Notes under the pieces: generated by a model | Database searches by the model: none | Seen by the model: the letters and a program-made list of their open reading frames with translations, nothing else | Told to the model about the DNA's origin: nothing | Made by a program: the position numbers and the translations under genes | Shown here: one piece after another, positions 1-64,000 of the stretch | How the letters are laid out: every line of letters starts with the position of its first letter | Numbering within the stretch: the first letter of the stretch is position 1 | From: Mageeibacillus sp. | GTDB lineage: Bacteria; Bacillota; Clostridia; Saccharofermentanales; Saccharofermentanaceae | DNA length: 64,000 nucleotides | Direction of reading: 5' to 3' | Assembly (NCBI GenBank): GCA_022484595.1 | Contig: JAKVLB010000001.1 | Coordinates: 62,001-126,000, forward strand

Positions 1-576
1 ATCGCAGAAACTCAGAGACTTTCAAATCTTGTCGAGAATCTTCTTTCAATATCTAAGATGGATATGTCCAAGAGCGGCAATTACGAAGTCAAAAAGCAGA
101 ACATCGACGTGGAGAAGCTGTGTGAAACCGTCATAGACAGAGTAAGAGGAAATTTCATACACGAAGACAAAGCGATAATTAACGATATCAGAGTACAAAG
201 CGTTTACATATTCGCCAATGAAAGCGATATACTGCGCTGCTTTGAGAATATTTTTTCAAACTGCCTGCGTTACTGCAAAACCTCTGTCACCTTAAGCTGT
301 GTTACCGATGAAGAATCCAGGAACGTAATTTTCTCCATCTCTGATGACGGCGCCGGGATATCAGAAGAAGTCAGTGAACACCTTTTCGAACGTTTCACCA
401 AGGGTTCGGACGGCAAACACGGAATCGGTCTTGCGCTGGCCAAGGCAATCGTCGAAGAGCATAACGGTACAATCAAAGGTTACAACAGGCCCGAAGGCGG
501 AGCACGCTTTGATATCACTCTGCCTACAGTTACATGCAAACAGCAGATTACCAAGATTAACAACGATAGAAATTAA
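1..576 (+). CDS. Sensor histidine kinase, C-terminal part (cut by window edge)
   Basis: The frame is open from base 1, so the sensor and most of the dimerisation region lie outside the window. What remains begins with the end of a HisKA-like helix (RLSNLVENLLSISKMD), followed by a HATPase_c domain. The N box is ENIFSNCLRY, the G1 box is DDGAGI and the G2 region is KHGIGLALAKAIVEEHNG. It should autophosphorylate a His located upstream and pass the phosphate to a response regulator that is not visible here. It is the only gene in the first 25 kb on the plus strand and converges on pnp. The ligand cannot be told from this fragment. The family call is secure; any finer name is not. Confidence 0.93.
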   Translation: MAETQRLSNLVENLLSISKMDMSKSGNYEVKKQNIDVEKLCETVIDRVRGNFIHEDKAIINDIRVQSVYIFANESDILRCFENIFSNCLRYCKTSVTLSCVTDEESRNVIFSISDDGAGISEEVSEHLFERFTKGSDGKHGIGLALAKAIVEEHNGTIKGYNRPEGGARFDITLPTVTCKQQITKINNDRN

Positions 577-591
577 AACATACCTTTGCGC

Positions 592-626
592 AAAAAAAAA
601 GGCTGACAGCAATATTGCTGCCAGCC
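592..626 (-). terminator. Rho-independent terminator of pnp
   Basis: On the minus strand an approximately 12-bp hairpin (GGCTGgCAGCAA / TTGCTGtCAGCC, one mismatch) is followed by nine T residues. It lies about 30 bases beyond the pnp stop codon. On the plus strand the same stem has no U-tract, so it mainly serves pnp. Confidence 0.9.
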
Positions 627-656
627 CTTGTTCATTTAATAGCAGGAAAGCGAAAA

Positions 657-2975
657 TCAGAATTCTCTTCTTCTTCCTTTGCCTTCTTCACCCTGCTGTG
701 TAGGCATATCGCCTGCACTTGCGGTATCTTCGTTGTTATATCTGCGAGGCGCTCTGTCAGGTCTTCCGCCGTCACGACGTCCGCCGCCGAAACCGCCTTC
801 ACGTCTGCCACCGTTATAACTTCCGCGGCGCTCACGATCAGGTCTCATCTCACGCCTTCTGGGTTCCTCTTCGACGTAACCATCAGGCTTCGGAAGACAA
901 TCTCTTATAGACAGATTAAGTCTTCCCTGTGAATCAATCTCGATGAGCTTGACATGAACCTTATCGCCTTCATGGAGAACATCTTCAACCTTCTCGACTC
1001 TGTTCCACGCCATCTTTGAAATGTGTACAAGACCTTCCTTTCCGGGCAGGAACTCGACAAATGCACCGAAATCCATAAGTCTTGTAACAGTACCATCGTA
1101 CTCAGTTCCTACTTCAGGATCTGACACGATACCGTTAATAATCATCTTTGCCTTTTCAGCTGCTTCAAGATTAGCGGTTGAAATAAATACCGTACCGTCT
1201 TCATTGATGTTGATGTTAGCTCCGGTGTCAGCAATAATCTTGTTGATTACCTTTCCGCCGGAACCGATCACGTCGCGAATCTTGTCAACAGGAACCTTGA
1301 CTGTGATTATTCTCGGAGCATACTCGTTAAGCTCTTTTCTTGGAGCAGGAATGCATGGAAGAATAACGTCATTGATAATCTGGAGTCTGCCCTTATGTGT
1401 CATTGCAAAAGCTTCACGGATTATGTCGAGTGAGAGTCCTTCAACCTTTATATCAACCTGAATTGATGTGATACCTTCAGTTGTACCCGCAACCTTGAAA
1501 TCCATATCACCGAAGAAGTCTTCAATGCCCTGAATATCCATGAATACGAGGAAATCACTGTCATTGTCTTCATTAACGATGAGTCCGGATGATATACCTG
1601 CTACAGGTCTCTTGATCGGAACTCCGGCTGCCATAAGTGACAATGTGGATGCGCATACAGAACCTTGCGAAGTAGAACCGTTTGACATAGCAATCTCGGA
1701 AACAGTTCTTATTGCATACGGGAATTCTTCTTCAGACGGAAGTACCGGTATGAGTGACCTCTCAGCAAGAGCACCGTGGCCAATCTCTCTTCTTCCAGGA
1801 CTTCTCGAAGGCTTTGCCTCGCCTGTTGAATAACCCGGGAAATTATAATGATGAATATATCTCTTGTAATCCTGCTCATCGAGACCTTCAAGCTTCTGAG
1901 CTTCAGCCAGAGGAGCAAGAGTGCAGATATTCATAACCTGCGTCTGACCTCTCTGGAACAGTGATGAGCCGTGAACTCTTGGAACAATGTCAACAGCACA
2001 TGACAGAGGACGGATCTCGTCCAAAGCTCTGCCGTCCACACGGATATGTTCTCTGAACAGATAATCTCTGACAACCTTCTTCTCGAGTTTATAGATAGAG
2101 TCTGCAGCCCACTTTGAAAGTCCTTCTTCGCGTGTCTCAAGCATCTCCGCAACTTCATTCTGAAGCGCAGCTACATTTGCATCTCTGACTTCTTTCTCTT
2201 TCGAAAGAACAGCCTGTCTCATCTTGTCCCATCCGAATTCCTTTACGGCAGCGAAAACCTCTTCAGGAACATCAGCGGACTGATACTCAAACTTAGGCTT
2301 TCCGATCTCGGCAACAATAGAGTTGATGAATGCACATATCTGCTTGATAACTTCGTGACCTTCGGCAATAGCCGCAAGCATTATGTCATCAGGAACTTCG
2401 TTGGCTCCGGCCTCAACCATGCAGATCTTTGTAAGTGTGCCTGCAAGAGTAACATACATCTGAGATTCCTGACGCTGCTCAAGTGTAGGATTGATTACAG
2501 CCTTATTGTCAATGAGACCGAGAACTACACCGCCGACAGGTCCCTTCCAAGGGATATCGGATATAGCAATCGCAATTGATGTACCGATCATTGATGTGAT
2601 TTCAGGTGAACAATCAGGATCAACGGACATTACGAGGTTGTTTACACAGACGTCGTTCCTGAGATCCTTAGGGAACAACGGACGGATAGGACGGTCGATA
2701 ACTCTTGAAGTAAGTATTGCCTTCTCTCCGGGTCTTCCCTCTCTCTTGAGGAAACCTCCCGGAATCTTGCCTACAGCATACATCTTCTCTTCGTAATCAA
2801 CTGAAAGCGGGAAGAAATCAATACCCTCTCTCGGCTCTGAAGAAGCTGTTACTGTCGAAAGCACAGTTGTATCACCATACTTGATGAATACGGAACCATT
2901 CGCGAACTGCGCGATCTTGCCGGTCTCGACAACCAATGATCTGCCGGCAATCTCTGTCTTGAAAATTTTTTCCAT
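657..2975 (-). CDS. pnp: Polyribonucleotide nucleotidyltransferase (PNPase)
   Basis: Phosphorolytic 3'-5' exoribonuclease that degrades mRNA to nucleoside diphosphates. Two RNase PH domains are recognisable: the N-terminal one with GDTTVLSTV and SVDYEEKMYAVGKIPGGF, the second with FQRGQTQVMN and GRREIGHGAL. Then come a KH domain (VIGSGGKVINKIIADTGA) and an S1 domain (FGAFVEFLPGKEGLVHIS). The last ~65 residues are an Arg/Gly/Asp-rich disordered tail ending RRREF. The ATG at 2975 is preferred because AAGGAG lies 9 nt upstream; a TTG two codons earlier is the alternative. Length (772 aa) is slightly above the usual ~700 because of the tail. It has its own promoter and a strong 5' hairpin (see those entries). 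Confidence 0.97.
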   Translation of the reverse strand: MEKIFKTEIAGRSLVVETGKIAQFANGSVFIKYGDTTVLSTVTASSEPREGIDFFPLSVDYEEKMYAVGKIPGGFLKREGRPGEKAILTSRVIDRPIRPLFPKDLRNDVCVNNLVMSVDPDCSPEITSMIGTSIAIAISDIPWKGPVGGVVLGLIDNKAVINPTLEQRQESQMYVTLAGTLTKICMVEAGANEVPDDIMLAAIAEGHEVIKQICAFINSIVAEIGKPKFEYQSADVPEEVFAAVKEFGWDKMRQAVLSKEKEVRDANVAALQNEVAEMLETREEGLSKWAADSIYKLEKKVVRDYLFREHIRVDGRALDEIRPLSCAVDIVPRVHGSSLFQRGQTQVMNICTLAPLAEAQKLEGLDEQDYKRYIHHYNFPGYSTGEAKPSRSPGRREIGHGALAERSLIPVLPSEEEFPYAIRTVSEIAMSNGSTSQGSVCASTLSLMAAGVPIKRPVAGISSGLIVNEDNDSDFLVFMDIQGIEDFFGDMDFKVAGTTEGITSIQVDIKVEGLSLDIIREAFAMTHKGRLQIINDVILPCIPAPRKELNEYAPRIITVKVPVDKIRDVIGSGGKVINKIIADTGANININEDGTVFISTANLEAAEKAKMIINGIVSDPEVGTEYDGTVTRLMDFGAFVEFLPGKEGLVHISKMAWNRVEKVEDVLHEGDKVHVKLIEIDSQGRLNLSIRDCLPKPDGYVEEEPRRREMRPDRERRGSYNGGRREGGFGGGRRDGGRPDRAPRRYNNEDTASAGDMPTQQGEEGKGRRREF

Positions 2976-3009
2976 AGACAAATTCTCCTTTATAAAAAAT
3001 ATGTAAATT

Positions 3010-3089
3010 GAAGGAGGTAGTTCGTAGATTCAATATCCCAACCGGAGTATGCAAGCTCGGACACTCAATCTACACACTACGCTCCTTTC
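3010..3089 (-). promoter_or_regulatory. Long imperfect hairpin at the 5' end of the pnp mRNA
   Basis: The arms at about 3010-3030 and 3067-3089 are complementary in three blocks: GAAGGAG/CTCCTTTC, GTAGT/ACTAC and GTAGATT/AATCTAC, with small internal loops. A smaller CCGAG/CTCCGG stem sits at the tip. The predicted transcription start (about 3093) places the hairpin at the very 5' end of the pnp transcript. In E. coli a comparable 5' stem of pnp mRNA is cut by RNase III and then used by PNPase for autoregulation. Pairing is seen in the sequence; the regulatory role is inferred by analogy. Confidence 0.6.
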
Positions 3090-3099
3090 AGACTTAACC

Positions 3100-3127
3100 A
3101 TTATATACTAATGGCAAAATAAGACAA
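3100..3127 (-). promoter_or_regulatory. Promoter of pnp
   Basis: On the minus strand, -35 TTGTCT (3122-3127) and -10 TATAAT (3100-3105) are separated by 16 bp, just past the nadE stop codon. Confidence 0.65.
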
Positions 3128-3136
3128 ACAAATTGC

Positions 3137-5047
3137 TTAACATAAATTGTGCAGATTATCGAGCCATAAAGAACTTTCAGCATCTGACGGCATTCTCCAG
3201 TCGCCTCTCGGAGACAACGTGACTGTTCCGACTTTTGGTCCGTCAGGCAGGCAGGAACGTTTGAACTGCTGAGCGAAAAATCTCTTTATGAATACTTCCT
3301 CCCACTTAAAGATTGTTTTGTCATCGTAAACTCCGTCAAATGCATGTAAAGCGAGACGGTATATCTTCGACGGTGTAAATCCGAAACGCACAAAATAGTA
3401 AAGGAAAAAATCGTGAAGCTCATAAGGACCGACCTTCTCCTCAGTCTTCTGAGATATTCTGCCGTCTTCAGTCGGCGGAAGAAGCTCCGGAGACACGGGT
3501 GTATCAACAACATCGACAAGTGCTTCAGAGAGTCGGCTATTTGTCTTCTGTGTGCGAGAAGCTTCATAAGAAACGAGAAATTTGACAAGAGTCTTCGGTA
3601 TTGAAACATTGACACCGTACATCGACATATGATCTCCGTTGTAGGTTGCCCATCCGAGCGCGAGCTCACTCAGGTCGCCGGTTCCAATTACTATGCCGCC
3701 TTCCTGGTTGGCGATATCCATAAGAATCTGTGTACGCTCCCTGGCCTGTGAATTCTCATAGGTGATATCCGTCACCGACGAATCGTGTCCGATATCCTTA
3801 AAGTGCCGGCACACAGCAGGACTGATATCTATCTCACGCAAAGTACATCCGTATTCCTGCGCGAGACTTAATGAATTGCTCTTTGTTCTTGCAGTTGTGC
3901 CAAATCCGGGCATAGTCACCGTGATGATACCTTTTCTGTCAATGCCGAGCCTGTCGAAAGCATGAACTGCGACAATCAGAGCCAGCGTAGAATCAAGACC
4001 GCCTGACAGACCGATAACGGCCTTGCTGCAGCCGATTGCGCGAAGTCTTGTATAGAGTCCTACCGCCTGCATATCAATTATGCTCTCACAACGTATCTCA
4101 AGGTCTTCCCTGGTCTCCGGTACAAACGGCATCATAGGTATATGTCTCTCAAGTTCAACGTCAGAAGCCGTAAAATCCAAGCTTTGCGAATTAATGTAAT
4201 CGTCGCCTGCTGTATCAATGACGAATGTGTTAGTTCTTTTGCGCTCAGACTCAATACGTTCAATATCTACATCCGCAAAAATCATCCCGCTCTCAAACCT
4301 CCTGCTCTCAGACAGTATCGAACCGTTCTCCGCAATTATATTATGACCTGCGAAAACCATATCCTGAGTTGATTCTCCGATTCCGGCATCGGCGTAGACG
4401 TAGGCTGACAGCGTTTTCGCACTCTGAATGCGAACAAGATCCCTTCTGAAACGGGCCTTTCCGATAACTTCATCGGAACAGGAAAGATTACATATAATCT
4501 CGGCACCATGCAGGCTGTAATCTGCAGAAGGACTGGACGCTACCCACAGATCTTCACAGATCTCGACAGCAAAAGAGAAACCATTACAGTTAAATACGGC
4601 CGGACCGAAGGTAATTCCGTCTGGAGTCATCTGAAGCTCTGATATATCGGAAGGTACAAAATACCTCATCTCATAGAACTCAGAATAATTTGGAATGTGC
4701 TTCTTGGGAACGATACCGATGATATCGCCGCCAGAAACAACGGCAGCGCAGTTATAAAGCTTGCCTGAAAATAAATACGGCAGACCCAATACCAGAATAA
4801 TATTACAATCCGCAGTTCCGGCCGCAATCCGGTCAAGCGCGCACTTCGCACTGTCTATCAGTGCTTTTTGCAGAAAAAGATCATTACAGGTATAACCTGT
4901 AATACATAGCTCAGGATATACAAGAAGCGAACAGCCTCTGGCGGATGCTTCAATCGCACAGTTTATTATCTGATTCGCATTATAATCACAATCAGCAACC
5001 TTAAGTTCCGGCGTTGCCGCGCCAACTCTGATAAAACCATCCTTCAT
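3137..5047 (-). CDS. nadE: Glutamine-dependent NAD+ synthetase
   Basis: Makes NAD+ from nicotinic acid adenine dinucleotide, ATP and glutamine-derived ammonia, the last step of NAD synthesis. The N-terminal ~280 residues are a nitrilase-type glutaminase (YPELCITGYTCNDL for the Glu, KKHIPNYSEFYE for the Lys, VEICEDLW for the Cys). The C-terminal synthetase domain has the P-loop GLSGGLDSTLAL and IGTGDLSELALGW. The length of about 636 aa suits the two-domain form. The ATG at 5047 is preferred: GGGAG directly abuts the upstream ATG at 5056 but lies 9 nt from this one. The gene separates rpsO from pnp, which are usually neighbours. Confidence 0.95.
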   Translation of the reverse strand: MKDGFIRVGAATPELKVADCDYNANQIINCAIEASARGCSLLVYPELCITGYTCNDLFLQKALIDSAKCALDRIAAGTADCNIILVLGLPYLFSGKLYNCAAVVSGGDIIGIVPKKHIPNYSEFYEMRYFVPSDISELQMTPDGITFGPAVFNCNGFSFAVEICEDLWVASSPSADYSLHGAEIICNLSCSDEVIGKARFRRDLVRIQSAKTLSAYVYADAGIGESTQDMVFAGHNIIAENGSILSESRRFESGMIFADVDIERIESERKRTNTFVIDTAGDDYINSQSLDFTASDVELERHIPMMPFVPETREDLEIRCESIIDMQAVGLYTRLRAIGCSKAVIGLSGGLDSTLALIVAVHAFDRLGIDRKGIITVTMPGFGTTARTKSNSLSLAQEYGCTLREIDISPAVCRHFKDIGHDSSVTDITYENSQARERTQILMDIANQEGGIVIGTGDLSELALGWATYNGDHMSMYGVNVSIPKTLVKFLVSYEASRTQKTNSRLSEALVDVVDTPVSPELLPPTEDGRISQKTEEKVGPYELHDFFLYYFVRFGFTPSKIYRLALHAFDGVYDDKTIFKWEEVFIKRFFAQQFKRSCLPDGPKVGTVTLSPRGDWRMPSDAESSLWLDNLHNLC

Positions 5048-5087
5048 ATCTGCCATCTCCCGGTAATTGATTAGTTAATTATACAAT

Positions 5088-5119
5088 AAAAAAAGAACGG
5101 CTCAATAATAGAACCGTTC
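5088..5119 (-). terminator. Rho-independent terminator of rpsO
   Basis: Minus strand stem GAACGGTTC / GAgCCGTTC with a 7-nt loop, followed by seven T residues, about 25 bases after the rpsO stop codon. It separates rpsO from nadE. Confidence 0.9.
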
Positions 5120-5144
5120 CCATAATCCGATTTGATTAGACAGA

Positions 5145-5411
5145 TTACTTTCTGATGCCGAGCTTTGCAATAAGTGTTCTGTAACGCTCAATATCAATAG
5201 ATGCAAGATAATCAAGGATATTTCTTCTCTTACCGACCATCATGAGAAGTCCTCTTCTGCTGTGGTGATCGCCGTTGTGCGACTTAAGGTGCTCTGTAAG
5301 GTGATTGATTCTGTATGTAAGAAGTGCAACCTGAACCTCAGGAGATCCTGTATCGCCCTCTGCGAGCTGATACTCTTTGATAATTGACTGCTTGTCAAAT
5401 GATGCTGACAT
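5145..5411 (-). CDS. rpsO: 30S ribosomal protein S15
   Basis: Primary 16S rRNA-binding protein of the small subunit platform. The 88-aa length and the family signatures are typical: [46 protein letters not shown] and [14 protein letters not shown] lies 8 nt before the ATG. It has its own promoter, a leader of about 80 nt and a terminator, so it is a single-gene unit here. S15 often represses its own translation through its leader; the leader is GC-rich around 5462-5495, but I could not match a known S15 binding fold. Confidence 0.98.
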
Positions 5412-5496
5412 ATCTATGTCCTCCTATAAAAAAAATAAACCAGAAACGAAGAATGCGGTTGGAGTATCCGGCAGCTGCGTTAAAGGCAACGTTGGT

Positions 5497-5525
5497 ATAT
5501 TAGCATTAGGAACCTGATTTGTAAA
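5497..5525 (-). promoter_or_regulatory. Promoter of rpsO
   Basis: Minus strand -35 TTTACA (5520-5525) and -10 TAATAT (5497-5502) with a 17-bp spacer. It gives a leader of about 80 nt before the rpsO ATG. Confidence 0.65.
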
Positions 5526-5540
5526 GACGGATTTTCAATG

Positions 5541-5572
5541 CAGAACCGGTGATATCAATACCACCGGTTCTG
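5541..5572 (-). terminator. Perfect 11-bp hairpin after hppA, terminator-like without U-tract
   Basis: CAGAACCGGTG pairs perfectly with CACCGGTTCTG across a 10-nt loop, 30 bases beyond the hppA stop. No run of T follows on either strand, so it may be an mRNA-stabilising or Rho-assisted 3' end rather than an intrinsic terminator. Confidence 0.5.
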
Positions 5573-5601
5573 TTGAACTGATACATTTTAAAACGAAACA
5601 G

Positions 5602-7740
5602 TTATCTGAATAATGAAAATCTGCTTATGATCGGAGCGATCGTGTTGGCAACGGTTGACATCAGCTTTATGAAGATATCAAGTGAAACGCCTACAACATC
5701 CTTACGCGTGTCTCCAACTGTATCACCGGTAACTGATGCCCTGTGTGCAGGAGATCCTTTTTTGCAGCCTTCAAGCTGGCCTGACTCGATATACTTCTTC
5801 GCGTTATCAAAGGCTCCGCCGGAGTTGCCCATAAATATCGCTCTTGGAATGGCAACAATTGTAGCACCAACCAATATACCGCCTACGAATTCTACGCCTA
5901 AGATGAAACCGCCGATAACGGGAATAAGCAGAGCGAGAACAGAAGGAAGAACCATCTTATGAATGGCTTCCTGGGCAGCCATCTTTATCATCATGTTGTA
6001 ATCCGGCTTAGCCTTGCCTGCAAGTACTTCTTCTGTCATCTGCTGGTCTCCGACATCAGCCATCTTCTTCGCTGAATCGATTGTATTATCCGTAAGTACG
6101 GCACAGAAATACTCAACCAGAGCACCGCCCAATATACCGCCGGCAACAACAAAGAATGAAGCAAAGTTAAGGGAAAGAGGCATTCCGATGGCAGTATAGT
6201 TTCCAACATAAGCCATTATCAACGATACTGTGGCAAAAGCAGCTGAACCGATGGCAAATCCCTTGCCTATGGCTGCCGTTGTGTTGCCAACAGCGTCAAG
6301 CTTATCAGTAATTACACGGACCTTGGCATTCAGATGACAAGCTTCGGCAAGTCCGCCGGCATTATCGGCAATCGGACCAAACGCATCGATTGATACCGTG
6401 GCGCCTACAAATCCAAGCATTCCAAGCGCTGAGATAGCGATGCCATAGGAAGATCCCACAACGCCTGATACAATCAGAGCAACAACAATAACAAGTACAG
6501 GAAGCAGTACGGATCGTGAACCTATGGCATCACCCTTTGTTACTACAAAGGCTTCACCTTCTTTACAGATCTCGGCAAGCTCCCGGGTAGGCTTATAATC
6601 CGTTGAAGTGTAATACTCAGTAATGATTCCGATTGCAACACCGCTTACGATACCCATAATTGCTGATACCCATGGCGATGCCCAGCCGAGTTTAAATCCA
6701 TACAGAGCAAAATCATTCGCAGGTACCGAGCGGAACAATAAGTAACTCGCAATTCCGCCAAAAACAACAGTGCAGCCGGCAGAAATCCAGGTTGAGAGAT
6801 CCAGTTCCTTTGAAGGATTGTCTCCCATCTTCTTGATGTTGCAGAAACCCAGTCCAAGAACACAGCCAAGCAGACCGCAACCGGCCAGAACAATCGGGAA
6901 CAGTGTTGTAGAACCGAAAATAGTGTCACCTACAGATTCGCCGTTAGTCTCATACAGAGTAACAGCTATCATAACAGAAGCAGAAAGAGTTGCTACAAAA
7001 GATTCAAGAAGATCTGAACAGTTACCAGCTATATCATTTACATTATCACCGATAAAGTCAGCGATTTTATTAGGAATTCGGCTGTCATCTTCAGGAAGGT
7101 CATGTCTGAGTTTTCCGAGAATATCGGAAGAAATGTCGGCTGCCTTGGTATAATTGCCGCCGGCAACGCGGTTAAACATTGCGACAATAGAACATCCAAG
7201 TGAATAAGTTGATACTCTCATTACATAAGGGTTGCATGAGAGATTAAGCAGAAATCCCGAACTTGTCACATCATGCTTTACACCGCCAAAAAGCATAAGT
7301 ACCATCAGGAAGCCTAACATACCGAAAGCCTGAACGGCAAGACCGCTTATTGAACCACCGCAAAGCGCAACCTTAACGGTATCTCCGATAGAAAGTGACT
7401 CGCGAGCTTTATTGGCAGTGCGGACATTGGCATAAGTTGCACTCTGCATTCCAAGTATACAGACAATTGAACTCATCATCGCACCCATGATGAACGTCAA
7501 GCCGCAGGTTTTCTCAACGAACAAAGAAAAAACCAAAGCAACGGCAAGAACTACAATGACAATGCTTCTGAATTCCGTTTTGAGAAATGTCTGCGCTCCG
7601 GAACGGATAATTGAAGACATTTCAACCATCTCAGGTGTTCCTTCAGGCAGGTTCTTAATGTGAAAGTAGTTGTAGGCGATGTATACCAAAGTAAGTACAA
7701 TAACGCCCAAGACAATTAGCCATGACGACATAGTTGGCAT
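5602..7740 (-). CDS. hppA: Membrane-bound ion-pumping pyrophosphatase
   Basis: Integral membrane enzyme coupling PPi hydrolysis to H+ and/or Na+ export, with about 16 hydrophobic segments over 712 aa. The substrate-binding region is GGNYTKAADISSDILGK, followed by PEDDSRIPNKIADFIGDNV and DIAGNCSDLLESF. Relative to the usual GADLVGKVE and DVAGMGADLFESY these are divergent, although the acidic residues are kept. The Ala in GNTTAAIGKG points to the K+-dependent class. The ATG at 7740 is chosen because GGAGGGG lies 8 nt upstream; 22 codons of in-frame leader before it lack support. Its own promoter precedes it. The pumped ion cannot be read safely. Confidence 0.93.
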   Translation of the reverse strand: MPTMSSWLIVLGVIVLTLVYIAYNYFHIKNLPEGTPEMVEMSSIIRSGAQTFLKTEFRSIVIVVLAVALVFSLFVEKTCGLTFIMGAMMSSIVCILGMQSATYANVRTANKARESLSIGDTVKVALCGGSISGLAVQAFGMLGFLMVLMLFGGVKHDVTSSGFLLNLSCNPYVMRVSTYSLGCSIVAMFNRVAGGNYTKAADISSDILGKLRHDLPEDDSRIPNKIADFIGDNVNDIAGNCSDLLESFVATLSASVMIAVTLYETNGESVGDTIFGSTTLFPIVLAGCGLLGCVLGLGFCNIKKMGDNPSKELDLSTWISAGCTVVFGGIASYLLFRSVPANDFALYGFKLGWASPWVSAIMGIVSGVAIGIITEYYTSTDYKPTRELAEICKEGEAFVVTKGDAIGSRSVLLPVLVIVVALIVSGVVGSSYGIAISALGMLGFVGATVSIDAFGPIADNAGGLAEACHLNAKVRVITDKLDAVGNTTAAIGKGFAIGSAAFATVSLIMAYVGNYTAIGMPLSLNFASFFVVAGGILGGALVEYFCAVLTDNTIDSAKKMADVGDQQMTEEVLAGKAKPDYNMMIKMAAQEAIHKMVLPSVLALLIPVIGGFILGVEFVGGILVGATIVAIPRAIFMGNSGGAFDNAKKYIESGQLEGCKKGSPAHRASVTGDTVGDTRKDVVGVSLDIFIKLMSTVANTIAPIISRFSLFR

Positions 7741-7797
7741 AGTGTGGTCCCCTCCTATATGAGTAAATTTGTAAAACGGTTTTAACAAACCTATCAC

Positions 7798-7826
7798 ATT
7801 ATACAAATTTTCAGGAGTTCAGGCAA
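7798..7826 (-). promoter_or_regulatory. Promoter of hppA
   Basis: Minus strand -35 TTGCCT (7821-7826) and -10 TATAAT (7798-7803), 17-bp spacer, located between ftsY and hppA. Confidence 0.7.
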
Positions 7827-7848
7827 TTAAAGTTTATGCATATTTTCA

Positions 7849-8763
7849 CTAATCCTCTAACAGAGAATTTACAAAAATTGATGGTTCAAAGTCAACAATA
7901 TCGTCTGCACCTTCACCAAGCCCGGCTAAAACAATAGGCTTCTTTGCAGTATATGCGACGGCGACCGCAACACCGCCTTTGGCACTGCCGTCAAGTTTGG
8001 TTATCCCTATATAATCGAGATTCATGACCTTGCCGAAACTCTCGGCCTGAATAACAGCATTCTGACCCGTTGTTGCGTCAATAATCAGAAGTGACTTGAC
8101 ATCTGCCTCGGGAGCCTCACGGCTGATAATTCTTCCAATCTTCGCAAGCTCATCCATCAGGTTCTTCTTGTTATGAAGCCTGCCTGCAGTGTCAATTATC
8201 AAAAGGTCAGCTTTACGGGCTACGGCAGCGTGCAATGCATCATAAACCACAGCGGCAGGGTCTGCTCCGTCATCACCCTGAGAAATGACGGTCGTATCAG
8301 TGATTCTTCCCCATTCCTTAATCTGATCAACAGCGGCTGCGCGAAAAGTATCCGCAGCAGCCAGTATTACCTTCTTGCCTTCGTTCTTATACTTCCTTGC
8401 AAGTTTACCGGCAGTGGTCGTCTTTCCTGTTCCGTTGACGCCGATCATAATAAGAACATTCAGTTTGCCTTCAACAGGCTTATATACTGTTTTACAGCCC
8501 AAAATCTCATTCATTCTTACACTGACGGATCTGATTACAGCTTCCCTGCTGTCGTCACCTGTTCTTCGTATGTCATCCTTAATTCGGCTGATAATGTCTT
8601 CGCTTGCCGGTATTCCGCAGTCTGCACGCACAAGCAGTTCTTCAAGTTCATCAAGCATTCCATCATCGAAATGTCCTGTCCCGGCAGCAATTTTTGTAAA
8701 TCCGCTGCTGAAAAAATTCCTGGTATTAGTAAGACCTTTTCTGAATATATCCAGTAAACCCAT
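7849..8763 (-). CDS. ftsY: Signal recognition particle receptor FtsY
   Basis: SRP GTPase at the membrane that receives ribosome-nascent chain-SRP complexes for the Sec translocon. Visible: an N-terminal helical domain, the G1 P-loop GVNGTGKTTTAGKLA, DTFRAAAVDQI, DTAGRLHNKKNLM, TKLDGSAKGG and GLGEGADDI near the C-terminus. At 304 aa it has only a short N-terminal A domain, as is usual in Firmicutes. The start overlaps the smc stop (TAATG), so the two are translationally coupled in the conserved acpP-rnc-smc-ftsY order. ylxM-ffh, often next, is not here. Confidence 0.97.
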   Translation of the reverse strand: MGLLDIFRKGLTNTRNFFSSGFTKIAAGTGHFDDGMLDELEELLVRADCGIPASEDIISRIKDDIRRTGDDSREAVIRSVSVRMNEILGCKTVYKPVEGKLNVLIMIGVNGTGKTTTAGKLARKYKNEGKKVILAAADTFRAAAVDQIKEWGRITDTTVISQGDDGADPAAVVYDALHAAVARKADLLIIDTAGRLHNKKNLMDELAKIGRIISREAPEADVKSLLIIDATTGQNAVIQAESFGKVMNLDYIGITKLDGSAKGGVAVAVAYTAKKPIVLAGLGEGADDIVDFEPSIFVNSLLED

Positions 8764-11700
8764 TATCTCAGCTCCATAGATAAAATCTTCGATATGCCGC
8801 GTTCGGCCATAGTGACTCCGTACATCTGGTCGCAGGCTTCCATTGTTCCTTTTCGATGCGTTACGACAATAAACTGAGATTTAGCACAATGTCTTCTGAC
8901 AAAGTCAGTAAAACAGGATATGTTTACGTCATCAAGCGCGGCATCAACCTCGTCAAGAATAACAAAAGGCGACGGTTTGAGCTCCAAAATCGCGAAAAGG
9001 AGTGCAATAGCTGTGAGACACCTCTCACCTCCCGACAATAGCAGCAGGCTCTGAAGCTTCTTCCCCGGCGGCTGAGCCTTAATCTCTATAGCACAATTGA
9101 GAACATCATCATTCTCAAGAATAATTTCAGCGGTTCCGCCGCCAAAAAGATCGACAAACACCTGCTTGAAATTCTCGTTGATAATACCAAAATGCGTAAT
9201 AAACTGATCCTTCATCTCATCCACAAGCTCTGCAATGACCTTCTCAAGATCAGTCTTGGCATTAATAATGTCATCTCTCTGAGATGTCATGAAATCAAGC
9301 CTCTCGCTGAGCTCACGATATTCCTCAATAGAATTCAGGTTAACAGGACCGAGCTGCTTAATGCTGTTCTTAAGAGTCTGTATCTGTTTCTGCTGCTCAG
9401 CCGGTTTATCTACAGGAACTGCATCAGCCCTGACGTTGTCGTATGTAACCTCATAATCCTCCCAGAGTTTATTCTTATCCATATCAATCTCTGCAAAATA
9501 CTTGTCATATTTTGCTACGAGTCCGTTCAGTTTTCCCTGAAGCGTGTTAATCGCATCACTTGCGGAAGTCAATCTGTCACCGAAGGTCGAAAGCTTTGAA
9601 GATACAGCATTATGTTCCTCATTGAGACTGGCAATCTTTGCTTCATAGACAGCCTCTTCATTCTTGATTTCCGTTATCCCGTTTCCGATATTTTCAATCT
9701 CACTCTTTGCTTCTGCAATCTGTTTACCGATATCATTGGCATCACTCTCAATTGATCTGATTGATTCGTCGCAGTTCCTGATCTGTCCCTGAATATGTCT
9801 TGACAATTCAAGAACACCGTTGCGCTCTGCAATCTTTCGTTCTGACAGAGACGTGAACTCATTTACAGAACCACGGATTGACTCAAGTTTCTCATTGAAT
9901 TCTCTTGTCTTATTGTCTCCCGCTTCCAGACTCTCCTTAAAGTCCGACAGCTCGTCTTCGAGTTCAGTCTCAATGGTATGCAGCTCGTCGACATCCTCTT
10001 CAAGCCTGATTTTCTCTTTTGACACGGCGCCTATATTCTCTTCATAACTGTTTACACTGTCTATGAGTTCATTAAGCTTTGATTCGATATTCTTATAATC
10101 ACCTTCGGCCTTTACTTCTTCGAGCTGATAAAACTTCAGCTGCTCGTCAAGCATAGCAAGCTCGCGTTTCAGTGTGCCTACTGAATCATCAACTTCCTGA
10201 CGTGATTCCTCAGAATCCGCAAGTCTGTCTTCAAGCTGCCTGACAGATTCTGTCAGGGATTCAATCTCTCTGCCCCTGCCGAGAATACCTACTCCTGATT
10301 TTTTGACGCTGCCGCCGGTGAGCGATCCGCCGGGATTTACAGAGTCGCCTGCAAGAGTAATAACCTTAACGCTGTGGCCGCTCGCACCGGCAATAATTCT
10401 TGCTGAATCAAGATCTTCAGAAACAATAATCCGACCGAGAAGGTTCATAACAATACTTCTAATCGAATCATCACATTCGACAAGATCCGCAGCGATACCT
10501 ATATATCCGGCGGTCTGTTCTGCCTTACAGGCAACCTTACTGTCTAGTTGTTTTCCGGCAATATTCTCAATAGGCAGAAATGTTATGCGACCCAGGTGCT
10601 TCTGTTTAAGTACGTCTATAAGCATTGAAGCATCCTCTTCTGTCTCAGTCACAATATTGTGGATTGCAGAACCAAGAGCAATCTCGATCGCCGTCTGATA
10701 CTTCGCATCAACATTAATCAGATCGCCGAGAACACCGACTATCTTACCGGATACCGACCTGTCCTCCTGCGCCTCAGTCAAAAGTCTTCTGACAGACTCC
10801 TGATAGCCCTCCTTGCGTCGTTCCAGATCCTTAAGTGTTCGAAGTCTTGCATCATCCGCAGAGAGCTGCTTATTGATCCTGTCGAAAAACTGATTCAGCT
10901 CAACCTGCTTGCTCTGTAGTTCTTCAAGCTTCCTGCTTCGCAGATCAATATCTTTTACTACAGCGGACTTGGCCGTAACAAACTCATGCCGGACCGAATC
11001 GCTCTTCTCAAGATCTGCCTTAAGCCTGTCTTCAGATTCAATGGCATTGCGCCTTGATTCACTCAGCTCGTTAATCCTGGTATCAATTGATGCAATTTTA
11101 GCCTGAGCCTCGGTAACTTTCTGTTTTGCCTTGAACAGCTCCATGGTTTTGGCTTCAACAGCACTGTCAAGATCCTTGCGGCTCTTCTGTGATTCTTCAA
11201 ATTCAGCGTACAGACAGTCGCGCTTTGCGACAAACTCTTCAGCTTTGCTTCTGGCGTCGTCTGCTTCCTTAAGAAGCTGGTCTGCCTTTGAAATCTTGTT
11301 TTTCAGGTCTTCCTCAAGCGCGTCTTTCTGAGAAGCCAGATCTCGGGACTGACTGGCAGAATCATTTATCCTGTCAACAAACTGCTTGCATCGCTCAGAC
11401 GCAACCTTCTGCTCGGTTATCAGTTCGTGTTCATGCTCTGTCAGTTCAGACAGCAGCTGCCTTTGAGTCTCTATATCTTCGTCAAGTCTGTCGCAGACTT
11501 CAAGCTCTGTCTGATGGCTGCTTCTGAGTTCAAGATATCGGTCTTCCTGTTCCTTTATCTCAAGTTCGAGCTGAGACTTAACATCAGCAGAATCTCCGAT
11601 AGCACTTGTTGCCTCCGTAATTCTATGAACCAGAAGTGATATCTCCTTGGTCTTGAGCTCCTCATATGCCTTATGATACTCACGAGCCTTGGAAGACTGC

Positions 11701-12320
11701 TCTTCAAGAGGGCCTATACGATCCTTGAGCTCATTGAAAATATCGTTTATTCTCAGAAGGTTCTGTTCCGTTGAGGCGAGCTTACGTTCTGCCTCCTCCT
11801 TGCGCACCTTGTACTTGACTACTCCGGCAGCTTCCTCAATTACTCTTCTTCGGTCCTCGGATTTGACGGACAAAATCTCATCGACCTTGCCCTGTCCAAC
11901 AATTGAATAGCCGTCTCTGCCGAGACCGGTATCAAGAAAAAGCTCAAGAATATCTTTAAGTCTGCAATTGACCTTGTTTATCTGGTACTCGGATTCACCC
12001 GACCTGTACAACCTTCTTGTAACCTGTATTTCTGAGAAATCAAAATTGAAATATCGGTCAACATTGTCAAAAGTAATGGTAACTTCCGAGTAATTCATCG
12101 CCTTGCGCAGCTCGGTACCGTTGAAGATTACATCCTCCATCTTTCCGCCACGTAAAGATTTTACGCTCTGTTCGCCAAGAACCCAACGTATAGCGTCAGT
12201 AACATTTGATTTACCGCTTCCGTTAGGACCGACGACAGCCGTCATTCCTCTGTCGAAATCTATAACCGTATATTCAGGGAATGACTTAAACCCTTGCATT
12301 TCAAGTTTTTTGAGATACAT
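8763..12320 (-). CDS. smc: Chromosome partition/condensin protein SMC
   Basis: Dimeric ATPase that organises and segregates the chromosome together with ScpA and ScpB. The 1185-aa protein has Walker A GPNGSGKS at residues 31-38, long coiled coils, a hinge around 515-640 with Gly-rich GGSLTGGSV after it, a second coiled coil, then signature LLSGGERCLTAIALLFA and Walker B FVILDEVDAALDD near 1090-1130. GGAAAG lies 7-8 nt before the ATG. It lies downstream of rnc and is coupled to ftsY. Its neighbours and length are normal for the family. Confidence 0.98.
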   Translation of the reverse strand: MYLKKLEMQGFKSFPEYTVIDFDRGMTAVVGPNGSGKSNVTDAIRWVLGEQSVKSLRGGKMEDVIFNGTELRKAMNYSEVTITFDNVDRYFNFDFSEIQVTRRLYRSGESEYQINKVNCRLKDILELFLDTGLGRDGYSIVGQGKVDEILSVKSEDRRRVIEEAAGVVKYKVRKEEAERKLASTEQNLLRINDIFNELKDRIGPLEEQSSKAREYHKAYEELKTKEISLLVHRITEATSAIGDSADVKSQLELEIKEQEDRYLELRSSHQTELEVCDRLDEDIETQRQLLSELTEHEHELITEQKVASERCKQFVDRINDSASQSRDLASQKDALEEDLKNKISKADQLLKEADDARSKAEEFVAKRDCLYAEFEESQKSRKDLDSAVEAKTMELFKAKQKVTEAQAKIASIDTRINELSESRRNAIESEDRLKADLEKSDSVRHEFVTAKSAVVKDIDLRSRKLEELQSKQVELNQFFDRINKQLSADDARLRTLKDLERRKEGYQESVRRLLTEAQEDRSVSGKIVGVLGDLINVDAKYQTAIEIALGSAIHNIVTETEEDASMLIDVLKQKHLGRITFLPIENIAGKQLDSKVACKAEQTAGYIGIAADLVECDDSIRSIVMNLLGRIIVSEDLDSARIIAGASGHSVKVITLAGDSVNPGGSLTGGSVKKSGVGILGRGREIESLTESVRQLEDRLADSEESRQEVDDSVGTLKRELAMLDEQLKFYQLEEVKAEGDYKNIESKLNELIDSVNSYEENIGAVSKEKIRLEEDVDELHTIETELEDELSDFKESLEAGDNKTREFNEKLESIRGSVNEFTSLSERKIAERNGVLELSRHIQGQIRNCDESIRSIESDANDIGKQIAEAKSEIENIGNGITEIKNEEAVYEAKIASLNEEHNAVSSKLSTFGDRLTSASDAINTLQGKLNGLVAKYDKYFAEIDMDKNKLWEDYEVTYDNVRADAVPVDKPAEQQKQIQTLKNSIKQLGPVNLNSIEEYRELSERLDFMTSQRDDIINAKTDLEKVIAELVDEMKDQFITHFGIINENFKQVFVDLFGGGTAEIILENDDVLNCAIEIKAQPPGKKLQSLLLLSGGERCLTAIALLFAILELKPSPFVILDEVDAALDDVNISCFTDFVRRHCAKSQFIVVTHRKGTMEACDQMYGVTMAERGISKILSMELR

Positions 12321-12365
12321 GATACACTTTCCAAATTAAAAATAACGCTTAATTATATCACAATC

Positions 12366-13088
12366 CTACAGACGTCCCGAAGACAGCGGAAATTTCTCCT
12401 GATAAGCTTCTATGCCTTTCTGAGCACACTTCTGTTCAGCATCCTTTTTACTGTGTCCGGTAGCATGGGCAAGCAGAACATCATCAGCATATACTTCCAC
12501 ATCAAACTCTCTCATATGAGCCGGGCCCCTCTGATCAGCAACCGTAAAGCGAATTGTATGCTGCTTGCCGCGCATCTGGGCAAGTTCGAGCAGTCTGCTC
12601 TTATAATCCAGAAAAATCTCACCCTTTACAGCTCTGTCAATTGTATCCGACAGAATATTAAGAATGCAGTCTCTTACACATTCAAATCCCCCGTCAAAAT
12701 AGACAGCGGCAATCACCGATTCAAAACAATCGGCAAGTGTGGAGTCTTTATCTGAACCGCCCGACTGAGCTTCGCCTTTGCCGAGCTTAAGATAATCACC
12801 CATCTTTAGTGTTCTCGCACAATCTGCAAAAGACCTTTCACAGACAGCAATGCTTCTCATCTTAGAAAGATATCCTTCATCTGCAGTGGCATTGAGCTCA
12901 TACAGTCTTCTTCCGACAACCAGATCAAGAACGGCATCACCAATAAATTCAAGCCTTTGATTTGACTCACAGTGCTGTCCGCCATGTTCAAAAACATAAG
13001 TAGTATGAGTAAAGGCTTGCTCAAGCAGAGACTTATCCTTGAATGTATATCCCAAATCTCTTTCAAATTCTGAATAATCAGTATCCAT
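12366..13088 (-). CDS. rnc: Ribonuclease III
   Basis: Cleaves double-stranded RNA, including rRNA precursors and structured mRNA leaders. Seen: the catalytic signature NQRLEFIGDAVLDLVV, the second acidic region TLADCFESVIAAVYFDGG, and a C-terminal dsRBD (SRLLELAQMRG...AHATGHSKKDAEQKCAQKG). The ATG at 13088 gives the natural N-terminus MDTDYSEFERDLGY with GGGG upstream; the longer frame adds 15 unsupported codons. 240 aa, normal length. It may be the nuclease acting on the pnp leader hairpin described above. Confidence 0.96.
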   Translation of the reverse strand: MDTDYSEFERDLGYTFKDKSLLEQAFTHTTYVFEHGGQHCESNQRLEFIGDAVLDLVVGRRLYELNATADEGYLSKMRSIAVCERSFADCARTLKMGDYLKLGKGEAQSGGSDKDSTLADCFESVIAAVYFDGGFECVRDCILNILSDTIDRAVKGEIFLDYKSRLLELAQMRGKQHTIRFTVADQRGPAHMREFDVEVYADDVLLAHATGHSKKDAEQKCAQKGIEAYQEKFPLSSGRL

Positions 13089-13183
13089 TATTACCCCGTA
13101 TAGAATAACGGCCGAACGCATGCAAGCACACATTCAGCCGCAAATCTGACTTTTAAATACCGTTGGAACTCCGTTAGCTTAAA

Positions 13184-13429
13184 TCAGCCTTCGGTAAGGT
13201 TCTGAACGTACTCAACTGCGTCTTTAACAGTTACGACCTTCTCAGCTACGTCATCAGGAATCTCAATATCAAATTCCTGCTCCATAGCCATGACAAGTTC
13301 AACCATATCAAGTGAATCGGCGTTGAGATCATCTACGAAAGAAGAATCTTCCGTTATTGTCTCTTCATCAACTCCGAGCTGATCTACAATCATCTGCTTG
13401 ATGCTGTTAAAAAGTTCTTCATTTGTCAT
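13184..13429 (-). CDS. acpP: Acyl carrier protein
   Basis: Carries acyl chains on a 4'-phosphopantetheine arm during fatty acid synthesis. The attachment Ser is in [13 protein letters not shown]. The 81-aa acidic four-helix protein is a normal ACP. The ATG at 13429 has GGAGG about 8 nt upstream; nine upstream in-frame codons are rejected for lack of a ribosome site. It has its own promoter and precedes rnc and smc, a conserved Firmicute order, though other fatty acid genes are absent. Confidence 0.97.
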
Positions 13430-13467
13430 ATTTGCTACCTCCATAAAATTTATCAATGTACAAACTG

Positions 13468-13496
13468 TTTTTAATGTAATAGTTCGATTTTGTCAA
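13468..13496 (-). promoter_or_regulatory. Promoter of acpP
   Basis: Minus strand -35 TTGACA (13491-13496), 17-bp spacer, -10 TAAAAA (13468-13473). Confidence 0.6.
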
Positions 13497-13523
13497 TAGG
13501 TTTATTTTGATTATCAAAGTTTT

Positions 13524-14141
13524 TTATCCTTTAAGATACTTTTTACCCTTAATCAGATAATCAACTCCTGAAATAATTGTCATAATAACACAAATATCGA
13601 AAAGTACATCACCTATTACTGTAATAGCACAAATCTGTGTCGGATACTCTTCAATCCCAAGCCCGAAAATTCTGTGAAGCAACGGCTCAAACATCAGATA
13701 AATAATCGCAATCATCTGCGTGACGGTCTTAACTTTTCCAATCATTCTGGCAGCAATAACTTCACCCTTGGAGGCGGCAATCATTCTGAGACCCGATACT
13801 GCAAACTCTCTTAAGATTATTATCATAACGAGCCAGGCTGACAGTCTTCCAAGCTGTACAAGTGCAAGCATTATGCTTATTACAAGAATCTTATCGGCAA
13901 GTGAATCAAGAAACTTGCCCAGATCGGTAATAAGGTTATACTTGCGGGCAATCTTTCCATCCAGCATATCGGTGAGAGAAGCAACTATAAACACAAAAGC
14001 AGCTATTGTCATTCCATAGCTGTTTATAAAAGAGTTCCATCCCGCCGGTTCAAAGCCGTATATACTTATCGGGATCATAAACAGCATTGTAACAGGAACA
14101 AGAATTATTCTGAGGATAGAAAGTTTGTTTGGTAGGTTCAT
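13524..14141 (-). CDS. pgsA: CDP-diacylglycerol--glycerol-3-phosphate 3-phosphatidyltransferase
   Basis: Membrane enzyme forming phosphatidylglycerol phosphate. The CDP-alcohol phosphotransferase motif is complete (DMLDGKIARKYN then LGKFLDSLADK, fitting D-x2-DG-x2-AR-x8-G-x3-D-x3-D). The 205-aa protein has several hydrophobic segments. The N-terminus NLPNKLSILRIILVPV is typical of PgsA. It overlaps the end of rimO by four bases (ATGA), a common Firmicute arrangement. Its product feeds the cardiolipin synthase encoded at 36.9 kb. Confidence 0.95.
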   Translation of the reverse strand: MNLPNKLSILRIILVPVTMLFMIPISIYGFEPAGWNSFINSYGMTIAAFVFIVASLTDMLDGKIARKYNLITDLGKFLDSLADKILVISIMLALVQLGRLSAWLVMIIILREFAVSGLRMIAASKGEVIAARMIGKVKTVTQMIAIIYLMFEPLLHRIFGLGIEEYPTQICAITVIGDVLFDICVIMTIISGVDYLIKGKKYLKG

Positions 14142-15508
14142 ATTGTAACTCCAGTCATATCATATTCATCGGAACAGTCAACAATTCTGACTTTGACCAT
14201 ATCTCCGATGTTAAGTTCACCGTCCTGAGAAATTACATAGACCGAAGGATCCACCTCAGGCGATTCACCATAGCTTCTGCCGATATAAAATATACCGTCA
14301 TCTGCAACGGAATCAATAATAACATATATTTCCGTTCCAAGACGACTTTTAACGCTGTCTTCCGATATTTTCCGTGACAGTTCATATATCTCGTCATAGC
14401 GCTGCTGCTTTATGTCTGCGTCAACCTGATTCGGCATATCAAAAGCCCTGGTGCCTTCTTCGGGAGAAAAAATAAAGCACCCGAGCCTGTCAAATCTCCA
14501 CTTTATCAGGTTACTCTTCAGCTCTTCAAAATCTTCCTGTGTCTCTCCCGGAAAACCTACCATAACTGTAGTTCTCACAATAATATCAGGTATAGCCTTT
14601 CTAATCTTCTCCAGACGTTCAGTGATCAATTCAACAGTATCCTTACGGTACATTGCCTTAAGGATCTTATTGCAGCCATGCTGAATCGGTATATCAAGAT
14701 AAGAGGCTACCTTAGGATTTGTCGCTATCTCACTTATCAGGCTGTCATCTATGCCATCCATATAACCGTACATTACACGGATTACTCTGATACCTTCAAT
14801 GCCGGACAAAGCTCTCAGGAGCTGAGGCAGCCTTCTCTCATGATACAAATCGACACCGTAATTTGTGGTATCCTGAGCCGCCAGGATCAGTTCCTTGATA
14901 CCCTTTGAAGCAATAATTTCCGCCTCGGAAATTATGTCTTCGAACGGCCTTGATACAAAAGAACCTCTTATGAGCGGAATTGCGCAGAAAGCACACCTGT
15001 GAAGGCAGCCCTCGCCAATCTTAAGCCATGCATAACTTCCGGTTGAAATGTCTCTGTCTGTAAGCAGATGCTTAAGGCCACCGGGATCCGATACATATGA
15101 TATCTTAGCTTGTGTGCAGTCTCCGGAATTATCCTGCGCAAAAAGTTCAGTGACAACTCTGCATATATCCTGATAATGCGAGGTTCCCAAAATGGCGTCA
15201 ACCTCAGGCATCTCCTTCAAAATATCTTCCGGATATCTCTGCGAGAGACATCCAGTAACAATAATATACTTGAGTCTACCGCCCTGAGTCTTATAATCAG
15301 CACATCTCAGTATTGTATCAATCGCTTCGCTCTTGGCAGACTCAATAAATCCACATGTGTTGATAACTGCAACATCCGAATCGGAAACATCATCAATTAT
15401 ACTGTAACCGTAATCCCTCAGCATTCTTGACATGCACTCACAATCAACGAGATTCTTGGAGCATCCCAAGGAAATCAGTGTTATCTTGATATCACTTACA
15501 TTCTTCAT
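14138..15508 (-). CDS. rimO: Ribosomal protein S12 methylthiotransferase RimO
   Basis: Radical-SAM enzyme that methylthiolates an Asp of ribosomal protein S12. Three parts are visible in the 456 aa: an N-terminal UPF0004 domain with cluster cysteines (SLGCSKNLVDCECM, INTCGFI, VTGCLSQRY), the radical-SAM motif CLHRCAFCAIP, and a C-terminal TRAM domain. The SLGCSKN start separates RimO from MiaB. It is coupled to pgsA downstream and has its own promoter. Confidence 0.95.
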   Translation of the reverse strand: MKNVSDIKITLISLGCSKNLVDCECMSRMLRDYGYSIIDDVSDSDVAVINTCGFIESAKSEAIDTILRCADYKTQGGRLKYIIVTGCLSQRYPEDILKEMPEVDAILGTSHYQDICRVVTELFAQDNSGDCTQAKISYVSDPGGLKHLLTDRDISTGSYAWLKIGEGCLHRCAFCAIPLIRGSFVSRPFEDIISEAEIIASKGIKELILAAQDTTNYGVDLYHERRLPQLLRALSGIEGIRVIRVMYGYMDGIDDSLISEIATNPKVASYLDIPIQHGCNKILKAMYRKDTVELITERLEKIRKAIPDIIVRTTVMVGFPGETQEDFEELKSNLIKWRFDRLGCFIFSPEEGTRAFDMPNQVDADIKQQRYDEIYELSRKISEDSVKSRLGTEIYVIIDSVADDGIFYIGRSYGESPEVDPSVYVISQDGELNIGDMVKVRIVDCSDEYDMTGVTI

Positions 15509-15548
15509 ACAATAAATCAGTCCTGTTTCTCAATACCTGAGCAAAAGG

Positions 15549-15576
15549 ATTATATCAGACCTCACAACATTATCAA
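15549..15576 (-). promoter_or_regulatory. Promoter of rimO
   Basis: Minus strand -35 TTGATA (15571-15576), 16-bp spacer, -10 TATAAT (15549-15554), just beyond the recX stop codon. Confidence 0.6.
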
Positions 15577-15580
15577 ACAT

Positions 15581-16024
15581 CTAATCGTTCAATCTCCATG
15601 TACGACAGGCAACTTCAGGCGTATATCCGCGAATCTTCGCAAGCTTAATGAATCCTTCTTCATCCGGAGAATCAGCAATAGTAAAGTATGCACTCATAAG
15701 ACTCTTACATGTGGTCTCGTCGTTCTCAATCGAAGAAAGATACTCTTCAGCTGAATGAGATGCTATTCCGGCACACATAAGACGTTTATAGGAATATGCC
15801 CTGCTCTCCTGCTTCATTCCGGTTCTGAGGAGCAAAACTTTACGGGCAGCACGCATATCATTGATATATCCTGATTCAACAAGGAGCTTTACTGCTTCAG
15901 AACATACCGAATCAGAATAATTCTTACCGGAAAGATAACTGTATATTTTTCCGGAAGAATAAGTTCCTATGCCTATATGCCTTATGGCACAATTAACGGC
16001 CTGCTCTACTACAGTATCAGACAT
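15581..16024 (-). CDS. recX: Regulatory protein RecX
   Basis: Small helical modulator of RecA filaments. The 147-aa protein has the repeat pattern of Rec[25 protein letters not shown] near the N-terminus and [25 protein letters not shown] in the middle. It starts eight bases inside the end of recA, so its production is coupled to recA and presumably SOS-induced with it. Sequence conservation in this family is low; the call rests partly on context. Confidence 0.85.
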
Positions 16025-17168
16025 CTATTCCAAGGATATCATCATCGGTATCTGTATCATTATCGTCGCCGTCAGAACCCGATTTATCTGGCGAAGCATG
16101 CTTTACTTCAGTATCAGTATCAGTATCATCATCCGGCATATATGATTCTCTGACAAGTGTCTCAATCTCACTCATTACGTCAGGATGTTCAAGCAGGTAT
16201 GTCTTCGCTGCATCCCGTCCCTGAGCAATCTTATTACCCTTATATGCGAACCATGAACCGCTCTTCTCAACAATGTTATTCTCAACTGCAAGATCAAGAA
16301 TACAGCCATCCGAAGATATTCCCTTTCCGTACATAATATCGAACTCTGCCTCCTTGAACGGCGGAGCGACCTTATTCTTTACAACCTTGACTCTCGTATG
16401 GTTGCCGACAACATCTGTACCGTTACGTAAAGTCTCAACCCTTCTTACATCGAGTCTTACAGAAGCATAGAATTTAAGAGCACGTCCGCCCGGAGTTGTC
16501 TCCGGATTGCCGAACATAATTCCGACCTTTTCACGAAGCTGATTGATAAAGATGCAGATTGTATTTGACTTGGCTACAACCGGTGCAAGTTTACGAAGTG
16601 CCTGGCTCATAAGTCTTGCCTGAAGACCTACATGAGCATCACCCATCTCACCTTCAATCTCGGCTCTCGGAACAAGTGCAGCGACAGAATCGATTACAAC
16701 GACATCAATGCAGCCGCTTCTGACAAGAGTCTCACATATCTCAAGAGCCTGCTCACCTGTATCAGGCTGTGACAGCAGAAGATTATCAACATCTACGCCG
16801 ATATTGCCCGCATAAACCGCGTCAAGAGCATGCTCTGCATCAATAAATGCGCATGTACCGCCGCGCTTCTGTGCCTCAGCGACACAATGCAGTGCAACAG
16901 TGGTCTTACCTGAAGATTCAGGTCCGAAAATCTCAATGATTCTTCCTCTGGGAAGTCCGCCGATACCCAAAGCTATATCAAGAGTAAGAGCACCCGTAGG
17001 AATGGTGTCTATATCGGCGTGAGCACGGTCTCCCATTCTCATAACAGCGCCCTGACCAAACTGCTTCTCTATCTGAGCCATCGCGGCATCAAGTGCCTTC
17101 TTGCGTTCAGATTGGTCCTGAATCGGAGCTACCGATCCCTTTGCAGTAGAATTTTTGGACTTTGCCAT
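16017..17168 (-). CDS. recA: Recombinase RecA
   Basis: ATP-dependent strand exchange and LexA coprotease activity. Walker [76 protein letters not shown] and [20 protein letters not shown] are all present. 383 aa. The C-terminal tail is unusually Asp/Thr-rich, with alternating D and T repeats; acidic tails are known to restrain RecA activity. The start has CGGAGG 7 nt upstream. Promoter and LexA box are listed separately. Followed by overlapping recX. Confidence 0.99.
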
Positions 17169-17196
17169 AATTGCCTCCGTAAAATATTTATATGTT

Positions 17197-17208
17197 GAAC
17201 ATTTGTTC
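17197..17208 (-). promoter_or_regulatory. LexA (SOS) operator of recA
   Basis: GAACATTTGTTC on the plus strand (GAACAAATGTTC on the minus strand) has the GAAC-N4-GTTC form of the Gram-positive LexA/DinR box. It lies just downstream of the predicted recA start point (about 17217) and 29 bases before the ATG, so bound LexA would block early transcription. Confidence 0.85.
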
Positions 17209-17223
17209 TGATTTCATGGAATC

Positions 17224-17252
17224 ATTCTATAAATATAATACCCTTTTGTCAA
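17224..17252 (-). promoter_or_regulatory. Promoter of recA
   Basis: Minus strand -35 TTGACA (17247-17252), 17-bp spacer, -10 TAGAAT (17224-17229), immediately upstream of the LexA box. Confidence 0.8.
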
Positions 17253-17393
17253 CGGGAATTAACCGACAAAAAACTACAAAAAACTACAAAGTTAGATATC
17301 AGTACCATTAATATCCCATAGAATTCTGTCGCAATCACATTAACATCAAAGAAACAAATCTTCTCATCCGGTTGAATGAGTGCCGAGATATCA

Positions 17394-18989
17394 TTACGAC
17401 TTACCGGCAGACTTTCCCGCAAGCCTGCTCCTGAAACGCGATATCCAGTATGTAGCCTCTTTCATCTTGAGAAGAAGTGCAATTCCGAAATAAATCACTA
17501 CGGCAGCCACCGCTTTCAAACAGATTATACCAAGCTGCAGAATTTTACCGCCCTGAGCAGGAAACAACCTGTCAGCCGCAAATAACAGAAGTGCCATGAT
17601 AATTGCGGCTGCAAAACACTTTACAATCGTAAACGCCATATTGCGCGGAGCAAGCTTCTTGTTGCGGCAATAGAAAATCAGCAGCAGCGACATCTGAAGC
17701 AGACTTGTAATTGAATATGCTATCGAAAGCGATATAGGACCCACTCCGAGGGAAATCAGAACCGTACATATGAGCGGATTGACAAACAGGCCGATAACTC
17801 CTGCGAGAAGCGGAACCTTGGTCTTACCTATTGCATAAAAGGCATGGTTCACAATATTTATAACAGAGGTTGTTATAATGGCCGTAGTAAATCCTAAAAG
17901 AAACACGGCAGCTGTTTTCGCATTCTGATTCGTATATTTTGATGACCACTGATAGATTGCTTTGACTACGTCAGTACTCATGACAGCGATGAAAGCTGCC
18001 GAAGGTATCATCATGAACAGCGTGCTCTTGAGCTTTGATGACAGAAGATCTGCGGCCTCATCATACTTCTTGGACTCATAGTAGCCTGCCATAACCGGAG
18101 TCATTACAGTGCTCATGGCAACAGTAAATATACCGTAAGGTATCTGCCATATTGTTGATGCGTTTCGGAAGCCATAGATGCTTCCTTTGTCAAACTGTCC
18201 TGCAAAGTAATTGGAAACCACAACATTGATCTGGGTAATTGAAGAAGCAATCATTATCGGGATAGCACGCTTGAACAAAAAAATAAAGTCCGGATCGCGC
18301 GGTTTAAAAATGAACCTTATCTGCTTGAGCTTGTCGAATCCGACAGAATACTGGTAGATAAAATAGACTACCGATGAAACAAGTATTCCTCCTGTAGTCA
18401 TTACAAGCTGCCTGGGCGAACTTCCTGCAAACAGATATATCGACAGCAGAACACACATATTATAAATTGTAGGACCGAAAGCAGTAGATGAAAATCTCTT
18501 GTATGAGTTAAGTATTCCGATGCAAAGCGCCGCGAGCATAATGAAAAATATCTGCGGGAAAAGCATTTTCGAGGCTTCGGAAGCAAGCGTAAGTGTCTCC
18601 TCGTCAATGCCGCCTTTGAGAGCGTAAATTGAATAAAGCTGTCTCGAAAAGACGGTACCCAAAGTACAGATAACCGCCATGACAACCGAGATTACTGATA
18701 TGAATATACTGACTGTCCTTATTCCGCGTTTCTCTTCGTTTACCGCGAGCGCACCGGACATATAAGGCGCAACGGACGAGAAAATCGCACCGCCAACAAG
18801 AAGATTATAAAACAGATCCGGAATGGTAAAAGCCAATGTAAAGCTGTCGCGGTAAAGGTCATCTGTGAATTTCATGCTGACAATAATATCGCGCAGAAAG
18901 CCCGAGCCCTTGGTAAACATGAGTCCAAGCATTACCAGAACCGTCGAGAATGCGAGACTGCCACTAACTCTGTTTTTCTTTTCAGTCAT
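17394..18989 (-). CDS. murJ: Lipid II flippase MurJ (MviN family)
   Basis: Polytopic membrane protein expected to flip the peptidoglycan precursor lipid II. The 531 aa contain about 14 hydrophobic segments. The N-terminal GLMFTKGSGFLRDIIVSMKFT and the SYFAG-like and GFRNASTIWQIPYGIFTVAMSTVMTPVM stretches match the MviN/MOP family (the last shown here only to name the region around residues 270-300). It follows pncC with a 4-base gap in the ftsK-pncC-murJ series. The charged C-terminus ends in repeats of AGKSAGKS. A polysaccharide exporter of the same superfamily is a less likely alternative. Confidence 0.85.
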   Translation of the reverse strand: MTEKKNRVSGSLAFSTVLVMLGLMFTKGSGFLRDIIVSMKFTDDLYRDSFTLAFTIPDLFYNLLVGGAIFSSVAPYMSGALAVNEEKRGIRTVSIFISVISVVMAVICTLGTVFSRQLYSIYALKGGIDEETLTLASEASKMLFPQIFFIMLAALCIGILNSYKRFSSTAFGPTIYNMCVLLSIYLFAGSSPRQLVMTTGGILVSSVVYFIYQYSVGFDKLKQIRFIFKPRDPDFIFLFKRAIPIMIASSITQINVVVSNYFAGQFDKGSIYGFRNASTIWQIPYGIFTVAMSTVMTPVMAGYYESKKYDEAADLLSSKLKSTLFMMIPSAAFIAVMSTDVVKAIYQWSSKYTNQNAKTAAVFLLGFTTAIITTSVINIVNHAFYAIGKTKVPLLAGVIGLFVNPLICTVLISLGVGPISLSIAYSITSLLQMSLLLIFYCRNKKLAPRNMAFTIVKCFAAAIIMALLLFAADRLFPAQGGKILQLGIICLKAVAAVVIYFGIALLLKMKEATYWISRFRSRLAGKSAGKS

Positions 18990-18993
18990 GACT

Positions 18994-19476
18994 TTATCCT
19001 ACCAAATGTAATATTTCGCGATAAACTGCCTCGCAAGTGGCAATTCTAATCTTTTCTCGGTCGCCGGTCAATTGCAATCTGAAAGAATATGACAGATCTC
19101 GGAAAGAAACACCCGCATACACAGTACCTACAGGCTTTCCCGGCAATGCTCCTCCCGGTCCCGCGATTCCTGTCACAGACAGCGCAATGTTGCAGCCAAG
19201 AAGCCTTGAGGCACCGAGAGCCATCTGTTCCGCGCATTTATCGGACACTTCCGTGAACTCACTTATTACTTCGGGATTCACACCAAGCAGGTTAATCTTG
19301 ACATCATTTGTATATGAGACAACTGATCCTTTAAAAACCTTTGACGCACCCGGAACCGATACAATTCCGGAGGATATCATACCGCCGGTGAGGCTCTCCG
19401 CAAATCCGAGCGTAAGCCCCAAGTCCGCAAGCTCTTGTACAACTTCAGATGCAAGACTGTCTGACAAATCATCCAT
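18994..19476 (-). CDS. pncC: Nicotinamide-nucleotide amidase (CinA C-terminal domain protein)
   Basis: Deamidates NMN to nicotinate mononucleotide in NAD recycling. The 160-aa protein is the CinA C-terminal domain alone: LTLGFAESLTGGMIS with the catalytic Ser, VPGASKVFKGSVVSYTNDVK, and ALSVTGIAGPGGALPGKPVG. The N-terminal MoCF-like domain of full CinA is missing, as in E. coli PncC. The start lies eight bases inside the end of ftsK. It is a second NAD-metabolism gene in this window beside nadE. Confidence 0.93.
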   Translation of the reverse strand: MDDLSDSLASEVVQELADLGLTLGFAESLTGGMISSGIVSVPGASKVFKGSVVSYTNDVKINLLGVNPEVISEFTEVSDKCAEQMALGASRLLGCNIALSVTGIAGPGGALPGKPVGTVYAGVSFRDLSYSFRLQLTGDREKIRIATCEAVYREILHLVG

Positions 19477-22444
19477 TCTTACTGTTTCTCGCTTTCATCT
19501 CAAGCCACTCGGTCTTGTTAATAAGAATCTTTCGTGGTTTACTTCCTTCAAAAGGTCCGATTATCTGTTTTTTCTCAAGCTCGTCTACAAGCCTTGCAGC
19601 CCTTGGATAGCCTACACCGAGTCGCCTTTGCAACACCGAGACACTGGCACTTCCGTATTCGAGAATAGTCTCAACTGCTTGCTCGAAAAGGTTGTCATTG
19701 CCGTATCCGCTGTCGGACGACACATCCGGGCCAGAAGAAGCCGTTCCTTCATTGCCTGAAGCGGCCGCGTCTATCTCACGGATTATGTCTTCATCATACA
19801 TAGGGGCGTAACGGCTCTTAAGATTGTCAATAACGCTTTCAACCTCTTCATCTGTAAGGAACGCACCCTGGCCTCTTATCGGTTGCGGCGCTGTCATTGG
19901 GGCATAAAGCATATCGCCCTTGCCGAGCAGTTTCTCCGCTCCGTACTGATCAAGGATTGTTCTTGAATCTACACCTGATGTGACCGCAAAAGCAATTCTG
20001 GAACCGATATTAGCCTTGATAACACCTGTAATTACATCAACTGAAGGCCTCTGTGTAGCAATAATCAGATGCAGACCGGCTGCTCTTGCCAGAGCCGCGA
20101 GCCTTGATATATAAAGCTCAACCTCTTTGGATGCCACCATCATAAGTTCTGCCAGCTCGTCTATCACAACAAGTATCAAAGGAAGACAACCGTCAGAATC
20201 GCCGGATTCTTCACATTTCTTGTTGAAACTCTTGATATCTCTTACCTGAGCAATCTCAAACAGCTTATATCTTCTCTGCATCTCGGCGACAGCCCATTTC
20301 AGAGCGCCTGCGGCCTTCTTGCAGTCGGTAATAACCGGTGATATCAGATGTGGTATGCCGTTGTAAACAGACAGTTCTACAACCTTAGGATCTATGAGAA
20401 TCATTCGCACCTGATTGGGAGATGCGTGTACCAGAATACTTGTCAGCATAGCATTGATACATACGGATTTTCCGGAACCTGTAGAACCGGCAATCATAAG
20501 ATGCGGCATCTTCGCCAGATCACAGTAAACAGGTCTGCCTGGGATATCTCTGCCAAGGGCAACGGTAAGCGGAGTGGAAGTCTTGAATTCTCTTGTCTCC
20601 ACAAGACTTCTGAGCTGAACAGCAGTAGCTTTCTTATTAGGAATCTCAATACCGATGGCGCTCTTGCCCGGAATAGGTGCCTCAATACGCAGCGAGATAG
20701 CCGCCATTGACAGCATAATATCGTCCTGCAGCTGCGTTACTCTGGATACCTTTGTACCTGTGGCTATTGTAAGTTCATATCTTGTAATCGCAGGACCGTG
20801 AGTGATATTTACCACGTGAGCTTCAATTCCGAAACTCTTGAGTGTCTGCTCAAGCTTAGTAGCGTTCTGCTGAAGCTCCAGATTGGCATTCGGATCCGCC
20901 GCAACCTTCAGATCTTCGGCAAGCAGCATTGTCGGAGCCGGTCTGTAATTTCTTATTCTGTTGGCCGGCAGACGGCTTCTCCTGCCGGTCTCGCTTCCAA
21001 AACTGAAGTCAGTCCTGGATTGACCTGCACTCTGCACTTCCGAAGTCTCAAGAATTCTGCCCTCGGTTGCACTGTAACCCGGAGTAGAATCGCTGTCCGC
21101 ATTATTTATCAGTGCAGAATGTCCGGGTATCTCCTGAACCTTGTCATTATCGCTGTCAGAGGCGAAAAACCTCTCTTCAACATATGGTTTCCGGACTTTT
21201 CTCGAATAATCAAAGCCGCTGCCCTCATTTTCTGAAACCTTGTCTTCTGAAGGATAATCGCTGTCAATTCCGACTTCAATCGGTTCACCGATATCTTTCT
21301 TATCGGACGAAGCATCGGTAGAAACAGGTGTCAGATCAATAAAATCTTTGTCTTTGCCGTCATCAAGAAAAGACAGCTTACGTGTCTTGGGCGGAAGACG
21401 TACAGGCGGATTCAAAGGTTCCGCGGTATAGCCGAAATCAGCGTTTATCTGTTCATCACTGACCTTATACACGTTCTCATTATAAGATATAGATCCGGAT
21501 CCGGACTCCTTTGTCTTCTCGATGCCCATAGATGAGACATCGACGAATCCTGAGTTCAGGTCTATGGGAAATCTGGAAGCAAACGGATCCGTATTTGCTG
21601 CTGCAGGACCGGCATACCCATTTGACACCTGTGATGTGTTTACAAAAGGTGAGCTGCTTTTCCCGTGAAGAGCCGCATTGACCGCAGACTGAGCCGCATT
21701 GCGGTCTGACATCTGAGGAGCAAACGTTCCGGCGTTCTGAACCGGTGATCCCGGGTAATTCTGAGGAGCTGACTGAGGCTGATAAAAAACCGTGTATGAA
21801 GGCTGATTATTAGGCTGCCTTGACACGGTATCATATGCCTTTCTTGTAGCCTGATTGATTGCAACCGCGGTCTTCTTCGCAGCTTTTTTGATAGAAATAT
21901 GAAATACCGTAACAATCTGCGAGAGTATAAAGACAATCACAGCAAGGATCGATATAGTCCTGCCGATTACCATATTGACGGCAACAGCGATTCCGCCGCC
22001 AATGATGCCTCCCGGAATTACAACTGTTGTTCCGGCTGGATTTGCAATCAGATCGGCGTCACTTCCGGATTTCCACAGACGCACTATAGCATTCACGGCA
22101 GATGCTTTGCCGTTGCTGCCTATGCATGACGCCGCAAAATAATCAAAGTCGCATGTTATAAGAGACAACAGGGTTGATATACAAATCAGAAGCAGAATTA
22201 CCGATCTGACTCTGATACTGGACACCCCGGCCCTCTTTTCGAAAAAGAAATCTATCGAAGAATAGAGCAGAAACAAAGGAATTGAATAGGCAGTATAACC
22301 CAATAGTCCAAGAAATACTGTGCGTATAAACACCCCAAGAACACCGGTAAATGTTACCGGCAGATAAAAGATGAGCGTAACGGCAACGGCAAGAAAAAAA
22401 AGAACAATGCCGGTTACTTCTCTGTGTTCGTCTACCCGGCTCAA
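19469..22444 (-). CDS. ftsK: DNA translocase FtsK/SpoIIIE
   Basis: Septum-located motor that pumps chromosomal DNA during division or sporulation. 991 aa: four hydrophobic segments in the first ~190 residues, a long Ser/Asp/Pro-rich linker (about 200-500), then the RecA-like motor with Walker A AGSTGSGKSVCINAML, LILVVIDELAELMM and IATQRPSVDVITGVIKANI. A C-terminal gamma winged helix follows (LQRRLGVGYPRAARLVDEL), which reads KOPS/SRS-like DNA sites. The start is a TTG with AGGAGG 7 nt upstream, overlapping the stop of the Nudix gene. Whether it acts at division or sporulation cannot be told. Confidence 0.97.
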   Translation of the reverse strand: MSRVDEHREVTGIVLFFLAVAVTLIFYLPVTFTGVLGVFIRTVFLGLLGYTAYSIPLFLLYSSIDFFFEKRAGVSSIRVRSVILLLICISTLLSLITCDFDYFAASCIGSNGKASAVNAIVRLWKSGSDADLIANPAGTTVVIPGGIIGGGIAVAVNMVIGRTISILAVIVFILSQIVTVFHISIKKAAKKTAVAINQATRKAYDTVSRQPNNQPSYTVFYQPQSAPQNYPGSPVQNAGTFAPQMSDRNAAQSAVNAALHGKSSSPFVNTSQVSNGYAGPAAANTDPFASRFPIDLNSGFVDVSSMGIEKTKESGSGSISYNENVYKVSDEQINADFGYTAEPLNPPVRLPPKTRKLSFLDDGKDKDFIDLTPVSTDASSDKKDIGEPIEVGIDSDYPSEDKVSENEGSGFDYSRKVRKPYVEERFFASDSDNDKVQEIPGHSALINNADSDSTPGYSATEGRILETSEVQSAGQSRTDFSFGSETGRRSRLPANRIRNYRPAPTMLLAEDLKVAADPNANLELQQNATKLEQTLKSFGIEAHVVNITHGPAITRYELTIATGTKVSRVTQLQDDIMLSMAAISLRIEAPIPGKSAIGIEIPNKKATAVQLRSLVETREFKTSTPLTVALGRDIPGRPVYCDLAKMPHLMIAGSTGSGKSVCINAMLTSILVHASPNQVRMILIDPKVVELSVYNGIPHLISPVITDCKKAAGALKWAVAEMQRRYKLFEIAQVRDIKSFNKKCEESGDSDGCLPLILVVIDELAELMMVASKEVELYISRLAALARAAGLHLIIATQRPSVDVITGVIKANIGSRIAFAVTSGVDSRTILDQYGAEKLLGKGDMLYAPMTAPQPIRGQGAFLTDEEVESVIDNLKSRYAPMYDEDIIREIDAAASGNEGTASSGPDVSSDSGYGNDNLFEQAVETILEYGSASVSVLQRRLGVGYPRAARLVDELEKKQIIGPFEGSKPRKILINKTEWLEMKARNSKNG

Positions 22445-23001
22445 ATACCAAACCTCCTGGCAGCTTTATAAATCAGGATTAAAGTCTTGGCGTCTGTAAT
22501 CTTTCCTGACTCAGCCATGGCAAGCGCATCACTGAGAGGCAGCCTGCAGGCAGCAAGATATTCACTTTCATCCGGATTGCCGCCGACATACTTTAAATCT
22601 GTACCCAGGTAGAGATGAATAATCTCAGAACAATAACCCGGCGTAGCGACCATGCTGCCGAAAGACTCAATATTAAGGGCCTGATACCCCGTCTCTTCGA
22701 CAATCTCTCTGCTCACACAGTCAAAAGGATCCTCTCCCGGTTCAATCTTGCCGGCCGGTGCTTCAAGAAGCACCTTTCCCAGAGGAGATCTGAACTGCTT
22801 TACAAAGTAGCAGTTCAAGTCCTTGTCAACAGGAAGAATGCAGGCGCCGCCGTTATGAAAGACAAGCTCACGTGTCGAATGCCTGCCTTCAGGAGTAAGA
22901 ATATCCCTGACGACAACCTTAAAAACCCGTCCGCTGTATATCTCTTTGTCTGCAACTGTCTTCTCAGTCAGCATATCATCACTGCAATTAATCCTGCCCA
23001 T
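22441..23001 (-). CDS. Nudix hydrolase, ADP-ribose pyrophosphatase-like
   Basis: Hydrolyses a nucleoside diphosphate linked to another moiety, probably ADP-ribose. The Nudix box GKIEPGEDPFDCVSREIVEETGY contains REIVEE and fits GX5EX7REUXEEXGU. The N-terminal SGRVFKVVVRDI and the Pro ~15 residues after the box (ATPGYCSE) match the ADPRase subfamily. 186 aa, normal size. AGAGGT lies 4-5 nt before the ATG. It is coupled to ftsK and lies 3 nt after rnhA. Confidence 0.88.
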   Translation of the reverse strand: MGRINCSDDMLTEKTVADKEIYSGRVFKVVVRDILTPEGRHSTRELVFHNGGACILPVDKDLNCYFVKQFRSPLGKVLLEAPAGKIEPGEDPFDCVSREIVEETGYQALNIESFGSMVATPGYCSEIIHLYLGTDLKYVGGNPDESEYLAACRLPLSDALAMAESGKITDAKTLILIYKAARRFGI

Positions 23002-23003
23002 AT

Positions 23004-23456
23004 CTACCTCTTTGAAAATTTAGCTGACTCCATTACCGCCAGCTCATCACATCTGTTGTTAAGTTCGTCATCAGCATGGCCTTTGACCTTAATGAAAGTA
23101 ACTCTGTGGAAATCGGTCAGAGCAACAAGCTGTTTCCACAGGTCGCTGTTGGCTACATCTGCCTTTGCACTGTTCTTCCAGCCGTTGCTTACCCACTTGT
23201 CAATCCAATTCTGTCTGAAAGCGTTTACAACATACGCGCTGTCACTGTGAACCTCGACCTCGCATGGCCTTGTAAGAGCTTTAAGCCCGCTTATTACGCC
23301 CTGGAGTTCCATACGGTTGTTGGTGGTATTTGCCTCTCCGCCCGACATCTCCTTTGATACGCTTCCGCTTCTGAGAATCGCAGCCCAGCCGCCGGGACCG
23401 GGATTGCCGGAACAGGCACCGTCAGTGTATATGATTACCTTCGTAAGCTGAGCCAT
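23004..23456 (-). CDS. rnhA: Ribonuclease HI
   Basis: Cleaves the RNA strand of RNA-DNA hybrids. Catalytic acidic residues are visible in IYTDGACSGNPGPGGWAA, NNRMELQGVISGL, VHSDSAYVVNAF and the final RCDEL. KVKGHADDELNNRCDEL also holds the conserved His. The 150-aa length is normal. The start overlaps the proC stop (TAATG), so the two are coupled. Confidence 0.96.
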   Translation of the reverse strand: MAQLTKVIIYTDGACSGNPGPGGWAAILRSGSVSKEMSGGEANTTNNRMELQGVISGLKALTRPCEVEVHSDSAYVVNAFRQNWIDKWVSNGWKNSAKADVANSDLWKQLVALTDFHRVTFIKVKGHADDELNNRCDELAVMESAKFSKR

Positions 23457-24256
23457 TATTTCTTCTGCATCTCAAGTGTCTTCTCGTAAGCCGCCGTAAC
23501 AGATTTAATGGCGCAATTACGAAAACCATTCTCTTCAAGAGCCATGACACCGGCAATTGTAGTTCCTCCGGGTGAGCATACCATATCCTTAAGAACAGCA
23601 GGATGCATACCGGTATCAAGAACAAGCTTGCCCGAACCCATGACTGTTCCGGCGGCAATCTTAATGGCATCGTCACGCTTAATTCCGAGACTTACAGCGG
23701 CATCGGCAAGTGCTTCAATAAAGAGCATCACATAAGCGGGACCTGTCCCGGATACACAGCCGATTGCGTCAAGAGTCTTCTCATCACAGATAATTACTTC
23801 ACCGCATGTCGCAAGCATTCTTTTCACGAACTCTGTCTCACCGGCAGAAAGCCCGACCGGACACACAGCTGACACGCCTGCACCGACCTGAGCCGGAGTA
23901 TTCGGCATTATTCTTACAAACTTTACTGAAGGTCCAAGAATACCCGCGATTCTGTCGCACGTAACGGCAGCGGCAATCGAAAGCACGATAACACCCGGTT
24001 TAAGGGAAGAAACGATGTCCCTTAACGCACCGTCAAAATGTACCGGCTTAACCGCCATAAGGACAAAATCACTGTCCTTTACAGCCTCCTTCGCAGTTGC
24101 TGCGCTCATGCAGCCAAACCTGGCACTGACCTCATCTGCTGATTCGCTTCTGACATCATAGCACACAATATCTTCAGGCTTGAAAACGCCTCCGGAAACG
24201 AATCCGCCGAGCAGAGCACGGCCCATATTTCCCGTTCCGATAACCGTTAATTTCAT
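23456..24256 (-). CDS. proC: Pyrroline-5-carboxylate reductase
   Basis: Last step of proline synthesis, reducing pyrroline-5-carboxylate with NAD(P)H. N-terminal Rossmann GTGNMGRALLGGF, VLMAVKP, and the C-terminal signature SGTGPAYVMLFIEALADAA followed by VCSPGGTTIAGV. 266 aa, normal. AGAGGTGA lies upstream. proA and proB are not in the window. A plausible -35/-10 pair (TTTGCA-18-TAAGAT) overlaps the divergent tRNA promoter. Confidence 0.97.
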   Translation of the reverse strand: MKLTVIGTGNMGRALLGGFVSGGVFKPEDIVCYDVRSESADEVSARFGCMSAATAKEAVKDSDFVLMAVKPVHFDGALRDIVSSLKPGVIVLSIAAAVTCDRIAGILGPSVKFVRIMPNTPAQVGAGVSAVCPVGLSAGETEFVKRMLATCGEVIICDEKTLDAIGCVSGTGPAYVMLFIEALADAAVSLGIKRDDAIKIAAGTVMGSGKLVLDTGMHPAVLKDMVCSPGGTTIAGVMALEENGFRNCAIKSVTAAYEKTLEMQKK

Positions 24257-24312
24257 AGAAAATCACCTCTTTAAACTGTATTAATTAAATCATCGATATC
24301 TTAACATTACAC

Positions 24313-24341
24313 TTGACAGAGTGCAAACCAACGAATAAAAT
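24313..24341 (+). promoter_or_regulatory. Promoter of tRNA-Trp
   Basis: -35 TTGACA (24313-24318), 17-bp spacer, -10 TAAAAT (24336-24341). The predicted start is 8-10 bases before the tRNA. Confidence 0.85.
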
Positions 24342-24355
24342 GTTCAGCGTGACAA

Positions 24356-24430
24356 AGGGGAGTGGCTCAACGGTAGAGCAGCGGTCTCCAAAACCGCCGG
24401 TTGCGCGTTCAAATCGTGTCTCCCCTGCCA
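24356..24430 (+). tRNA. tRNA-Trp (anticodon CCA)
   Basis: The cloverleaf reads directly from the sequence: acceptor AGGGGAG/CTCCCCT, a D arm with GCTC/GAGC, an anticodon stem GCGGT/ACCGC around loop CTCCAAA (anticodon CCA), and a T arm GCGCG/CGTGT with loop TTCAAAT. Discriminator G is followed by an encoded CCA. It is a single-gene unit with its own promoter and terminator. Confidence 0.96.
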
Positions 24431-24436
24431 AAATCA

Positions 24437-24468
24437 AACGTCCCGGATTTATTCCGGGACGTTTTTTT
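24437..24468 (+). terminator. Terminator of tRNA-Trp
   Basis: Stem AACGTCCCGGA/TCCGGGACGTT with a 4-5-nt loop runs into seven T residues, seven bases after the tRNA CCA end. Confidence 0.93.
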
Positions 24469-24503
24469 GCGTTTATTATCCGACGCTTTAGTATGTTTGA
24501 GAA

Positions 24504-25475
24504 TTATGTTGCTGCTGTCGTTTCTTCAGATAAGGAAGTTGTATCGGTTGCAGCAGTTTCTTCTGATGCCGAAGTTGCTGAAGCATCAGAAGAATCAGCA
24601 GTTGCCGCGGCAATCAGGGAACTGTCTATATTGCGTTTGGGAACAATATCGAATGCAAGGCTGGAGATTCCGTCTGACTGCAGGAATACCAATCTGTATG
24701 CATAATCTCCCCTGACCGTAAACAGGCCCTTGTTATCAAAATTGGTAAACATATCAGAAGCGAGATCACTTGCTGTTTCGTATGTCAGATCAGGATAGAA
24801 TGTCTCAAGGAAACTTGCGAAATAATACATTATAAACTGAGTGTTGTCGCCGCTGTACGGAGCATAAACCCTTAATGCGGTAAGCTCTCCATCAGATTTT
24901 CTTGTACTGCCCTGAATTGACGTACCGAAATCTGAATCTATGTAGCAGGTGAAATAATTGAGGAATCTTGCGTTCTCATTTACAGGATTACTTACAGCAG
25001 CGTCAGTTGTCGTCCCGTCTCCTTGTGCCGACGAAGCCTGAGTTGTCTCGGTTGTCTCAGTCGCTGAAGCGTCTTCATAAGTAACCTCAGGTATTGCAAG
25101 GCTGTAGTTCGCGAAAAGGTTCTGATATGTATCTGTGGACTCATATCTTGAACGGAATTCGTCAATCGTCATTCCGAACGAACCGATTACAGCGTATGGC
25201 AGAATGTAATAGATGGCAGCGCCTACAAGAGCAATAAAGGCCAGAATCAGACATACGGGGATGACGGGATCTCTTCTGCATTTGCCCATGAAGCTTAATG
25301 CCTTGAAATCCTCACGTGTCAGCTTTACCTTAGCCTCTTCCTTGGCCTTCTTTGCCGCAAGAGCCTTTCTCCTTCTCTCAGACTTTGGAGTATTCAGCTT
25401 TTCCAGAGCTTCCTTATACTCTTCATCAGATACAATCTCTTCAATATCGACACTGTTATTATTATTCTCAGACAT
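24504..25475 (-). CDS. Unknown single-span membrane protein
   Basis: I do not recognise this family. The 323 aa begin with an acidic segment (DIEEIVSDEEYKEALEKL), then a Lys/Arg-rich helical stretch (SERRRKALAAKKAKEEAK). One strong transmembrane helix follows at about residues 74-100 (IPVCLILAFIALVGAAIYYI), and then about 220 mostly polar residues. Charge bias places the N-terminus inside and the large domain outside. Two Ser/Thr/Ala low-complexity stretches occur, one near residues 135-155 and one forming the last ~40 residues. No signal peptide or catalytic motif is evident. It stands alone between the tRNA-Trp terminator and a divergent SDR gene. Confidence 0.75.
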   Translation of the reverse strand: MSENNNNSVDIEEIVSDEEYKEALEKLNTPKSERRRKALAAKKAKEEAKVKLTREDFKALSFMGKCRRDPVIPVCLILAFIALVGAAIYYILPYAVIGSFGMTIDEFRSRYESTDTYQNLFANYSLAIPEVTYEDASATETTETTQASSAQGDGTTTDAAVSNPVNENARFLNYFTCYIDSDFGTSIQGSTRKSDGELTALRVYAPYSGDNTQFIMYYFASFLETFYPDLTYETASDLASDMFTNFDNKGLFTVRGDYAYRLVFLQSDGISSLAFDIVPKRNIDSSLIAAATADSSDASATSASEETAATDTTSLSEETTAAT

Positions 25476-25576
25476 ATTAAGCCCTCACTTTCAAACTTAA
25501 TCATTATAAATTAAAATCTGTTGTACACAATATAAAAAGATTGGCATAATTAGTGAAAATTTTAAAGGAGAACAAA

Positions 25577-26278
25577 ATGTCACATATATTGATATCCGGC
25601 GGGTCACGTGGAATCGGCGCCGCGACGGCAAAGCTTTTCGCAGGTAAAGGACATAACGTAACATATTTCTTTAAGAATGCCCCTGTTCTTCAGGGCGAGC
25701 GGATTACTCCGGTTCAATGCGACGTCACAGATCCTTTGAGTGTGGCTGATAGTGTTGGAAAGGCTTGCGATAATTACGGAAGAGTCGAAGTGCTTATATC
25801 AAACGCCGGTATTTCATATACCGGACTTGCAACAGACTTTGATTTCAAAGACTACCGCATGATAATGGACACGAATTTCGGAGGACTGTTCAATCTGACT
25901 TCCGAGATTATCCCATCAATGGTTCATAACGGAAGCGGCGTTATTCTGGCGGTCTCTTCCATGTGGGGACAGACCGGCGCATCCTGTGAAGCATTATACT
26001 CGGCAACAAAGGGCGCTGTTGATTCTTATGTAAAATCACTTGCCAAGGAGCTCGGTCCCTCAGGAATCAGGGTCAACGCTGTTTCACCCGGAGTTATAGA
26101 TACCGACATGATGTCGGAGTATACAGACAGTGATAAAACTGCTTTGGCCGATGACACTCCGTTAGGGAGGCTCGGGACACCTGATGATATCGCACAGACC
26201 TTGTATTTTCTGTCCGGAAGCCGCGCTTCATTCATAACAGGACAGATAATCGGCGTAAACGGCGGCTTCCTGGCCTGA
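25577..26278 (+). CDS. SDR-family oxidoreductase (FabG-like)
   Basis: NAD(P)-dependent short-chain dehydrogenase. The Rossmann motif is GGSRGIGAATA at the N-terminus, then NAG (ISNAGISY), catalytic Ser in AVSSMWG, and YSATKGAV with the Tyr and Lys. The C-terminal ISG-type end is GQIIGVNGGF. 233 aa, as for FabG-type 3-oxoacyl reductases, but no fatty acid genes are adjacent, so the substrate is uncertain. The ATG at 25577 has AAAGGAG 6 nt upstream; an ATG eight codons earlier lacks support. A possible promoter is TTGTAC-18-CATAAT. Confidence 0.9.
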   Translation: MSHILISGGSRGIGAATAKLFAGKGHNVTYFFKNAPVLQGERITPVQCDVTDPLSVADSVGKACDNYGRVEVLISNAGISYTGLATDFDFKDYRMIMDTNFGGLFNLTSEIIPSMVHNGSGVILAVSSMWGQTGASCEALYSATKGAVDSYVKSLAKELGPSGIRVNAVSPGVIDTDMMSEYTDSDKTALADDTPLGRLGTPDDIAQTLYFLSGSRASFITGQIIGVNGGFLA

Positions 26279-26307
26279 TTGAAAACTTAAGAAAAACCAT
26301 ATACAAT
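26279..26307 (+). promoter_or_regulatory. Promoter of citrate synthase
   Basis: -35 TTGAAA (26279-26284), 17-bp spacer, -10 TACAAT (26302-26307). The leader carries a small CGTTCC/GGAACG hairpin around 26323-26338. Confidence 0.6.
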
Positions 26308-26374
26308 AGTGTAGTCTTACATCGTTCCATCCGGAACGTTTCACCTATTAAAAATAAATATGGAGATCAATTTT

Positions 26375-27745
26375 ATGGCCGCAAACAACAGCTATTCCAA
26401 GATTACACCGGATATAGAGCGTCTCGCAAATAAATGCTCTGAGAATACCATAGCAACTGACCTTTACACAGAATATGATGTAAAGCGCGGTTTGAGAGAT
26501 TTGAACGGCAAAGGCGTTCTTGCGGGACTGACCCGCATTTCCGAGATAATATCCTCCAAGACAGTTGACGGCAAAACAGTTCCGGTTGACGGCGAGCTCT
26601 ACTACCGCGGAATAAACGTCAGAGATCTTATCGCCGGCGAGAAGAAATCAATGCATTGCGGGTTTGAAGAGGCAACGTACCTTCTTTTGTTCGGTTCGCT
26701 TCCGAACCGCACTGAACTTGCTGATTTTCGCGAACTGCTGGCTGACTCAAGATCCCGCATGCCGAAGAATTTCTTCAGAGATGTGATAATGCAGAAACCA
26801 ACATCCGACCTGATGAACAATATGGCACGCGGAGTGCTCAACCTTTATGCTTACGATACACAGCCGATGGATCTTTCGATTTCAAATGTACTTAGACAGT
26901 CCCTTGAACTTATATCTATCTTTCCTCTTCTTGCAGTTCACAGCCTGTCGGCAATGGATTATTACCTGAATAAAAAATCACTTGTGATACATCGCCCGAG
27001 TCCGAAGCTGTCCACAGCTGAGAATATTCTCTATATGCTTCGTCCGGACAATAAATATACACCGCTGGAAGCGAAGATACTGGACGTTGCGCTGATACTT
27101 CACGCTGAACACGGCGGAGGAAACAATTCGACGTTTACAACACACGTTGTTACAAGTTCAGGAACGGATACATATTCTGCCATCGCTGCTGCGCTTTGTT
27201 CGCTGAAAGGCCCCAAGCACGGAGGTGCCAACATCCAGGTTATCAATATGTTCAAAGAACTCGAAAAGAATATATCGGACTGGAGCGACGATGAAGAGAT
27301 AAGGCAGTATCTGAATAAGATTCTTCACAAGGAAGCCTTCGACCGCACCGGCGTAATATATGGCATGGGACATGCTGTTTATTCAATATCGGATCCGAGA
27401 GCACTTATTTTCAAGGAATATGTCAAGCAGCTGTCAGCGGAGAAGAACCGCGCCGACGAGTTCGCCTTCTACGAGAAGGTTGAGAGGCTGTCTGCAGAAC
27501 TGATTACCGAACAGCGTAAGATATTCAAGGGTGTCTCCGCGAATATTGATTTCTACAGCGGCTTTGTCTACTCGATGCTTGGACTCCCTACCGAGCTTTA
27601 TACACCTCTTTTCGCAATCGCGAGAATATCGGGCTGGTCAGCACACAGAATTGAAGAGATAAACGGAAATGGAAAGATAATACGCCCGGCGTATAAGAGC
27701 GTTCAGGAACGTCAGAGCTATATTCCTATGAGCGACAGAAATTAA
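26375..27745 (+). CDS. gltA: Citrate synthase
   Basis: Condenses acetyl-CoA and oxaloacetate to citrate, here most likely feeding glutamate synthesis in an anaerobe. The three active-site regions are visible: LHAEHGGGNNSTF, LKGPKHGGANIQ, and YGMGHAVYSISDPR, with DFYSGFVYSMLGLP near the C-terminus. 456 aa. The ATG at 26375 is preferred: GGAG lies 9 nt upstream, while the earlier ATG at 26360 overlaps that ribosome site. No aconitase or isocitrate dehydrogenase is nearby. It converges on uppP with a 9-base gap. Confidence 0.94.
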   Translation: MAANNSYSKITPDIERLANKCSENTIATDLYTEYDVKRGLRDLNGKGVLAGLTRISEIISSKTVDGKTVPVDGELYYRGINVRDLIAGEKKSMHCGFEEATYLLLFGSLPNRTELADFRELLADSRSRMPKNFFRDVIMQKPTSDLMNNMARGVLNLYAYDTQPMDLSISNVLRQSLELISIFPLLAVHSLSAMDYYLNKKSLVIHRPSPKLSTAENILYMLRPDNKYTPLEAKILDVALILHAEHGGGNNSTFTTHVVTSSGTDTYSAIAAALCSLKGPKHGGANIQVINMFKELEKNISDWSDDEEIRQYLNKILHKEAFDRTGVIYGMGHAVYSISDPRALIFKEYVKQLSAEKNRADEFAFYEKVERLSAELITEQRKIFKGVSANIDFYSGFVYSMLGLPTELYTPLFAIARISGWSAHRIEEINGNGKIIRPAYKSVQERQSYIPMSDRN

Positions 27746-27754
27746 AGCCTGTGC

Positions 27755-28618
27755 TTACTTTCCGATAACTCCGAGAGCACCGAGAGTAAGAACCAACACA
27801 CCCAAAGCTATCCGGTAGTATCCGAAGCAGCTGAAGGTGTGTTTCTTTATAAATGACATAAGTCCTTTAATGACAACCATACTTACCGCAAAGGCTGTAC
27901 ACATGCCGACAAGAAGAAGTCCGAGCTCGTGTGAAGTACATGTCCCGTCGTACTTAATTATCTTAAGAAGGCTCGCGCCGAACATAACGGGAATCGCAAG
28001 AAAAAAAGTAAACTTGGCTGCAGCTTCACGTGATATTCCTATTGCAAGCGAACCGACTATGGTTGAGCCTGAGCGAGACGTTCCGGGGAATATCGCAGCC
28101 AACAGCTGAAAGAGTCCGATAACAAAAGCGTGCCCGTAATTAATCTGGCCGATTCTCTCGATTTTTGGTTTTCTGTTCTTAACCATGCGTTCCACAACTA
28201 TGAATGCAATTCCGAAAACAATAAGCGCAATCGCAACACAGATGTAGTTATACAGATGTTCATCCAGCCAGTCATCAAGGAGCACGCCGACTATCGCTGC
28301 AGGGATGCACGCTATCAGAATTTTGAACCACATCTTAAACTTGTTCTTTATCACATAACGGCCGAAGCCCTTGTCAGACAGAGGTGACTTATTGCGTTTT
28401 ATACCGAAAGGCCAGATATCCCACCAGAATATGACAACAACCGCCAGAATAGCACCGAGCTGGATGACAACCAGATAAAGGCTGTAGAACTCTTCGGATA
28501 CATTCAGATGAATAAACTCATCAAGAAGGATCATATGCCCTGTTGATGATATCGGAAGCCATTCGGTAATTCCTTCAACAACACCAAATAAAAAAGCTAC
28601 AAAATAATCCCAAAGCAT
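27755..28618 (-). CDS. uppP: Undecaprenyl-diphosphatase
   Basis: Membrane phosphatase recycling undecaprenyl diphosphate for cell wall synthesis; it also gives bacitracin resistance. The BacA/UppP motifs are EGITEWLPISSTGHMIL at the N-terminus and FPGTSRSGSTI in the middle. 287 aa with about eight hydrophobic segments. AAGGAG lies 7 nt before the ATG. Confidence 0.96.
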   Translation of the reverse strand: MLWDYFVAFLFGVVEGITEWLPISSTGHMILLDEFIHLNVSEEFYSLYLVVIQLGAILAVVVIFWWDIWPFGIKRNKSPLSDKGFGRYVIKNKFKMWFKILIACIPAAIVGVLLDDWLDEHLYNYICVAIALIVFGIAFIVVERMVKNRKPKIERIGQINYGHAFVIGLFQLLAAIFPGTSRSGSTIVGSLAIGISREAAAKFTFFLAIPVMFGASLLKIIKYDGTCTSHELGLLLVGMCTAFAVSMVVIKGLMSFIKKHTFSCFGYYRIALGVLVLTLGALGVIGK

Positions 28619-28649
28619 GAACTGTCTCCTTCATTGATAAAGTCAGTTC

Positions 28650-30326
28650 TTATCTTAACACATTAATCATTCTGTTATATGCACAGATTACAGCTCTCAC
28701 CGATGACTTGGTCACAGATGAGGACACTCCGGCGCCAATATAGACGTTGTGGTTGTCATCGTTTTCTATTTCAATGTATGTAATAGCAGCTGAATCAGAA
28801 CCGCTCTTCATAGAGTGCTCAGAATAATCACGTATCGCAAAACCGACTCCTGTATAGTTACGCATTGCATTTACAAAGGCATCGAGAAGACCGTTTCCGC
28901 GCCCTTCAATCTCAACTTCCCTGTCATTGTCTGTAATAACAGCATGCACTGTAGATACCTGATCACTGTCCTGATTTTCCGAGAAATTCTTAAGACCGTA
29001 CGGCTCCATAACATTGATATACAGGTCATCAAACATATCGAAAACCTGCTTCGGCAGCAGTTCGCTTTCAGAACCGTTCTTTTCAGTCTCAGACTTGACA
29101 GCCGGCAGAAAATCCCGCAAAAAGCTCTTCGGAAGTCTTATGCCAAAATAGGTGTCAAGAACATAAGCGATTCCGCCTCTTCCGGACTGTGAATTAATTC
29201 TGATAATCGGTTCATAATCGCGTCCGACGTCGCCAGGATCAATAGGAAGATACGGTACTTCCCAATATTGAGATGCTGTATCTTCCATTCTCTTCTTTCC
29301 CTTGTTGATGGCATCCTGATGAGACCCGGAGAATGCTGTAAACACAAGCTTTCCGGCCCATGGGTGACGCAATGACACCTTCATTCCGGTGCATTCCTCA
29401 TAGAAATCAATTGTCTTGTTCATATCCGAGAAATCAAGTCCGGGGTCAATACCGAACATCATCATATTAACTGCCAAAGTGACAATATCACAGTTTCCGG
29501 TGCGCTCACCGTTTCCGAAAAGCGTGCCTTCCACCCTGTCGGCACCTGCCATAATTCCGAGTTCGGAAGAAGCGACAGCCGTTCCTCGGTCATTATGCGT
29601 ATGCAGAGACACAATAATCTGATTTCTCCATTTAGTATTGCGGCAGAAATACTCAACCTGATCAGCATAGACGTTAGGAGTCTGATATTCTACGGTCTCA
29701 GGCAGATTGATGATCACTTTGTTGTCAGCTGAAGGCTGCCAGCAGTCAACGACCGCATCGCAGATTGCAACAGCGAATTCAGGCTCGGTAGAAGAGAAAC
29801 TTTCCGGTGAATACTCACATATGAATCTCGTATCTGATTTGTCACCGTCTATGTACTCTCTTATCATCTTCGCGCCGCTTACCGCCAGATCAATGCATTC
29901 TTTCCTGTCAAAGCCGAAGACAACTTCTCTCTGAAGAGTGCTTGTAGAGTTATAAAGATGTATCACGACTTCACGCGCGCCTCTGACAGCGTCCATGGTC
30001 TTCTCGATAATATGCGGCCTCGACTGTGTAAGAACCTGTATTGCCACACCTTCCGGAATGAGATTGTTATCAATAAGGTAACGGCAGAAATTGTAATCTG
30101 TCTCAGAAGCCGCAGGAAACCCGATTTCTATGGTTTTGAATCCGGTCTCGCAGAGAAAATCGAAGAAATCGACCTTCTGTTCAAGAGTCATAGGAACCTC
30201 AAGAGCCTGATTTCCATCACGGAGGTCAACCGAACACCACTGCGGAGCCTTTGTTATCCTGCTGGAAGGCCATCTCCGGTCCTGCAGATTGACCGTCGGA
30301 ATAGCCTGATACCTTTGATAATTCAT
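28650..30326 (-). CDS. leuA: 2-isopropylmalate synthase
   Basis: First committed step of leucine synthesis: acetyl-CoA plus 2-oxoisovalerate. Seen: the HMGL-like motif WCSVDLRDGNQAL, metal site SLHTHNDRGTAVASSELG, and GNGERTGNCDIVTLA; a C-terminal LeuA allosteric domain completes 558 aa. The N-terminus with RRWPSSRITKAPQW marks the long (yeast/mycobacterial, LeuA2) type. The start at 30326 has GGAGG 10 nt upstream; the 26 upstream codons of open frame are part of the T-box leader. Expression should depend on uncharged tRNA-Leu. Confidence 0.96.
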   Translation of the reverse strand: MNYQRYQAIPTVNLQDRRWPSSRITKAPQWCSVDLRDGNQALEVPMTLEQKVDFFDFLCETGFKTIEIGFPAASETDYNFCRYLIDNNLIPEGVAIQVLTQSRPHIIEKTMDAVRGAREVVIHLYNSTSTLQREVVFGFDRKECIDLAVSGAKMIREYIDGDKSDTRFICEYSPESFSSTEPEFAVAICDAVVDCWQPSADNKVIINLPETVEYQTPNVYADQVEYFCRNTKWRNQIIVSLHTHNDRGTAVASSELGIMAGADRVEGTLFGNGERTGNCDIVTLAVNMMMFGIDPGLDFSDMNKTIDFYEECTGMKVSLRHPWAGKLVFTAFSGSHQDAINKGKKRMEDTASQYWEVPYLPIDPGDVGRDYEPIIRINSQSGRGGIAYVLDTYFGIRLPKSFLRDFLPAVKSETEKNGSESELLPKQVFDMFDDLYINVMEPYGLKNFSENQDSDQVSTVHAVITDNDREVEIEGRGNGLLDAFVNAMRNYTGVGFAIRDYSEHSMKSGSDSAAITYIEIENDDNHNVYIGAGVSSSVTKSSVRAVICAYNRMINVLR

Positions 30327-30358
30327 AGCCGGGTACCTCCTTGTACCAAATAAATAAG

Positions 30359-30634
30359 CCCCCTCGTCTCCTGAATAGAGACGAAGGGGTGTTCGCGGTA
30401 CCACTCTAATTCACCGCTCGCGCGGTGCACTCATTGATACAGGGCAAAAGCCCGATATCCGGGTTCCTGTAACGTGAAACCTTAGTACGTCCGGATCTAA
30501 TCGCTAATGCTTTCAACCCGAAGGCTCCGGGGCGAGTTCTCTTTATCGTTCATAACCGTCTCGCACCGACCGGCGGCTCTCTGTATATGCCTTCAAAAGA
30601 TAATATTCCTCATCATCGCCATGAATATTAAGTT
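30359..30634 (-). promoter_or_regulatory. T-box leader (tRNA-Leu specific) of leuA
   Basis: Minus strand features in order: stem I with AGAGAGCCGCCGG and the GGTGCGAG distal element; specifier CTC (Leu) at 30534-30536 followed by GCCCCGGAGCC; the T-box motif AGAGTGGTACCGCG (30394-30407); and the terminator CCCCTTCGTCTC/GAGACGAGGGG (about 30359-30390) followed by a weak U-rich run. This accounts for nearly all of the roughly 350 bases between murD and leuA. Binding of uncharged tRNA-Leu would favour antitermination. Confidence 0.95.
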
Positions 30635-30640
30635 GCTTTC

Positions 30641-30669
30641 AATCTAACAAACAATCAGTGACTTGTCAA
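30641..30669 (-). promoter_or_regulatory. Promoter of the leuA T-box transcript
   Basis: Minus strand -35 TTGACA (30664-30669), 17-bp spacer, -10 TAGATT (30641-30646), immediately after the murD stop. Confidence 0.75.
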
Positions 30670-30675
30670 TTACAA

Positions 30676-32166
30676 TCACTTAAGGTCATTGACAAGCTCT
30701 CTGAACATATCACCTCTGTGCTCAAAATGTCTGAAATGGTCATAAGACGTACCAACCGATGACATAATGACAATCTCCTCCGGTCTGGCAAGTTCCCTTG
30801 CTTTCCCGATAGCTTCGTTGAACGCATTAATCACGTTGTCTCGCGTCTGAGGAAATTCATAGACATCACCGGGATTATCCTTGATTCTGTATACGCTGTA
30901 TTTACGTCCGCAGGCTTCTTCGGCAAGAATATCTTCTATCAGATCACCGTTTGAACCGTATATGACTATCCGGTCACAGACCTTCAGTATTGCATCACCA
31001 AGCCCGGTATAGATGCATTTCTTGTCAGCACCTCCGCAGATAAGCACGCCGTGCTCGTCCCTGTCGGCAAGGGCATTCATCGTATTCATGGAACGGTTCG
31101 GCGAAGTATCGATGGATGAGTTATACCATCTTACACCGTCAAGTTCTCTGATAAGCTCAATTCTATGGGGAACACCTTTGAAATTTTTCGCGACATAAGC
31201 AATATCTTCGGCATCAGCATAACCGATAGTGGCGGCAATGGCTGCAAGAAAATTCTCAACATTGTGGTTGCCTGGAATAAAGATATCGTTCTTGTCGCAG
31301 ATAACCGTCCTGCTGCCGGCATCTTCATAAACCAGCTCTGTTCCGTCAAGGTATGCGTGAGGACAAAGCGACGATCCGTCACGAAGAGCTGATTCCCTGT
31401 CGCTCGAAAAAAACATCACTCTGCCTCTCGCCTCTTTCCTCATGTCGTAGGTGATATCACAGCCGCTGTTGAGAATAACCCTGCCGCAGGCACTCTGGTT
31501 TATAAAGACATTCATTTTCGCCCTTATGTATTCATCATAATCTTTATGGAAATCAAGATGGTTGGGCGTAATATTTGTAACTATCGCGACATCGGCAGGT
31601 GTATGCATTCCAAGCAGCTGGAACGACGACAGCTCAAGAACTACCTTATCTTCGGAAGTCATATCCTCAACCTTATCGAGAAGCGGCGTGCCTATATTGC
31701 CGCCCAGGTATACCCTGTATCCGGCTTTTCTCAGTATCTCGCTTGTGAGAGTCGATGTGGTAGTCTTGCCGTCCGAACCTGTGACAGCAAAAATCTCAGC
31801 AGGACACAGCGACATAAACAGCTCCATCTCAGTTGTAAGTATTGAACCCCCGGCCTTGCAAGCCTGAAGCGCCTCTGTCTCAAAACGCATCTTAGGAGTC
31901 TTGAACACGATGTCATAGTCTTCTTTCGCAAGTCCGTCGAGATAATTATCACCTATTGACCAGTTGATGCAGATATTTTCTCTTTCAAATTCTTTGATTG
32001 TCTCCGACATAACCGGGTCATCGCCTGAAAGCTTATCGAACGCGGTGACATTGCAACCAAGTCCGCAAAGCCATCTGATCAGCGGTCTGTTTGAGATTCC
32101 AACGCCGATAACCGCCGCCTTGCGTCCCCTTATATAATTCTTAAAATCCTGAAGCCTGTAGTTCAC
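30676..32166 (-). CDS. murD: UDP-N-acetylmuramoylalanine--D-glutamate ligase
   Basis: Cytoplasmic cell wall enzyme that adds D-Glu to UDP-MurNAc-L-Ala. The N-terminal Rossmann-like AAVIGVGISNRPLIRWL, ATP site TGSDGKTTTSTLTSE, LGGNIGTPLL, ELSSFQL (typical of MurD) and ITPNHLDFH are present. 496 aa, slightly longer than the usual ~450. It starts with GTG, supported by AAGGAGG 8-9 nt upstream. No other mur genes are adjacent. It follows the ABC exporter genes by 14 bases and may be cotranscribed with them. Confidence 0.95.
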   Translation of the reverse strand: MNYRLQDFKNYIRGRKAAVIGVGISNRPLIRWLCGLGCNVTAFDKLSGDDPVMSETIKEFERENICINWSIGDNYLDGLAKEDYDIVFKTPKMRFETEALQACKAGGSILTTEMELFMSLCPAEIFAVTGSDGKTTTSTLTSEILRKAGYRVYLGGNIGTPLLDKVEDMTSEDKVVLELSSFQLLGMHTPADVAIVTNITPNHLDFHKDYDEYIRAKMNVFINQSACGRVILNSGCDITYDMRKEARGRVMFFSSDRESALRDGSSLCPHAYLDGTELVYEDAGSRTVICDKNDIFIPGNHNVENFLAAIAATIGYADAEDIAYVAKNFKGVPHRIELIRELDGVRWYNSSIDTSPNRSMNTMNALADRDEHGVLICGGADKKCIYTGLGDAILKVCDRIVIYGSNGDLIEDILAEEACGRKYSVYRIKDNPGDVYEFPQTRDNVINAFNEAIGKARELARPEEIVIMSSVGTSYDHFRHFEHRGDMFRELVNDLK

Positions 32167-32180
32167 TTTAAACTACCTCC

Positions 32181-33926
32181 TTAGCATGTATATGATTCAT
32201 AAAGCTTTGAATAGAAGCCGCCTTTTTGTATCAGCTCGCCGTGGCTGCCGATTTCAGAGACGGCTCCGTCTTTAAGCACTACAATCTTATCGCAATCGAC
32301 AATTGTAGACAAACGATGCGCAATAATAATACCGGTTCTGCCGTTGAGCAGCTCGCGAACGGCTTTGGATATCTTAATCTCGGTAACCAGATCTACTGAG
32401 GATGTTGCCTCATCCAGAATCATCACTGAAGGATCTGAAACTATGGCGCGCGTGATGCTCAGTAGCTGCTTTTGACCTTCCGATATATCTTCCCTGTCAG
32501 AGTCAAGATTCTCCATATATTTTGACGGAAGTCTTCTGATAAACGAATCGGCTCCCGTTCTTACGGCACCGGCAACGGCGACATCATCCGCTGCTTCAGG
32601 TCTGCCGAACTTAAGATTGTCGATTATTCTGCCGTCTTCAAACCACGTGTCCTGAGTTACAATACCGATATAATGTCTGAGTCTGTTTCTTGACATTCTC
32701 CTTATTGAAATTCCGTTTATGAGAATATCTCCGGAATCAAGATCATAGAAGCGCATCAGAACGTTGATCAGTGTCGTTTTACCGCAACCGGTCGGTCCTA
32801 CAATTGCAAAAGTCTCATTCGGATTAACGGTAAAAGAGATATGCTTAAGCACCGGTTTTCCGGGAACATAAGAGAATGAAACGTCACGGAATTCTATAGA
32901 GACATTGCCGGAAGACAAATCAGAATCTTCCTGAACCGGTTCATCTATATCCTGTTCTTCTTCAGCAGAATCCAGAAAATCTACTATTCTGTCGAGACAA
33001 GCTACAGAATCCGACAGCTCAGTATATACAGATGACAGATCATTGAATGGCTTCATAAACTGATTTGCGTACGCGAGCAGTGAAGAAAGCGCACCTACCG
33101 TCAGGCCGCCTGCTATGCATGATGCTGCTCCGGTAAACACAACACCTGCGTAAATAAGCGCGTTGACAAAACGTGTTGTAGGATTGCTTACCGAGGACAG
33201 AAATACAGCTTTTGTCGAAGTCTTTCTGAACTGACGGTTGAGTTCATCGAACTCAGTGCACTTGTTTCCGGTAATTCCGTATGAATAGCATTCCCTGAAG
33301 TTGGTTGTCATCTCCGACAGGAATGATGTCTGACGGCTCCTTATGTCAGCCTGCTTTTTGAATGATTTGAATGATCCTTGAGCTATAAGATAAGAAACGA
33401 TAAAGGATACCGGGGTAAATATCAGCACAAACAGAGCAATTCTCCAGCTGATGAACAGCATTATACCGAGAGTAAAAACAATCGACACTATCCCGGATAC
33501 AAACTGATTCAGAAATAGAATCATGCCGTCTCCTACTGTCTCACAATCGCTTATGAGCATGCTCTGAACGTATCCCGTCTGAGACATGTCAAGATATTTC
33601 ATAGGAAGTCTTCCTATTTTTGAATATGCCGCATTTCGAAGTTCGAATACCATATCATAGGATGCCCTGGCATTAAGCCTGAACAGAACCGCCTGAGCAA
33701 TTGAAGACATGACAATTAGAACAAGCATAATCGATATATTCTCCGCAAGCATCCGATTTACACTGAAGCCATCCGTAGAGATAACATCTATGGCTCTTCC
33801 TGCAAAATAAGGAATGAGCATTGCAAGCGCGGAATAAACAAAGGCACACATTGATGAAGCGCCGACATCTTTAAGACCGTTCTTCATATACGGCTTTATG
33901 CGTCCGACAGTTTTGAATTCAGACAT
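32181..33926 (-). CDS. ABC exporter, fused membrane/ATPase subunit (second of a pair)
   Basis: Half-transporter with six membrane helices then an ATPase domain. Walker A GPTGCGKTTLINVLMRF, signature ISEGQKQLLSITRA, Walker B SVMILDEATSSVD and H-loop IIIAHRLSTI are all intact. The start at 33926 (MSEFKTVGR) has GAGGTG upstream and overlaps the partner's stop by eight bases; 53 in-frame codons before it lie inside the partner gene. 581 aa. With the upstream gene it should form a heterodimeric exporter. In this partner the residue after Walker B is Glu (DEATS), the normal catalytic base. Substrate unknown; multidrug or lipid export is typical. Confidence 0.9.
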   Translation of the reverse strand: MSEFKTVGRIKPYMKNGLKDVGASSMCAFVYSALAMLIPYFAGRAIDVISTDGFSVNRMLAENISIMLVLIVMSSIAQAVLFRLNARASYDMVFELRNAAYSKIGRLPMKYLDMSQTGYVQSMLISDCETVGDGMILFLNQFVSGIVSIVFTLGIMLFISWRIALFVLIFTPVSFIVSYLIAQGSFKSFKKQADIRSRQTSFLSEMTTNFRECYSYGITGNKCTEFDELNRQFRKTSTKAVFLSSVSNPTTRFVNALIYAGVVFTGAASCIAGGLTVGALSSLLAYANQFMKPFNDLSSVYTELSDSVACLDRIVDFLDSAEEEQDIDEPVQEDSDLSSGNVSIEFRDVSFSYVPGKPVLKHISFTVNPNETFAIVGPTGCGKTTLINVLMRFYDLDSGDILINGISIRRMSRNRLRHYIGIVTQDTWFEDGRIIDNLKFGRPEAADDVAVAGAVRTGADSFIRRLPSKYMENLDSDREDISEGQKQLLSITRAIVSDPSVMILDEATSSVDLVTEIKISKAVRELLNGRTGIIIAHRLSTIVDCDKIVVLKDGAVSEIGSHGELIQKGGFYSKLYESYTC

Positions 33927-35649
33927 CAGGCACCTCACTTCTCTTCTGTAAAGAACAAAGATAGCGGTATTTTTCGCTTTCTCTGAGCAGCTGTTCATGT
34001 GTGCCGATACAGTCGATCCTGCCATCGTCCATAAGAACAATCCTGTCACATATGCTGACGGTGCCGATCTTCTGTGATATGACAATTACCGTAGGTTTAT
34101 AGCCTGAGTTCAGAAGATTGCCGAGAAGTCTGTGTTCCGTAACGCTGTCAAGAGCAGATGTCGAATCGTCGAGAATAAGTATTCCGGGGCGGCCGGCAAC
34201 GGCTCTTGCAATTCCTATACGCTGCTTCTGTCCACCCGACAGTCCTGAGCCGTTGGATTCAACCTTATAGCCAAGTCCCTCACTCTTTCCCCTTATTACA
34301 TCGTCAGTGCAGGACATTCTGACTGCGTCATCAATATCACAGACATTGATATTGCTTCTGCCGAGACTGATATTATCACCTATTGATCCGCTGAATATTC
34401 TCGTTTTCTGAAACGAGTATCCGACACAGCCGGTAATGCTTTTCCTTGAGATTCCGTCAACAGGCACGCCGTCTATTGCAACCATTCCGGAATCGGCATG
34501 ATAGAGTCCGGCTATAAGCGAAGCGACCGTAGATTTGCCGGAGCCCGTGCTTCCGATTATTCCGAATCTCTCTCCTTCAGCTATATCAAAACTTATATTG
34601 CTCAGTGAACTTTCCGAGTTGCCCTGATAAGTAAAACTGACGTCGCGAAAACTGACTGTATGAGCAGCCTTAGCACTGTCAAGCGTTTTTGCGTCTGAAT
34701 GTCTTTCCGGCTCAATTGCGAGAATAGACTCTACTCTGTCAGCGCATGCGATTGCACGGCTGACTGATACTATAAGATTTGCAAGCTTTATAAGTTCAAT
34801 CAGAATCTGCGACATGTAATTATAAAGTGCAACGACCTGACCCTGAGTGAGACTGCCTGAGCTTACATTTATGGCACCCGAGTAGATCAGAGCGCAAATA
34901 GCAAGATTTACAACTGCGAAGGTTATAGGATTGAGCCACCCTGACAGAAATGCGGCATTGATCTGATTGCCGCAGAGAGACTCACTCTCATCGCGAAAAT
35001 GTTTTGCATCGTCTTCACTCCTGTTATAGCTTCTGATAACCCTCACACCGGCCAGACCGTTATGTGCGGCTGACACAAGCCTGTCAAGACCGGTTCTTGT
35101 CTTGGAATACAGCGGCACCGCGCGCTTCATGTTGAGTGCAACTATTATTGAAAGTGCAGCGACGGTAACAACAAATATAAGCGCAAGTGTTGGACTTACC
35201 GTGAACGCCATTACAGTCGCACCTATGACGATGAAGGGTGACCTGAGCAGAAGTCTGAGAAAGAGATTAATTCCGGATGATATCTGATTGACGTCAGATG
35301 TAAGGGATGTGATTATTCCGGAAGCGCCAAGCTTCTCATAATCCGTTACCGACAGATCCTCCACCTTACGGAAAAGCTCAGCCCTTATATCAGAAGATAT
35401 TCCGCAGGCGCTGTACGCGGCGAAATACTGTGCAAGAATTGCACTGATATACCCTGTAACCGCAAACAGTCCGAGAATTACCACATGTTTAGCAATGTAA
35501 TCCGAATTTCCGGCGTTGATTCCGGTATCAATTATTCTCGCAACAATTATCGGAACTGTAAGTTCAAAGCATGCTTCTGACAACTTGAAAACAGGGCTCA
35601 AAACCGACTGAACCCTGTAATTTCTGAAATACTTCAACGTCGTCTTCAT
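33919..35649 (-). CDS. ABC exporter, fused membrane/ATPase subunit (first of a pair)
   Basis: 576-aa half-transporter: six membrane helices in the first ~310 residues, then Walker A GSTGSGKSTVASLIAGL, signature GLSGGQKQRIGIARA, Walker B GILILDDSTSALD and a switch region VIVISQKIGT. The residue after Walker B is Asp instead of Glu (DDSTS) and the H-loop His is replaced by Gln (SQKIG). This is the degenerate nucleotide site typical of one partner of heterodimeric exporters, as in the BmrC/BmrD type. It starts four bases inside the end of the amidohydrolase gene. Confidence 0.9.
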   Translation of the reverse strand: MKTTLKYFRNYRVQSVLSPVFKLSEACFELTVPIIVARIIDTGINAGNSDYIAKHVVILGLFAVTGYISAILAQYFAAYSACGISSDIRAELFRKVEDLSVTDYEKLGASGIITSLTSDVNQISSGINLFLRLLLRSPFIVIGATVMAFTVSPTLALIFVVTVAALSIIVALNMKRAVPLYSKTRTGLDRLVSAAHNGLAGVRVIRSYNRSEDDAKHFRDESESLCGNQINAAFLSGWLNPITFAVVNLAICALIYSGAINVSSGSLTQGQVVALYNYMSQILIELIKLANLIVSVSRAIACADRVESILAIEPERHSDAKTLDSAKAAHTVSFRDVSFTYQGNSESSLSNISFDIAEGERFGIIGSTGSGKSTVASLIAGLYHADSGMVAIDGVPVDGISRKSITGCVGYSFQKTRIFSGSIGDNISLGRSNINVCDIDDAVRMSCTDDVIRGKSEGLGYKVESNGSGLSGGQKQRIGIARAVAGRPGILILDDSTSALDSVTEHRLLGNLLNSGYKPTVIVISQKIGTVSICDRIVLMDDGRIDCIGTHEQLLRESEKYRYLCSLQKRSEVPDV

Positions 35650-36914
35650 CGGATTTCCTTCATAAGCCGTTCTGCATCGTCATATACCGAATTAATATCT
35701 ATGGTGGTATACCTTCCGTCCTCATAAAGAATCTTACCTGCAATCATTGTCATCCTGACTGTCTGCGGACTTGCACTGTATATCAGATTTGCGACAATGT
35801 TATTCTCCGGCTTCATGCAGGGAGTGTTCATGTCAATCATAATTACGTCTGCCTGTCTTCCGGGTGCGAGAATATCGCAGTCTGTCAGTCCCATGCATTT
35901 GGCGCCGCCTGAAGTTGCAGACCTCAAAGTATCGAACGGCGCAATTGAAGCAGCTCTTCCCTCTGCAATATTTGACAGAGTATTATCAAGATACATCTCA
36001 CGGAACATATCCAGGGCATTGTTTGATCCAGCCCCGTCGGTTCCTATGCCTGTGTTTATTCCGCGCTTCTCAAATTCTGACACTCTCGCGATACCGCTCG
36101 CCAGCTTTATGTTGGAGCAGGCGTTGAATACAGCCGTAAGTCCCCTCTGACTGTAAATATCCATATCTTCATCGTTGAACCATACACAGTGGAATCCGCC
36201 TCCGCCGTAATCATATAATCCTAATTTATCGAAAAGCTTCGCCGGAGTCATGCCGTATCTCGCGATACAACCGTCCACCTCGTCTCTGGTCTCTGAAATA
36301 TGGGAATATACCGGAGCCTTGTAGTCATGGGCTATCTGAGATATTCTCTCCATAATGTTCCTTGAGGTTGTGTATTCGGCATGGAATCCCAGTCTGTAAC
36401 TGATAAGCGGGTCAAGACTGTTATATGTTTTATATTCATTCTCAAGTCTGTCAATACCGCCAAAATCATTTACCGAGCCGCAGAATACATACCTGAATCC
36501 GGTCTCAACCGCCGCCCTGGCGCTTTGTTCCGGATTAAAATACATATCAAAACAGGATGTTATACCGCCTGCAAGATACTCGGCAAATCCAAGCTTGCTG
36601 AATGTATATATATGCTCATCTTTGAGCTTTGCTTCTCTTGGGAAAATAGCCTTATGAAGCCATTCATCAAGCGTCAGGTCATCGGCAAGAGACCTTGCGA
36701 AAACCATCGCTGTATGAGTGTGGCAATTCTTGAATCCCGGCATAAGCAGATTGTTCATACAATCAATCTGCCTGTCAAAGACGTTTTTCTGTGCGGGGAC
36801 ATCATCTGCAGTACCGACATAGCTGATTCTGCTGCCGTCAGTCCAAAGCTCACCGCTGATGATTCTGTCTGACTCCATAGTAAGAATTCTCGCATTGTAA
36901 AACCTTATTGTCAT
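35646..36914 (-). CDS. Amidohydrolase, MTA/SAH deaminase-like
   Basis: Metal-dependent deaminase of the MtaD/SsnA/TrzN group. The N-terminal metal site is MPGFKNCHTHTAMVFARSLADD, read as MPGFKNCHTH then TAMVFARSL; further ligands are in RLGFHAEYTTS, VYSHISETRDE and GIGTDGAGSNN. 422 aa. Known members deaminate S-adenosylhomocysteine, 5'-methylthioadenosine or guanine-like compounds; the exact substrate cannot be read. It overlaps the ABC exporter operon by four bases, so it may be cotranscribed with it; whether that reflects a shared substrate is unknown. Confidence 0.85.
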   Translation of the reverse strand: MTIRFYNARILTMESDRIISGELWTDGSRISYVGTADDVPAQKNVFDRQIDCMNNLLMPGFKNCHTHTAMVFARSLADDLTLDEWLHKAIFPREAKLKDEHIYTFSKLGFAEYLAGGITSCFDMYFNPEQSARAAVETGFRYVFCGSVNDFGGIDRLENEYKTYNSLDPLISYRLGFHAEYTTSRNIMERISQIAHDYKAPVYSHISETRDEVDGCIARYGMTPAKLFDKLGLYDYGGGGFHCVWFNDEDMDIYSQRGLTAVFNACSNIKLASGIARVSEFEKRGINTGIGTDGAGSNNALDMFREMYLDNTLSNIAEGRAASIAPFDTLRSATSGGAKCMGLTDCDILAPGRQADVIMIDMNTPCMKPENNIVANLIYSASPQTVRMTMIAGKILYEDGRYTTIDINSVYDDAERLMKEIR

Positions 36915-36944
36915 AAATTAGCCTTCTTTCTCAAACATAACGCA

Positions 36945-38504
36945 TTATAGCAGAGGAGCCACAAGTCTCAGCAATGATTTTGCAAAATCAATCAGAATGC
37001 TCGTCTTCTGCTTTGACTTCTCAGTCACATCACGACAACTGTCTATCGTTTCATTAAAATCCTTCAATACATCAGCGATGCAGTCACAATTATACATTGC
37101 CACAGCATCTTCAAAATGATGGAAAAGGCTTCTGTAATCAAGATTGATGGTTCCGACCACGCAGATACTGTCGTCCGAAATACACATCTTCGCGTGTTCA
37201 AATCCAGGTGTATACTCGTAAATCTTCACGCCGTTCAGTGCCAGAAATTTATAATACGATCTCGTAACGCTGTAGACAGTCTTCTTGTCAGGTACTCCCG
37301 GCGTTATAATCCTGACGTCTACGCCTCTTTTCGCCGCCAGGACAAAAGCACGGTTAAGTTCGTCAGATAAAACAAGATAAGGTGACATAAACCAGCAATA
37401 ATTCTTTGCGCTGTTAAGAATATTGATATAGACATTCTCCCCTACAGGCTCATTATCTATCGGACTGTCGCAGAAAGGAATAATCAGGCCGCTGCCGGGG
37501 ATCTTCTCGGGATAATTCATCCGGTAATCAATTTTTGAAGAATGCTTGCGGTCTCTCATATCAGAAAAGTTCCACATCTCCGCAAACATGGCGCTCATGA
37601 TGTCAACCGCCGGACCTTCAACCCTTATACCGGAGTCCTTCCAGTAACCATACGGACTGGTAATATTGAAATACTCGTCAGCAATGTTGAATCCGCCGGT
37701 GTAGCCGATATGTCCGTCAATTACCGTCAGCTTCCTGTGATCCCTGTTATTCATAAAAATAGACAGGACAGGCATGGCACGGTTGAAAACATTACACTTT
37801 ATGCCTTCGCTGTTAAGTTGACGCATAAAATCATAATCGACAAATACGAAGCTTCCGATATCATCATAGAGTATTCTGCAATCAACTCCTTCGGCCGCTT
37901 TTCGCTTCAGAACAGCATGAAGCGGAGCAAAAGACTCACTGTTCTCTATCGCATGGTATTCAAGATAGATAGTACTTCTCGCGTTATTTATGTCTTCAAG
38001 CTGAGCTTTGAAACAATCAGCGGCACAGTTAAAATATCTGACATCATCACCTGAAAATACCGGGAATCCGTTTCCTTTAAGGTACCCGGAAACTGAAGCA
38101 AAATTCTGATTCTCAGGCACCGAAGGATTCGCTGTTGCAGTATCCTTGATTTCCTTGAAAATATCTTTGTCAATTTTTCTGAGGCGGTTCTTCATACCTG
38201 ACAGGTAAGGGTTATATTTTGCTATAAAAAACAATATCAAACCGACAACCGGAGCGGTAAGAATAATTATAACCCATACGAGCTTCACCCTGCTGTTATT
38301 GTCCCGGGAATTAATTCCGAGAACAGTGAGCACCGCGACAGACCTCATAAGAATAGACACCGCCGGATATTTCTCGCCGACATTGAGAACAAAAAACATA
38401 AAGCAGGCAATCTGGAGCAGTATCAGCAAGGCGACCAAAATCACCCGCCCTATACTGTTCTTTATTGCACTCTTTCGTTCTCCGGTTCTTTGCTTCATAG
38501 GCAT
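36945..38504 (-). CDS. cls: Cardiolipin synthase
   Basis: Membrane phospholipase-D family enzyme that joins two phosphatidylglycerols into cardiolipin. Two N-terminal hydrophobic segments (residues ~15-95) are followed by two HKD motifs: NRDHRKLTVIDGHIGYTGG and GFEHAKMCISDDSICVVG. 519 aa, normal for the Firmicute Cls. pgsA in this window supplies its precursor. No clear ribosome site precedes either of the two near ATGs (38504 and 38498). Confidence 0.93.
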   Translation of the reverse strand: MPMKQRTGERKSAIKNSIGRVILVALLILLQIACFMFFVLNVGEKYPAVSILMRSVAVLTVLGINSRDNNSRVKLVWVIIILTAPVVGLILFFIAKYNPYLSGMKNRLRKIDKDIFKEIKDTATANPSVPENQNFASVSGYLKGNGFPVFSGDDVRYFNCAADCFKAQLEDINNARSTIYLEYHAIENSESFAPLHAVLKRKAAEGVDCRILYDDIGSFVFVDYDFMRQLNSEGIKCNVFNRAMPVLSIFMNNRDHRKLTVIDGHIGYTGGFNIADEYFNITSPYGYWKDSGIRVEGPAVDIMSAMFAEMWNFSDMRDRKHSSKIDYRMNYPEKIPGSGLIIPFCDSPIDNEPVGENVYINILNSAKNYCWFMSPYLVLSDELNRAFVLAAKRGVDVRIITPGVPDKKTVYSVTRSYYKFLALNGVKIYEYTPGFEHAKMCISDDSICVVGTINLDYRSLFHHFEDAVAMYNCDCIADVLKDFNETIDSCRDVTEKSKQKTSILIDFAKSLLRLVAPLL

Positions 38505-38515
38505 ATAACGGAAAA

Positions 38516-39943
38516 TTATCTGATGTTTTCTATGAATGCCTTATAACCGAGATACAGGTAATAAAGATCAATCTTTGATATAACCTCTACCGGCGCGTGC
38601 ATTGACAGCACCGGAACTCCGCAGTCTATTACATCCATTCCGAGCTTGGCCATATAGCATGAGATTGTTCCGCCGCCGCCGGCGTCAATCTTTCCTAGTT
38701 CACCTGTCTGCCACGGTATTGAATTCTTTGCGAAAATATCGGTAATCTGCGCGACAAAATCACCGTTAGCTTCAGAGCTTCCGGACTTTCCGCGCGCACC
38801 GGTATACTTCTCAAGCTTGAGTCCGTGAGACAGATACGCTGTATTCCGCTTTTCAAAGACAGAAGCATACTTTGGATCATATGCTGTTGTTACATCTGTT
38901 GAAAGCATCTTGGTTCCTGCCATAGCCTTGCGGAAGGTAAGCATATTGAAGCTGTCAACTCCGCCGCAGGATTTGGCAAGAAGCTCCATCAGGAAATTCT
39001 CATATAGCACGGACTGCGCGCCGGAATTGGCATAGGAGCCTATCTCCTCTTTGTCTGTAAGGATTGTAACGCATGTCCTTGAAGGCTTCTCCTGCGCCAT
39101 AAGCGCCATAAGTGCCGGGAATGCGCAAACCTTGTCGTCATGACCGTAAGCTGCGATTAAAGCTCTGTCAAAGCCCAGGTCGCGAGCTTTTGCAGCAGGA
39201 ACTATCTCTATCTCGGCAGACACAAAATCCTTCTCCGTAATCTTATACTCACTGTTAAGAAGCTTAAGTATCGCGGCTTTATATGGTTCGCTCAAGTCCT
39301 TGTCCTTGAGCGGAATACCGCCGATGATGACATTGAGATCCTCAGCCGGAATAAGCTCGGATGCTTTCTTGTTCATCTGTTCGCCGTCAAGATGCGGAAG
39401 CAGATCGCTGATATAGAATACAGGGTCTTCAGGCTTCTCACCCACACAAATCTCGTGGCACTTTCCGTCAGTTGTGTAGACAACGCCGTGCACGGCAAGC
39501 GGAATGGTCGTCCACTGATACTTCTTGATGCCGCCGTAATAATGCGTCTTGAAATATACTGTGTCACTGTCCTCGTAAACAGGGTTTGGTTTGAGGTCAA
39601 GCCTTGGCGAGTCGATATGAGCACCCAGAATATTGAATCCTTCCGTTACCGGCTTCTTCCCGATAACTGCAGCCGCAAAGCCCTTGCCTTTGATTGATGT
39701 ATAAACCTTGTCTCCGGCCTTCAGAGTATCAACGCCGCTGATATCCTTGTATCCCAGGTCTTCGGCCGTAGCTATGGCATTGCGTGCGAATTCACGCTCT
39801 GTCTTTGATATGTCAAGAAAAGCCTTGTACTCATCGGCAAATGCAAAAGCCGCGTCAATGTCATCTGATGAAGCTTCCATATAAAGGTTAGGATACTCCG
39901 CGAAAAGTTCTTCGGTCTTAGTCTCTTTCTTCTTCTTAGGCAT
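38516..39943 (-). CDS. apeB: M18-family aminopeptidase
   Basis: Zinc aminopeptidase of family M18 (yeast Ape1/aspartyl aminopeptidase type), likely cytoplasmic and releasing N-terminal residues from peptides. Metal-site regions are visible: LGAHIDSPRLDLKP, LTDKEEIGSYANSGAQS, STDVTTAYDPKYAS and the C-terminal PVLSMHAPVEV. 475 aa. The ATG at 39943 has AGAGGTGA upstream; an in-frame GTG three codons earlier is the alternative. It begins with a Lys-rich segment (MPKKKKETK). Confidence 0.92.
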   Translation of the reverse strand: MPKKKKETKTEELFAEYPNLYMEASSDDIDAAFAFADEYKAFLDISKTEREFARNAIATAEDLGYKDISGVDTLKAGDKVYTSIKGKGFAAAVIGKKPVTEGFNILGAHIDSPRLDLKPNPVYEDSDTVYFKTHYYGGIKKYQWTTIPLAVHGVVYTTDGKCHEICVGEKPEDPVFYISDLLPHLDGEQMNKKASELIPAEDLNVIIGGIPLKDKDLSEPYKAAILKLLNSEYKITEKDFVSAEIEIVPAAKARDLGFDRALIAAYGHDDKVCAFPALMALMAQEKPSRTCVTILTDKEEIGSYANSGAQSVLYENFLMELLAKSCGGVDSFNMLTFRKAMAGTKMLSTDVTTAYDPKYASVFEKRNTAYLSHGLKLEKYTGARGKSGSSEANGDFVAQITDIFAKNSIPWQTGELGKIDAGGGGTISCYMAKLGMDVIDCGVPVLSMHAPVEVISKIDLYYLYLGYKAFIENIR

Positions 39944-39976
39944 TAAAATCACCTCTTATATTTATTTCTTTGTATG

Positions 39977-40002
39977 ATAACATTATTGACAGAAAATGTT
40001 AT
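39977..40002. repeat. Perfect inverted repeat in the apeB/PHP divergent promoter region
   Basis: ATAACATT (39977-39984) and AATGTTAT (39995-40002) form an 8-bp perfect inverted repeat with a 10-nt centre. It lies between two divergent genes and could be an operator or a small hairpin. It is AT-rich, so chance is possible. Confidence 0.4.
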
Positions 40003-40020
40003 ATCAAAACGAGGTAAAAA

Positions 40021-40839
40021 ATGGTAACAGACGGACATAATCACACATGCGCCTACTCGCCCGACGCAAAACAGACTCCGGAACAGTTGATTGATTCTGC
40101 AATCAGCCGCGGCCTCCCGGGCATCGCGATTACCGAGCATTACGAGATTAACAATCCGGATTCTCATGATGAGATCCAGATTTTCAACCTTGATGATTAT
40201 TACCGGTCATTCAAAACCTGGAAATGCCTTTGCCATGACAATTTTAACCTGCTTCTTGGAATCGAATTCGGCTATCAGAGCAACTCTGAAGACAGTATCA
40301 GAAGTGCCGCTGCAATGATACCTTTCGATGTTGTAATACTCAGCAATCACTTTTTCAGAGGCCGTGACCCCTACTATTCTGATTCCTGCTACAGACTGTC
40401 CGCTTCTGAACGCAATAACGAATACATCAGTGTGATGGCGCAGATGTGCGAGAATCTTGACTGCTTTGACGTAGCAGGTCATTACGACTACATTAACCGC
40501 TACAATCCGGATTCAAGCGGACGCGTTCTTTACGACGACTGCCCAAAGGCGTTTGACAGACTTTTCGAAGCACTGATATACAAGAATAAATCACTGGAGA
40601 TTAATACCCGTTCAATTATGAAGCTACGTGCCCGCGGCGAGACGAACGTAATGCCTGACAGAAAAGTGCTCAGCCGATACCTGGACATGGGCGGCAGCAT
40701 GATAAGCCTCGGTTCTGACTCACACACCGATGACACATTGGGAATAGAATTTGAGGACACCTGTGAATATCTTAAGTCGCTTGGTTTCAGACAGACTGTA
40801 TATTTCAGGCAACATCAGCCGGTATTTGAACAGCTATAA
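40021..40839 (+). CDS. PHP-family phosphatase, histidinol-phosphatase-like
   Basis: Metal-dependent phosphoesterase of the PHP superfamily. The first metal motif is DGHNHTCAYSPD, then ITEHYEI, GIEFGYQ, ILSNHFFRG, AGHYDYINRY and near the C-terminus ISLGSDSHTDD. The arrangement and 272-aa length match HisJ-type histidinol-phosphatases, the L-histidine step 8 enzyme. No other his genes are present, so a different phosphate ester substrate is possible. GAGGT lies 5 nt before the ATG. Confidence 0.85.
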   Translation: MVTDGHNHTCAYSPDAKQTPEQLIDSAISRGLPGIAITEHYEINNPDSHDEIQIFNLDDYYRSFKTWKCLCHDNFNLLLGIEFGYQSNSEDSIRSAAAMIPFDVVILSNHFFRGRDPYYSDSCYRLSASERNNEYISVMAQMCENLDCFDVAGHYDYINRYNPDSSGRVLYDDCPKAFDRLFEALIYKNKSLEINTRSIMKLRARGETNVMPDRKVLSRYLDMGGSMISLGSDSHTDDTLGIEFEDTCEYLKSLGFRQTVYFRQHQPVFEQL

Positions 40840-40840
40840 A

Positions 40841-40862
40841 CCCGGATATGACTCCGGCGGCA
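40841..40862. terminator. Small hairpin between convergent genes
   Basis: CCGGA/TCCGG with a 6-nt loop follows the PHP gene stop and precedes the Nramp-like gene stop on the opposite strand. The stem is short and the T-runs are poor, so a bidirectional terminator is only possible. Confidence 0.3.
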
Positions 40863-40864
40863 GC

Positions 40865-42106
40865 TTAATTTCTGAAATATGAAGCGATCAGAATCAGCGT
40901 CAGACACGAGATAAATGCTACAGTAGTAATTGAAATAATATTCTGAAGCTTGTTATTTACATGCTTGCCCATTATATCCTTGCGATTTACAAGAATAATC
41001 ATAAATATCAGAATAACAGGTGACAAAACTCCCGCAAGCCTTTGTGTTATCAGAATCAGCTTCATAAGAGATATTCCGGGAATAAGAATCAGAGCGCTTG
41101 CGAAAGCTACCATAAATGTATAGATGCCAAAGAAAATAGGTGCTTCCTGCATTGTACAGTCAACACCGCTCTGCCATCCGAATGCCTCGCATACAGCATA
41201 TGAAGTCGACAGAGGTATTACTGATGCAGCCAGAACCGATGCACCGAACAATCCCGCGCCGAACAGAATAAATGCATAACGCCCGGCAAGAGGCTCAAGA
41301 GCCATAGCTGCCTGCTGTGCTGAATCAACGCTGATTCCGGCCTTATACAGAGTTGCGGCCGTACAGACTATGATAAAAAGCGATACGGCGTCGCCCCAGA
41401 ACGCACCCAGATAAACATCGAGTTTCTCGTACTTGTAGTCTTCAACACTCAGTCTCTTGTCGACAATTGATGATTGCAGATAGAACTGCATGTACGGTGT
41501 AATTGTCGTTCCGATAAGACCTATAAGCGACAAAATATAACCTTTATCCAGAGACATTGAAGGAGAAATAAGTGAACTGCCAACTTTGCTCCAGTCGGGT
41601 CTGGCAAGAAACGCTGAGATAATATAGCCGAAAAAGGCAAACGTAAACATGAGGAAAATCTTTTCGACCCGCTTATAAGAGCCCTTTGTGACAAGAAGCC
41701 AGATTATAATCGCGCATACAGGTACGGACACGTATTTGCTTACTCCGAACAATTCCATACTTGCGGCAATTCCTGCGAAATCACCGAGGACCACTCCGAA
41801 ATTCGCTATGAGCAGAATTACCATTGCAAAAAAAGTCCACTTGACTCCGAACGATTCGCGGATAAGGTCAGACAGACCTTTTCCGGTGACAACAGCCATC
41901 CTTGCATTCATCTCCTGTATTACGGCGAGACTCAGTGTAATTATAACCAGACTCCAGAGCATACTGTAACCATACGAAGCACCGACGGATGCATATGTCG
42001 CTATTCCGCCCGCGTCGTTGCCGGCGTTGACGGTAATTATACCCGGGCCGACGATTGATATCAGTTTCAGAAAATTCAGCCTGTTCTGGCGTTTGGTCTG
42101 CGTCAT
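40865..42106 (-). CDS. Nramp-related divalent metal transporter, probably NRMT (Mg2+) type
   Basis: Integral membrane transporter of 413 aa with about 11 hydrophobic segments and the Nramp fold. In the first helix the canonical metal motif DPGN is replaced by NAGNDAGGIATYAS, and in the sixth helix the usual MPH motif is replaced by TTITPYMQFYLQS. Loss of the TM6 Met is a feature of the NRMT branch, whose Clostridium acetobutylicum member transports Mg2+, rather than of Mn2+/Fe2+ MntH proteins. It overlaps the upstream PRC-MgtE_N-CBS gene by four bases, which also points to Mg2+. Substrate is inferred, not seen. Confidence 0.85.
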   Translation of the reverse strand: MTQTKRQNRLNFLKLISIVGPGIITVNAGNDAGGIATYASVGASYGYSMLWSLVIITLSLAVIQEMNARMAVVTGKGLSDLIRESFGVKWTFFAMVILLIANFGVVLGDFAGIAASMELFGVSKYVSVPVCAIIIWLLVTKGSYKRVEKIFLMFTFAFFGYIISAFLARPDWSKVGSSLISPSMSLDKGYILSLIGLIGTTITPYMQFYLQSSIVDKRLSVEDYKYEKLDVYLGAFWGDAVSLFIIVCTAATLYKAGISVDSAQQAAMALEPLAGRYAFILFGAGLFGASVLAASVIPLSTSYAVCEAFGWQSGVDCTMQEAPIFFGIYTFMVAFASALILIPGISLMKLILITQRLAGVLSPVILIFMIILVNRKDIMGKHVNNKLQNIISITTVAFISCLTLILIASYFRN

Positions 42107-43362
42107 GACTGAATCCTCCTTAGCCTTACATATTCATGTATAAGGTCATTGAGAAGAATAATTCCGACAAGAACGCCGTCGGTATCCTTTACCGGAACCA
42201 TCTGAAGATTATACTTCTGCATCAGGTCCATAACGACATCCAGATGATCTTCATCATTGACTGACAAAAGCTGATCCGACATCAGACTGCCGAGCAGTGC
42301 ACTTCCCTGAGAAGCAGCCAAATCCAAGAGTGTTACAAGACCGAGAAGATGTTCGTCTCTATCGGTAATATAGACATAATGTGACGTCTCTTCCTCAACA
42401 TCACCGTTCTTAAGCGCACTTACCGCTTCAGCAACAGTGGTCTCAGGTCTGAACGAAGAGAACTCCTTTGTCATAACAGAACCGACAGTGGCATCCTCAT
42501 ATTCCATAAGTTCCCTTATCTCATTTGACGCATCTGACTCCATCTGGTCAAGGAGCACTTCGGCACGCGTGTCATCAACATTCTCAAGAATATCAGCCGC
42601 TTCATCCGAAGGCATGATCTCAAGGAGGTCAGAAGCCCTTTCATCCGGCATTGTCTTAATGAGTGCCTGCTGCTTCTCTTCGTCCATTTCTTCAAGAACC
42701 TCTGCAGCCGTCTCATCATCGAGTCCGTGCATGAGCTGCATCTGACTTTCCCTGTCGAGCTTCTCTATTATGTCCGCAATATCAGCCGCGTGGAGCGTTG
42801 TAAGTTTATTCATTGAAGTCGAAAGCTGAAGGTCAAGCAGACCCGAAGAAATAGGCTGAACCGTATCCCAGCTGATCAGTTTGTTACGGAATTCCTTGCG
42901 CGACAAAGAGTTGATCCTTATTGCAACGTACTCAAGTCCCAAACGGCGAAGAAGACCGCGCAGACCGATATCAACTGCCACGACCTTCCATCTTCCGCCG
43001 GTCATGCCGAGTCTCACGTCGTTAACTCTCTCGACTTTCCGGCCGTGTACATCAACTATCTGTTTATCGAGAAAATTACGCGCGAGAAACAGACCGTTTC
43101 CCGGCGGTGGCATAACTCTTAAATGGTCCGAATTTATCATTACCTGATAGTGTTCATGACCATCGTGGCTTATCTCAAGATAATCTGCGGAAATATATGT
43201 CGTACTATGCCCGTTCTTAACCTCGATTGAAGCTATTACAGGGTTGTTGCCGCTCAAATCAAGAACCATATCATTAAGTCTGCCGAAAACGGTATCAGGC
43301 GTAATGATAATGTTCTTGCCGAGTATCTTACTGAAGAAAAAACTGGAAGATTTCTGCTGCAC
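42103..43362 (-). CDS. Soluble PRC-barrel / MgtE N-domain / CBS protein
   Basis: 419 aa without membrane helices. Order: PRC-barrel-like modules in the first ~170 residues (FGRLNDMVLDL, VDVHGRKVERVNDVRL); an MgtE N-terminal superhelical domain at about 185-290 (AADIADIIEKL, PDERASDLLEIMPSDEAADIL); and two CBS domains at about 300-410 (VGSVMTKEFSSF, LMQKYNLQMVPVKD). In MgtE these cytoplasmic domains bind Mg2+ and gate the pore; here the pore domain is absent and the protein is coupled to an Nramp-like transporter by an ATGA overlap. It is probably the cytosolic Mg2+ sensor or gate of that transporter. It starts with GTG; the GGAAGGAG ribosome site lies 7 nt upstream and can be hidden in a hairpin. 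Confidence 0.88.
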   Translation of the reverse strand: MQQKSSSFFFSKILGKNIIITPDTVFGRLNDMVLDLSGNNPVIASIEVKNGHSTTYISADYLEISHDGHEHYQVMINSDHLRVMPPPGNGLFLARNFLDKQIVDVHGRKVERVNDVRLGMTGGRWKVVAVDIGLRGLLRRLGLEYVAIRINSLSRKEFRNKLISWDTVQPISSGLLDLQLSTSMNKLTTLHAADIADIIEKLDRESQMQLMHGLDDETAAEVLEEMDEEKQQALIKTMPDERASDLLEIMPSDEAADILENVDDTRAEVLLDQMESDASNEIRELMEYEDATVGSVMTKEFSSFRPETTVAEAVSALKNGDVEEETSHYVYITDRDEHLLGLVTLLDLAASQGSALLGSLMSDQLLSVNDEDHLDVVMDLMQKYNLQMVPVKDTDGVLVGIILLNDLIHEYVRLRRIQS

Positions 43363-43369
43363 TTAAATT

Positions 43370-43435
43370 CTCCTTCCTGCGCGGAAAGAGGCAGCATCAG
43401 GCACTCAGATAACAGCCTGAATTATGTCCTTTCCG
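43370..43435 (-). promoter_or_regulatory. Candidate two-state RNA switch hiding the MgtE_N gene ribosome site
   Basis: On the minus strand CTCTTTCC (43383-43390) can pair with the ribosome site GGAAGGAG (43370-43377) over a 5-nt loop, 8 bp with one G-U. The same CTTTCCG (43382-43388) can instead pair perfectly with CGGAAAG (43429-43435), which lies inside the leader ORF. A TCAGGC/GCCTGA stem (43415-43420 with 43397-43402) nests inside the second fold and holds the leader stop codon in its loop. The two folds exclude each other. Pairing is seen; switching is inferred. Confidence 0.55.
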
Positions 43436-43488
43436 GAGCCTGTCAATTCATTTTGGCACATGTCCGTGTCGTCAGAATCAGCATCCAT
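43405..43488 (-). CDS. Asp-rich 27-residue leader peptide
   Basis: A short ORF with an excellent ribosome site, AAAGGAG (43498-43504) 9 nt before the ATG, and a TGA stop 43 bases before the MgtE_N gene. Its N-terminus is MDADSDDTDM: five Asp in the first nine residues. The rest contains GSGKD, whose codons carry the CGGAAAG element of the RNA switch. Acidic nascent chains destabilise ribosomes when Mg2+ is low, as known for E. coli MgtL, so the peptide may be the sensor. No homologue could be checked; it might instead be a small functional protein or an unused ORF. Confidence 0.5.
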   Translation of the reverse strand: MDADSDDTDMCQNELTGSGKDIIQAVI

Positions 43489-43543
43489 ATGAACAATCTC
43501 CTTTACAAATTATTACAAATTATTGGTTTGAAATTCAAAATGA

Positions 43544-43572
43544 ATTATAGCATTTTCCTTTGAACCGGTAAA
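43544..43572 (-). promoter_or_regulatory. Promoter of the leader-MgtE_N-Nramp operon
   Basis: Minus strand -35 TTTACC (43567-43572), 17-bp spacer, -10 TATAAT (43544-43549). A CCGGT/ACCGG inverted repeat overlaps and precedes the -35 (about 43565-43582) and could be an operator or the weak end of prfB. Transcription would start near 43537, about 175 bases before the first large gene. Confidence 0.6.
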
Positions 43573-43620
43573 TACAGACCGGCAAGAAATTACCTCAAAA
43601 TTACAATTATATGATGTGGT

Positions 43621-44736
43621 TTATTTCTCTATCTTCATTCCAGATAAGAACGCGAAAATGAAACCGTCAAGATTGCCGTCCATAACAGCATCAACATCCA
43701 CTTCTTCATATCCTGTACGGTGATCCTTTACGAGGGTATATGGACAGAAAACGTAGGAACGTATCTGCGAACCCCACGCAATATCCATCTGATTGCCCTT
43801 AAGATCTTCTACCTTCTCCATTGCAGAGGCCTTTGCAAGCGCGAAAAGCTTTGCCTTAAGCATCTTGAGACAGGTCTCCTTGTTCTGCAGCTGAGATCTC
43901 TCAGCCTGGCAGGCAACAACAATACCCGTAGGATTGTGAGTCATTCGAACAGCAGTATCGGTTTTGTTGATATGCTGACCGCCCTTACCGGTCGAACGGT
44001 AAGTATCTACACGGACATCGGTCATATCAATCTTGATGTCATCAGCTGTAGTCTCATCAAGTTCAGGAATTACTTCGCAGGAAGCAAAAGACGTATGTCT
44101 TCTTCCTGAAGCGTCAAATGGCGATATTCTCACCAGTCTGTGTACACCAAGCTCGGATCTCAGGTAGCCATAGGCATTATCTCCGGACACCATCATTGAA
44201 CATGACTTGATACCGGCCTCTTCGCCCTCAAGGAACTCCAGCTCCTTCACGGTGAATCCGTGAAATTCAGCCCAGCGGTTATACATTCTGTAAAGCATAG
44301 AGGTCCAGTCCATCGCCTCTGTTCCGCCGGCACCGGCGTGAAGCGTAAGGATAGCATTGTTGGCGTCATACTCTCCTGTAAACAGTGTCTCAAGACGCAT
44401 CTTCTCAACATCATCCTTAAAGAGCCTGACGTTCTCAGTAAGCTCCGGCAGTGAATTAATATCTTCCTCATCATTCGCAAGTTCACACAGAGCAAGCAGA
44501 TCCTCATGAGTCGATACGAGCTGATTGTATGATTCCACTTTCTTCTTGAGTTTACCGAGATTCTGTTGAAGTGATTGAGCTCTATCAACATCATTCCAGA
44601 AATCAGGCTCCTGGCTGCGCTGTTCAAGTTCACTTATCTGGTCGGATACATGATCAATATGAAGAGCTTCCTTAAGCTTTACAAGCGGCTCATCATAAGA
44701 CTCCAAATCTAATCGGATATTGTCAAATTCAAGCAT
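43621..44736 (-). CDS. prfB: Peptide chain release factor 2
   Basis: Recognises UAA and UGA stop codons. The tripeptide anticodon SPF is in RISPFDASGRRHTSFA, and the catalytic GGQ is in STGKGGQHINKTDTAVR. 371 aa. The reading frame is continuous from MLEFDNIRLDLE; the programmed +1 frameshift (CUU-UGA after an internal ribosome site) that controls prfB in many bacteria is absent. It ends nine bases before... the aminotransferase gene lies upstream with a 9-base spacing at 44737-44744. Confidence 0.96.
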   Translation of the reverse strand: MLEFDNIRLDLESYDEPLVKLKEALHIDHVSDQISELEQRSQEPDFWNDVDRAQSLQQNLGKLKKKVESYNQLVSTHEDLLALCELANDEEDINSLPELTENVRLFKDDVEKMRLETLFTGEYDANNAILTLHAGAGGTEAMDWTSMLYRMYNRWAEFHGFTVKELEFLEGEEAGIKSCSMMVSGDNAYGYLRSELGVHRLVRISPFDASGRRHTSFASCEVIPELDETTADDIKIDMTDVRVDTYRSTGKGGQHINKTDTAVRMTHNPTGIVVACQAERSQLQNKETCLKMLKAKLFALAKASAMEKVEDLKGNQMDIAWGSQIRSYVFCPYTLVKDHRTGYEEVDVDAVMDGNLDGFIFAFLSGMKIEK

Positions 44737-44744
44737 TACAATTA

Positions 44745-45932
44745 TTAACCTTTCCTCAAATCTTCAACGAATTCCTTAAGAAGAACCATTGCTTCTTTAA
44801 TGTCATCAAGTGACGCAGCATAGCTTATACGAACAAAGCCCTCTCCGCAAGCGCCGAAAGCATTTCCGGGAACTATCGCAACATGCTTCTCTATAAGGAA
44901 ACGCTCACAAAATTCTTCAGAGCTGAGTCCCGTGCATTTAATTGAAGGAAATGCATAGAAAGCACCGTAAGGAGTGAAACAATCAAGTCCGGCATCACTC
45001 AGGCCCTGAATAATAACTCTGCGCCTGTGATTGTATTCATCGCGCATCTTTATTATCTCGCCGTCAGCATTCATAGCCGCTTCAATTACGGCAAACTGTG
45101 AAAGTGAAGGTGCGCTCATTATACAGTACTGATGAATCTTGGTCATCTGGCTGACAAGCTCGTGAGGTCCGGCAATATAGCCGACACGGAAACCGGTCAT
45201 AGCATAACTTTTCGAAAATCCGTTAACCATAATAACGCGCTCGCGAAGTTCTGAAAACTGCGTAAGTGACGCCGGCTTGCCATCAAGATAATTAAGTTCA
45301 CAGTAAAGTTCGTCTGACAAAACAATAACGCCGGGATGACGAAGCAGAACATCTCTGATCCCTGCCCAGTCCTCAAGAGTCATGACAGCTCCGGTAGGAT
45401 TGTTCGGGTAACCGACAATTATGTACTTTGTCTTCTCTGTAATAGCCGCCTCAAGTTCTTCCGGCATAAGTTTGTAGCCGTTCTCAGGCTTTGTCTCAAC
45501 CGTGACCGGAACTCCATGAGCAAACTTTACAGTAGCATTATAAGCAACAAAACAAGGCTCAACAACAATGACTTCATCACCAGGGTTAATCAGGGCACGT
45601 GCCACAAGATCCAGACCTTCGCTGCCGCCCACAGTAATGAGCAGTTCTCCGTCAGGTGAATAACTGACTCCGTAACGGCGCTTGAGATAATCTGAAATAG
45701 CCTTCCTCGCGTTCAGGTATCCTGAATTCGGGGAATAATGCGTATATCCTTCCACAAGCGAGTTGATTCCGGCTTCGCGAATAGGCCATGGTGTGACAAA
45801 ATCCGGTTCACCGATAGACAGAGATATAACATGACCCTGCATCTCATTGGCAAGGTCAAAAAACTTCCTTATTGCAGAAGGCGGTACCTGCTGCACTGCG
45901 TCAGACATTTTTCCGTTATAATCAAAACTCAT
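44745..45932 (-). CDS. Class I/II aminotransferase (aspartate aminotransferase-like)
   Basis: PLP-dependent aminotransferase of 395 aa. The Schiff-base Lys is in NGFSKSYAMTGFRVGY; GGSEGLDL, YPNNPTGAV and SDELYCEL form the cofactor pocket, and the C-terminal FVRISYA carries the substrate-binding Arg. It resembles the PatA/aspartate-alanine transaminase group; the exact amino donor is not readable. It starts four bases inside the end of an Lrp-type regulator gene (ATGA), a pairing suggesting amino-acid-dependent control. Confidence 0.9.
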   Translation of the reverse strand: MSFDYNGKMSDAVQQVPPSAIRKFFDLANEMQGHVISLSIGEPDFVTPWPIREAGINSLVEGYTHYSPNSGYLNARKAISDYLKRRYGVSYSPDGELLITVGGSEGLDLVARALINPGDEVIVVEPCFVAYNATVKFAHGVPVTVETKPENGYKLMPEELEAAITEKTKYIIVGYPNNPTGAVMTLEDWAGIRDVLLRHPGVIVLSDELYCELNYLDGKPASLTQFSELRERVIMVNGFSKSYAMTGFRVGYIAGPHELVSQMTKIHQYCIMSAPSLSQFAVIEAAMNADGEIIKMRDEYNHRRRVIIQGLSDAGLDCFTPYGAFYAFPSIKCTGLSSEEFCERFLIEKHVAIVPGNAFGACGEGFVRISYAASLDDIKEAMVLLKEFVEDLRKG

Positions 45933-46417
45933 AAAATAATCGCCTGCCTGTCGTCCTTATTCGGATTGTCATAGATTATGCCGTTTGCCTTGTATTTCTT
46001 GAGAATGAAGTGAGTAGTAGTGGAAAGTACTCCCTCCTGAGTTGCAATCTTCTCAGAAACAAAGTTCGCAATGTCACGGAGGGTCTTGTCCTCATAAATA
46101 ATCATGAGGTCAAAGCCACCCGAAACAAGATAACATGCAGATACTTTATCATAACGGCTCAAAATCTGAGCTATATGATCATAACCCTTGTTCTTTATCG
46201 GAGCGATTCTGACTTCAATCATTCCGATGCATGTATCCGGTGCCTTCTTCTCCCAATTGATAATAGTCGAATATCCAAGGATTATATTCTCATCTCTCAG
46301 ACGCTTTATCTCAAGGTTGACCTCATCTTCGCTCACAGCCAGCATAGTGGCCATTTCAGCGGATGAAAGCCTTGCATTGTTCTCCATAAGATGTAATAGC
46401 TCGATATCATCAATCAT
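45929..46417 (-). CDS. Lrp/AsnC-family transcription regulator
   Basis: A 162-aa protein with an N-terminal winged helix (IELLHLMENNARLSSAEMAT...) and a C-terminal RAM/AsnC ligand-binding domain (ACYLVSGGFDLMIIYEDK). These proteins form octamers that sense amino acids. The ATG at 46417 has GGAGG 8 nt upstream; a GTG three codons earlier is the alternative. Coupling to the aminotransferase makes that gene the likeliest target. The C-terminal tail after ILKKYKANG is longer than in minimal family members. Confidence 0.92.
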   Translation of the reverse strand: MIDDIELLHLMENNARLSSAEMATMLAVSEDEVNLEIKRLRDENIILGYSTIINWEKKAPDTCIGMIEVRIAPIKNKGYDHIAQILSRYDKVSACYLVSGGFDLMIIYEDKTLRDIANFVSEKIATQEGVLSTTTHFILKKYKANGIIYDNPNKDDRQAIIL

Positions 46418-46474
46418 GATAAACACCTCCGTGACATTACAAACTGTTCGTAATCAGTCCTAAATTCAGAAAGC

Positions 46475-47647
46475 TCAGATGCGGGCAACGCCTGTATCAC
46501 GGGCTGCCTGAGCTACAGCAGCAGCTACTGCCTTACCGACTCTCTTATCGAAAGCGTCCGGAAGTATGTATTCAGGGTTAAGCTCTGCGTCTGTAACGAT
46601 TCCGGCAATAGCATTGGCAGCGGCAATCTTCATCGCGTCATTGATATCAGAAGCTCTTACATCCAAAGCACCGCGGAAGATTCCCGGGAATGCGAGAACG
46701 TTGTTAACCTGATTCGGGAAATCACTGCGTCCCGTTGCCATAACAGCAACACCGGCCTTCTTTGCCTCATCAGGAAGAATCTCAGGTACAGGGTTGGCAC
46801 AGGCAAAAACGATAGGGTCCTTAGCCATTGTAGCTACCATCTCAGAAGTCAATACTCCTGGTGCGGATACACCTACAAAAGCGTCTGCGCCCTTGATAAC
46901 ATCAGCGAGTGAGCCTGCTTCCTTGTTAGGATTTGTAATCTCAGCCATCTCCTGCTTTGCGGAATTGAGTCCTTCTCTGCCGTTATATATAGCGCCCTTG
47001 CGGTCGCAAAGAATAACATTCTTAAGTCCTCTGGAGATAAGAAGCTTTGTGATGGCTGTAGCAGCTGCGCCTGCACCGTTTACGACAACCTTTATATCTT
47101 CAATCTTCTTTCCGACTATCTTAAGTGCATTTGTCATACCTGCAAGAGTAATGACTGCCGTACCATGCTGGTCGTCATGGAAAACCGGAATATCGCATCT
47201 TTCCTTAAGCTTCTTCTCTATCTCAAAACATCTCGGAGCCGAGATATCCTCGAGGTTTACACCGCCGAAAGAACCTGCAAGAAGCGCAACCGTATTGACA
47301 ATCTCATCAACATCCTTTGAACGGATGCAAAGAGGGAATGCGTCTACGTCACCGAACGCCTTAAAGAGCGCACACTTTCCTTCCATTACCGGCATACCTG
47401 CCTCCGGTCCGATATCACCGAGACCAAGAACAGCTGTACCATCTGTGACAACAGCTACAAGATTATGTCTTCTTGTATACTTGTAAGACAAATCGACGTC
47501 CTTCTGAATCTCAAGACAAGGTGCAGCAACACCAGGTGTATAAGCTATTGCGAGCTCCTCTTTGGTTCCTACAGGAGCCTTTGCGATTACCTCAATCTTT
47601 CCTGCCCATTCGGCATGTTTGGCAATTGCCTTCTCATCGTTTGTCAT
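46475..47647 (-). CDS. NAD(P)-dependent malic enzyme
   Basis: Oxidative decarboxylation of malate to pyruvate and CO2. The 390-aa short type lacks the phosphotransacetylase domain of MaeB. Seen: AYTPGVAAPCLEI, VVTDGTAVLGLGDIG, the catalytic region MEGKCALFKAFGDVDAFP, DDQHGTAVITLAG, and the Rossmann motif VVNGAGAAATAI. Sequence outside the motifs does not settle NAD versus NADP preference. GGAGG lies 8 nt before the ATG and it has its own promoter. Confidence 0.94.
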   Translation of the reverse strand: MTNDEKAIAKHAEWAGKIEVIAKAPVGTKEELAIAYTPGVAAPCLEIQKDVDLSYKYTRRHNLVAVVTDGTAVLGLGDIGPEAGMPVMEGKCALFKAFGDVDAFPLCIRSKDVDEIVNTVALLAGSFGGVNLEDISAPRCFEIEKKLKERCDIPVFHDDQHGTAVITLAGMTNALKIVGKKIEDIKVVVNGAGAAATAITKLLISRGLKNVILCDRKGAIYNGREGLNSAKQEMAEITNPNKEAGSLADVIKGADAFVGVSAPGVLTSEMVATMAKDPIVFACANPVPEILPDEAKKAGVAVMATGRSDFPNQVNNVLAFPGIFRGALDVRASDINDAMKIAAANAIAGIVTDAELNPEYILPDAFDKRVGKAVAAAVAQAARDTGVARI

Positions 47648-47682
47648 ATTTGACTACCTCCATAGTAATAAAGTACGTTAGT

Positions 47683-47711
47683 ATAATAATTAATTGAACC
47701 GCAAATTACAA
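47683..47711 (-). promoter_or_regulatory. Promoter of malic enzyme gene
   Basis: Minus strand -35 TTGTAA (47706-47711), 17-bp spacer, -10 TATTAT (47683-47688). TATACT two to three bases downstream is an alternative -10. Confidence 0.5.
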
Positions 47712-47732
47712 CTGACATATTAAGAAGAAAAG

Positions 47733-48617
47733 TTACTCTTCTTTGCCATCTTCACTGTCGTTATCGTCATCTTCATTTATTATCAATCTGCTGTTTGGTT
47801 TCAAAGGTCCGTTTTTGAAAACGCGAAAAAGCGGTCTTTCCCTCATAGCGCAGTAGGCTATACCGGCAAGTCTTGCAATGGCAAGAGCTGTCCAAACATC
47901 AACAGCACTTTTCGCAATATAATAGCTGGTCACGGACACACTGTAAAGAAGTGTCACAAGGCTGTCAGACAGCAGATAGACCAGAAAAATCAGACACAGG
48001 GAACGCCATTGAGCAAAATAGTAGCCGCGGACGTGATTGATTGTATACGGAAACGAAGCGAAAAAGCCATTATCTCCCGACAGATAAGCCGCCGGCAGTA
48101 CGGAAAGAAAAGGAATCGCAAGTAAAGCCACGAACAGAAGCCAGACCGATATGGTCAGGAGCGGTAATGCAAGTATTACGCAGACGGCACAGATTACAAA
48201 CAATCTAAGAATGAGTCTGGGAATACTTATTGCAGCATCAGCTGCGGAATCCGGAGATTTCTTACCGCCCGATATCACCGCAGTCGTGCCTGATCGTCTT
48301 TCTCTGATAAACATTCCCGTATATAACAAAGAACCCGTAAAAATTAGAAATTCTGACGCAACAGAAGTCAGAACATAGATTTTATTGCCTGCCGTCAGAG
48401 GAATGTTCACAAACATACTCATACTGTATCCGTTCTGCGACGCAGCGGTATACAGACTGTCAAGCCAGCCCTCGAAAGCCGAAAAATCAGTATCTGCGTA
48501 CGGATTGAACTGAACCGCTGCCGCAGCCACTATAAGCACAAGGAAAATTACCCTTGCACCCCATCTTTTTCCAAGATTATCAATATCAAAAATCTGTTTA
48601 ACAGCATTCAGAAACAT
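47733..48617 (-). CDS. Unknown polytopic membrane protein
   Basis: Not recognised. About 294 aa with roughly six hydrophobic segments: one near the N-terminus (ARVIFLVLIVAAAAVQF), one around 75-95 (VASEFLIFTGSLLYTGMFI), a pair around 130-175 (LILRLFVICAVCVILALPL then LLFVALLAIPFLSVLPAAY) and two toward the C-terminus. The tail is strongly acidic (INEDDDNDSEDGKEE). The start at 48617 (MFLNAV) has GAGGTG 6 nt upstream; ATGs at 48620 and 48635 are alternatives. It is divergent from glutamine synthetase. The general layout recalls small permease-like DUF proteins, but I cannot name a family. Confidence 0.75.
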   Translation of the reverse strand: MFLNAVKQIFDIDNLGKRWGARVIFLVLIVAAAAVQFNPYADTDFSAFEGWLDSLYTAASQNGYSMSMFVNIPLTAGNKIYVLTSVASEFLIFTGSLLYTGMFIRERRSGTTAVISGGKKSPDSAADAAISIPRLILRLFVICAVCVILALPLLTISVWLLFVALLAIPFLSVLPAAYLSGDNGFFASFPYTINHVRGYYFAQWRSLCLIFLVYLLSDSLVTLLYSVSVTSYYIAKSAVDVWTALAIARLAGIAYCAMRERPLFRVFKNGPLKPNSRLIINEDDDNDSEDGKEE

Positions 48618-48754
48618 CATTTGCACCTCGCCCATGTAGCTATATTATAATAAAGTATTGTTTGATCAAAGGCAAATTCAAGGCAAAATTTCCTGTTTAT
48701 GCTATTTGATAGTGTGATAGAATTCATCTATATTAAACAAGGACGGCAAAACCT

Positions 48755-50665
48755 ATGAAAGATTTTCACGTTATACCGGAGCTTTTATGCGTAATTCCGG
48801 TTGAGAAGCACTCGGCTGCTGACATTAAGAACATACTTTATGCTCATCCCGAGATTAAATTCGTTTCACTTGCGGCAGTAGACCTTATGGGAAATGATAC
48901 TGACGAGAAGATTCCGATCTCAGACTTTAATGACAACCTTGAGAACTATCTCGCAGGTCATGCTGTGCAGACAGACGGTTCATCAGTTGTACTTCCCGGA
49001 ATCGCGACGCTTAATGACGGCAAGGTGGATCTCATTCCTGATCCGAATGTTATCTGGTATATTGATTACAACTACGAACATATAGATCCGAATACTAATC
49101 TCCCTGTAGGAACACTGCGTATTCCTTCATTTCTCAGGCACAACGATGATTATGTCTGTTCCCGCTCCGTACTTAAGAAGAGTGCCGATTATTTTGAGAC
49201 CCATATCAAAGAAATCTTCAAAAATAATCCGCAGTATTGTGAAGAGTACGGTTTCAGACCTGAGGATCTCTCAAAAATTACACTTATCACCGCCACCGAA
49301 CTGGAGTTCTGGGTCAACTCACCTGACGAGGTAATAAGCACAGAACAGCTCTCAATATCGCAGGAGCTCAAGGAATCATACTGGAAGCGTACCAAGGGCG
49401 TAGTCAGGACTGCTTTGGAACAGGTCATAATGGTTCTTGAACAGTACGGCTTCAATCCTGAAATGGGTCATAAGGAAGTAGGCGGAGTAAAAGCATCACT
49501 GACTTCTTCAGGCGAATTTCATTTCATCATGGAACAGCTTGAGGTGGACTGGAAGTATTCGGACGCACTTCAGGGTGCAGACTATGAACTCATCGCGAGA
49601 ATTCTTATTAAAGAGATATTCAGACTTCACGGTCTTGACGTAAGCTTTGACGCAAAGCCTCTGCAGGGTGTCGCAGGATCAGGTGAACATACTCATGTTA
49701 ATGCGGTGGCATATTTAAAGGACGGAACAAAAATCAACCTTTTCGCACCCGAAGACATGAAGAAGGATTTTCTGAGCAAATTCGGCTGGGGGTGCCTGTT
49801 CGGAATTCTCAAGCACTACGATATTATCAATCCGTTCGTATCTGCGACAACTGATGCCTTTGAACGGCTTACTCCGGGATTTGAAGCACCTACGCACTGT
49901 GTCGCATCAATCGGCAAGGATGTACAGACTCCTTCACGCAACCGCTCTGTACTGCTTGGTCTCGTGCGCTCTGAAGACAGCAGCTACGCTACAAGATTTG
50001 AACTTCGCGCGCCGAATCCGCACACAAACACATATCTGTGTCTGGCAGCCATCTATCAGTCAATGCTTGACGGTACAGACTACGCTCTGGCCTCCGGCAA
50101 AGACTCAAGACAGCTTGAACAGGAATTTACAAAGCCTTACGGAACGCCGGGTGATTATCTCATGACTGACAGACTGTACCGCTGTGAGCAGGATATTTTC
50201 GAGGATATGGATTCAAACGAGCGAGACAGATTGTTCGGTACTCCGGCTTCAAACGTCTACACCTCCATAAGCAAGCTTAACTCAAGCCCGGATGCCGATG
50301 CAATTCTCTGTAAAGGCAACGTCTTCAACCGACAGATTCTCGATTCGTACTATATGGCGATGCTCGGACGCTGGGAGATGGAACTTCTCGAAAAGATTAT
50401 TCCTGCCAACCTCTCGTCAATCAGATCTGTTATTCGAAGAGACAACGGTTCGAACTCTTATGACGATAAACTCTGGGCAGATATTTCAGCTCTCAAAACC
50501 AAGCTTGCAAAAGATTCTGATACTGAAGAATCAGTATTTACCGGAATCAAGAAATCGATTGCTGCTAAGAACTGGGAGAAAACTACAGAATATCAGCTCG
50601 AGATGAAGGCCATAATCAGGGAACTGCACGAGAAATACAAGGAATACTGCGATAATCAGGTCTGA
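48755..50665 (+). CDS. glnA: Glutamine synthetase (long form)
   Basis: ATP-dependent amidation of glutamate, the main ammonia assimilation step. The catalytic domain is recognisable from ATELEFWV (about residue 178), EMGHKEVGG, GSGEHTHVNAVAY (about 307) and SRNRSVLLGLVR (about 394), with RFELRAPNPHTNTYLCLAA carrying the Arg and Glu of the active site. At 636 aa it exceeds GSI (about 440-470); the extra ~180 residues are a C-terminal helical extension after YTSISKL. The GSIII N-terminal signature is absent. It is one of few plus-strand genes and has a possible promoter TTTATG-16-TAGAAT at about 48692-48719. Confidence 0.9.
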   Translation: MKDFHVIPELLCVIPVEKHSAADIKNILYAHPEIKFVSLAAVDLMGNDTDEKIPISDFNDNLENYLAGHAVQTDGSSVVLPGIATLNDGKVDLIPDPNVIWYIDYNYEHIDPNTNLPVGTLRIPSFLRHNDDYVCSRSVLKKSADYFETHIKEIFKNNPQYCEEYGFRPEDLSKITLITATELEFWVNSPDEVISTEQLSISQELKESYWKRTKGVVRTALEQVIMVLEQYGFNPEMGHKEVGGVKASLTSSGEFHFIMEQLEVDWKYSDALQGADYELIARILIKEIFRLHGLDVSFDAKPLQGVAGSGEHTHVNAVAYLKDGTKINLFAPEDMKKDFLSKFGWGCLFGILKHYDIINPFVSATTDAFERLTPGFEAPTHCVASIGKDVQTPSRNRSVLLGLVRSEDSSYATRFELRAPNPHTNTYLCLAAIYQSMLDGTDYALASGKDSRQLEQEFTKPYGTPGDYLMTDRLYRCEQDIFEDMDSNERDRLFGTPASNVYTSISKLNSSPDADAILCKGNVFNRQILDSYYMAMLGRWEMELLEKIIPANLSSIRSVIRRDNGSNSYDDKLWADISALKTKLAKDSDTEESVFTGIKKSIAAKNWEKTTEYQLEMKAIIRELHEKYKEYCDNQV

Positions 50666-50721
50666 TACCTGAATTGTCAACGGTGCTGTCGCATTTCTCA
50701 GTACTTTAATCCAATGACATC

Positions 50722-50757
50722 AAAAACCCCGGACGCCTGATGACATCCGGGGTTTAT
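50722..50757. terminator. Bidirectional terminator between glnA and the acyl-CoA synthetase gene
   Basis: AACCCCGGA pairs with TCCGGGGTT across a 12-nt loop. Toward the minus strand it runs into five T residues; toward the plus strand it continues as TTTATCTTT. It lies midway between two convergent genes. Confidence 0.85.
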
Positions 50758-50789
50758 CTTTGCACGATACTTTTAGTCTATTGCATGAA

Positions 50790-53078
50790 TCAGAGCTTGT
50801 TTCTCTGGATTTTTCCGCTCGTTGTCTTTGGAAGATCCTTGCAGAACACGACTTTGCGCGGGTACTTATACGGTGCGGTCTTCTCCTTTACGTAATTCTG
50901 TATCTCCTTTACAAGCTCATCACTCTCAGCAGTGCCTGGAACCAGTACAATTGACGCTTTTACAATCTGACCTCTTACAGGATCCGGAGCTGCTGACACA
51001 CCGCACTCAAGGACGTAAGGCAGTTCCATGATGACGCTCTCTATCTCAAAAGGTCCGATACGGTAGCCGGACGATTTTATGACATCGTCAACACGGCCGA
51101 CATACCAGTAGAAACCGTCTTCATCACGCCATGCAGTGTCGCCTGTGTGATAGTAACCGTCGTGCCAGACCTCTGCCGTCTTCACGGGATCGTTGTAGTA
51201 ACCGGTAAACAGACCGCAAGGAGCTCCGTTGCTGACATTGATTACTATTTCACCTGTCTCGCCTACCGGAACAGATTTGCCTTCACTGTCAATAATGTCA
51301 ACGTCATAGATAGGCGCCGGCTTACCCATTGAACCTATCTTATGTGAAGCACCGACCATATTTCCGATGATCATTGTGCTCTCTGTCTGACCGAAACCTT
51401 CAAGAATCTTCAGACCCGTTGCCTTTTCAAACTGACGGTAAACCTCAGGATTCAAAGCCTCACCGGCAGTGGTCATATGCTGAACCGAGGATAAATCATA
51501 CTGTGATATATCCTGCTTTATCATCATTCTGAGCATTGTCGGCGGAGCGCAGAACGTTGTGATGTGATACTTTGCAAACATAGGAAGTATGTCTGCCGCA
51601 TCGAAACGGTCGAAATCATAAACGAAAGTAGCCGCCTCGCAAAGCCACTGACCGTAAAGCTTACCCCACATAGCCTTTGCCCAGCCCGTATCTGAGATTG
51701 TCAGATGCAGTCCGTCAGGATCAACATTGTGCCAGTACTTTGCCGTATGGAAATGTCCGAGAGCATATTTATAGTTATGAGCAGCAATCTTTGGATATCC
51801 CGATGTTCCGGACGTAAAGAACATAAGCATAAGATCGTCTCCGCCGGGTGCGTCTTCTGTACGCTCATACTTGGTGCTGTACAGCGTATACTCGTCATCA
51901 AAATTTCTCCAGCCTTTTCGATCGCCGTTGACAATAATTCTGTTAATTACCTGAGGATTGTCGGCAAGTGCTCTTTCCGCATGATCAGCAGTCTCGCCAT
52001 CAGCAGTACAGATGATCGTACTGACGCCGGCTGACTTGAAACGATAATCAAAATCATGTTCCTGAAGCTGATTTGTCGCCGGGATTGCTATAGCACCGAG
52101 TTTATTAAGTCCGAGCATAGCGAACCAGAACTGATAATGTCTCTTGAGAACAAGCATTACCCTGTCCCCTTTCTTAATTCCGAGTGACTTGAAATAGTTG
52201 GCGCAACGGTTGGAATTCTTCTTCATATCCTCGAAAGTAAGATATCTCTCAGTCTTGTCGCGCGATATATGAAGCATGGCAAGCTTATTCGGTTCTCTGT
52301 CCGCCAGAGCATCAACAAGATCAAACGCAAAGTTGAAATGCTCAGTATTCTTGAAGGTAATCTTCAGCGGGGTTCCCTTCTCATTCTCCACTACATCAAT
52401 GTACTTCTCGTATATTCTTGTTTTCTTCTCTCTTGTGAACACCTTGTCGTCACTAATCTCAGGCATCGGTTTCAGCTCAGGGATAGGCTCTCCTGAAGGA
52501 TTGAGAACCAGTGCATAGAAAATGCAGTCCTTGCCGTTGACAGCCATCATGCCGTGAGGCTTGTCGCTGCTGTAATACACACAGTCACCGGGGCCAAGGA
52601 TTGCCTTATGATCACCCACCTGAACCAGAAGATTGCCCTCAATAACCAGATCACATTCCTGACCGTCATGAGTCGTAAGCTCAATGTCCCTGGTCTGAGC
52701 TTCTGCCCTGAACTTGCTCTTTACATACAAAGGCTCACATATTCTGTTCTTAAAAGCATATGCCATATTGAAATATGTCATTCCGTGGGCATTGCCTATC
52801 TCCTGACCTTCACCCGCCCTGGTAACCGAGAAAGAATCAAGCGTCGGGCTGGCGCCTTCAATAATATCTGTGACGTTAACATTAAGTGCCAGAGCACATC
52901 TGTAAATAAACGCGAAATTAAGATCAGATTCACCTTCCTCGCATTTAAGATACTCATTCTCGGATACGGCGGTCTTCTGAGCCATCTGAGCGACGGTCAT
53001 GCCCTCGATCTCGCGAAGCTCACGGATACGTCCTGCCATTTCTTTGATCTTCTGACCAAGTTCTGCAAACTCTTCCAT
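50790..53078 (-). CDS. XRE-cupin-acyl-CoA synthetase fusion
   Basis: 762 aa with three parts. Residues ~9-70 are an XRE-type helix-turn-helix (RIRELREIEGMTVAQMAQ...ALALNVNVTDII). Residues ~75-185 are a cupin barrel (GNLLVQVGDHKAILGPGDCV). The rest is an AMP-forming acyl-CoA synthetase: P-loop FFTSGTSGYPKIAAHN, EGFGQTES, YHTGDTAWRDEDGFYWYVGR and C-terminal Lys in TTSGKIQRNKL. It resembles medium-chain acyl-CoA synthetases, some of which favour branched short acids. The start at 53078 has AGGAG upstream; 22 codons of upstream frame overlap the T-box. The HTH could make it a DNA-binding trigger enzyme. Controlled by a T-box whose specifier reads GTA (Val). Confidence 0.9.
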   Translation of the reverse strand: MEEFAELGQKIKEMAGRIRELREIEGMTVAQMAQKTAVSENEYLKCEEGESDLNFAFIYRCALALNVNVTDIIEGASPTLDSFSVTRAGEGQEIGNAHGMTYFNMAYAFKNRICEPLYVKSKFRAEAQTRDIELTTHDGQECDLVIEGNLLVQVGDHKAILGPGDCVYYSSDKPHGMMAVNGKDCIFYALVLNPSGEPIPELKPMPEISDDKVFTREKKTRIYEKYIDVVENEKGTPLKITFKNTEHFNFAFDLVDALADREPNKLAMLHISRDKTERYLTFEDMKKNSNRCANYFKSLGIKKGDRVMLVLKRHYQFWFAMLGLNKLGAIAIPATNQLQEHDFDYRFKSAGVSTIICTADGETADHAERALADNPQVINRIIVNGDRKGWRNFDDEYTLYSTKYERTEDAPGGDDLMLMFFTSGTSGYPKIAAHNYKYALGHFHTAKYWHNVDPDGLHLTISDTGWAKAMWGKLYGQWLCEAATFVYDFDRFDAADILPMFAKYHITTFCAPPTMLRMMIKQDISQYDLSSVQHMTTAGEALNPEVYRQFEKATGLKILEGFGQTESTMIIGNMVGASHKIGSMGKPAPIYDVDIIDSEGKSVPVGETGEIVINVSNGAPCGLFTGYYNDPVKTAEVWHDGYYHTGDTAWRDEDGFYWYVGRVDDVIKSSGYRIGPFEIESVIMELPYVLECGVSAAPDPVRGQIVKASIVLVPGTAESDELVKEIQNYVKEKTAPYKYPRKVVFCKDLPKTTSGKIQRNKL

Positions 53079-53101
53079 ATCTGTTCTCCTTTTCCGGGGA
53101 C

Positions 53102-53369
53102 AAAAAAACTCGCCCCAAAGTATATAACTTTGAGACGAGCGCAAATAAACTTATACACCCGCGGTACCACTCAAATTGCGGAAATCCGCCACTCTCGGAA
53201 TCAAACAATTCCTATGCTTCTGACGCGGCAATTACGGGAAAGTTCTACTTGCACTGCTGCTTTCTTCCTTCCGGCTCAGAAGCTACAAAAACATCTATCG
53301 TGAATCTGACTCGCACCAACCGTCATCTCTCTGTATTCCGTAACGATGTCAACTCTTCGTCAACGCCTT
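53102..53369 (-). promoter_or_regulatory. T-box leader of the acyl-CoA synthetase gene (predicted tRNA-Val)
   Basis: Minus strand: stem I with CAGAGAGATGACGG and GGTTGGTGCGAG; T-box motif GAGTGGTACCGCGGGTG (about 53155-53171); terminator CTCGTCTCAAAGT/ACTTTGGGGCGAG followed by seven T (53102-53139). Aligning with the leuA T-box, both have 23 nt between GCGAG and the specifier and six between the specifier and GAGCC; this gives GTA (Val) at 53284-53286. The specifier assignment rests on that alignment. It explains most of the 340 bases between this gene and purM. Confidence 0.93.
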
Positions 53370-53375
53370 TGACTT

Positions 53376-53403
53376 AATATAGCACACGAAAATTAATTTT
53401 CAA
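53376..53403 (-). promoter_or_regulatory. Promoter of the second T-box transcript
   Basis: Minus strand -35 TTGAAA (53398-53403), 16-bp spacer, -10 TATATT (53376-53381), just after the purM stop. Confidence 0.65.
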
Positions 53404-53416
53404 TGCTTTTTTTCAA

Positions 53417-54589
53417 TTACTTGTATTCAAATTCCTCGCCGCCGTATCTGATGATAACTTCGTTATTGTCAGAAGGTGCCTTCTCGACATGTCCTACCAC
53501 CTTTGCTTCAATATTGAAGCTGTTGGCGATTGCAACAATACTCGGAGCAGCTTCAGCATCGCAATAGAATTCTATTCTGTGTCCGCAGTTGAAGACCTGG
53601 AACATTTCCTTCATCGGTATCTCGCCGGACTCAAAAATTGCCTTGAATATCGGCGGAAGCTCGAAAAGGTTGTCCTTGACATAACGTACTCCGGAACCGA
53701 AGTCTCTGCATTTTGCCTGTCCGCCGCCCGTGCAGTGAATTATTCCGTAAACTGAACTCCTGTGCTTTTCGAGAACTTCGCTTATAACAGGCAGGAACGT
53801 TCTCGTCGGAGACAGAATCGCCTCTCCGACAGACAAATCTGTTTCCGGCAGTTTATCAGTCAGTCTGAATCTACCGCAGTATGCCTTATCCTCACCAAGA
53901 GTCTCGGAGAACGATTCTTTGTAATTCTCATAGTAATATTTGGAAAGAAGCATATGTCTTGCCGCGGTAAGACCGTTGGAGGATATTCCTGAATTATAGG
54001 CCGTCTCGTAGGTAGCCTGACCTGATGATGCCAATCCGACGATTACGTTGCCCGGCCTGATGTTTGCGGCATTAACTATGTCAGAGCGCTTTGCTCTCGC
54101 TACAAGAGTCGAATCAACGATAAGTGTACGTACGAGATCACCTACATCGGCAGTCTCTCCGCCGCACATTCTGATATCAATACCGAGATTAGAAAGCCGG
54201 GCGATGATATCATCATAGCCTTCGATTACCTGAGCTATTGCCCTGCCGTCGACTCGATGTGCGTTGCGGCCGATGGTATTTGACAATGAAAGATTCCTTA
54301 CAACGCCTGCGCAGGCAAGATCGTCTGTATTCATCACAAGAGAATCCTGGGCCAGACCTTTGAACCACTCATAACTTCCTGTTTCCTTGTACATAAGGTA
54401 CGCAACAGAAGATTTGGTTCCGGCACCGTCCGCGTGAATTGCGGTACAGTAGTTCTCATCTCCGGCGATATCTTCTATAAGCTTGCAGAAAGCACCGGGA
54501 AATACACCCTTCGACTGATTTCTGACTGCGGCCTTGACATCATCCTTAGTAGGAGACACTCCTCTGCTCAAATACGATTCGGCTGACAT
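53417..54589 (-). CDS. purM: Phosphoribosylformylglycinamidine cyclo-ligase (AIR synthetase), PurM family
   Basis: Fifth step of purine synthesis, closing FGAM to AIR with ATP. Seen: ADGAGTKSSVAYLMYKETG, MNTDDLACAG, GGETADVGDLVRT, GLASSGQATYE and the late IHCTGGGQAKC and FNCGHRIEFY. At 390 aa it is longer than the ~345-aa Firmicute PurM, and from memory its sequence resembles the Bacteroidetes version (HADGAGTKSSLAY, NIRPGDVIVGLAS). The ATG at 54589 has GGAGG 8 nt upstream. It stands alone, away from other pur genes, next to rnpB. Confidence 0.88.
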   Translation of the reverse strand: MSAESYLSRGVSPTKDDVKAAVRNQSKGVFPGAFCKLIEDIAGDENYCTAIHADGAGTKSSVAYLMYKETGSYEWFKGLAQDSLVMNTDDLACAGVVRNLSLSNTIGRNAHRVDGRAIAQVIEGYDDIIARLSNLGIDIRMCGGETADVGDLVRTLIVDSTLVARAKRSDIVNAANIRPGNVIVGLASSGQATYETAYNSGISSNGLTAARHMLLSKYYYENYKESFSETLGEDKAYCGRFRLTDKLPETDLSVGEAILSPTRTFLPVISEVLEKHRSSVYGIIHCTGGGQAKCRDFGSGVRYVKDNLFELPPIFKAIFESGEIPMKEMFQVFNCGHRIEFYCDAEAAPSIVAIANSFNIEAKVVGHVEKAPSDNNEVIIRYGGEEFEYK

Positions 54590-54613
54590 TATCCGATCCT
54601 CCAATTAATTAAA

Positions 54614-54972
54614 ATGTTTTCCGTAGCAGCCCGGTAAGCCGGGTTCTGTATATGACAATCATCTATCTACAACTGGCATCTCTGCCAGTCTCAAGCCGTC
54701 TCCTTAGGCCCGCGGACCACGGTATGCCTATCCTCGACGTTGCTCCGGGTGGGGTTTACAGGGCCGGTGCGTCTCCGCATCGCCGGTGAGCTCTTGCCTC
54801 GCCTTTTCATCCTTACCCAATTAAGGGCGGTTTTCTTTTCTGTTGCACTTTCCTTAAAGTTACCTTCACCGGGAACTGCCCGGCACCCTGTCCTGTGGAG
54901 CCCGGACTTTCCTCATGCACCAGGCTTTGGCCAAACGGTACCCGCGATTGTCTCGAACTGCTCGAAAAACAT
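54614..54972 (-). ncRNA. rnpB: RNase P RNA
   Basis: Catalytic RNA that matures tRNA 5' ends. The 5' part has the hallmark GAGGAAAGTCCGGGCTCC and the 3' part has ACAGAACCCGGCTTAC. The ends ATGTTTTtcGAGCAG and CTGCTacggAAAACAT pair to form P1, which sets the boundaries. A -10 TATAAT at 54977-54982 fits a start near 54972; the -35 is weak. No intrinsic terminator is visible before purM, so the 3' end may come from processing. Confidence 0.95.
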
Positions 54973-54995
54973 AATAATTATAAATTTAAACACTC

Positions 54996-55763
54996 TCAAA
55001 GTACAGAACAGGATTCATTATTATTATTAACAATGAATCTGACCTGAGGAAACTTATCTTCAAACAGTTTCTCAAGTTTGGGAAGATAGACCTGCTCAGT
55101 CGCGGAATGTCCGGCAATGACCGAATTGATTCCATTCTCTTCAAGAAGTACCGTGATGTGATGCTTTATCTCGCCTGATACAACAGTATCGGCGCCGCTC
55201 GCGATAATTGAAGGAACGGAAGCTTCATCCAGCGCACCTCCCTGCACAAAAACCTTCCTTACCACGTTGCTTTGATTGTTTATAGTGATAGTGCCGCTGC
55301 AGTTAAGTTTTCTCATACAAAGCTTCATGAATGAGTAAAGAGGCATTTCCGCCTTATTCATGAAAACAACTCCGCAGTCACAGCCCTCACAATGCTGTGC
55401 GTCATCTGCTCCCAGAGCCTGCGCTATCGCCAGATTGCCGAACTCGTCAGTAAGGTCAAGATTAGTGTGACAAGCATAATAAGCTATGTCATTTCTGATT
55501 ATAGAACTCAGTATTCTTCCGGTGGCATTGGACATGGCAACATTATTGATACCGCCGAAAATCAACGGATGATGCGTGACAATCAGGTTGAATCCGTTCT
55601 TCTTCGCCAGTTCTGCCGCCTTTGTTGTGCAATCGAGCGATATGACACAGCCGGTTATGACTTTGCTGTCATCTCCGCACAGAAGTCCGGGATTGTCATA
55701 CTCAAGGGCTTTGCCAACAGGAAACACCGAACCCAAGTAATCAGTAACATCTTTAATCTGCAT
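54996..55763 (-). CDS. Nif3-like dinuclear metal centre protein
   Basis: Hexameric Nif3/YqfO family; metal ligands are in VTHHPLIFGG, CHTNLDLTDEFGN and the C-terminal AGHSATEQ. Its role is unresolved: members have been linked to GTP cyclohydrolase I-type folds and metal handling. 255 aa, without the inserted PII-like domain of B. subtilis YqfO. The ATG at 55763 has AGGGAG 8 nt upstream, inside the end of trmK; a TTG two codons earlier is the alternative. The trmK-nif3 pair is conserved in Firmicutes. Confidence 0.9.
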   Translation of the reverse strand: MQIKDVTDYLGSVFPVGKALEYDNPGLLCGDDSKVITGCVISLDCTTKAAELAKKNGFNLIVTHHPLIFGGINNVAMSNATGRILSSIIRNDIAYYACHTNLDLTDEFGNLAIAQALGADDAQHCEGCDCGVVFMNKAEMPLYSFMKLCMRKLNCSGTITINNQSNVVRKVFVQGGALDEASVPSIIASGADTVVSGEIKHHITVLLEENGINSVIAGHSATEQVYLPKLEKLFEDKFPQVRFIVNNNNESCSVL

Positions 55764-56439
55764 TGGCAATTCTCCCTTCTATAAGCGCTCTTATACGCTT
55801 ATCACTCCTGGATCTGACCGCGTACACCTCATCAAGATGGCGGAAATACTTCCTTACTGTCTCGTCACCCTGCTGTTCGAGCAGTCTCGGTCCGTAATAC
55901 AGCTCTTTGTCCGAAAGCTTTGTGCTCTCTCCCGTATAAGTCAGCCTCATTATACTATAATATAAATTTCTGTCATTACACACAGATTCACCCTGTATGT
56001 CAAAACCTTTGGCACAGACAAATTCACGCACAAGATTGGCGGACTTCTGACTTTGCAGCACTATGGCAATCTTTGGTAATACCCGGGCATCGGCAGAGGC
56101 TGTCATGCGCGTAAGTATATCGATAATATTGAGTCCGCCCATTCCGGCAATAACAATTATGTCTCCCGGAAGAATCTTCACTCCGTCAAGACCGTCGGTA
56201 ACCAGAACACTGGATCTTGAATCAAATCCGTAATCCGAGAGCAGCCTTGAGCTCCTTCTTGCCGGAGACTCATGAATATCGGTGCATACAACAGAATCGG
56301 CGATATTCTTTTCGAGACAGTGGCAGGCAAGCATACCGTGATCTGAGCCTACATCAAGTACGCGGCCTTCACCGACAAACCGTCGCGCAATCTGCACCTC
56401 ATTGAAAACGCATTCAAGCCTGACAGTCAGATCCGGCAT
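55753..56439 (-). CDS. trmK: tRNA (adenine-22-N1)-methyltransferase
   Basis: SAM-dependent methylation of A22 in tRNA. Motif I is RVLDVGSDHGMLACH, then CTDIHESPARRS, DIIVIAGMGGLNIIDIL and VLQSQKSANLVREF. 228 aa, normal. Its start overlaps the dnaG stop (TGATG), so it is coupled to dnaG, and nif3 overlaps its end. In many Firmicutes rpoD lies between dnaG and trmK; here it does not. Confidence 0.94.
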   Translation of the reverse strand: MPDLTVRLECVFNEVQIARRFVGEGRVLDVGSDHGMLACHCLEKNIADSVVCTDIHESPARRSSRLLSDYGFDSRSSVLVTDGLDGVKILPGDIIVIAGMGGLNIIDILTRMTASADARVLPKIAIVLQSQKSANLVREFVCAKGFDIQGESVCNDRNLYYSIMRLTYTGESTKLSDKELYYGPRLLEQQGDETVRKYFRHLDEVYAVRSRSDKRIRALIEGRIANAD

Positions 56440-58367
56440 CAGATACTCTCCATTTTTCTGAGCAGATCAGCCTTACGCCTGTCAAGCTCATCAATCATTA
56501 TCTTCAGACGGAGCTGATTCTCATCCGGAACATTGTAATACCTGTCAATCAGAACACGACCGGCGTTCTCTATCGCTTCAAGCCTGACCCTGTACAGAAT
56601 CTTAAGATAATAGTCTCGTATCACAACAAGACTGCCGCACATATCTGTCTGTGAATATGCCGCAATCATAACCTTCTCGGCTTCATTTCCATTTATAGTG
56701 ACACTGTGAAAAAAATCAGTCATTCTGGCAAAAGACACGCCCTTGCCCTTCTCATATGCTCCGAAAAAATCTCTTACCAGTATCTTCATTGTATCTCCGG
56801 AGAAGTCCTCTTCTTTAAGAACATCTTCGGGACTGACATACGCTGTATCCGTAAGTGAGTCCCCGAGCGCTATTGCAAACGCCAGAAGACCGGTCTCATC
56901 TTCTGTGGCGGCATCAACAATCATATCTGATGTCTCTGTCGCAGATTCAACACCCGTATCTTCACCGACAAGCTGCGCATTGCGGTTCTTCAGATTCTCA
57001 CGATGCACAGTTACGGCAGATTTTCTGCCATTCTGTGATATTCTCTCTTTATCGGCGTACCTCTGTATACTCTGATAGATAACATCACTGTTTGCTTCAA
57101 GTATTACAGCTGCCTTGTTTGCCATAGCTGATCGCCTTATGTCATCTGCAATCCATGAACCGTATCTCAGCACGTCTTCCTGATATTTTCCTTTGTCGAG
57201 ACCATTGGACTCCGTAAAATTATCATTATATGCACGTTCCATAAGATATTCATCAACCGGCATTGCCCGTTCAGCGACACTTCGGAAAGCTTCCTTGCCG
57301 TTTGCCTTGATATATCCGTCAGGGTCTTTATCGCCCGGAACTTTTGCAATCCTGATTCTGACAATCTTTCCCGTCATCGACCGCTGGTACTCGCTCATCA
57401 TCTGAATGGCTCTGACAGCAGCACTCTGGCCGGCACCGTCTGAATCGAAGAAGAACACAACCTCATCGCAATGTCTCGCGCAAAGCTTAAGCTGAGCCTG
57501 TGTAAAGGCCGTACCCAAAGAAGCTACAGTATTACAGAATCCGGCCTTGTGCATTGCAATAGCATCCATATATCCCTCAACCACAAACAGGACTCCGGAC
57601 TTCTCTTTCTTTGCAAAATTCAAAGCGTATAAGTGATTCTGCTTCTTATAAACATATGAATCCGGTGAGTTGATGTATTTCGGCTTCTCGTCGCCCAGCG
57701 CTCTTCCGCCGAACGAGATTATCGTTCCCATATAATCAAAAATCGGGAACATGAGCCTTCCCCGGAACAGATCCAGTATATTTCCTTTGGTCTTTGATCT
57801 AATGAATATACCGGAGTCCATCAGGTCGTCATCCTTATAACCCATTCCCCTGAGATGTTTATACAGGATATCCCAGCCGTCGGGAGAATACCCAATTCCG
57901 AAGTGATCAAGCGTACTCTTGTCAAGCCCGCGTTTTTCGGCATAGTCGCGTCCTGGTTTACCGGCAACGGGATCGTGAAAGGTCAGATAATAGAACCTGG
58001 CTGCTTCCTTAAGAATAGCAGTTACACGTTCTTTCTTCTCTTTGCTCGCGCTGTCGCTTCTTCCGTAATTATCTTCGGGAATATCAATGCTGTACCGCTC
58101 CGCAAGAAATCTTATGGCTTCCGGGTACTTGAGACCTTCCATCTCCATAATGAAATTGATGGCGTTGCCGCCCTTGCCGCAGCCAAAACACTTATATATC
58201 TGCTTTGAAGGTGAAACAGAGAAGGACGGACTCTTCTCAGAATGAAAAGGACACAGTCCCCAGAGATTTGAGCCCTTCTGCCTGAGAGAGACATAACCGC
58301 CGACTACCTCGGTAATATCAGCTCTCTGAAGAACCTCGTCAATTGTTCTCTCGGGAATCATCCCCAT
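56439..58367 (-). CDS. dnaG: DNA primase
   Basis: Synthesises RNA primers for replication. Zinc-binding CHC2 domain (CPFHSEKSPSFSVSPSK then CFGCGKGG) at residues ~40-65, RNA polymerase domain, Toprim motifs FVVEGYMDAIAMH and FFDSDGAGQSA, and a helical C-terminal region that would bind DnaB. 642 aa. AAGGAG lies 7 nt before the ATG. It is followed directly by trmK and nif3; the usual rpoD partner is missing. Confidence 0.97.
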   Translation of the reverse strand: MGMIPERTIDEVLQRADITEVVGGYVSLRQKGSNLWGLCPFHSEKSPSFSVSPSKQIYKCFGCGKGGNAINFIMEMEGLKYPEAIRFLAERYSIDIPEDNYGRSDSASKEKKERVTAILKEAARFYYLTFHDPVAGKPGRDYAEKRGLDKSTLDHFGIGYSPDGWDILYKHLRGMGYKDDDLMDSGIFIRSKTKGNILDLFRGRLMFPIFDYMGTIISFGGRALGDEKPKYINSPDSYVYKKQNHLYALNFAKKEKSGVLFVVEGYMDAIAMHKAGFCNTVASLGTAFTQAQLKLCARHCDEVVFFFDSDGAGQSAAVRAIQMMSEYQRSMTGKIVRIRIAKVPGDKDPDGYIKANGKEAFRSVAERAMPVDEYLMERAYNDNFTESNGLDKGKYQEDVLRYGSWIADDIRRSAMANKAAVILEANSDVIYQSIQRYADKERISQNGRKSAVTVHRENLKNRNAQLVGEDTGVESATETSDMIVDAATEDETGLLAFAIALGDSLTDTAYVSPEDVLKEEDFSGDTMKILVRDFFGAYEKGKGVSFARMTDFFHSVTINGNEAEKVMIAAYSQTDMCGSLVVIRDYYLKILYRVRLEAIENAGRVLIDRYYNVPDENQLRLKIMIDELDRRKADLLRKMESI

Positions 58368-58386
58368 CAGCTTACTCCTTTAGAAA

Positions 58387-58411
58387 GACCCGGCATCAAG
58401 CCGGGTCATAT
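58387..58411 (-). terminator. Terminator of yajC
   Basis: Minus strand stem GACCCGGC/GCCGGGTC with a short loop, followed by TTTCT, 30 bases past the yajC stop and just before the dnaG ribosome site. The U-tract is short. Confidence 0.6.
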
Positions 58412-58436
58412 ACTCAATAAACACGCCTATAATCAG

Positions 58437-58889
58437 TTACTCTATGTCGTTTTTCTTTCCAGAACCACTCTTCTTCTCTGAATCAGGTGCTTTCTTTCCG
58501 AAAAGACTCTTCTTCTCAGATTCAGGTGCCTTTCTCACTGTACCGTCGGCATTGAGAGATTCTCTCTTGACAACGGTCTGTATTGAGCCCTTCGTAAACG
58601 TAACAAGTGTGTTCGCCGCAGAAGTAGATATGGTAACCTCATCATCTTTTATGTTTGCTACATAACCAACCATGCCGCCTATTGTCGCAATCTTATCGCC
58701 GACAGACAAAGTCTCCATCTGCTTCTTAAGTTCCTTGTCACGCTTCCTCTGCGGCCTTATGAACAGAAAATAGAGAGCTACAAACATGAGTACGAGCAGT
58801 CCGACCGAATAAAGGGACCCCATCATGTCAGATGACGACGTTGCTGTTGTTGCCGTATCTAAGGCAACCATTGGTAATGAATAAATCAT
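58437..58889 (-). CDS. yajC: Preprotein translocase subunit YajC
   Basis: Single-span membrane accessory of the SecDF-YidC translocon. One transmembrane helix (LYSVGLLVLMFVALYFLF region, residues ~24-43) is followed by the family motif FIRPQRKRDKELKKQ and a beta domain (LSVGDKIATIGGMVG). 150 aa, longer than the usual ~100 because of a Lys/Glu/Ser tail that contains two near-copies of APxSEKKSxxGKK. GGAGG precedes the ATG. secD/secF are not adjacent. Confidence 0.9.
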   Translation of the reverse strand: MIYSLPMVALDTATTATSSSDMMGSLYSVGLLVLMFVALYFLFIRPQRKRDKELKKQMETLSVGDKIATIGGMVGYVANIKDDEVTISTSAANTLVTFTKGSIQTVVKRESLNADGTVRKAPESEKKSLFGKKAPDSEKKSGSGKKNDIE

Positions 58890-58911
58890 TATTGATCCTC
58901 CGTTTTTATAA

Positions 58912-59679
58912 TTATTTACTTACTGATTCGGAAATTACATCGGACATCGTAAAATATCCCGTTGTCTTACCGGCCATAAACCCTGCAGCCTTCAGCGCAC
59001 CCATCGCGAAGACATCACGCGACTTTGCACTGTGGCTGATGGTAATGGTTTCTTCGTCACTAATAAAGAACACAGAATGCTCTCCGGCGATATTTCCTCC
59101 CCTTATGGAAGAAATGCCGATCTCATTCTTACTGCGGGCTTCATTTCTGGAATGTCTGTCATAAACATACTCCATCTGATCCGGAACTTCCTGCTGAATA
59201 GCGGTAGCAAGCATCATGGCTGTGCCTGAAGGCGCATCCACTTTACGGTTGTGATGGGCTTCAAGAATCTCAATATCAAAATCCGGATAAAGAGTTCTCG
59301 CAGCCTGCTTAATGAGCTCAATCATCACATTCACACCAAGGCTCATATTCGCTGACTTGAAAACAGCAATCTTCTCCGCCGATTTAAGAATCTCTGATAC
59401 CGTCTCGTCGGAAAGACCGGTTGTACAGCATATAAACGGTTTCTTTACAGTTACTGCATAATTGAGAATTGTCGGAACACACATGGCATTCGAGAAATCG
59501 ATAATTACATCAAAATCCTCCGTGCAGTCCGCCGGATTCTGATACACCGGATAATTCATCTCTGAGTTATCGAAAGCATCGCATCCCGCTACGACGCTGT
59601 ACTCATCATTGTGTTCACACAGGTGAGAAATAGCCATTCCCATTCTCCCGCAGCATCCGTTAAGAAAAATTCTAACCAT
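58912..59679 (-). CDS. dapB: 4-hydroxy-tetrahydrodipicolinate reductase
   Basis: Second dedicated step of lysine/diaminopimelate synthesis. Rossmann motif LNGCCGRMGMAISHL, NMSLGVNVM, and the signature EAHHNRKVDAPSGTA with the catalytic His and Lys are present. 255 aa, normal. AGAGGT lies upstream of the ATG. It follows dapA by 43 bases and should be cotranscribed with it. Confidence 0.97.
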   Translation of the reverse strand: MVRIFLNGCCGRMGMAISHLCEHNDEYSVVAGCDAFDNSEMNYPVYQNPADCTEDFDVIIDFSNAMCVPTILNYAVTVKKPFICCTTGLSDETVSEILKSAEKIAVFKSANMSLGVNVMIELIKQAARTLYPDFDIEILEAHHNRKVDAPSGTAMMLATAIQQEVPDQMEYVYDRHSRNEARSKNEIGISSIRGGNIAGEHSVFFISDEETITISHSAKSRDVFAMGALKAAGFMAGKTTGYFTMSDVISESVSK

Positions 59680-59722
59680 CGTTCAATACCTCTCGTAGTA
59701 AATGTATTCTCTTATCGACATA

Positions 59723-60628
59723 TTATCGCTTAAGAAACTCTGCAACAGCAGAAGTATCATAATGTGCAAGAGTCTCGACAACTCTTCTGTGTCCGGCTTC
59801 ACTCATCTCACAAAGAGGAAGTCTGCAAGGACCGGCATCCCATCCGAGAATATTCATTGCTTCCTTGACAGGTATAGGATTGACCTCGCAGAACATCGCG
59901 TTTACAAGCGGAATAAGCTTAATCTGTGCGTCTCTTGCGGCCTTGACATCACCGTCAATGAAGCTGTGGATCATCGAAGATGTCAGCTCCGGAAGAATAT
60001 TCGCGACGACTGAAATAACACCTTTGGCGCCAAGAGAAATCATCGGGATTGCAAGTCCATCCTCACCGGAATACAGATTATATCTGTCACCGCAGATACT
60101 ATATATGTCGGGAACCTGATTTAAATTGCACTCCTTTACGCCGACTATATTCTCAAACTTCGACAGCCTGAGAAGCAGTTCAGGAGAAATATTGACATTT
60201 GTTCTGGAGGGAACGTTATACAGAATAAGCGGACAGTCAGAAACAGACGCGACTGCTTCATAATGCCGGTACAAACCCTCCTGCGTACACTTGTTGTAGT
60301 AAGGTGTAACAACAAGAGCAGCATCTATACCGAGCTTCTGTGCATCTCTGGTAAGATTGACGCAATACCTTGTATCATTTGAACCGGTGCCTGCAATTAC
60401 AGGTACGCGGCCTGCCGCAGTGTCCACGGCACAGCGTATAGCTTCAAGATGTTCTTCATCCGACATAGTCGCGGCTTCACCGGTCGAACCGCAGATTACA
60501 ACAGAATCAATCTTACTCTCTATCTCAAACTCGATAATTCTCTCGAGCTCTTTGTAGTTGATAGTTCCATTCTCAACAAATGGAGTAATGACGGCTACTC
60601 CGGCGCCTACAAATACAGGCTTTGGCAT
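59723..60628 (-). CDS. dapA: 4-hydroxy-tetrahydrodipicolinate synthase
   Basis: Condenses pyruvate and aspartate semialdehyde. Class I aldolase signatures: GSTGEAATMSDEEH, the catalytic Tyr in YNVPSRTNV, the Schiff-base Lys in GVKECN, and SGEDGLAIPM. 301 aa, normal. AAGGAGG lies 6-7 nt before the ATG. Diaminopimelate is needed for both lysine and the cell wall. No lysine riboswitch is seen in the short leader. Confidence 0.97.
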   Translation of the reverse strand: MPKPVFVGAGVAVITPFVENGTINYKELERIIEFEIESKIDSVVICGSTGEAATMSDEEHLEAIRCAVDTAAGRVPVIAGTGSNDTRYCVNLTRDAQKLGIDAALVVTPYYNKCTQEGLYRHYEAVASVSDCPLILYNVPSRTNVNISPELLLRLSKFENIVGVKECNLNQVPDIYSICGDRYNLYSGEDGLAIPMISLGAKGVISVVANILPELTSSMIHSFIDGDVKAARDAQIKLIPLVNAMFCEVNPIPVKEAMNILGWDAGPCRLPLCEMSEAGHRRVVETLAHYDTSAVAEFLKR

Positions 60629-60684
60629 AAGGAAACCTCCTTAAAAATATGCAACAGGAACGCACTTTCAATGCGTCCTTTTGA

Positions 60685-60714
60685 ATTTTAACATTCATAA
60701 ACCAGTATAGTCAA
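60685..60714 (-). promoter_or_regulatory. Promoter of dapA-dapB
   Basis: Minus strand -35 TTGACT (60709-60714), 18-bp spacer, -10 TAAAAT (60685-60690). The leader begins with a GGACGCA/TGCGTTCC hairpin (about 60657-60679). Confidence 0.65.
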
Positions 60715-60766
60715 TTTATACTTTCCTTGCGCACATCTGTTTGCCCCGGAAATACAAAACACACTT

Positions 60767-63061
60767 TCAGGCATCATTATTGAAGGAAATCGGATACAAT
60801 CTGTGATCAAAATCTTCTATTACACGTTTGAAAACAGCATTGATTGCCGATTTATTTCGCGCCTTGATGATAAAATCCATACGATACCTTCCGCGAAGCT
60901 CATAAATTACATCGGGAAAAGGACCGAACAGCTCAAATCCGTAATCGGCTGACTGATATGAGAGAAAATCCTTAAGGTATCTGCAGATCTTGCCTGCTCT
61001 GTCCGAGAGCTCATCCTCGCTTTCCAAAGACAGTACCATTTCGCCAATTGCCTTGAACGGCGGCAGCTGAAGCTTCTGCCTGTACGATATTTCAGACCTG
61101 TAAAACGACATATAATCCTGAGAACACGCAAATTTAAACAATGGCAAGTCCGGATTGAAACTTTGAATATATACCGTGCCCGGATTATCGCCGCGACCGG
61201 CACGTCCTGCAGCCTGAGTGATAAGCTGAAATGCCTTCTCGGAGGCATGATACGAGGATGAAGCCAGCATCAGATCCGTTCCCAGAACTCCGACGACTGT
61301 CACATCAGGGAAATCAAGACCTTTGGCAATCATCTGTGTACCGACAAGAACCGAAGCCTTTTTCGCGGCGAACTGTTCAAGGATTTCCCGGTGCGCGTCA
61401 GGCGACATTGTGGTATCCTGATCCATCCTAAGAATCTTTTCGCCGGGATAAAGCGTTTTAAGAAGCTCTTCCAGCTGCTGAGTTCCAAAACCGACATGTT
61501 TAAAGGTCTTTGAGCCACAGCTTCCGCAGACGGCCTGCTCGACCGGGAGCATCTCGCCGCAGTAATGACATATGAGATTCTGCGTACCTGAACGCCTGTT
61601 GTTATGTATAGTCATCGATACCGAACACCTCGGACAGGTAACGGTACTTCCGCAATCAGTGCATACCAGTGTCCTTGCATAGCCACGGCGGTTGAGGAAA
61701 AGCATGACCTGACGATTATGGCTGAACGCTCTGGCCATCGCGCTTCGCAAAGGAATTGAGAGCATATCTCCGGCACCGAGCTTCACCTGTTCTTTCATAT
61801 CAACAGGAACAATCTCCGGCAGTGTGGCTTCACCGTGGGCCCTGTGCTTAAGCTCAATCAGCTCATACGCTCCGACCTGGGCCGCGTAAAAGCTCTCCAC
61901 AGACGGTGTCGCGGAACCGAATAATACCTTGGCACCGCTTACAGCGGCGCGCATTCTCGCGACATCCCTGGTCTGATATCTCGGATATGTCTCTGATTTA
62001 TAAGAGCTGTCATGTTCCTCGTCGATAATGATCAGTTTGAGGTTTACGACCGGCGCGAAAATACCGCTTCTCGGAGCTACCACAACTCTTGCTTTTCCGC
62101 GTCTGATATTATCCCATTGAATATAACGCTGCCTGTCTGTGAGTCTGCTGTGAAGGACTGCTACACTGTCTCCCAGACGACCGACAATCCAATTAATCGT
62201 CTGCGGAGTAAGCGATATCTCGGGCACGAGATAAAGGACGCTTCCGCCCTGTTCAAGTATCTTCGACGCAACATTAAGATATACCTCTGTCTTGCCGCTT
62301 CCGGTAATTCCGTGCAGAAGGAAAGCCGACCGCTTGCCATATGTGCCGTCACGCCCCGGCTTTACCCCCATAATTACGTCAACGGCATTGCTTTGCTCTT
62401 GGTTCAGGTCATATACAGTTGTGAATTTTTCAGACACTCCTGACTGCAGAGATAATCCGTCAGCTGCAGGTAATGTGTCAGTCTCTTCAGCCCTGATTTT
62501 GTAAGTCATAACAAGATCCTTTTCAATCACGCACTTGAGCTGTGAAGGAGTTGCCTTACAGTTATTAAGCAGCATTTTGCGCTCACAGTCGCCGTTTGAC
62601 AGAAGAAATTCGAGAATATTGACGTGAGCCTGAGACCTAAATGTGTTTGCCTTTAAGCTTCTCAGTACATTGTCCTTGTCTTTTATGCTTACCATTGTAA
62701 CCAAAGGAGCTTTATGTGTAAGGGCACATGAAGGCACCATAAGCTCGACACAGTCTCCGCGGGTACAGTTGAACCGCGAAGCAAATTTGTCAATGAGTGT
62801 AAGCTGATCGCCATTAAGTACCGGGTAATCTGAAATGAGACTGTCTATCTGCTTGATTTCCATGGAGTCTTTGGTATTCTTGCCGTCATCTGAGTAAACT
62901 TGCGTTACTACGGCTGCCGTCAGCTTATTGCCGCGGCCGAAAGGCACTAAACAATAACTTCCGCAGGCGACAGATGCTTCCAGAAGATGAGGTATCGCAT
63001 ATGTATAGAGTCTGTCAGTCTGCCTGACAGCTTCTCTCAATATAACGGTACAAAGCTTCAT
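60767..63061 (-). CDS. priA: Primosomal replication protein PriA (helicase)
   Basis: 3'-5' DNA helicase that restarts collapsed forks. Order: N-terminal DNA-binding domain (residues 1-~200), Walker A LHGITGSGKTEVYL, Walker B IIDEEHDSSYKSE, then zinc modules CTDCGSTVTCPRC and CHYCGEMLPVEQAVCGSCGS, and helicase motifs VGTQMIAKGLDFP and QAAGRAGRG. 764 aa, normal. AAGGAGAGGA precedes the ATG, which overlaps the stop of a 16-codon mini-ORF that looks like a degraded copy of its own start. Confidence 0.97.
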   Translation of the reverse strand: MKLCTVILREAVRQTDRLYTYAIPHLLEASVACGSYCLVPFGRGNKLTAAVVTQVYSDDGKNTKDSMEIKQIDSLISDYPVLNGDQLTLIDKFASRFNCTRGDCVELMVPSCALTHKAPLVTMVSIKDKDNVLRSLKANTFRSQAHVNILEFLLSNGDCERKMLLNNCKATPSQLKCVIEKDLVMTYKIRAEETDTLPAADGLSLQSGVSEKFTTVYDLNQEQSNAVDVIMGVKPGRDGTYGKRSAFLLHGITGSGKTEVYLNVASKILEQGGSVLYLVPEISLTPQTINWIVGRLGDSVAVLHSRLTDRQRYIQWDNIRRGKARVVVAPRSGIFAPVVNLKLIIIDEEHDSSYKSETYPRYQTRDVARMRAAVSGAKVLFGSATPSVESFYAAQVGAYELIELKHRAHGEATLPEIVPVDMKEQVKLGAGDMLSIPLRSAMARAFSHNRQVMLFLNRRGYARTLVCTDCGSTVTCPRCSVSMTIHNNRRSGTQNLICHYCGEMLPVEQAVCGSCGSKTFKHVGFGTQQLEELLKTLYPGEKILRMDQDTTMSPDAHREILEQFAAKKASVLVGTQMIAKGLDFPDVTVVGVLGTDLMLASSSYHASEKAFQLITQAAGRAGRGDNPGTVYIQSFNPDLPLFKFACSQDYMSFYRSEISYRQKLQLPPFKAIGEMVLSLESEDELSDRAGKICRYLKDFLSYQSADYGFELFGPFPDVIYELRGRYRMDFIIKARNKSAINAVFKRVIEDFDHRLYPISFNNDA

Positions 63062-63111
63062 CAGTCCTCTCCTTTACGGCATTTTTTCGATGTTACGGTG
63101 CAAAGCCTCAT
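63061..63111 (-). CDS. 16-codon mini-ORF, duplicated priA start
   Basis: The ORF begins with an ATG overlapping the polC stop (TGATG) and ends with a TGA overlapping the priA ATG (TGATG). Its first residues MRLCTV match PriA MKLCTV, and the surrounding DNA (GGAGA.., TGATGA.GCTTTG.ACCGT) repeats at a 50-base interval with mostly transition differences. It looks like a tandem duplication of the polC-priA junction. It may carry ribosomes from polC to priA; whether the peptide matters is unknown. Confidence 0.45.
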   Translation of the reverse strand: MRLCTVTSKKCRKGED

Positions 63112-64000
63112 CATCTGTCTCCAACTCCGAGAATATCAAACATGTTAATCTGTGCGCTCTCCGGCAGATCGTCAATGATGCCGCCGTAATCCAGAAGCTT
63201 CTGAGTTCCGGACTGACCGATACCTGTTCTGTTCATGAATTCCTCGCGGTTCCTGAACGGTCCGTTGCGCCTTGCATCACAGATCGCGATCCCGTTTGCC
63301 GCAGAAATAGATTCGATCGCGCAGAACGGCGGCCTTATATGACCTTTCGAGACCTTAACGAACCTTGTAGCATCAGATTCATAAAGCGATACGGGGTCGA
63401 AAACAATGTTCCTGGCGTACATCTCTTCTACTATTTCGCACAGATAGAACTCATTCTTGACATTAGGGTTGTCATTGCTGCGCATGGACTCCGCCAGGGC
63501 GACGCGCTTCGCAATGATTTTCTGCGGGCCGAAACACATCGACTCCGCGTCAAAGCTTTCACCTCTTATTGTAAAAAACGCGCAGTAATACTCCTCGGGT
63601 CTATACACCTTGAACCACGCCACTCTGAGTGTTGAAAGAGAATACGCGGCGGCGTGAGCCTTCGGGAACATGTACTTTATTTTTTTGCATGAACCTATAT
63701 ACCACGACGGCACATTATGTTCCTTCATAAGGGCTTCGTGCTCAGGCGTAAGACCTTTGCCTTTTCTTACCTTCTCCATTATGTCGAATGAATCCTTATT
63801 CGGCAGTCCCCAGTGAATCAGAGTTGTCATAATTGAGTCACGGCATCCGATGACCGAGTTAAGATCACAGGTTCCGCTCTTGATAAGATCCTGTGCGTTG
63901 CCGTTCCAGACGTCAGTTCCGTGGGACAGACCCATAAGCTGAACAAGGTCGTAGAATCTTGTAGGTTTTGTCTCCTTGATCATTTCGCGCGCCATATGAG
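63111..64000 (-). CDS. polC: DNA polymerase III PolC, C-terminal part (cut by window edge)
   Basis: Gram-positive replicative polymerase. Only about 296 C-terminal residues are inside the window; the frame continues past base 64000. Visible polymerase-domain and tail features include FYDLVQLMGLSHGTDVW, GCRDSIMTTLIHWGL, KYMFPKAHAAAYS and RVAWFKVYRPEEYYCAFF, followed by a helix-hairpin-helix-like ISAANGIAICDA and the end FDILGVGDR. This pattern is specific for PolC rather than DnaE. Its stop overlaps the priA-leading mini-ORF. Confidence 0.95.
   Translation of the reverse strand, partial: HMAREMIKETKPTRFYDLVQLMGLSHGTDVWNGNAQDLIKSGTCDLNSVIGCRDSIMTTLIHWGLPNKDSFDIMEKVRKGKGLTPEHEALMKEHNVPSWYIGSCKKIKYMFPKAHAAAYSLSTLRVAWFKVYRPEEYYCAFFTIRGESFDAESMCFGPQKIIAKRVALAESMRSNDNPNVKNEFYLCEIVEEMYARNIVFDPVSLYESDATRFVKVSKGHIRPPFCAIESISAANGIAICDARRNGPFRNREEFMNRTGIGQSGTQKLLDYGGIIDDLPESAQINMFDILGVGDR

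Follow-up and report, generated by a model that had tools for sequence, protein, structure and literature searches.

In enteric bacteria, the MgtL and mgtQ leaders are documented cases in which ribosomes drop off an acidic leader peptide and thereby control Mg2+ transport. In E. coli MgtL, acidic nascent chains are reported to cause ribosome dissociation at low Mg2+ (PMC11282234), and in Salmonella, mgtQ couples ribosome drop-off to masking of a ribosome-binding site (RBS) (PMC8092293); both systems have been tested experimentally. A different kind of Mg2+ control, the M-box, has been described before operons of MgtE-like and Nramp genes, and the available part of that report makes no mention of a leader ORF (PMC4072509). 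Among the matches listed in our literature searches (titles and the beginnings of abstracts, with few subscription journals covered), no acidic leader of the MgtL or mgtQ type appears for Clostridia or Firmicutes. We therefore regard the element described here as new with respect to its bacterial group and its targets; the drop-off mechanism itself is known.

The leader, its operon and the competing RNA segments

The window, a stretch of 64 kb, contains an operon for an MgtE_N protein and an Nramp-family transporter, preceded by a short ORF. The original prediction, made from the letters of the DNA, had described this ORF as a leader of 27 codons with a strong ribosome site and five Asp in its first nine residues, and the sequence agrees on each count; the MgtE_N/Nramp operon behind it was verified by Pfam. 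The features of the locus are as follows:

43544..43572, minus strand: sigma-70-like promoter, TTTACC, 17-nt spacer and TATAAT preceded by TG (10/12 matches)
43498..43504, minus strand: ribosome-binding site of the leader, AAAGGAG (from the sequence; SD energy -8.8 kcal/mol)
43488-43405, minus strand: leader ORF, 27 aa, MDADSDDTDMCQNELTGSGKDIIQAVI (ORF list, translation)
43429..43435, minus strand: segment C, CGGAAAG, codons 18-20 of the leader ORF, candidate anti-SD competitor (three-segment search, nascent folding)
43382..43390, minus strand: segment A, CUCUUUCCG, anti-SD arm common to both potential helices (MFE fold, three-segment search, nascent folding)
43370..43377, minus strand: segment S, GGAAGGAG, RBS of the MgtE_N gene (sequence, three-segment search)
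42103..43362, minus strand: PRC-barrel + MgtE_N + CBS protein, 419 aa, first gene of the operon (Pfam)
40865..42106, minus strand: Nramp-family transporter, NrmT-like, 413 aa (Pfam, PDB search)

The leader peptide begins MDADSDDTDMC, with Asp at residues 2, 4, 6, 7 and 9, and is wholly devoid of Pro; its ATG lies 9 nt downstream of AAAGGAG. The leader stop is separated by 42 nt from the GTG start of the MgtE_N gene (43362), and GGAAGGAG is located 7 nt upstream of this GTG. The end of the MgtE_N gene and the start of the Nramp gene share 4 nt. The Pfam MgtE membrane domain is absent from the 419-aa PRC/MgtE_N/CBS protein. The gene upstream of the leader, presumably prfB, encodes a peptide-release factor (Pfam domains PCRF and RF-1).

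To the identity of the transporter, alignment and a PDB search both contribute. NDAGG is common to the window Nramp and EleNRMT, and PLST in the window corresponds to PLTT in EleNRMT; we take these to be the binding-site motifs of NrmT. EleNRMT (7qia) is also the best PDB match of the window protein (E 1.7e-112; next best, E 2.5e-29), and the 7QIA entry is tied to an Mg2+ transporter of the Nramp family (PMC8806188). By sequence similarity, the window Nramp is NrmT-like, closer to EleNRMT than to the Mn2+/Fe2+ Nramps, and the same similarity to EleNRMT points to Mg2+ as its probable substrate. A relative from A. capsulatum, with an MgtE-like gene and without a riboswitch, has been described as a likely manganese transporter (PMC4072509).

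According to the original prediction, one arm of the intergenic RNA could pair either with the ribosome site of the MgtE_N gene or with a segment of the leader ORF. CUCUUUCC (43390-43383) pairs with GGAAGGAG (43377-43370) over 8 bp, one of them G-U, whereas CUUUCCG (43388-43382) can instead pair with CGGAAAG (43435-43429) inside the leader ORF. We searched for such trios with a three-segment procedure, which looks for an arm able to pair with the RBS as well as with a stretch of the leader further upstream, takes the weaker of the two helices as the score and assesses significance with 100 dinucleotide shuffles per locus. Run blindly, the search recovered in the window the very trio that had been proposed (p=0.01; 0/100 shuffles as good), which bears out both helices as potential pairings. 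This joint test was devised after the outcome of a first, duplex-energy test was known. In the latter, a single best anti-RBS arm was picked beforehand, which proved too blunt and selected the wrong arm for the window; z was below -1.5 in 23/93 loci for the RBS arm and in 30/87 loci for the leader arm.

Minimum-free-energy (MFE) folding of the window leader region, a check advised with the original prediction, yielded the RBS hairpin, with a total folding energy that is ordinary (z -0.73 and -1.04). In growing transcripts, the computed probability of the C:A helix was 0.81-0.94 before S was complete. Once S was transcribed, the A:S hairpin won, the best fold with C:A forced being ~7 kcal/mol worse, and RBS opening in the window was 0.11, equally closed, in all six truncations. 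Because A:S is favoured at equilibrium and the RBS stays closed in every truncation, the window switch, if real, would be kinetic, with an open state that the folding model predicts in nascent RNA only. Thus, of the two-state switch originally proposed, the trio of segments stands, and the switching between them has to be recast as a kinetic process. Finally, C found no better-than-chance partner in the early window leader, 137/200 shuffles pairing as well. With no segment to capture C in an untranslated leader, expression of the operon is expected to rise when the leader start codon is mutated or the leader otherwise goes untranslated.

Acidic leaders in related loci

Within the window's genus, no other genome in the collection carries this operon. 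In the window's order, MgtE_N matches at E<=1e-40 were obtained in 2/188 genomes, namely that of the window and one from a different family, and Nramp matches at E<=1e-20 in 5/188, the other four all being outside the genus. Conservation was therefore examined in more distant genomes. Wider MgtE_N searches at E<=1e-35 matched 45/398 genomes in the phylum and 23/391 in the class (the window's own in both), and searches at E<=1e-45 matched 2/2 genomes in the family of G822, which carries the gene closest to that of the window, and 66/68 in the genus of G733. The resulting set comprised 137 PRC-MgtE_N-CBS loci, with the window and seven other named loci outside it. Eight weak matches confined to the MgtE_N/CBS part were dropped (G301, G412, G189, G335, G436, G311, G535 and G506), as were G895 and G980, the latter at a contig edge (82/83 rows of its search used). 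The sampling is uneven, 93/137 loci coming from one family, f14.

In each locus, one ORF of 8-60 aa was selected from the 450 nt before the gene by SD strength alone, and the leader signature was defined as M[DE] followed by Pro in positions 3-7 or by at least three acidic residues in positions 2-10. The signature was present in 107/137 loci (121/137 with any strong-SD ORF), L063 among the 107 being judged false. As controls, 0/685 shuffled regions (91 with a strong-SD ORF) and 1/143 regions preceding other long ORFs at these loci (13 with a strong-SD ORF) carried it. After M[QAG] variants and slightly weaker SD sequences were admitted and four false ORFs were taken out, the count was 116/137 loci, in 15/25 families, with 27/44 outside f14; among Nramp-linked loci, the leader was unrecognised in 16/54. 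The four rejected candidates (L062, L063, L078 and L106) are ORFs that lie in or upstream of M-boxes. Hence, the ORF does not lack conservation, acidic leaders standing before the same gene in 15/25 families. A chance origin of the acidic ORF and of the short complementary stretches in an AT-rich intergenic region would suit the unexceptional total folding energy; given the near absence of the signature from shuffled and natural controls and the significance of the window trio (p=0.01), we consider this extremely unlikely, and the conservation across families disfavours it further.

Leaders of this kind were also found before other transporter genes. We searched with a DNA pattern that describes the start of the leader and ignores the downstream gene, with the reversed pattern as a control. 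In 68 genomes of one genus, it matched 41 times, at 39 sites distributed over 36 genomes (reversed control, 4); MgtE_N genes follow 33 of these sites, full-length mgtE genes follow 4 (L193, L215, L216, L219), and 2 are chance (L197, L220). In 291 genomes of the class, there were 65 matches in 53 genomes (reversed control, ~26 by eye), of which 6 were at known MgtE_N loci and 36 were examined: 15 are located before mgtE and 3 before corA, 17 were judged to be chance, and 1 (L254) is cut off at a contig end. Matches resembling M[DE]PGPMPTL..SAPA were the commonest chance hits and were rejected; at a guess, they may come from the opposite strand of some conserved gene. Thirteen mgtE calls were confirmed, seven by Pfam and six by NCBIfam TIGR00400 (L222, L224, L227, L246, L251, L258), and the three corA calls by Pfam (E<=1.4e-54); six mgtE calls are by sequence likeness only (L215, L223, L233, L249, L252, L253).

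Furthermore, full-length mgtE genes of the window's genus, collected by homology search, are preceded by acidic leaders such as MDSDSHYRSS, MEADSHYRSS, MDAGDSCDKR and MTRSDSDNPR, in 17/18 loci as judged by eye (L024 has little upstream sequence). By the blind signature rule, leaders were detected in 9/29 mgtE loci at the level of the order versus 2/145 shuffles. The RBS switch is weaker in these groups, being significant for 6/22 pattern-found mgtE/corA leaders and 1/13 order-level mgtE leaders. In three mgtE loci of the window's genus (L021, L022 and L030), the leader shares one short region with an anti-SD arm and a terminator-like hairpin that carries a T run, which suggests joint control of transcription and translation; the output stage of the mgtE leaders may therefore differ.

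The composition of the leaders bears on what a ribosome would respond to. Residue 2 is Glu in 66/116 leaders and Asp in 46/116, and Pro occupies position 5 in 99/116; residues 3-9 vary widely. Codon 2 is GAG in 55, GAT in 27, GAC in 18 and GAA in 6 of the 110 distinct leaders, a number that includes the window and the four later-removed false ORFs. Since Glu and Asp interchange at residue 2 and all four codons are in use, it is acidity, and not one codon, that is conserved. Among the nearest relatives, G822 has the leader MDGDPANKC (gene 59% identical to that of the window), and the others have MDDYDTDKC, MDGDSTDKC and MDDPDTDSH (genes 47-50% identical); aligned with MDADSDDTDMC, they have in common M and Asp/Glu2 and, mostly, T-D/E as well.

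Two other readings of the leader retain the release of C and differ in what halts the ribosome. One is arrest on a specific peptide sequence (M-[DE]-x-G-P...), by which the ribosome would stall on some other Mg2+ or translation-stress cue, with the same switch and targets. The frequent Pro at position 5 and the recurring residue context suggest that more than charge is involved, and an effect of EF-P on mgtA control has been reported in Salmonella (PMC6460261); however, the window leader has no Pro, the acidic mgtE leaders of its genus lack it in residues 1-8 (by eye), and the variation at residues 3-9 is wide, so that we regard arrest as unlikely. Classical amino-acid attenuation, with scarce Asp- or Pro-tRNA stalling the leader ribosome, could draw on the five Asp codons in nine of the window and on the Pro of most relatives. 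Yet an attenuator of that kind combines the codons of one amino acid with a gene for its biosynthesis or transport, whereas here Glu and Asp are swapped at position 2 (66 vs 46 of 116) and the targets are three families of Mg2+ transporters, not biosynthesis genes, which makes attenuation highly improbable. Drop-off on an acidic nascent chain remains our preferred reading.

Several loci depart from the common arrangement. In 32/94 loci with at least 2 kb past the gene start, no Nramp relative was found behind the PRC-MgtE_N-CBS gene, and 30/32 of these belong to f14 (for example, L090 and L127); the leader is kept in 29/32, before a stand-alone MgtE_N protein without an obvious transporter partner. 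In relatives from Coriobacteriaceae (L032, L034-L038), another conserved short ORF, MKPRPHSR or MKPKPRPHSR, ends in KPRPHSR; it is basic and Pro-rich, is located some 100-170 nt upstream of the MgtE_N gene (partly read by eye) and perhaps represents a further kind of leader peptide. In a Chloroflexi MAG (L033), an acidic ORF that reads MIENSESSTLDSDSTSGDQRR... by eye lies upstream of the MgtE_N gene at 3001, with a terminator-like hairpin between the two, immediately ahead of the gene; this is possibly a distant member of the class that uses termination.

Pairing segments and M-boxes across the class

The three-segment test was applied to 111/116 leaders, those within 230 nt of the gene. In these cleaned loci (window excluded), the switch reached p<=0.05 in 81/111, with 30/111 above the threshold; it was significant in 20/27 loci outside f14 and in 32/38 Nramp-linked loci. 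Among the 82 significant loci, window included, C starts at a median of codon 19 (IQR 18-21), which would place it out of reach of a ribosome lost within the first ten codons, and the C/A/S trios are diverse, with 75 distinct among 82. This recurrent position also bears on translational coupling, in which a ribosome terminating on the leader would help to open the RBS hairpin, so that leader translation activates the gene. The presence of that hairpin and the mere 42 nt between leader stop and gene in the window are compatible with coupling, but the acidic start, the recurrent C near codons 18-21 and the competing pairing would all be left unexplained; we consider it quite improbable and retain drop-off as the explanation of the pairing.

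Covarying pairs, which the original prediction had called for in close relatives, were found in part. The pair-change counts, which carry no shuffled control, show both sides varying at 12/14 C:A pairs among the pairing sequences of a 24-locus group, where the outer pairs are often broken, and two-sided changes at 4/15 C:A pairs in a 9-locus group. In the 12 nearest Clostridium-like loci, no pair changed on both sides, the changes being one-sided only. For the RBS helix, two-sided changes were seen at 2/9, 2/14 and 0/6 pairs. Thus, competing pairs recur with other sequences and two-sided changes occur in two groups, but not in the 12 nearest loci. RBS opening was greater with C free than with C masked in 90/108 loci, a comparison that is partly circular, C having been picked for pairing.

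With respect to the M-box, its absence, asserted in the original prediction, was confirmed. No match to the covariance model (RF00380) above the gathering score was found in the window, where Rfam at that score returned RNase P, T-box and tRNA only, and with stricter filters, the M-box is absent from the window's genome too. The T-box leader lies at 30374-30625 on the minus strand (117 bits). The position of the promoter would set the mRNA start near 43537 and thus leave no room for a 169-nt M-box; the promoter scan is weak evidence, with 2 sites versus a mean of 1.3 in shuffles. M-boxes occur in 7/188 genomes of the order and in none of the window's genus.

In the class as a whole, the two elements are often found together. 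Among 61 scanned loci, M-box and leader coexist in 29; a further 16 have a leader but no M-box, 9 an M-box but no leader, and 7 have neither. The close relatives of the window's gene at L114-L122 have both in 9/9 cases, the window and G822 (L081) have a leader without an M-box, and an M-box is present in 8/20 scanned mgtE/corA loci. The view of the leader as a control of another type than the M-box fits the window, which has the leader alone, but the co-occurrence in 29/61 relatives indicates that the two are not simple alternatives. By its sequence, the window leader is a member of a class, M-[DE]-x-[G/D/V]-P or Asp-rich, which in the window's phylum is located before PRC-MgtE_N-CBS/NrmT, mgtE or corA genes and is often accompanied by an M-box.

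Proposed mechanism and comparison with known systems

We consider it likely, by analogy with the enteric leaders, that the element controls Mg2+ uptake in cis as a leader peptide switch and operates through ribosome drop-off on an acidic nascent chain. With ample Mg2+, ribosomes would translate through C, A would pair with S, and the MgtE_N-NrmT operon would be off. At low Mg2+, the acidic nascent chain would cause intrinsic ribosome destabilization, as in MgtL and mgtQ, and ribosomes would leave the mRNA by about codon ten. With its start at codon 18, C would then stay free and capture A as the RNA emerges, and with C:A formed, S would be open and the operon translated. The Mg2+ sensor would thus be the ribosome itself. 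What the sequence analysis provides is the anatomy, the conservation, the potential competing pairs and the apparent targeting of Mg2+ transporter families. The drop-off interpretation put forward originally is supported by conservation of the leader in 15/25 families and by the NrmT-like transporter downstream.

More broadly, it seems fairly probable that these are Mg2+-sensing leaders, widespread in the window's phylum, with the ribosome as sensor, serving at least three unrelated transporter families independently of MgtL and mgtQ, often stacked with an M-box as transcription and translation checks and replacing it where it is absent, as in the window's genus. If the class works alike, acidic nascent chains would be a more general bacterial gauge of Mg2+. 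Many M-box operons would then have a second, overlooked Mg2+ input, and reporter results on M-box leaders of Clostridia may need rereading. The class would also supply many natural variants from which to learn what kinds of acidic or Pro-containing start destabilise ribosomes beyond the enterics.

Compared with the M-box (ykoK) described before NrmT operons, the window has the same kind of operon, with an MgtE-like gene, and the same expected direction of control, off at high Mg2+ (PMC4072509). The M-box is reported as an Mg2+-binding RNA acting mostly on a terminator; the window has a leader instead. In M. tuberculosis, an M-box is combined with a conserved uORF, rv1805A, which lies downstream of the M-box, is controlled by it and is described as having an unclear role (PMC12810186), whereas the window uORF is apparently itself the sensor, with no need of an M-box.

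The closest likeness is to MgtL and mgtQ. In common with them, the window has a short strong-SD ORF directly before a putative Mg2+ transporter operon, acidic residues in the first ~10 codons that are kept among relatives, and, as potential pairings, mutually exclusive structures that overlap the ORF and would control the RBS. We do not claim membership by descent, the peptides being too short. E. coli MgtL, the leader of mgtA, is likewise acidic, with an early EPDP (Glu2 and Asp4), and precedes an Mg2+ transporter, but it acts via Rho-dependent termination (PMC11282234), whereas the apparent target in the window is the RBS. Salmonella mgtQ, a uORF between mgtC and mgtB, comes nearer: it is a short ORF with a strong SD that acts on translation, its acidic residues (Asp2, Glu5) are needed for mgtB expression, and alternative stem-loops overlap the ORF, one of them hiding the RBS of the transporter (PMC8092293). 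It differs in being 8 aa long rather than 27, in lying inside an operon and in serving another transporter family. Moreover, mgtQ uses four segments (1:2 + 3:4 vs 2:3), owing to which a start-codon mutant lowers mgtB expression (PMC8092293); for the three segments of the window, the opposite outcome is predicted.
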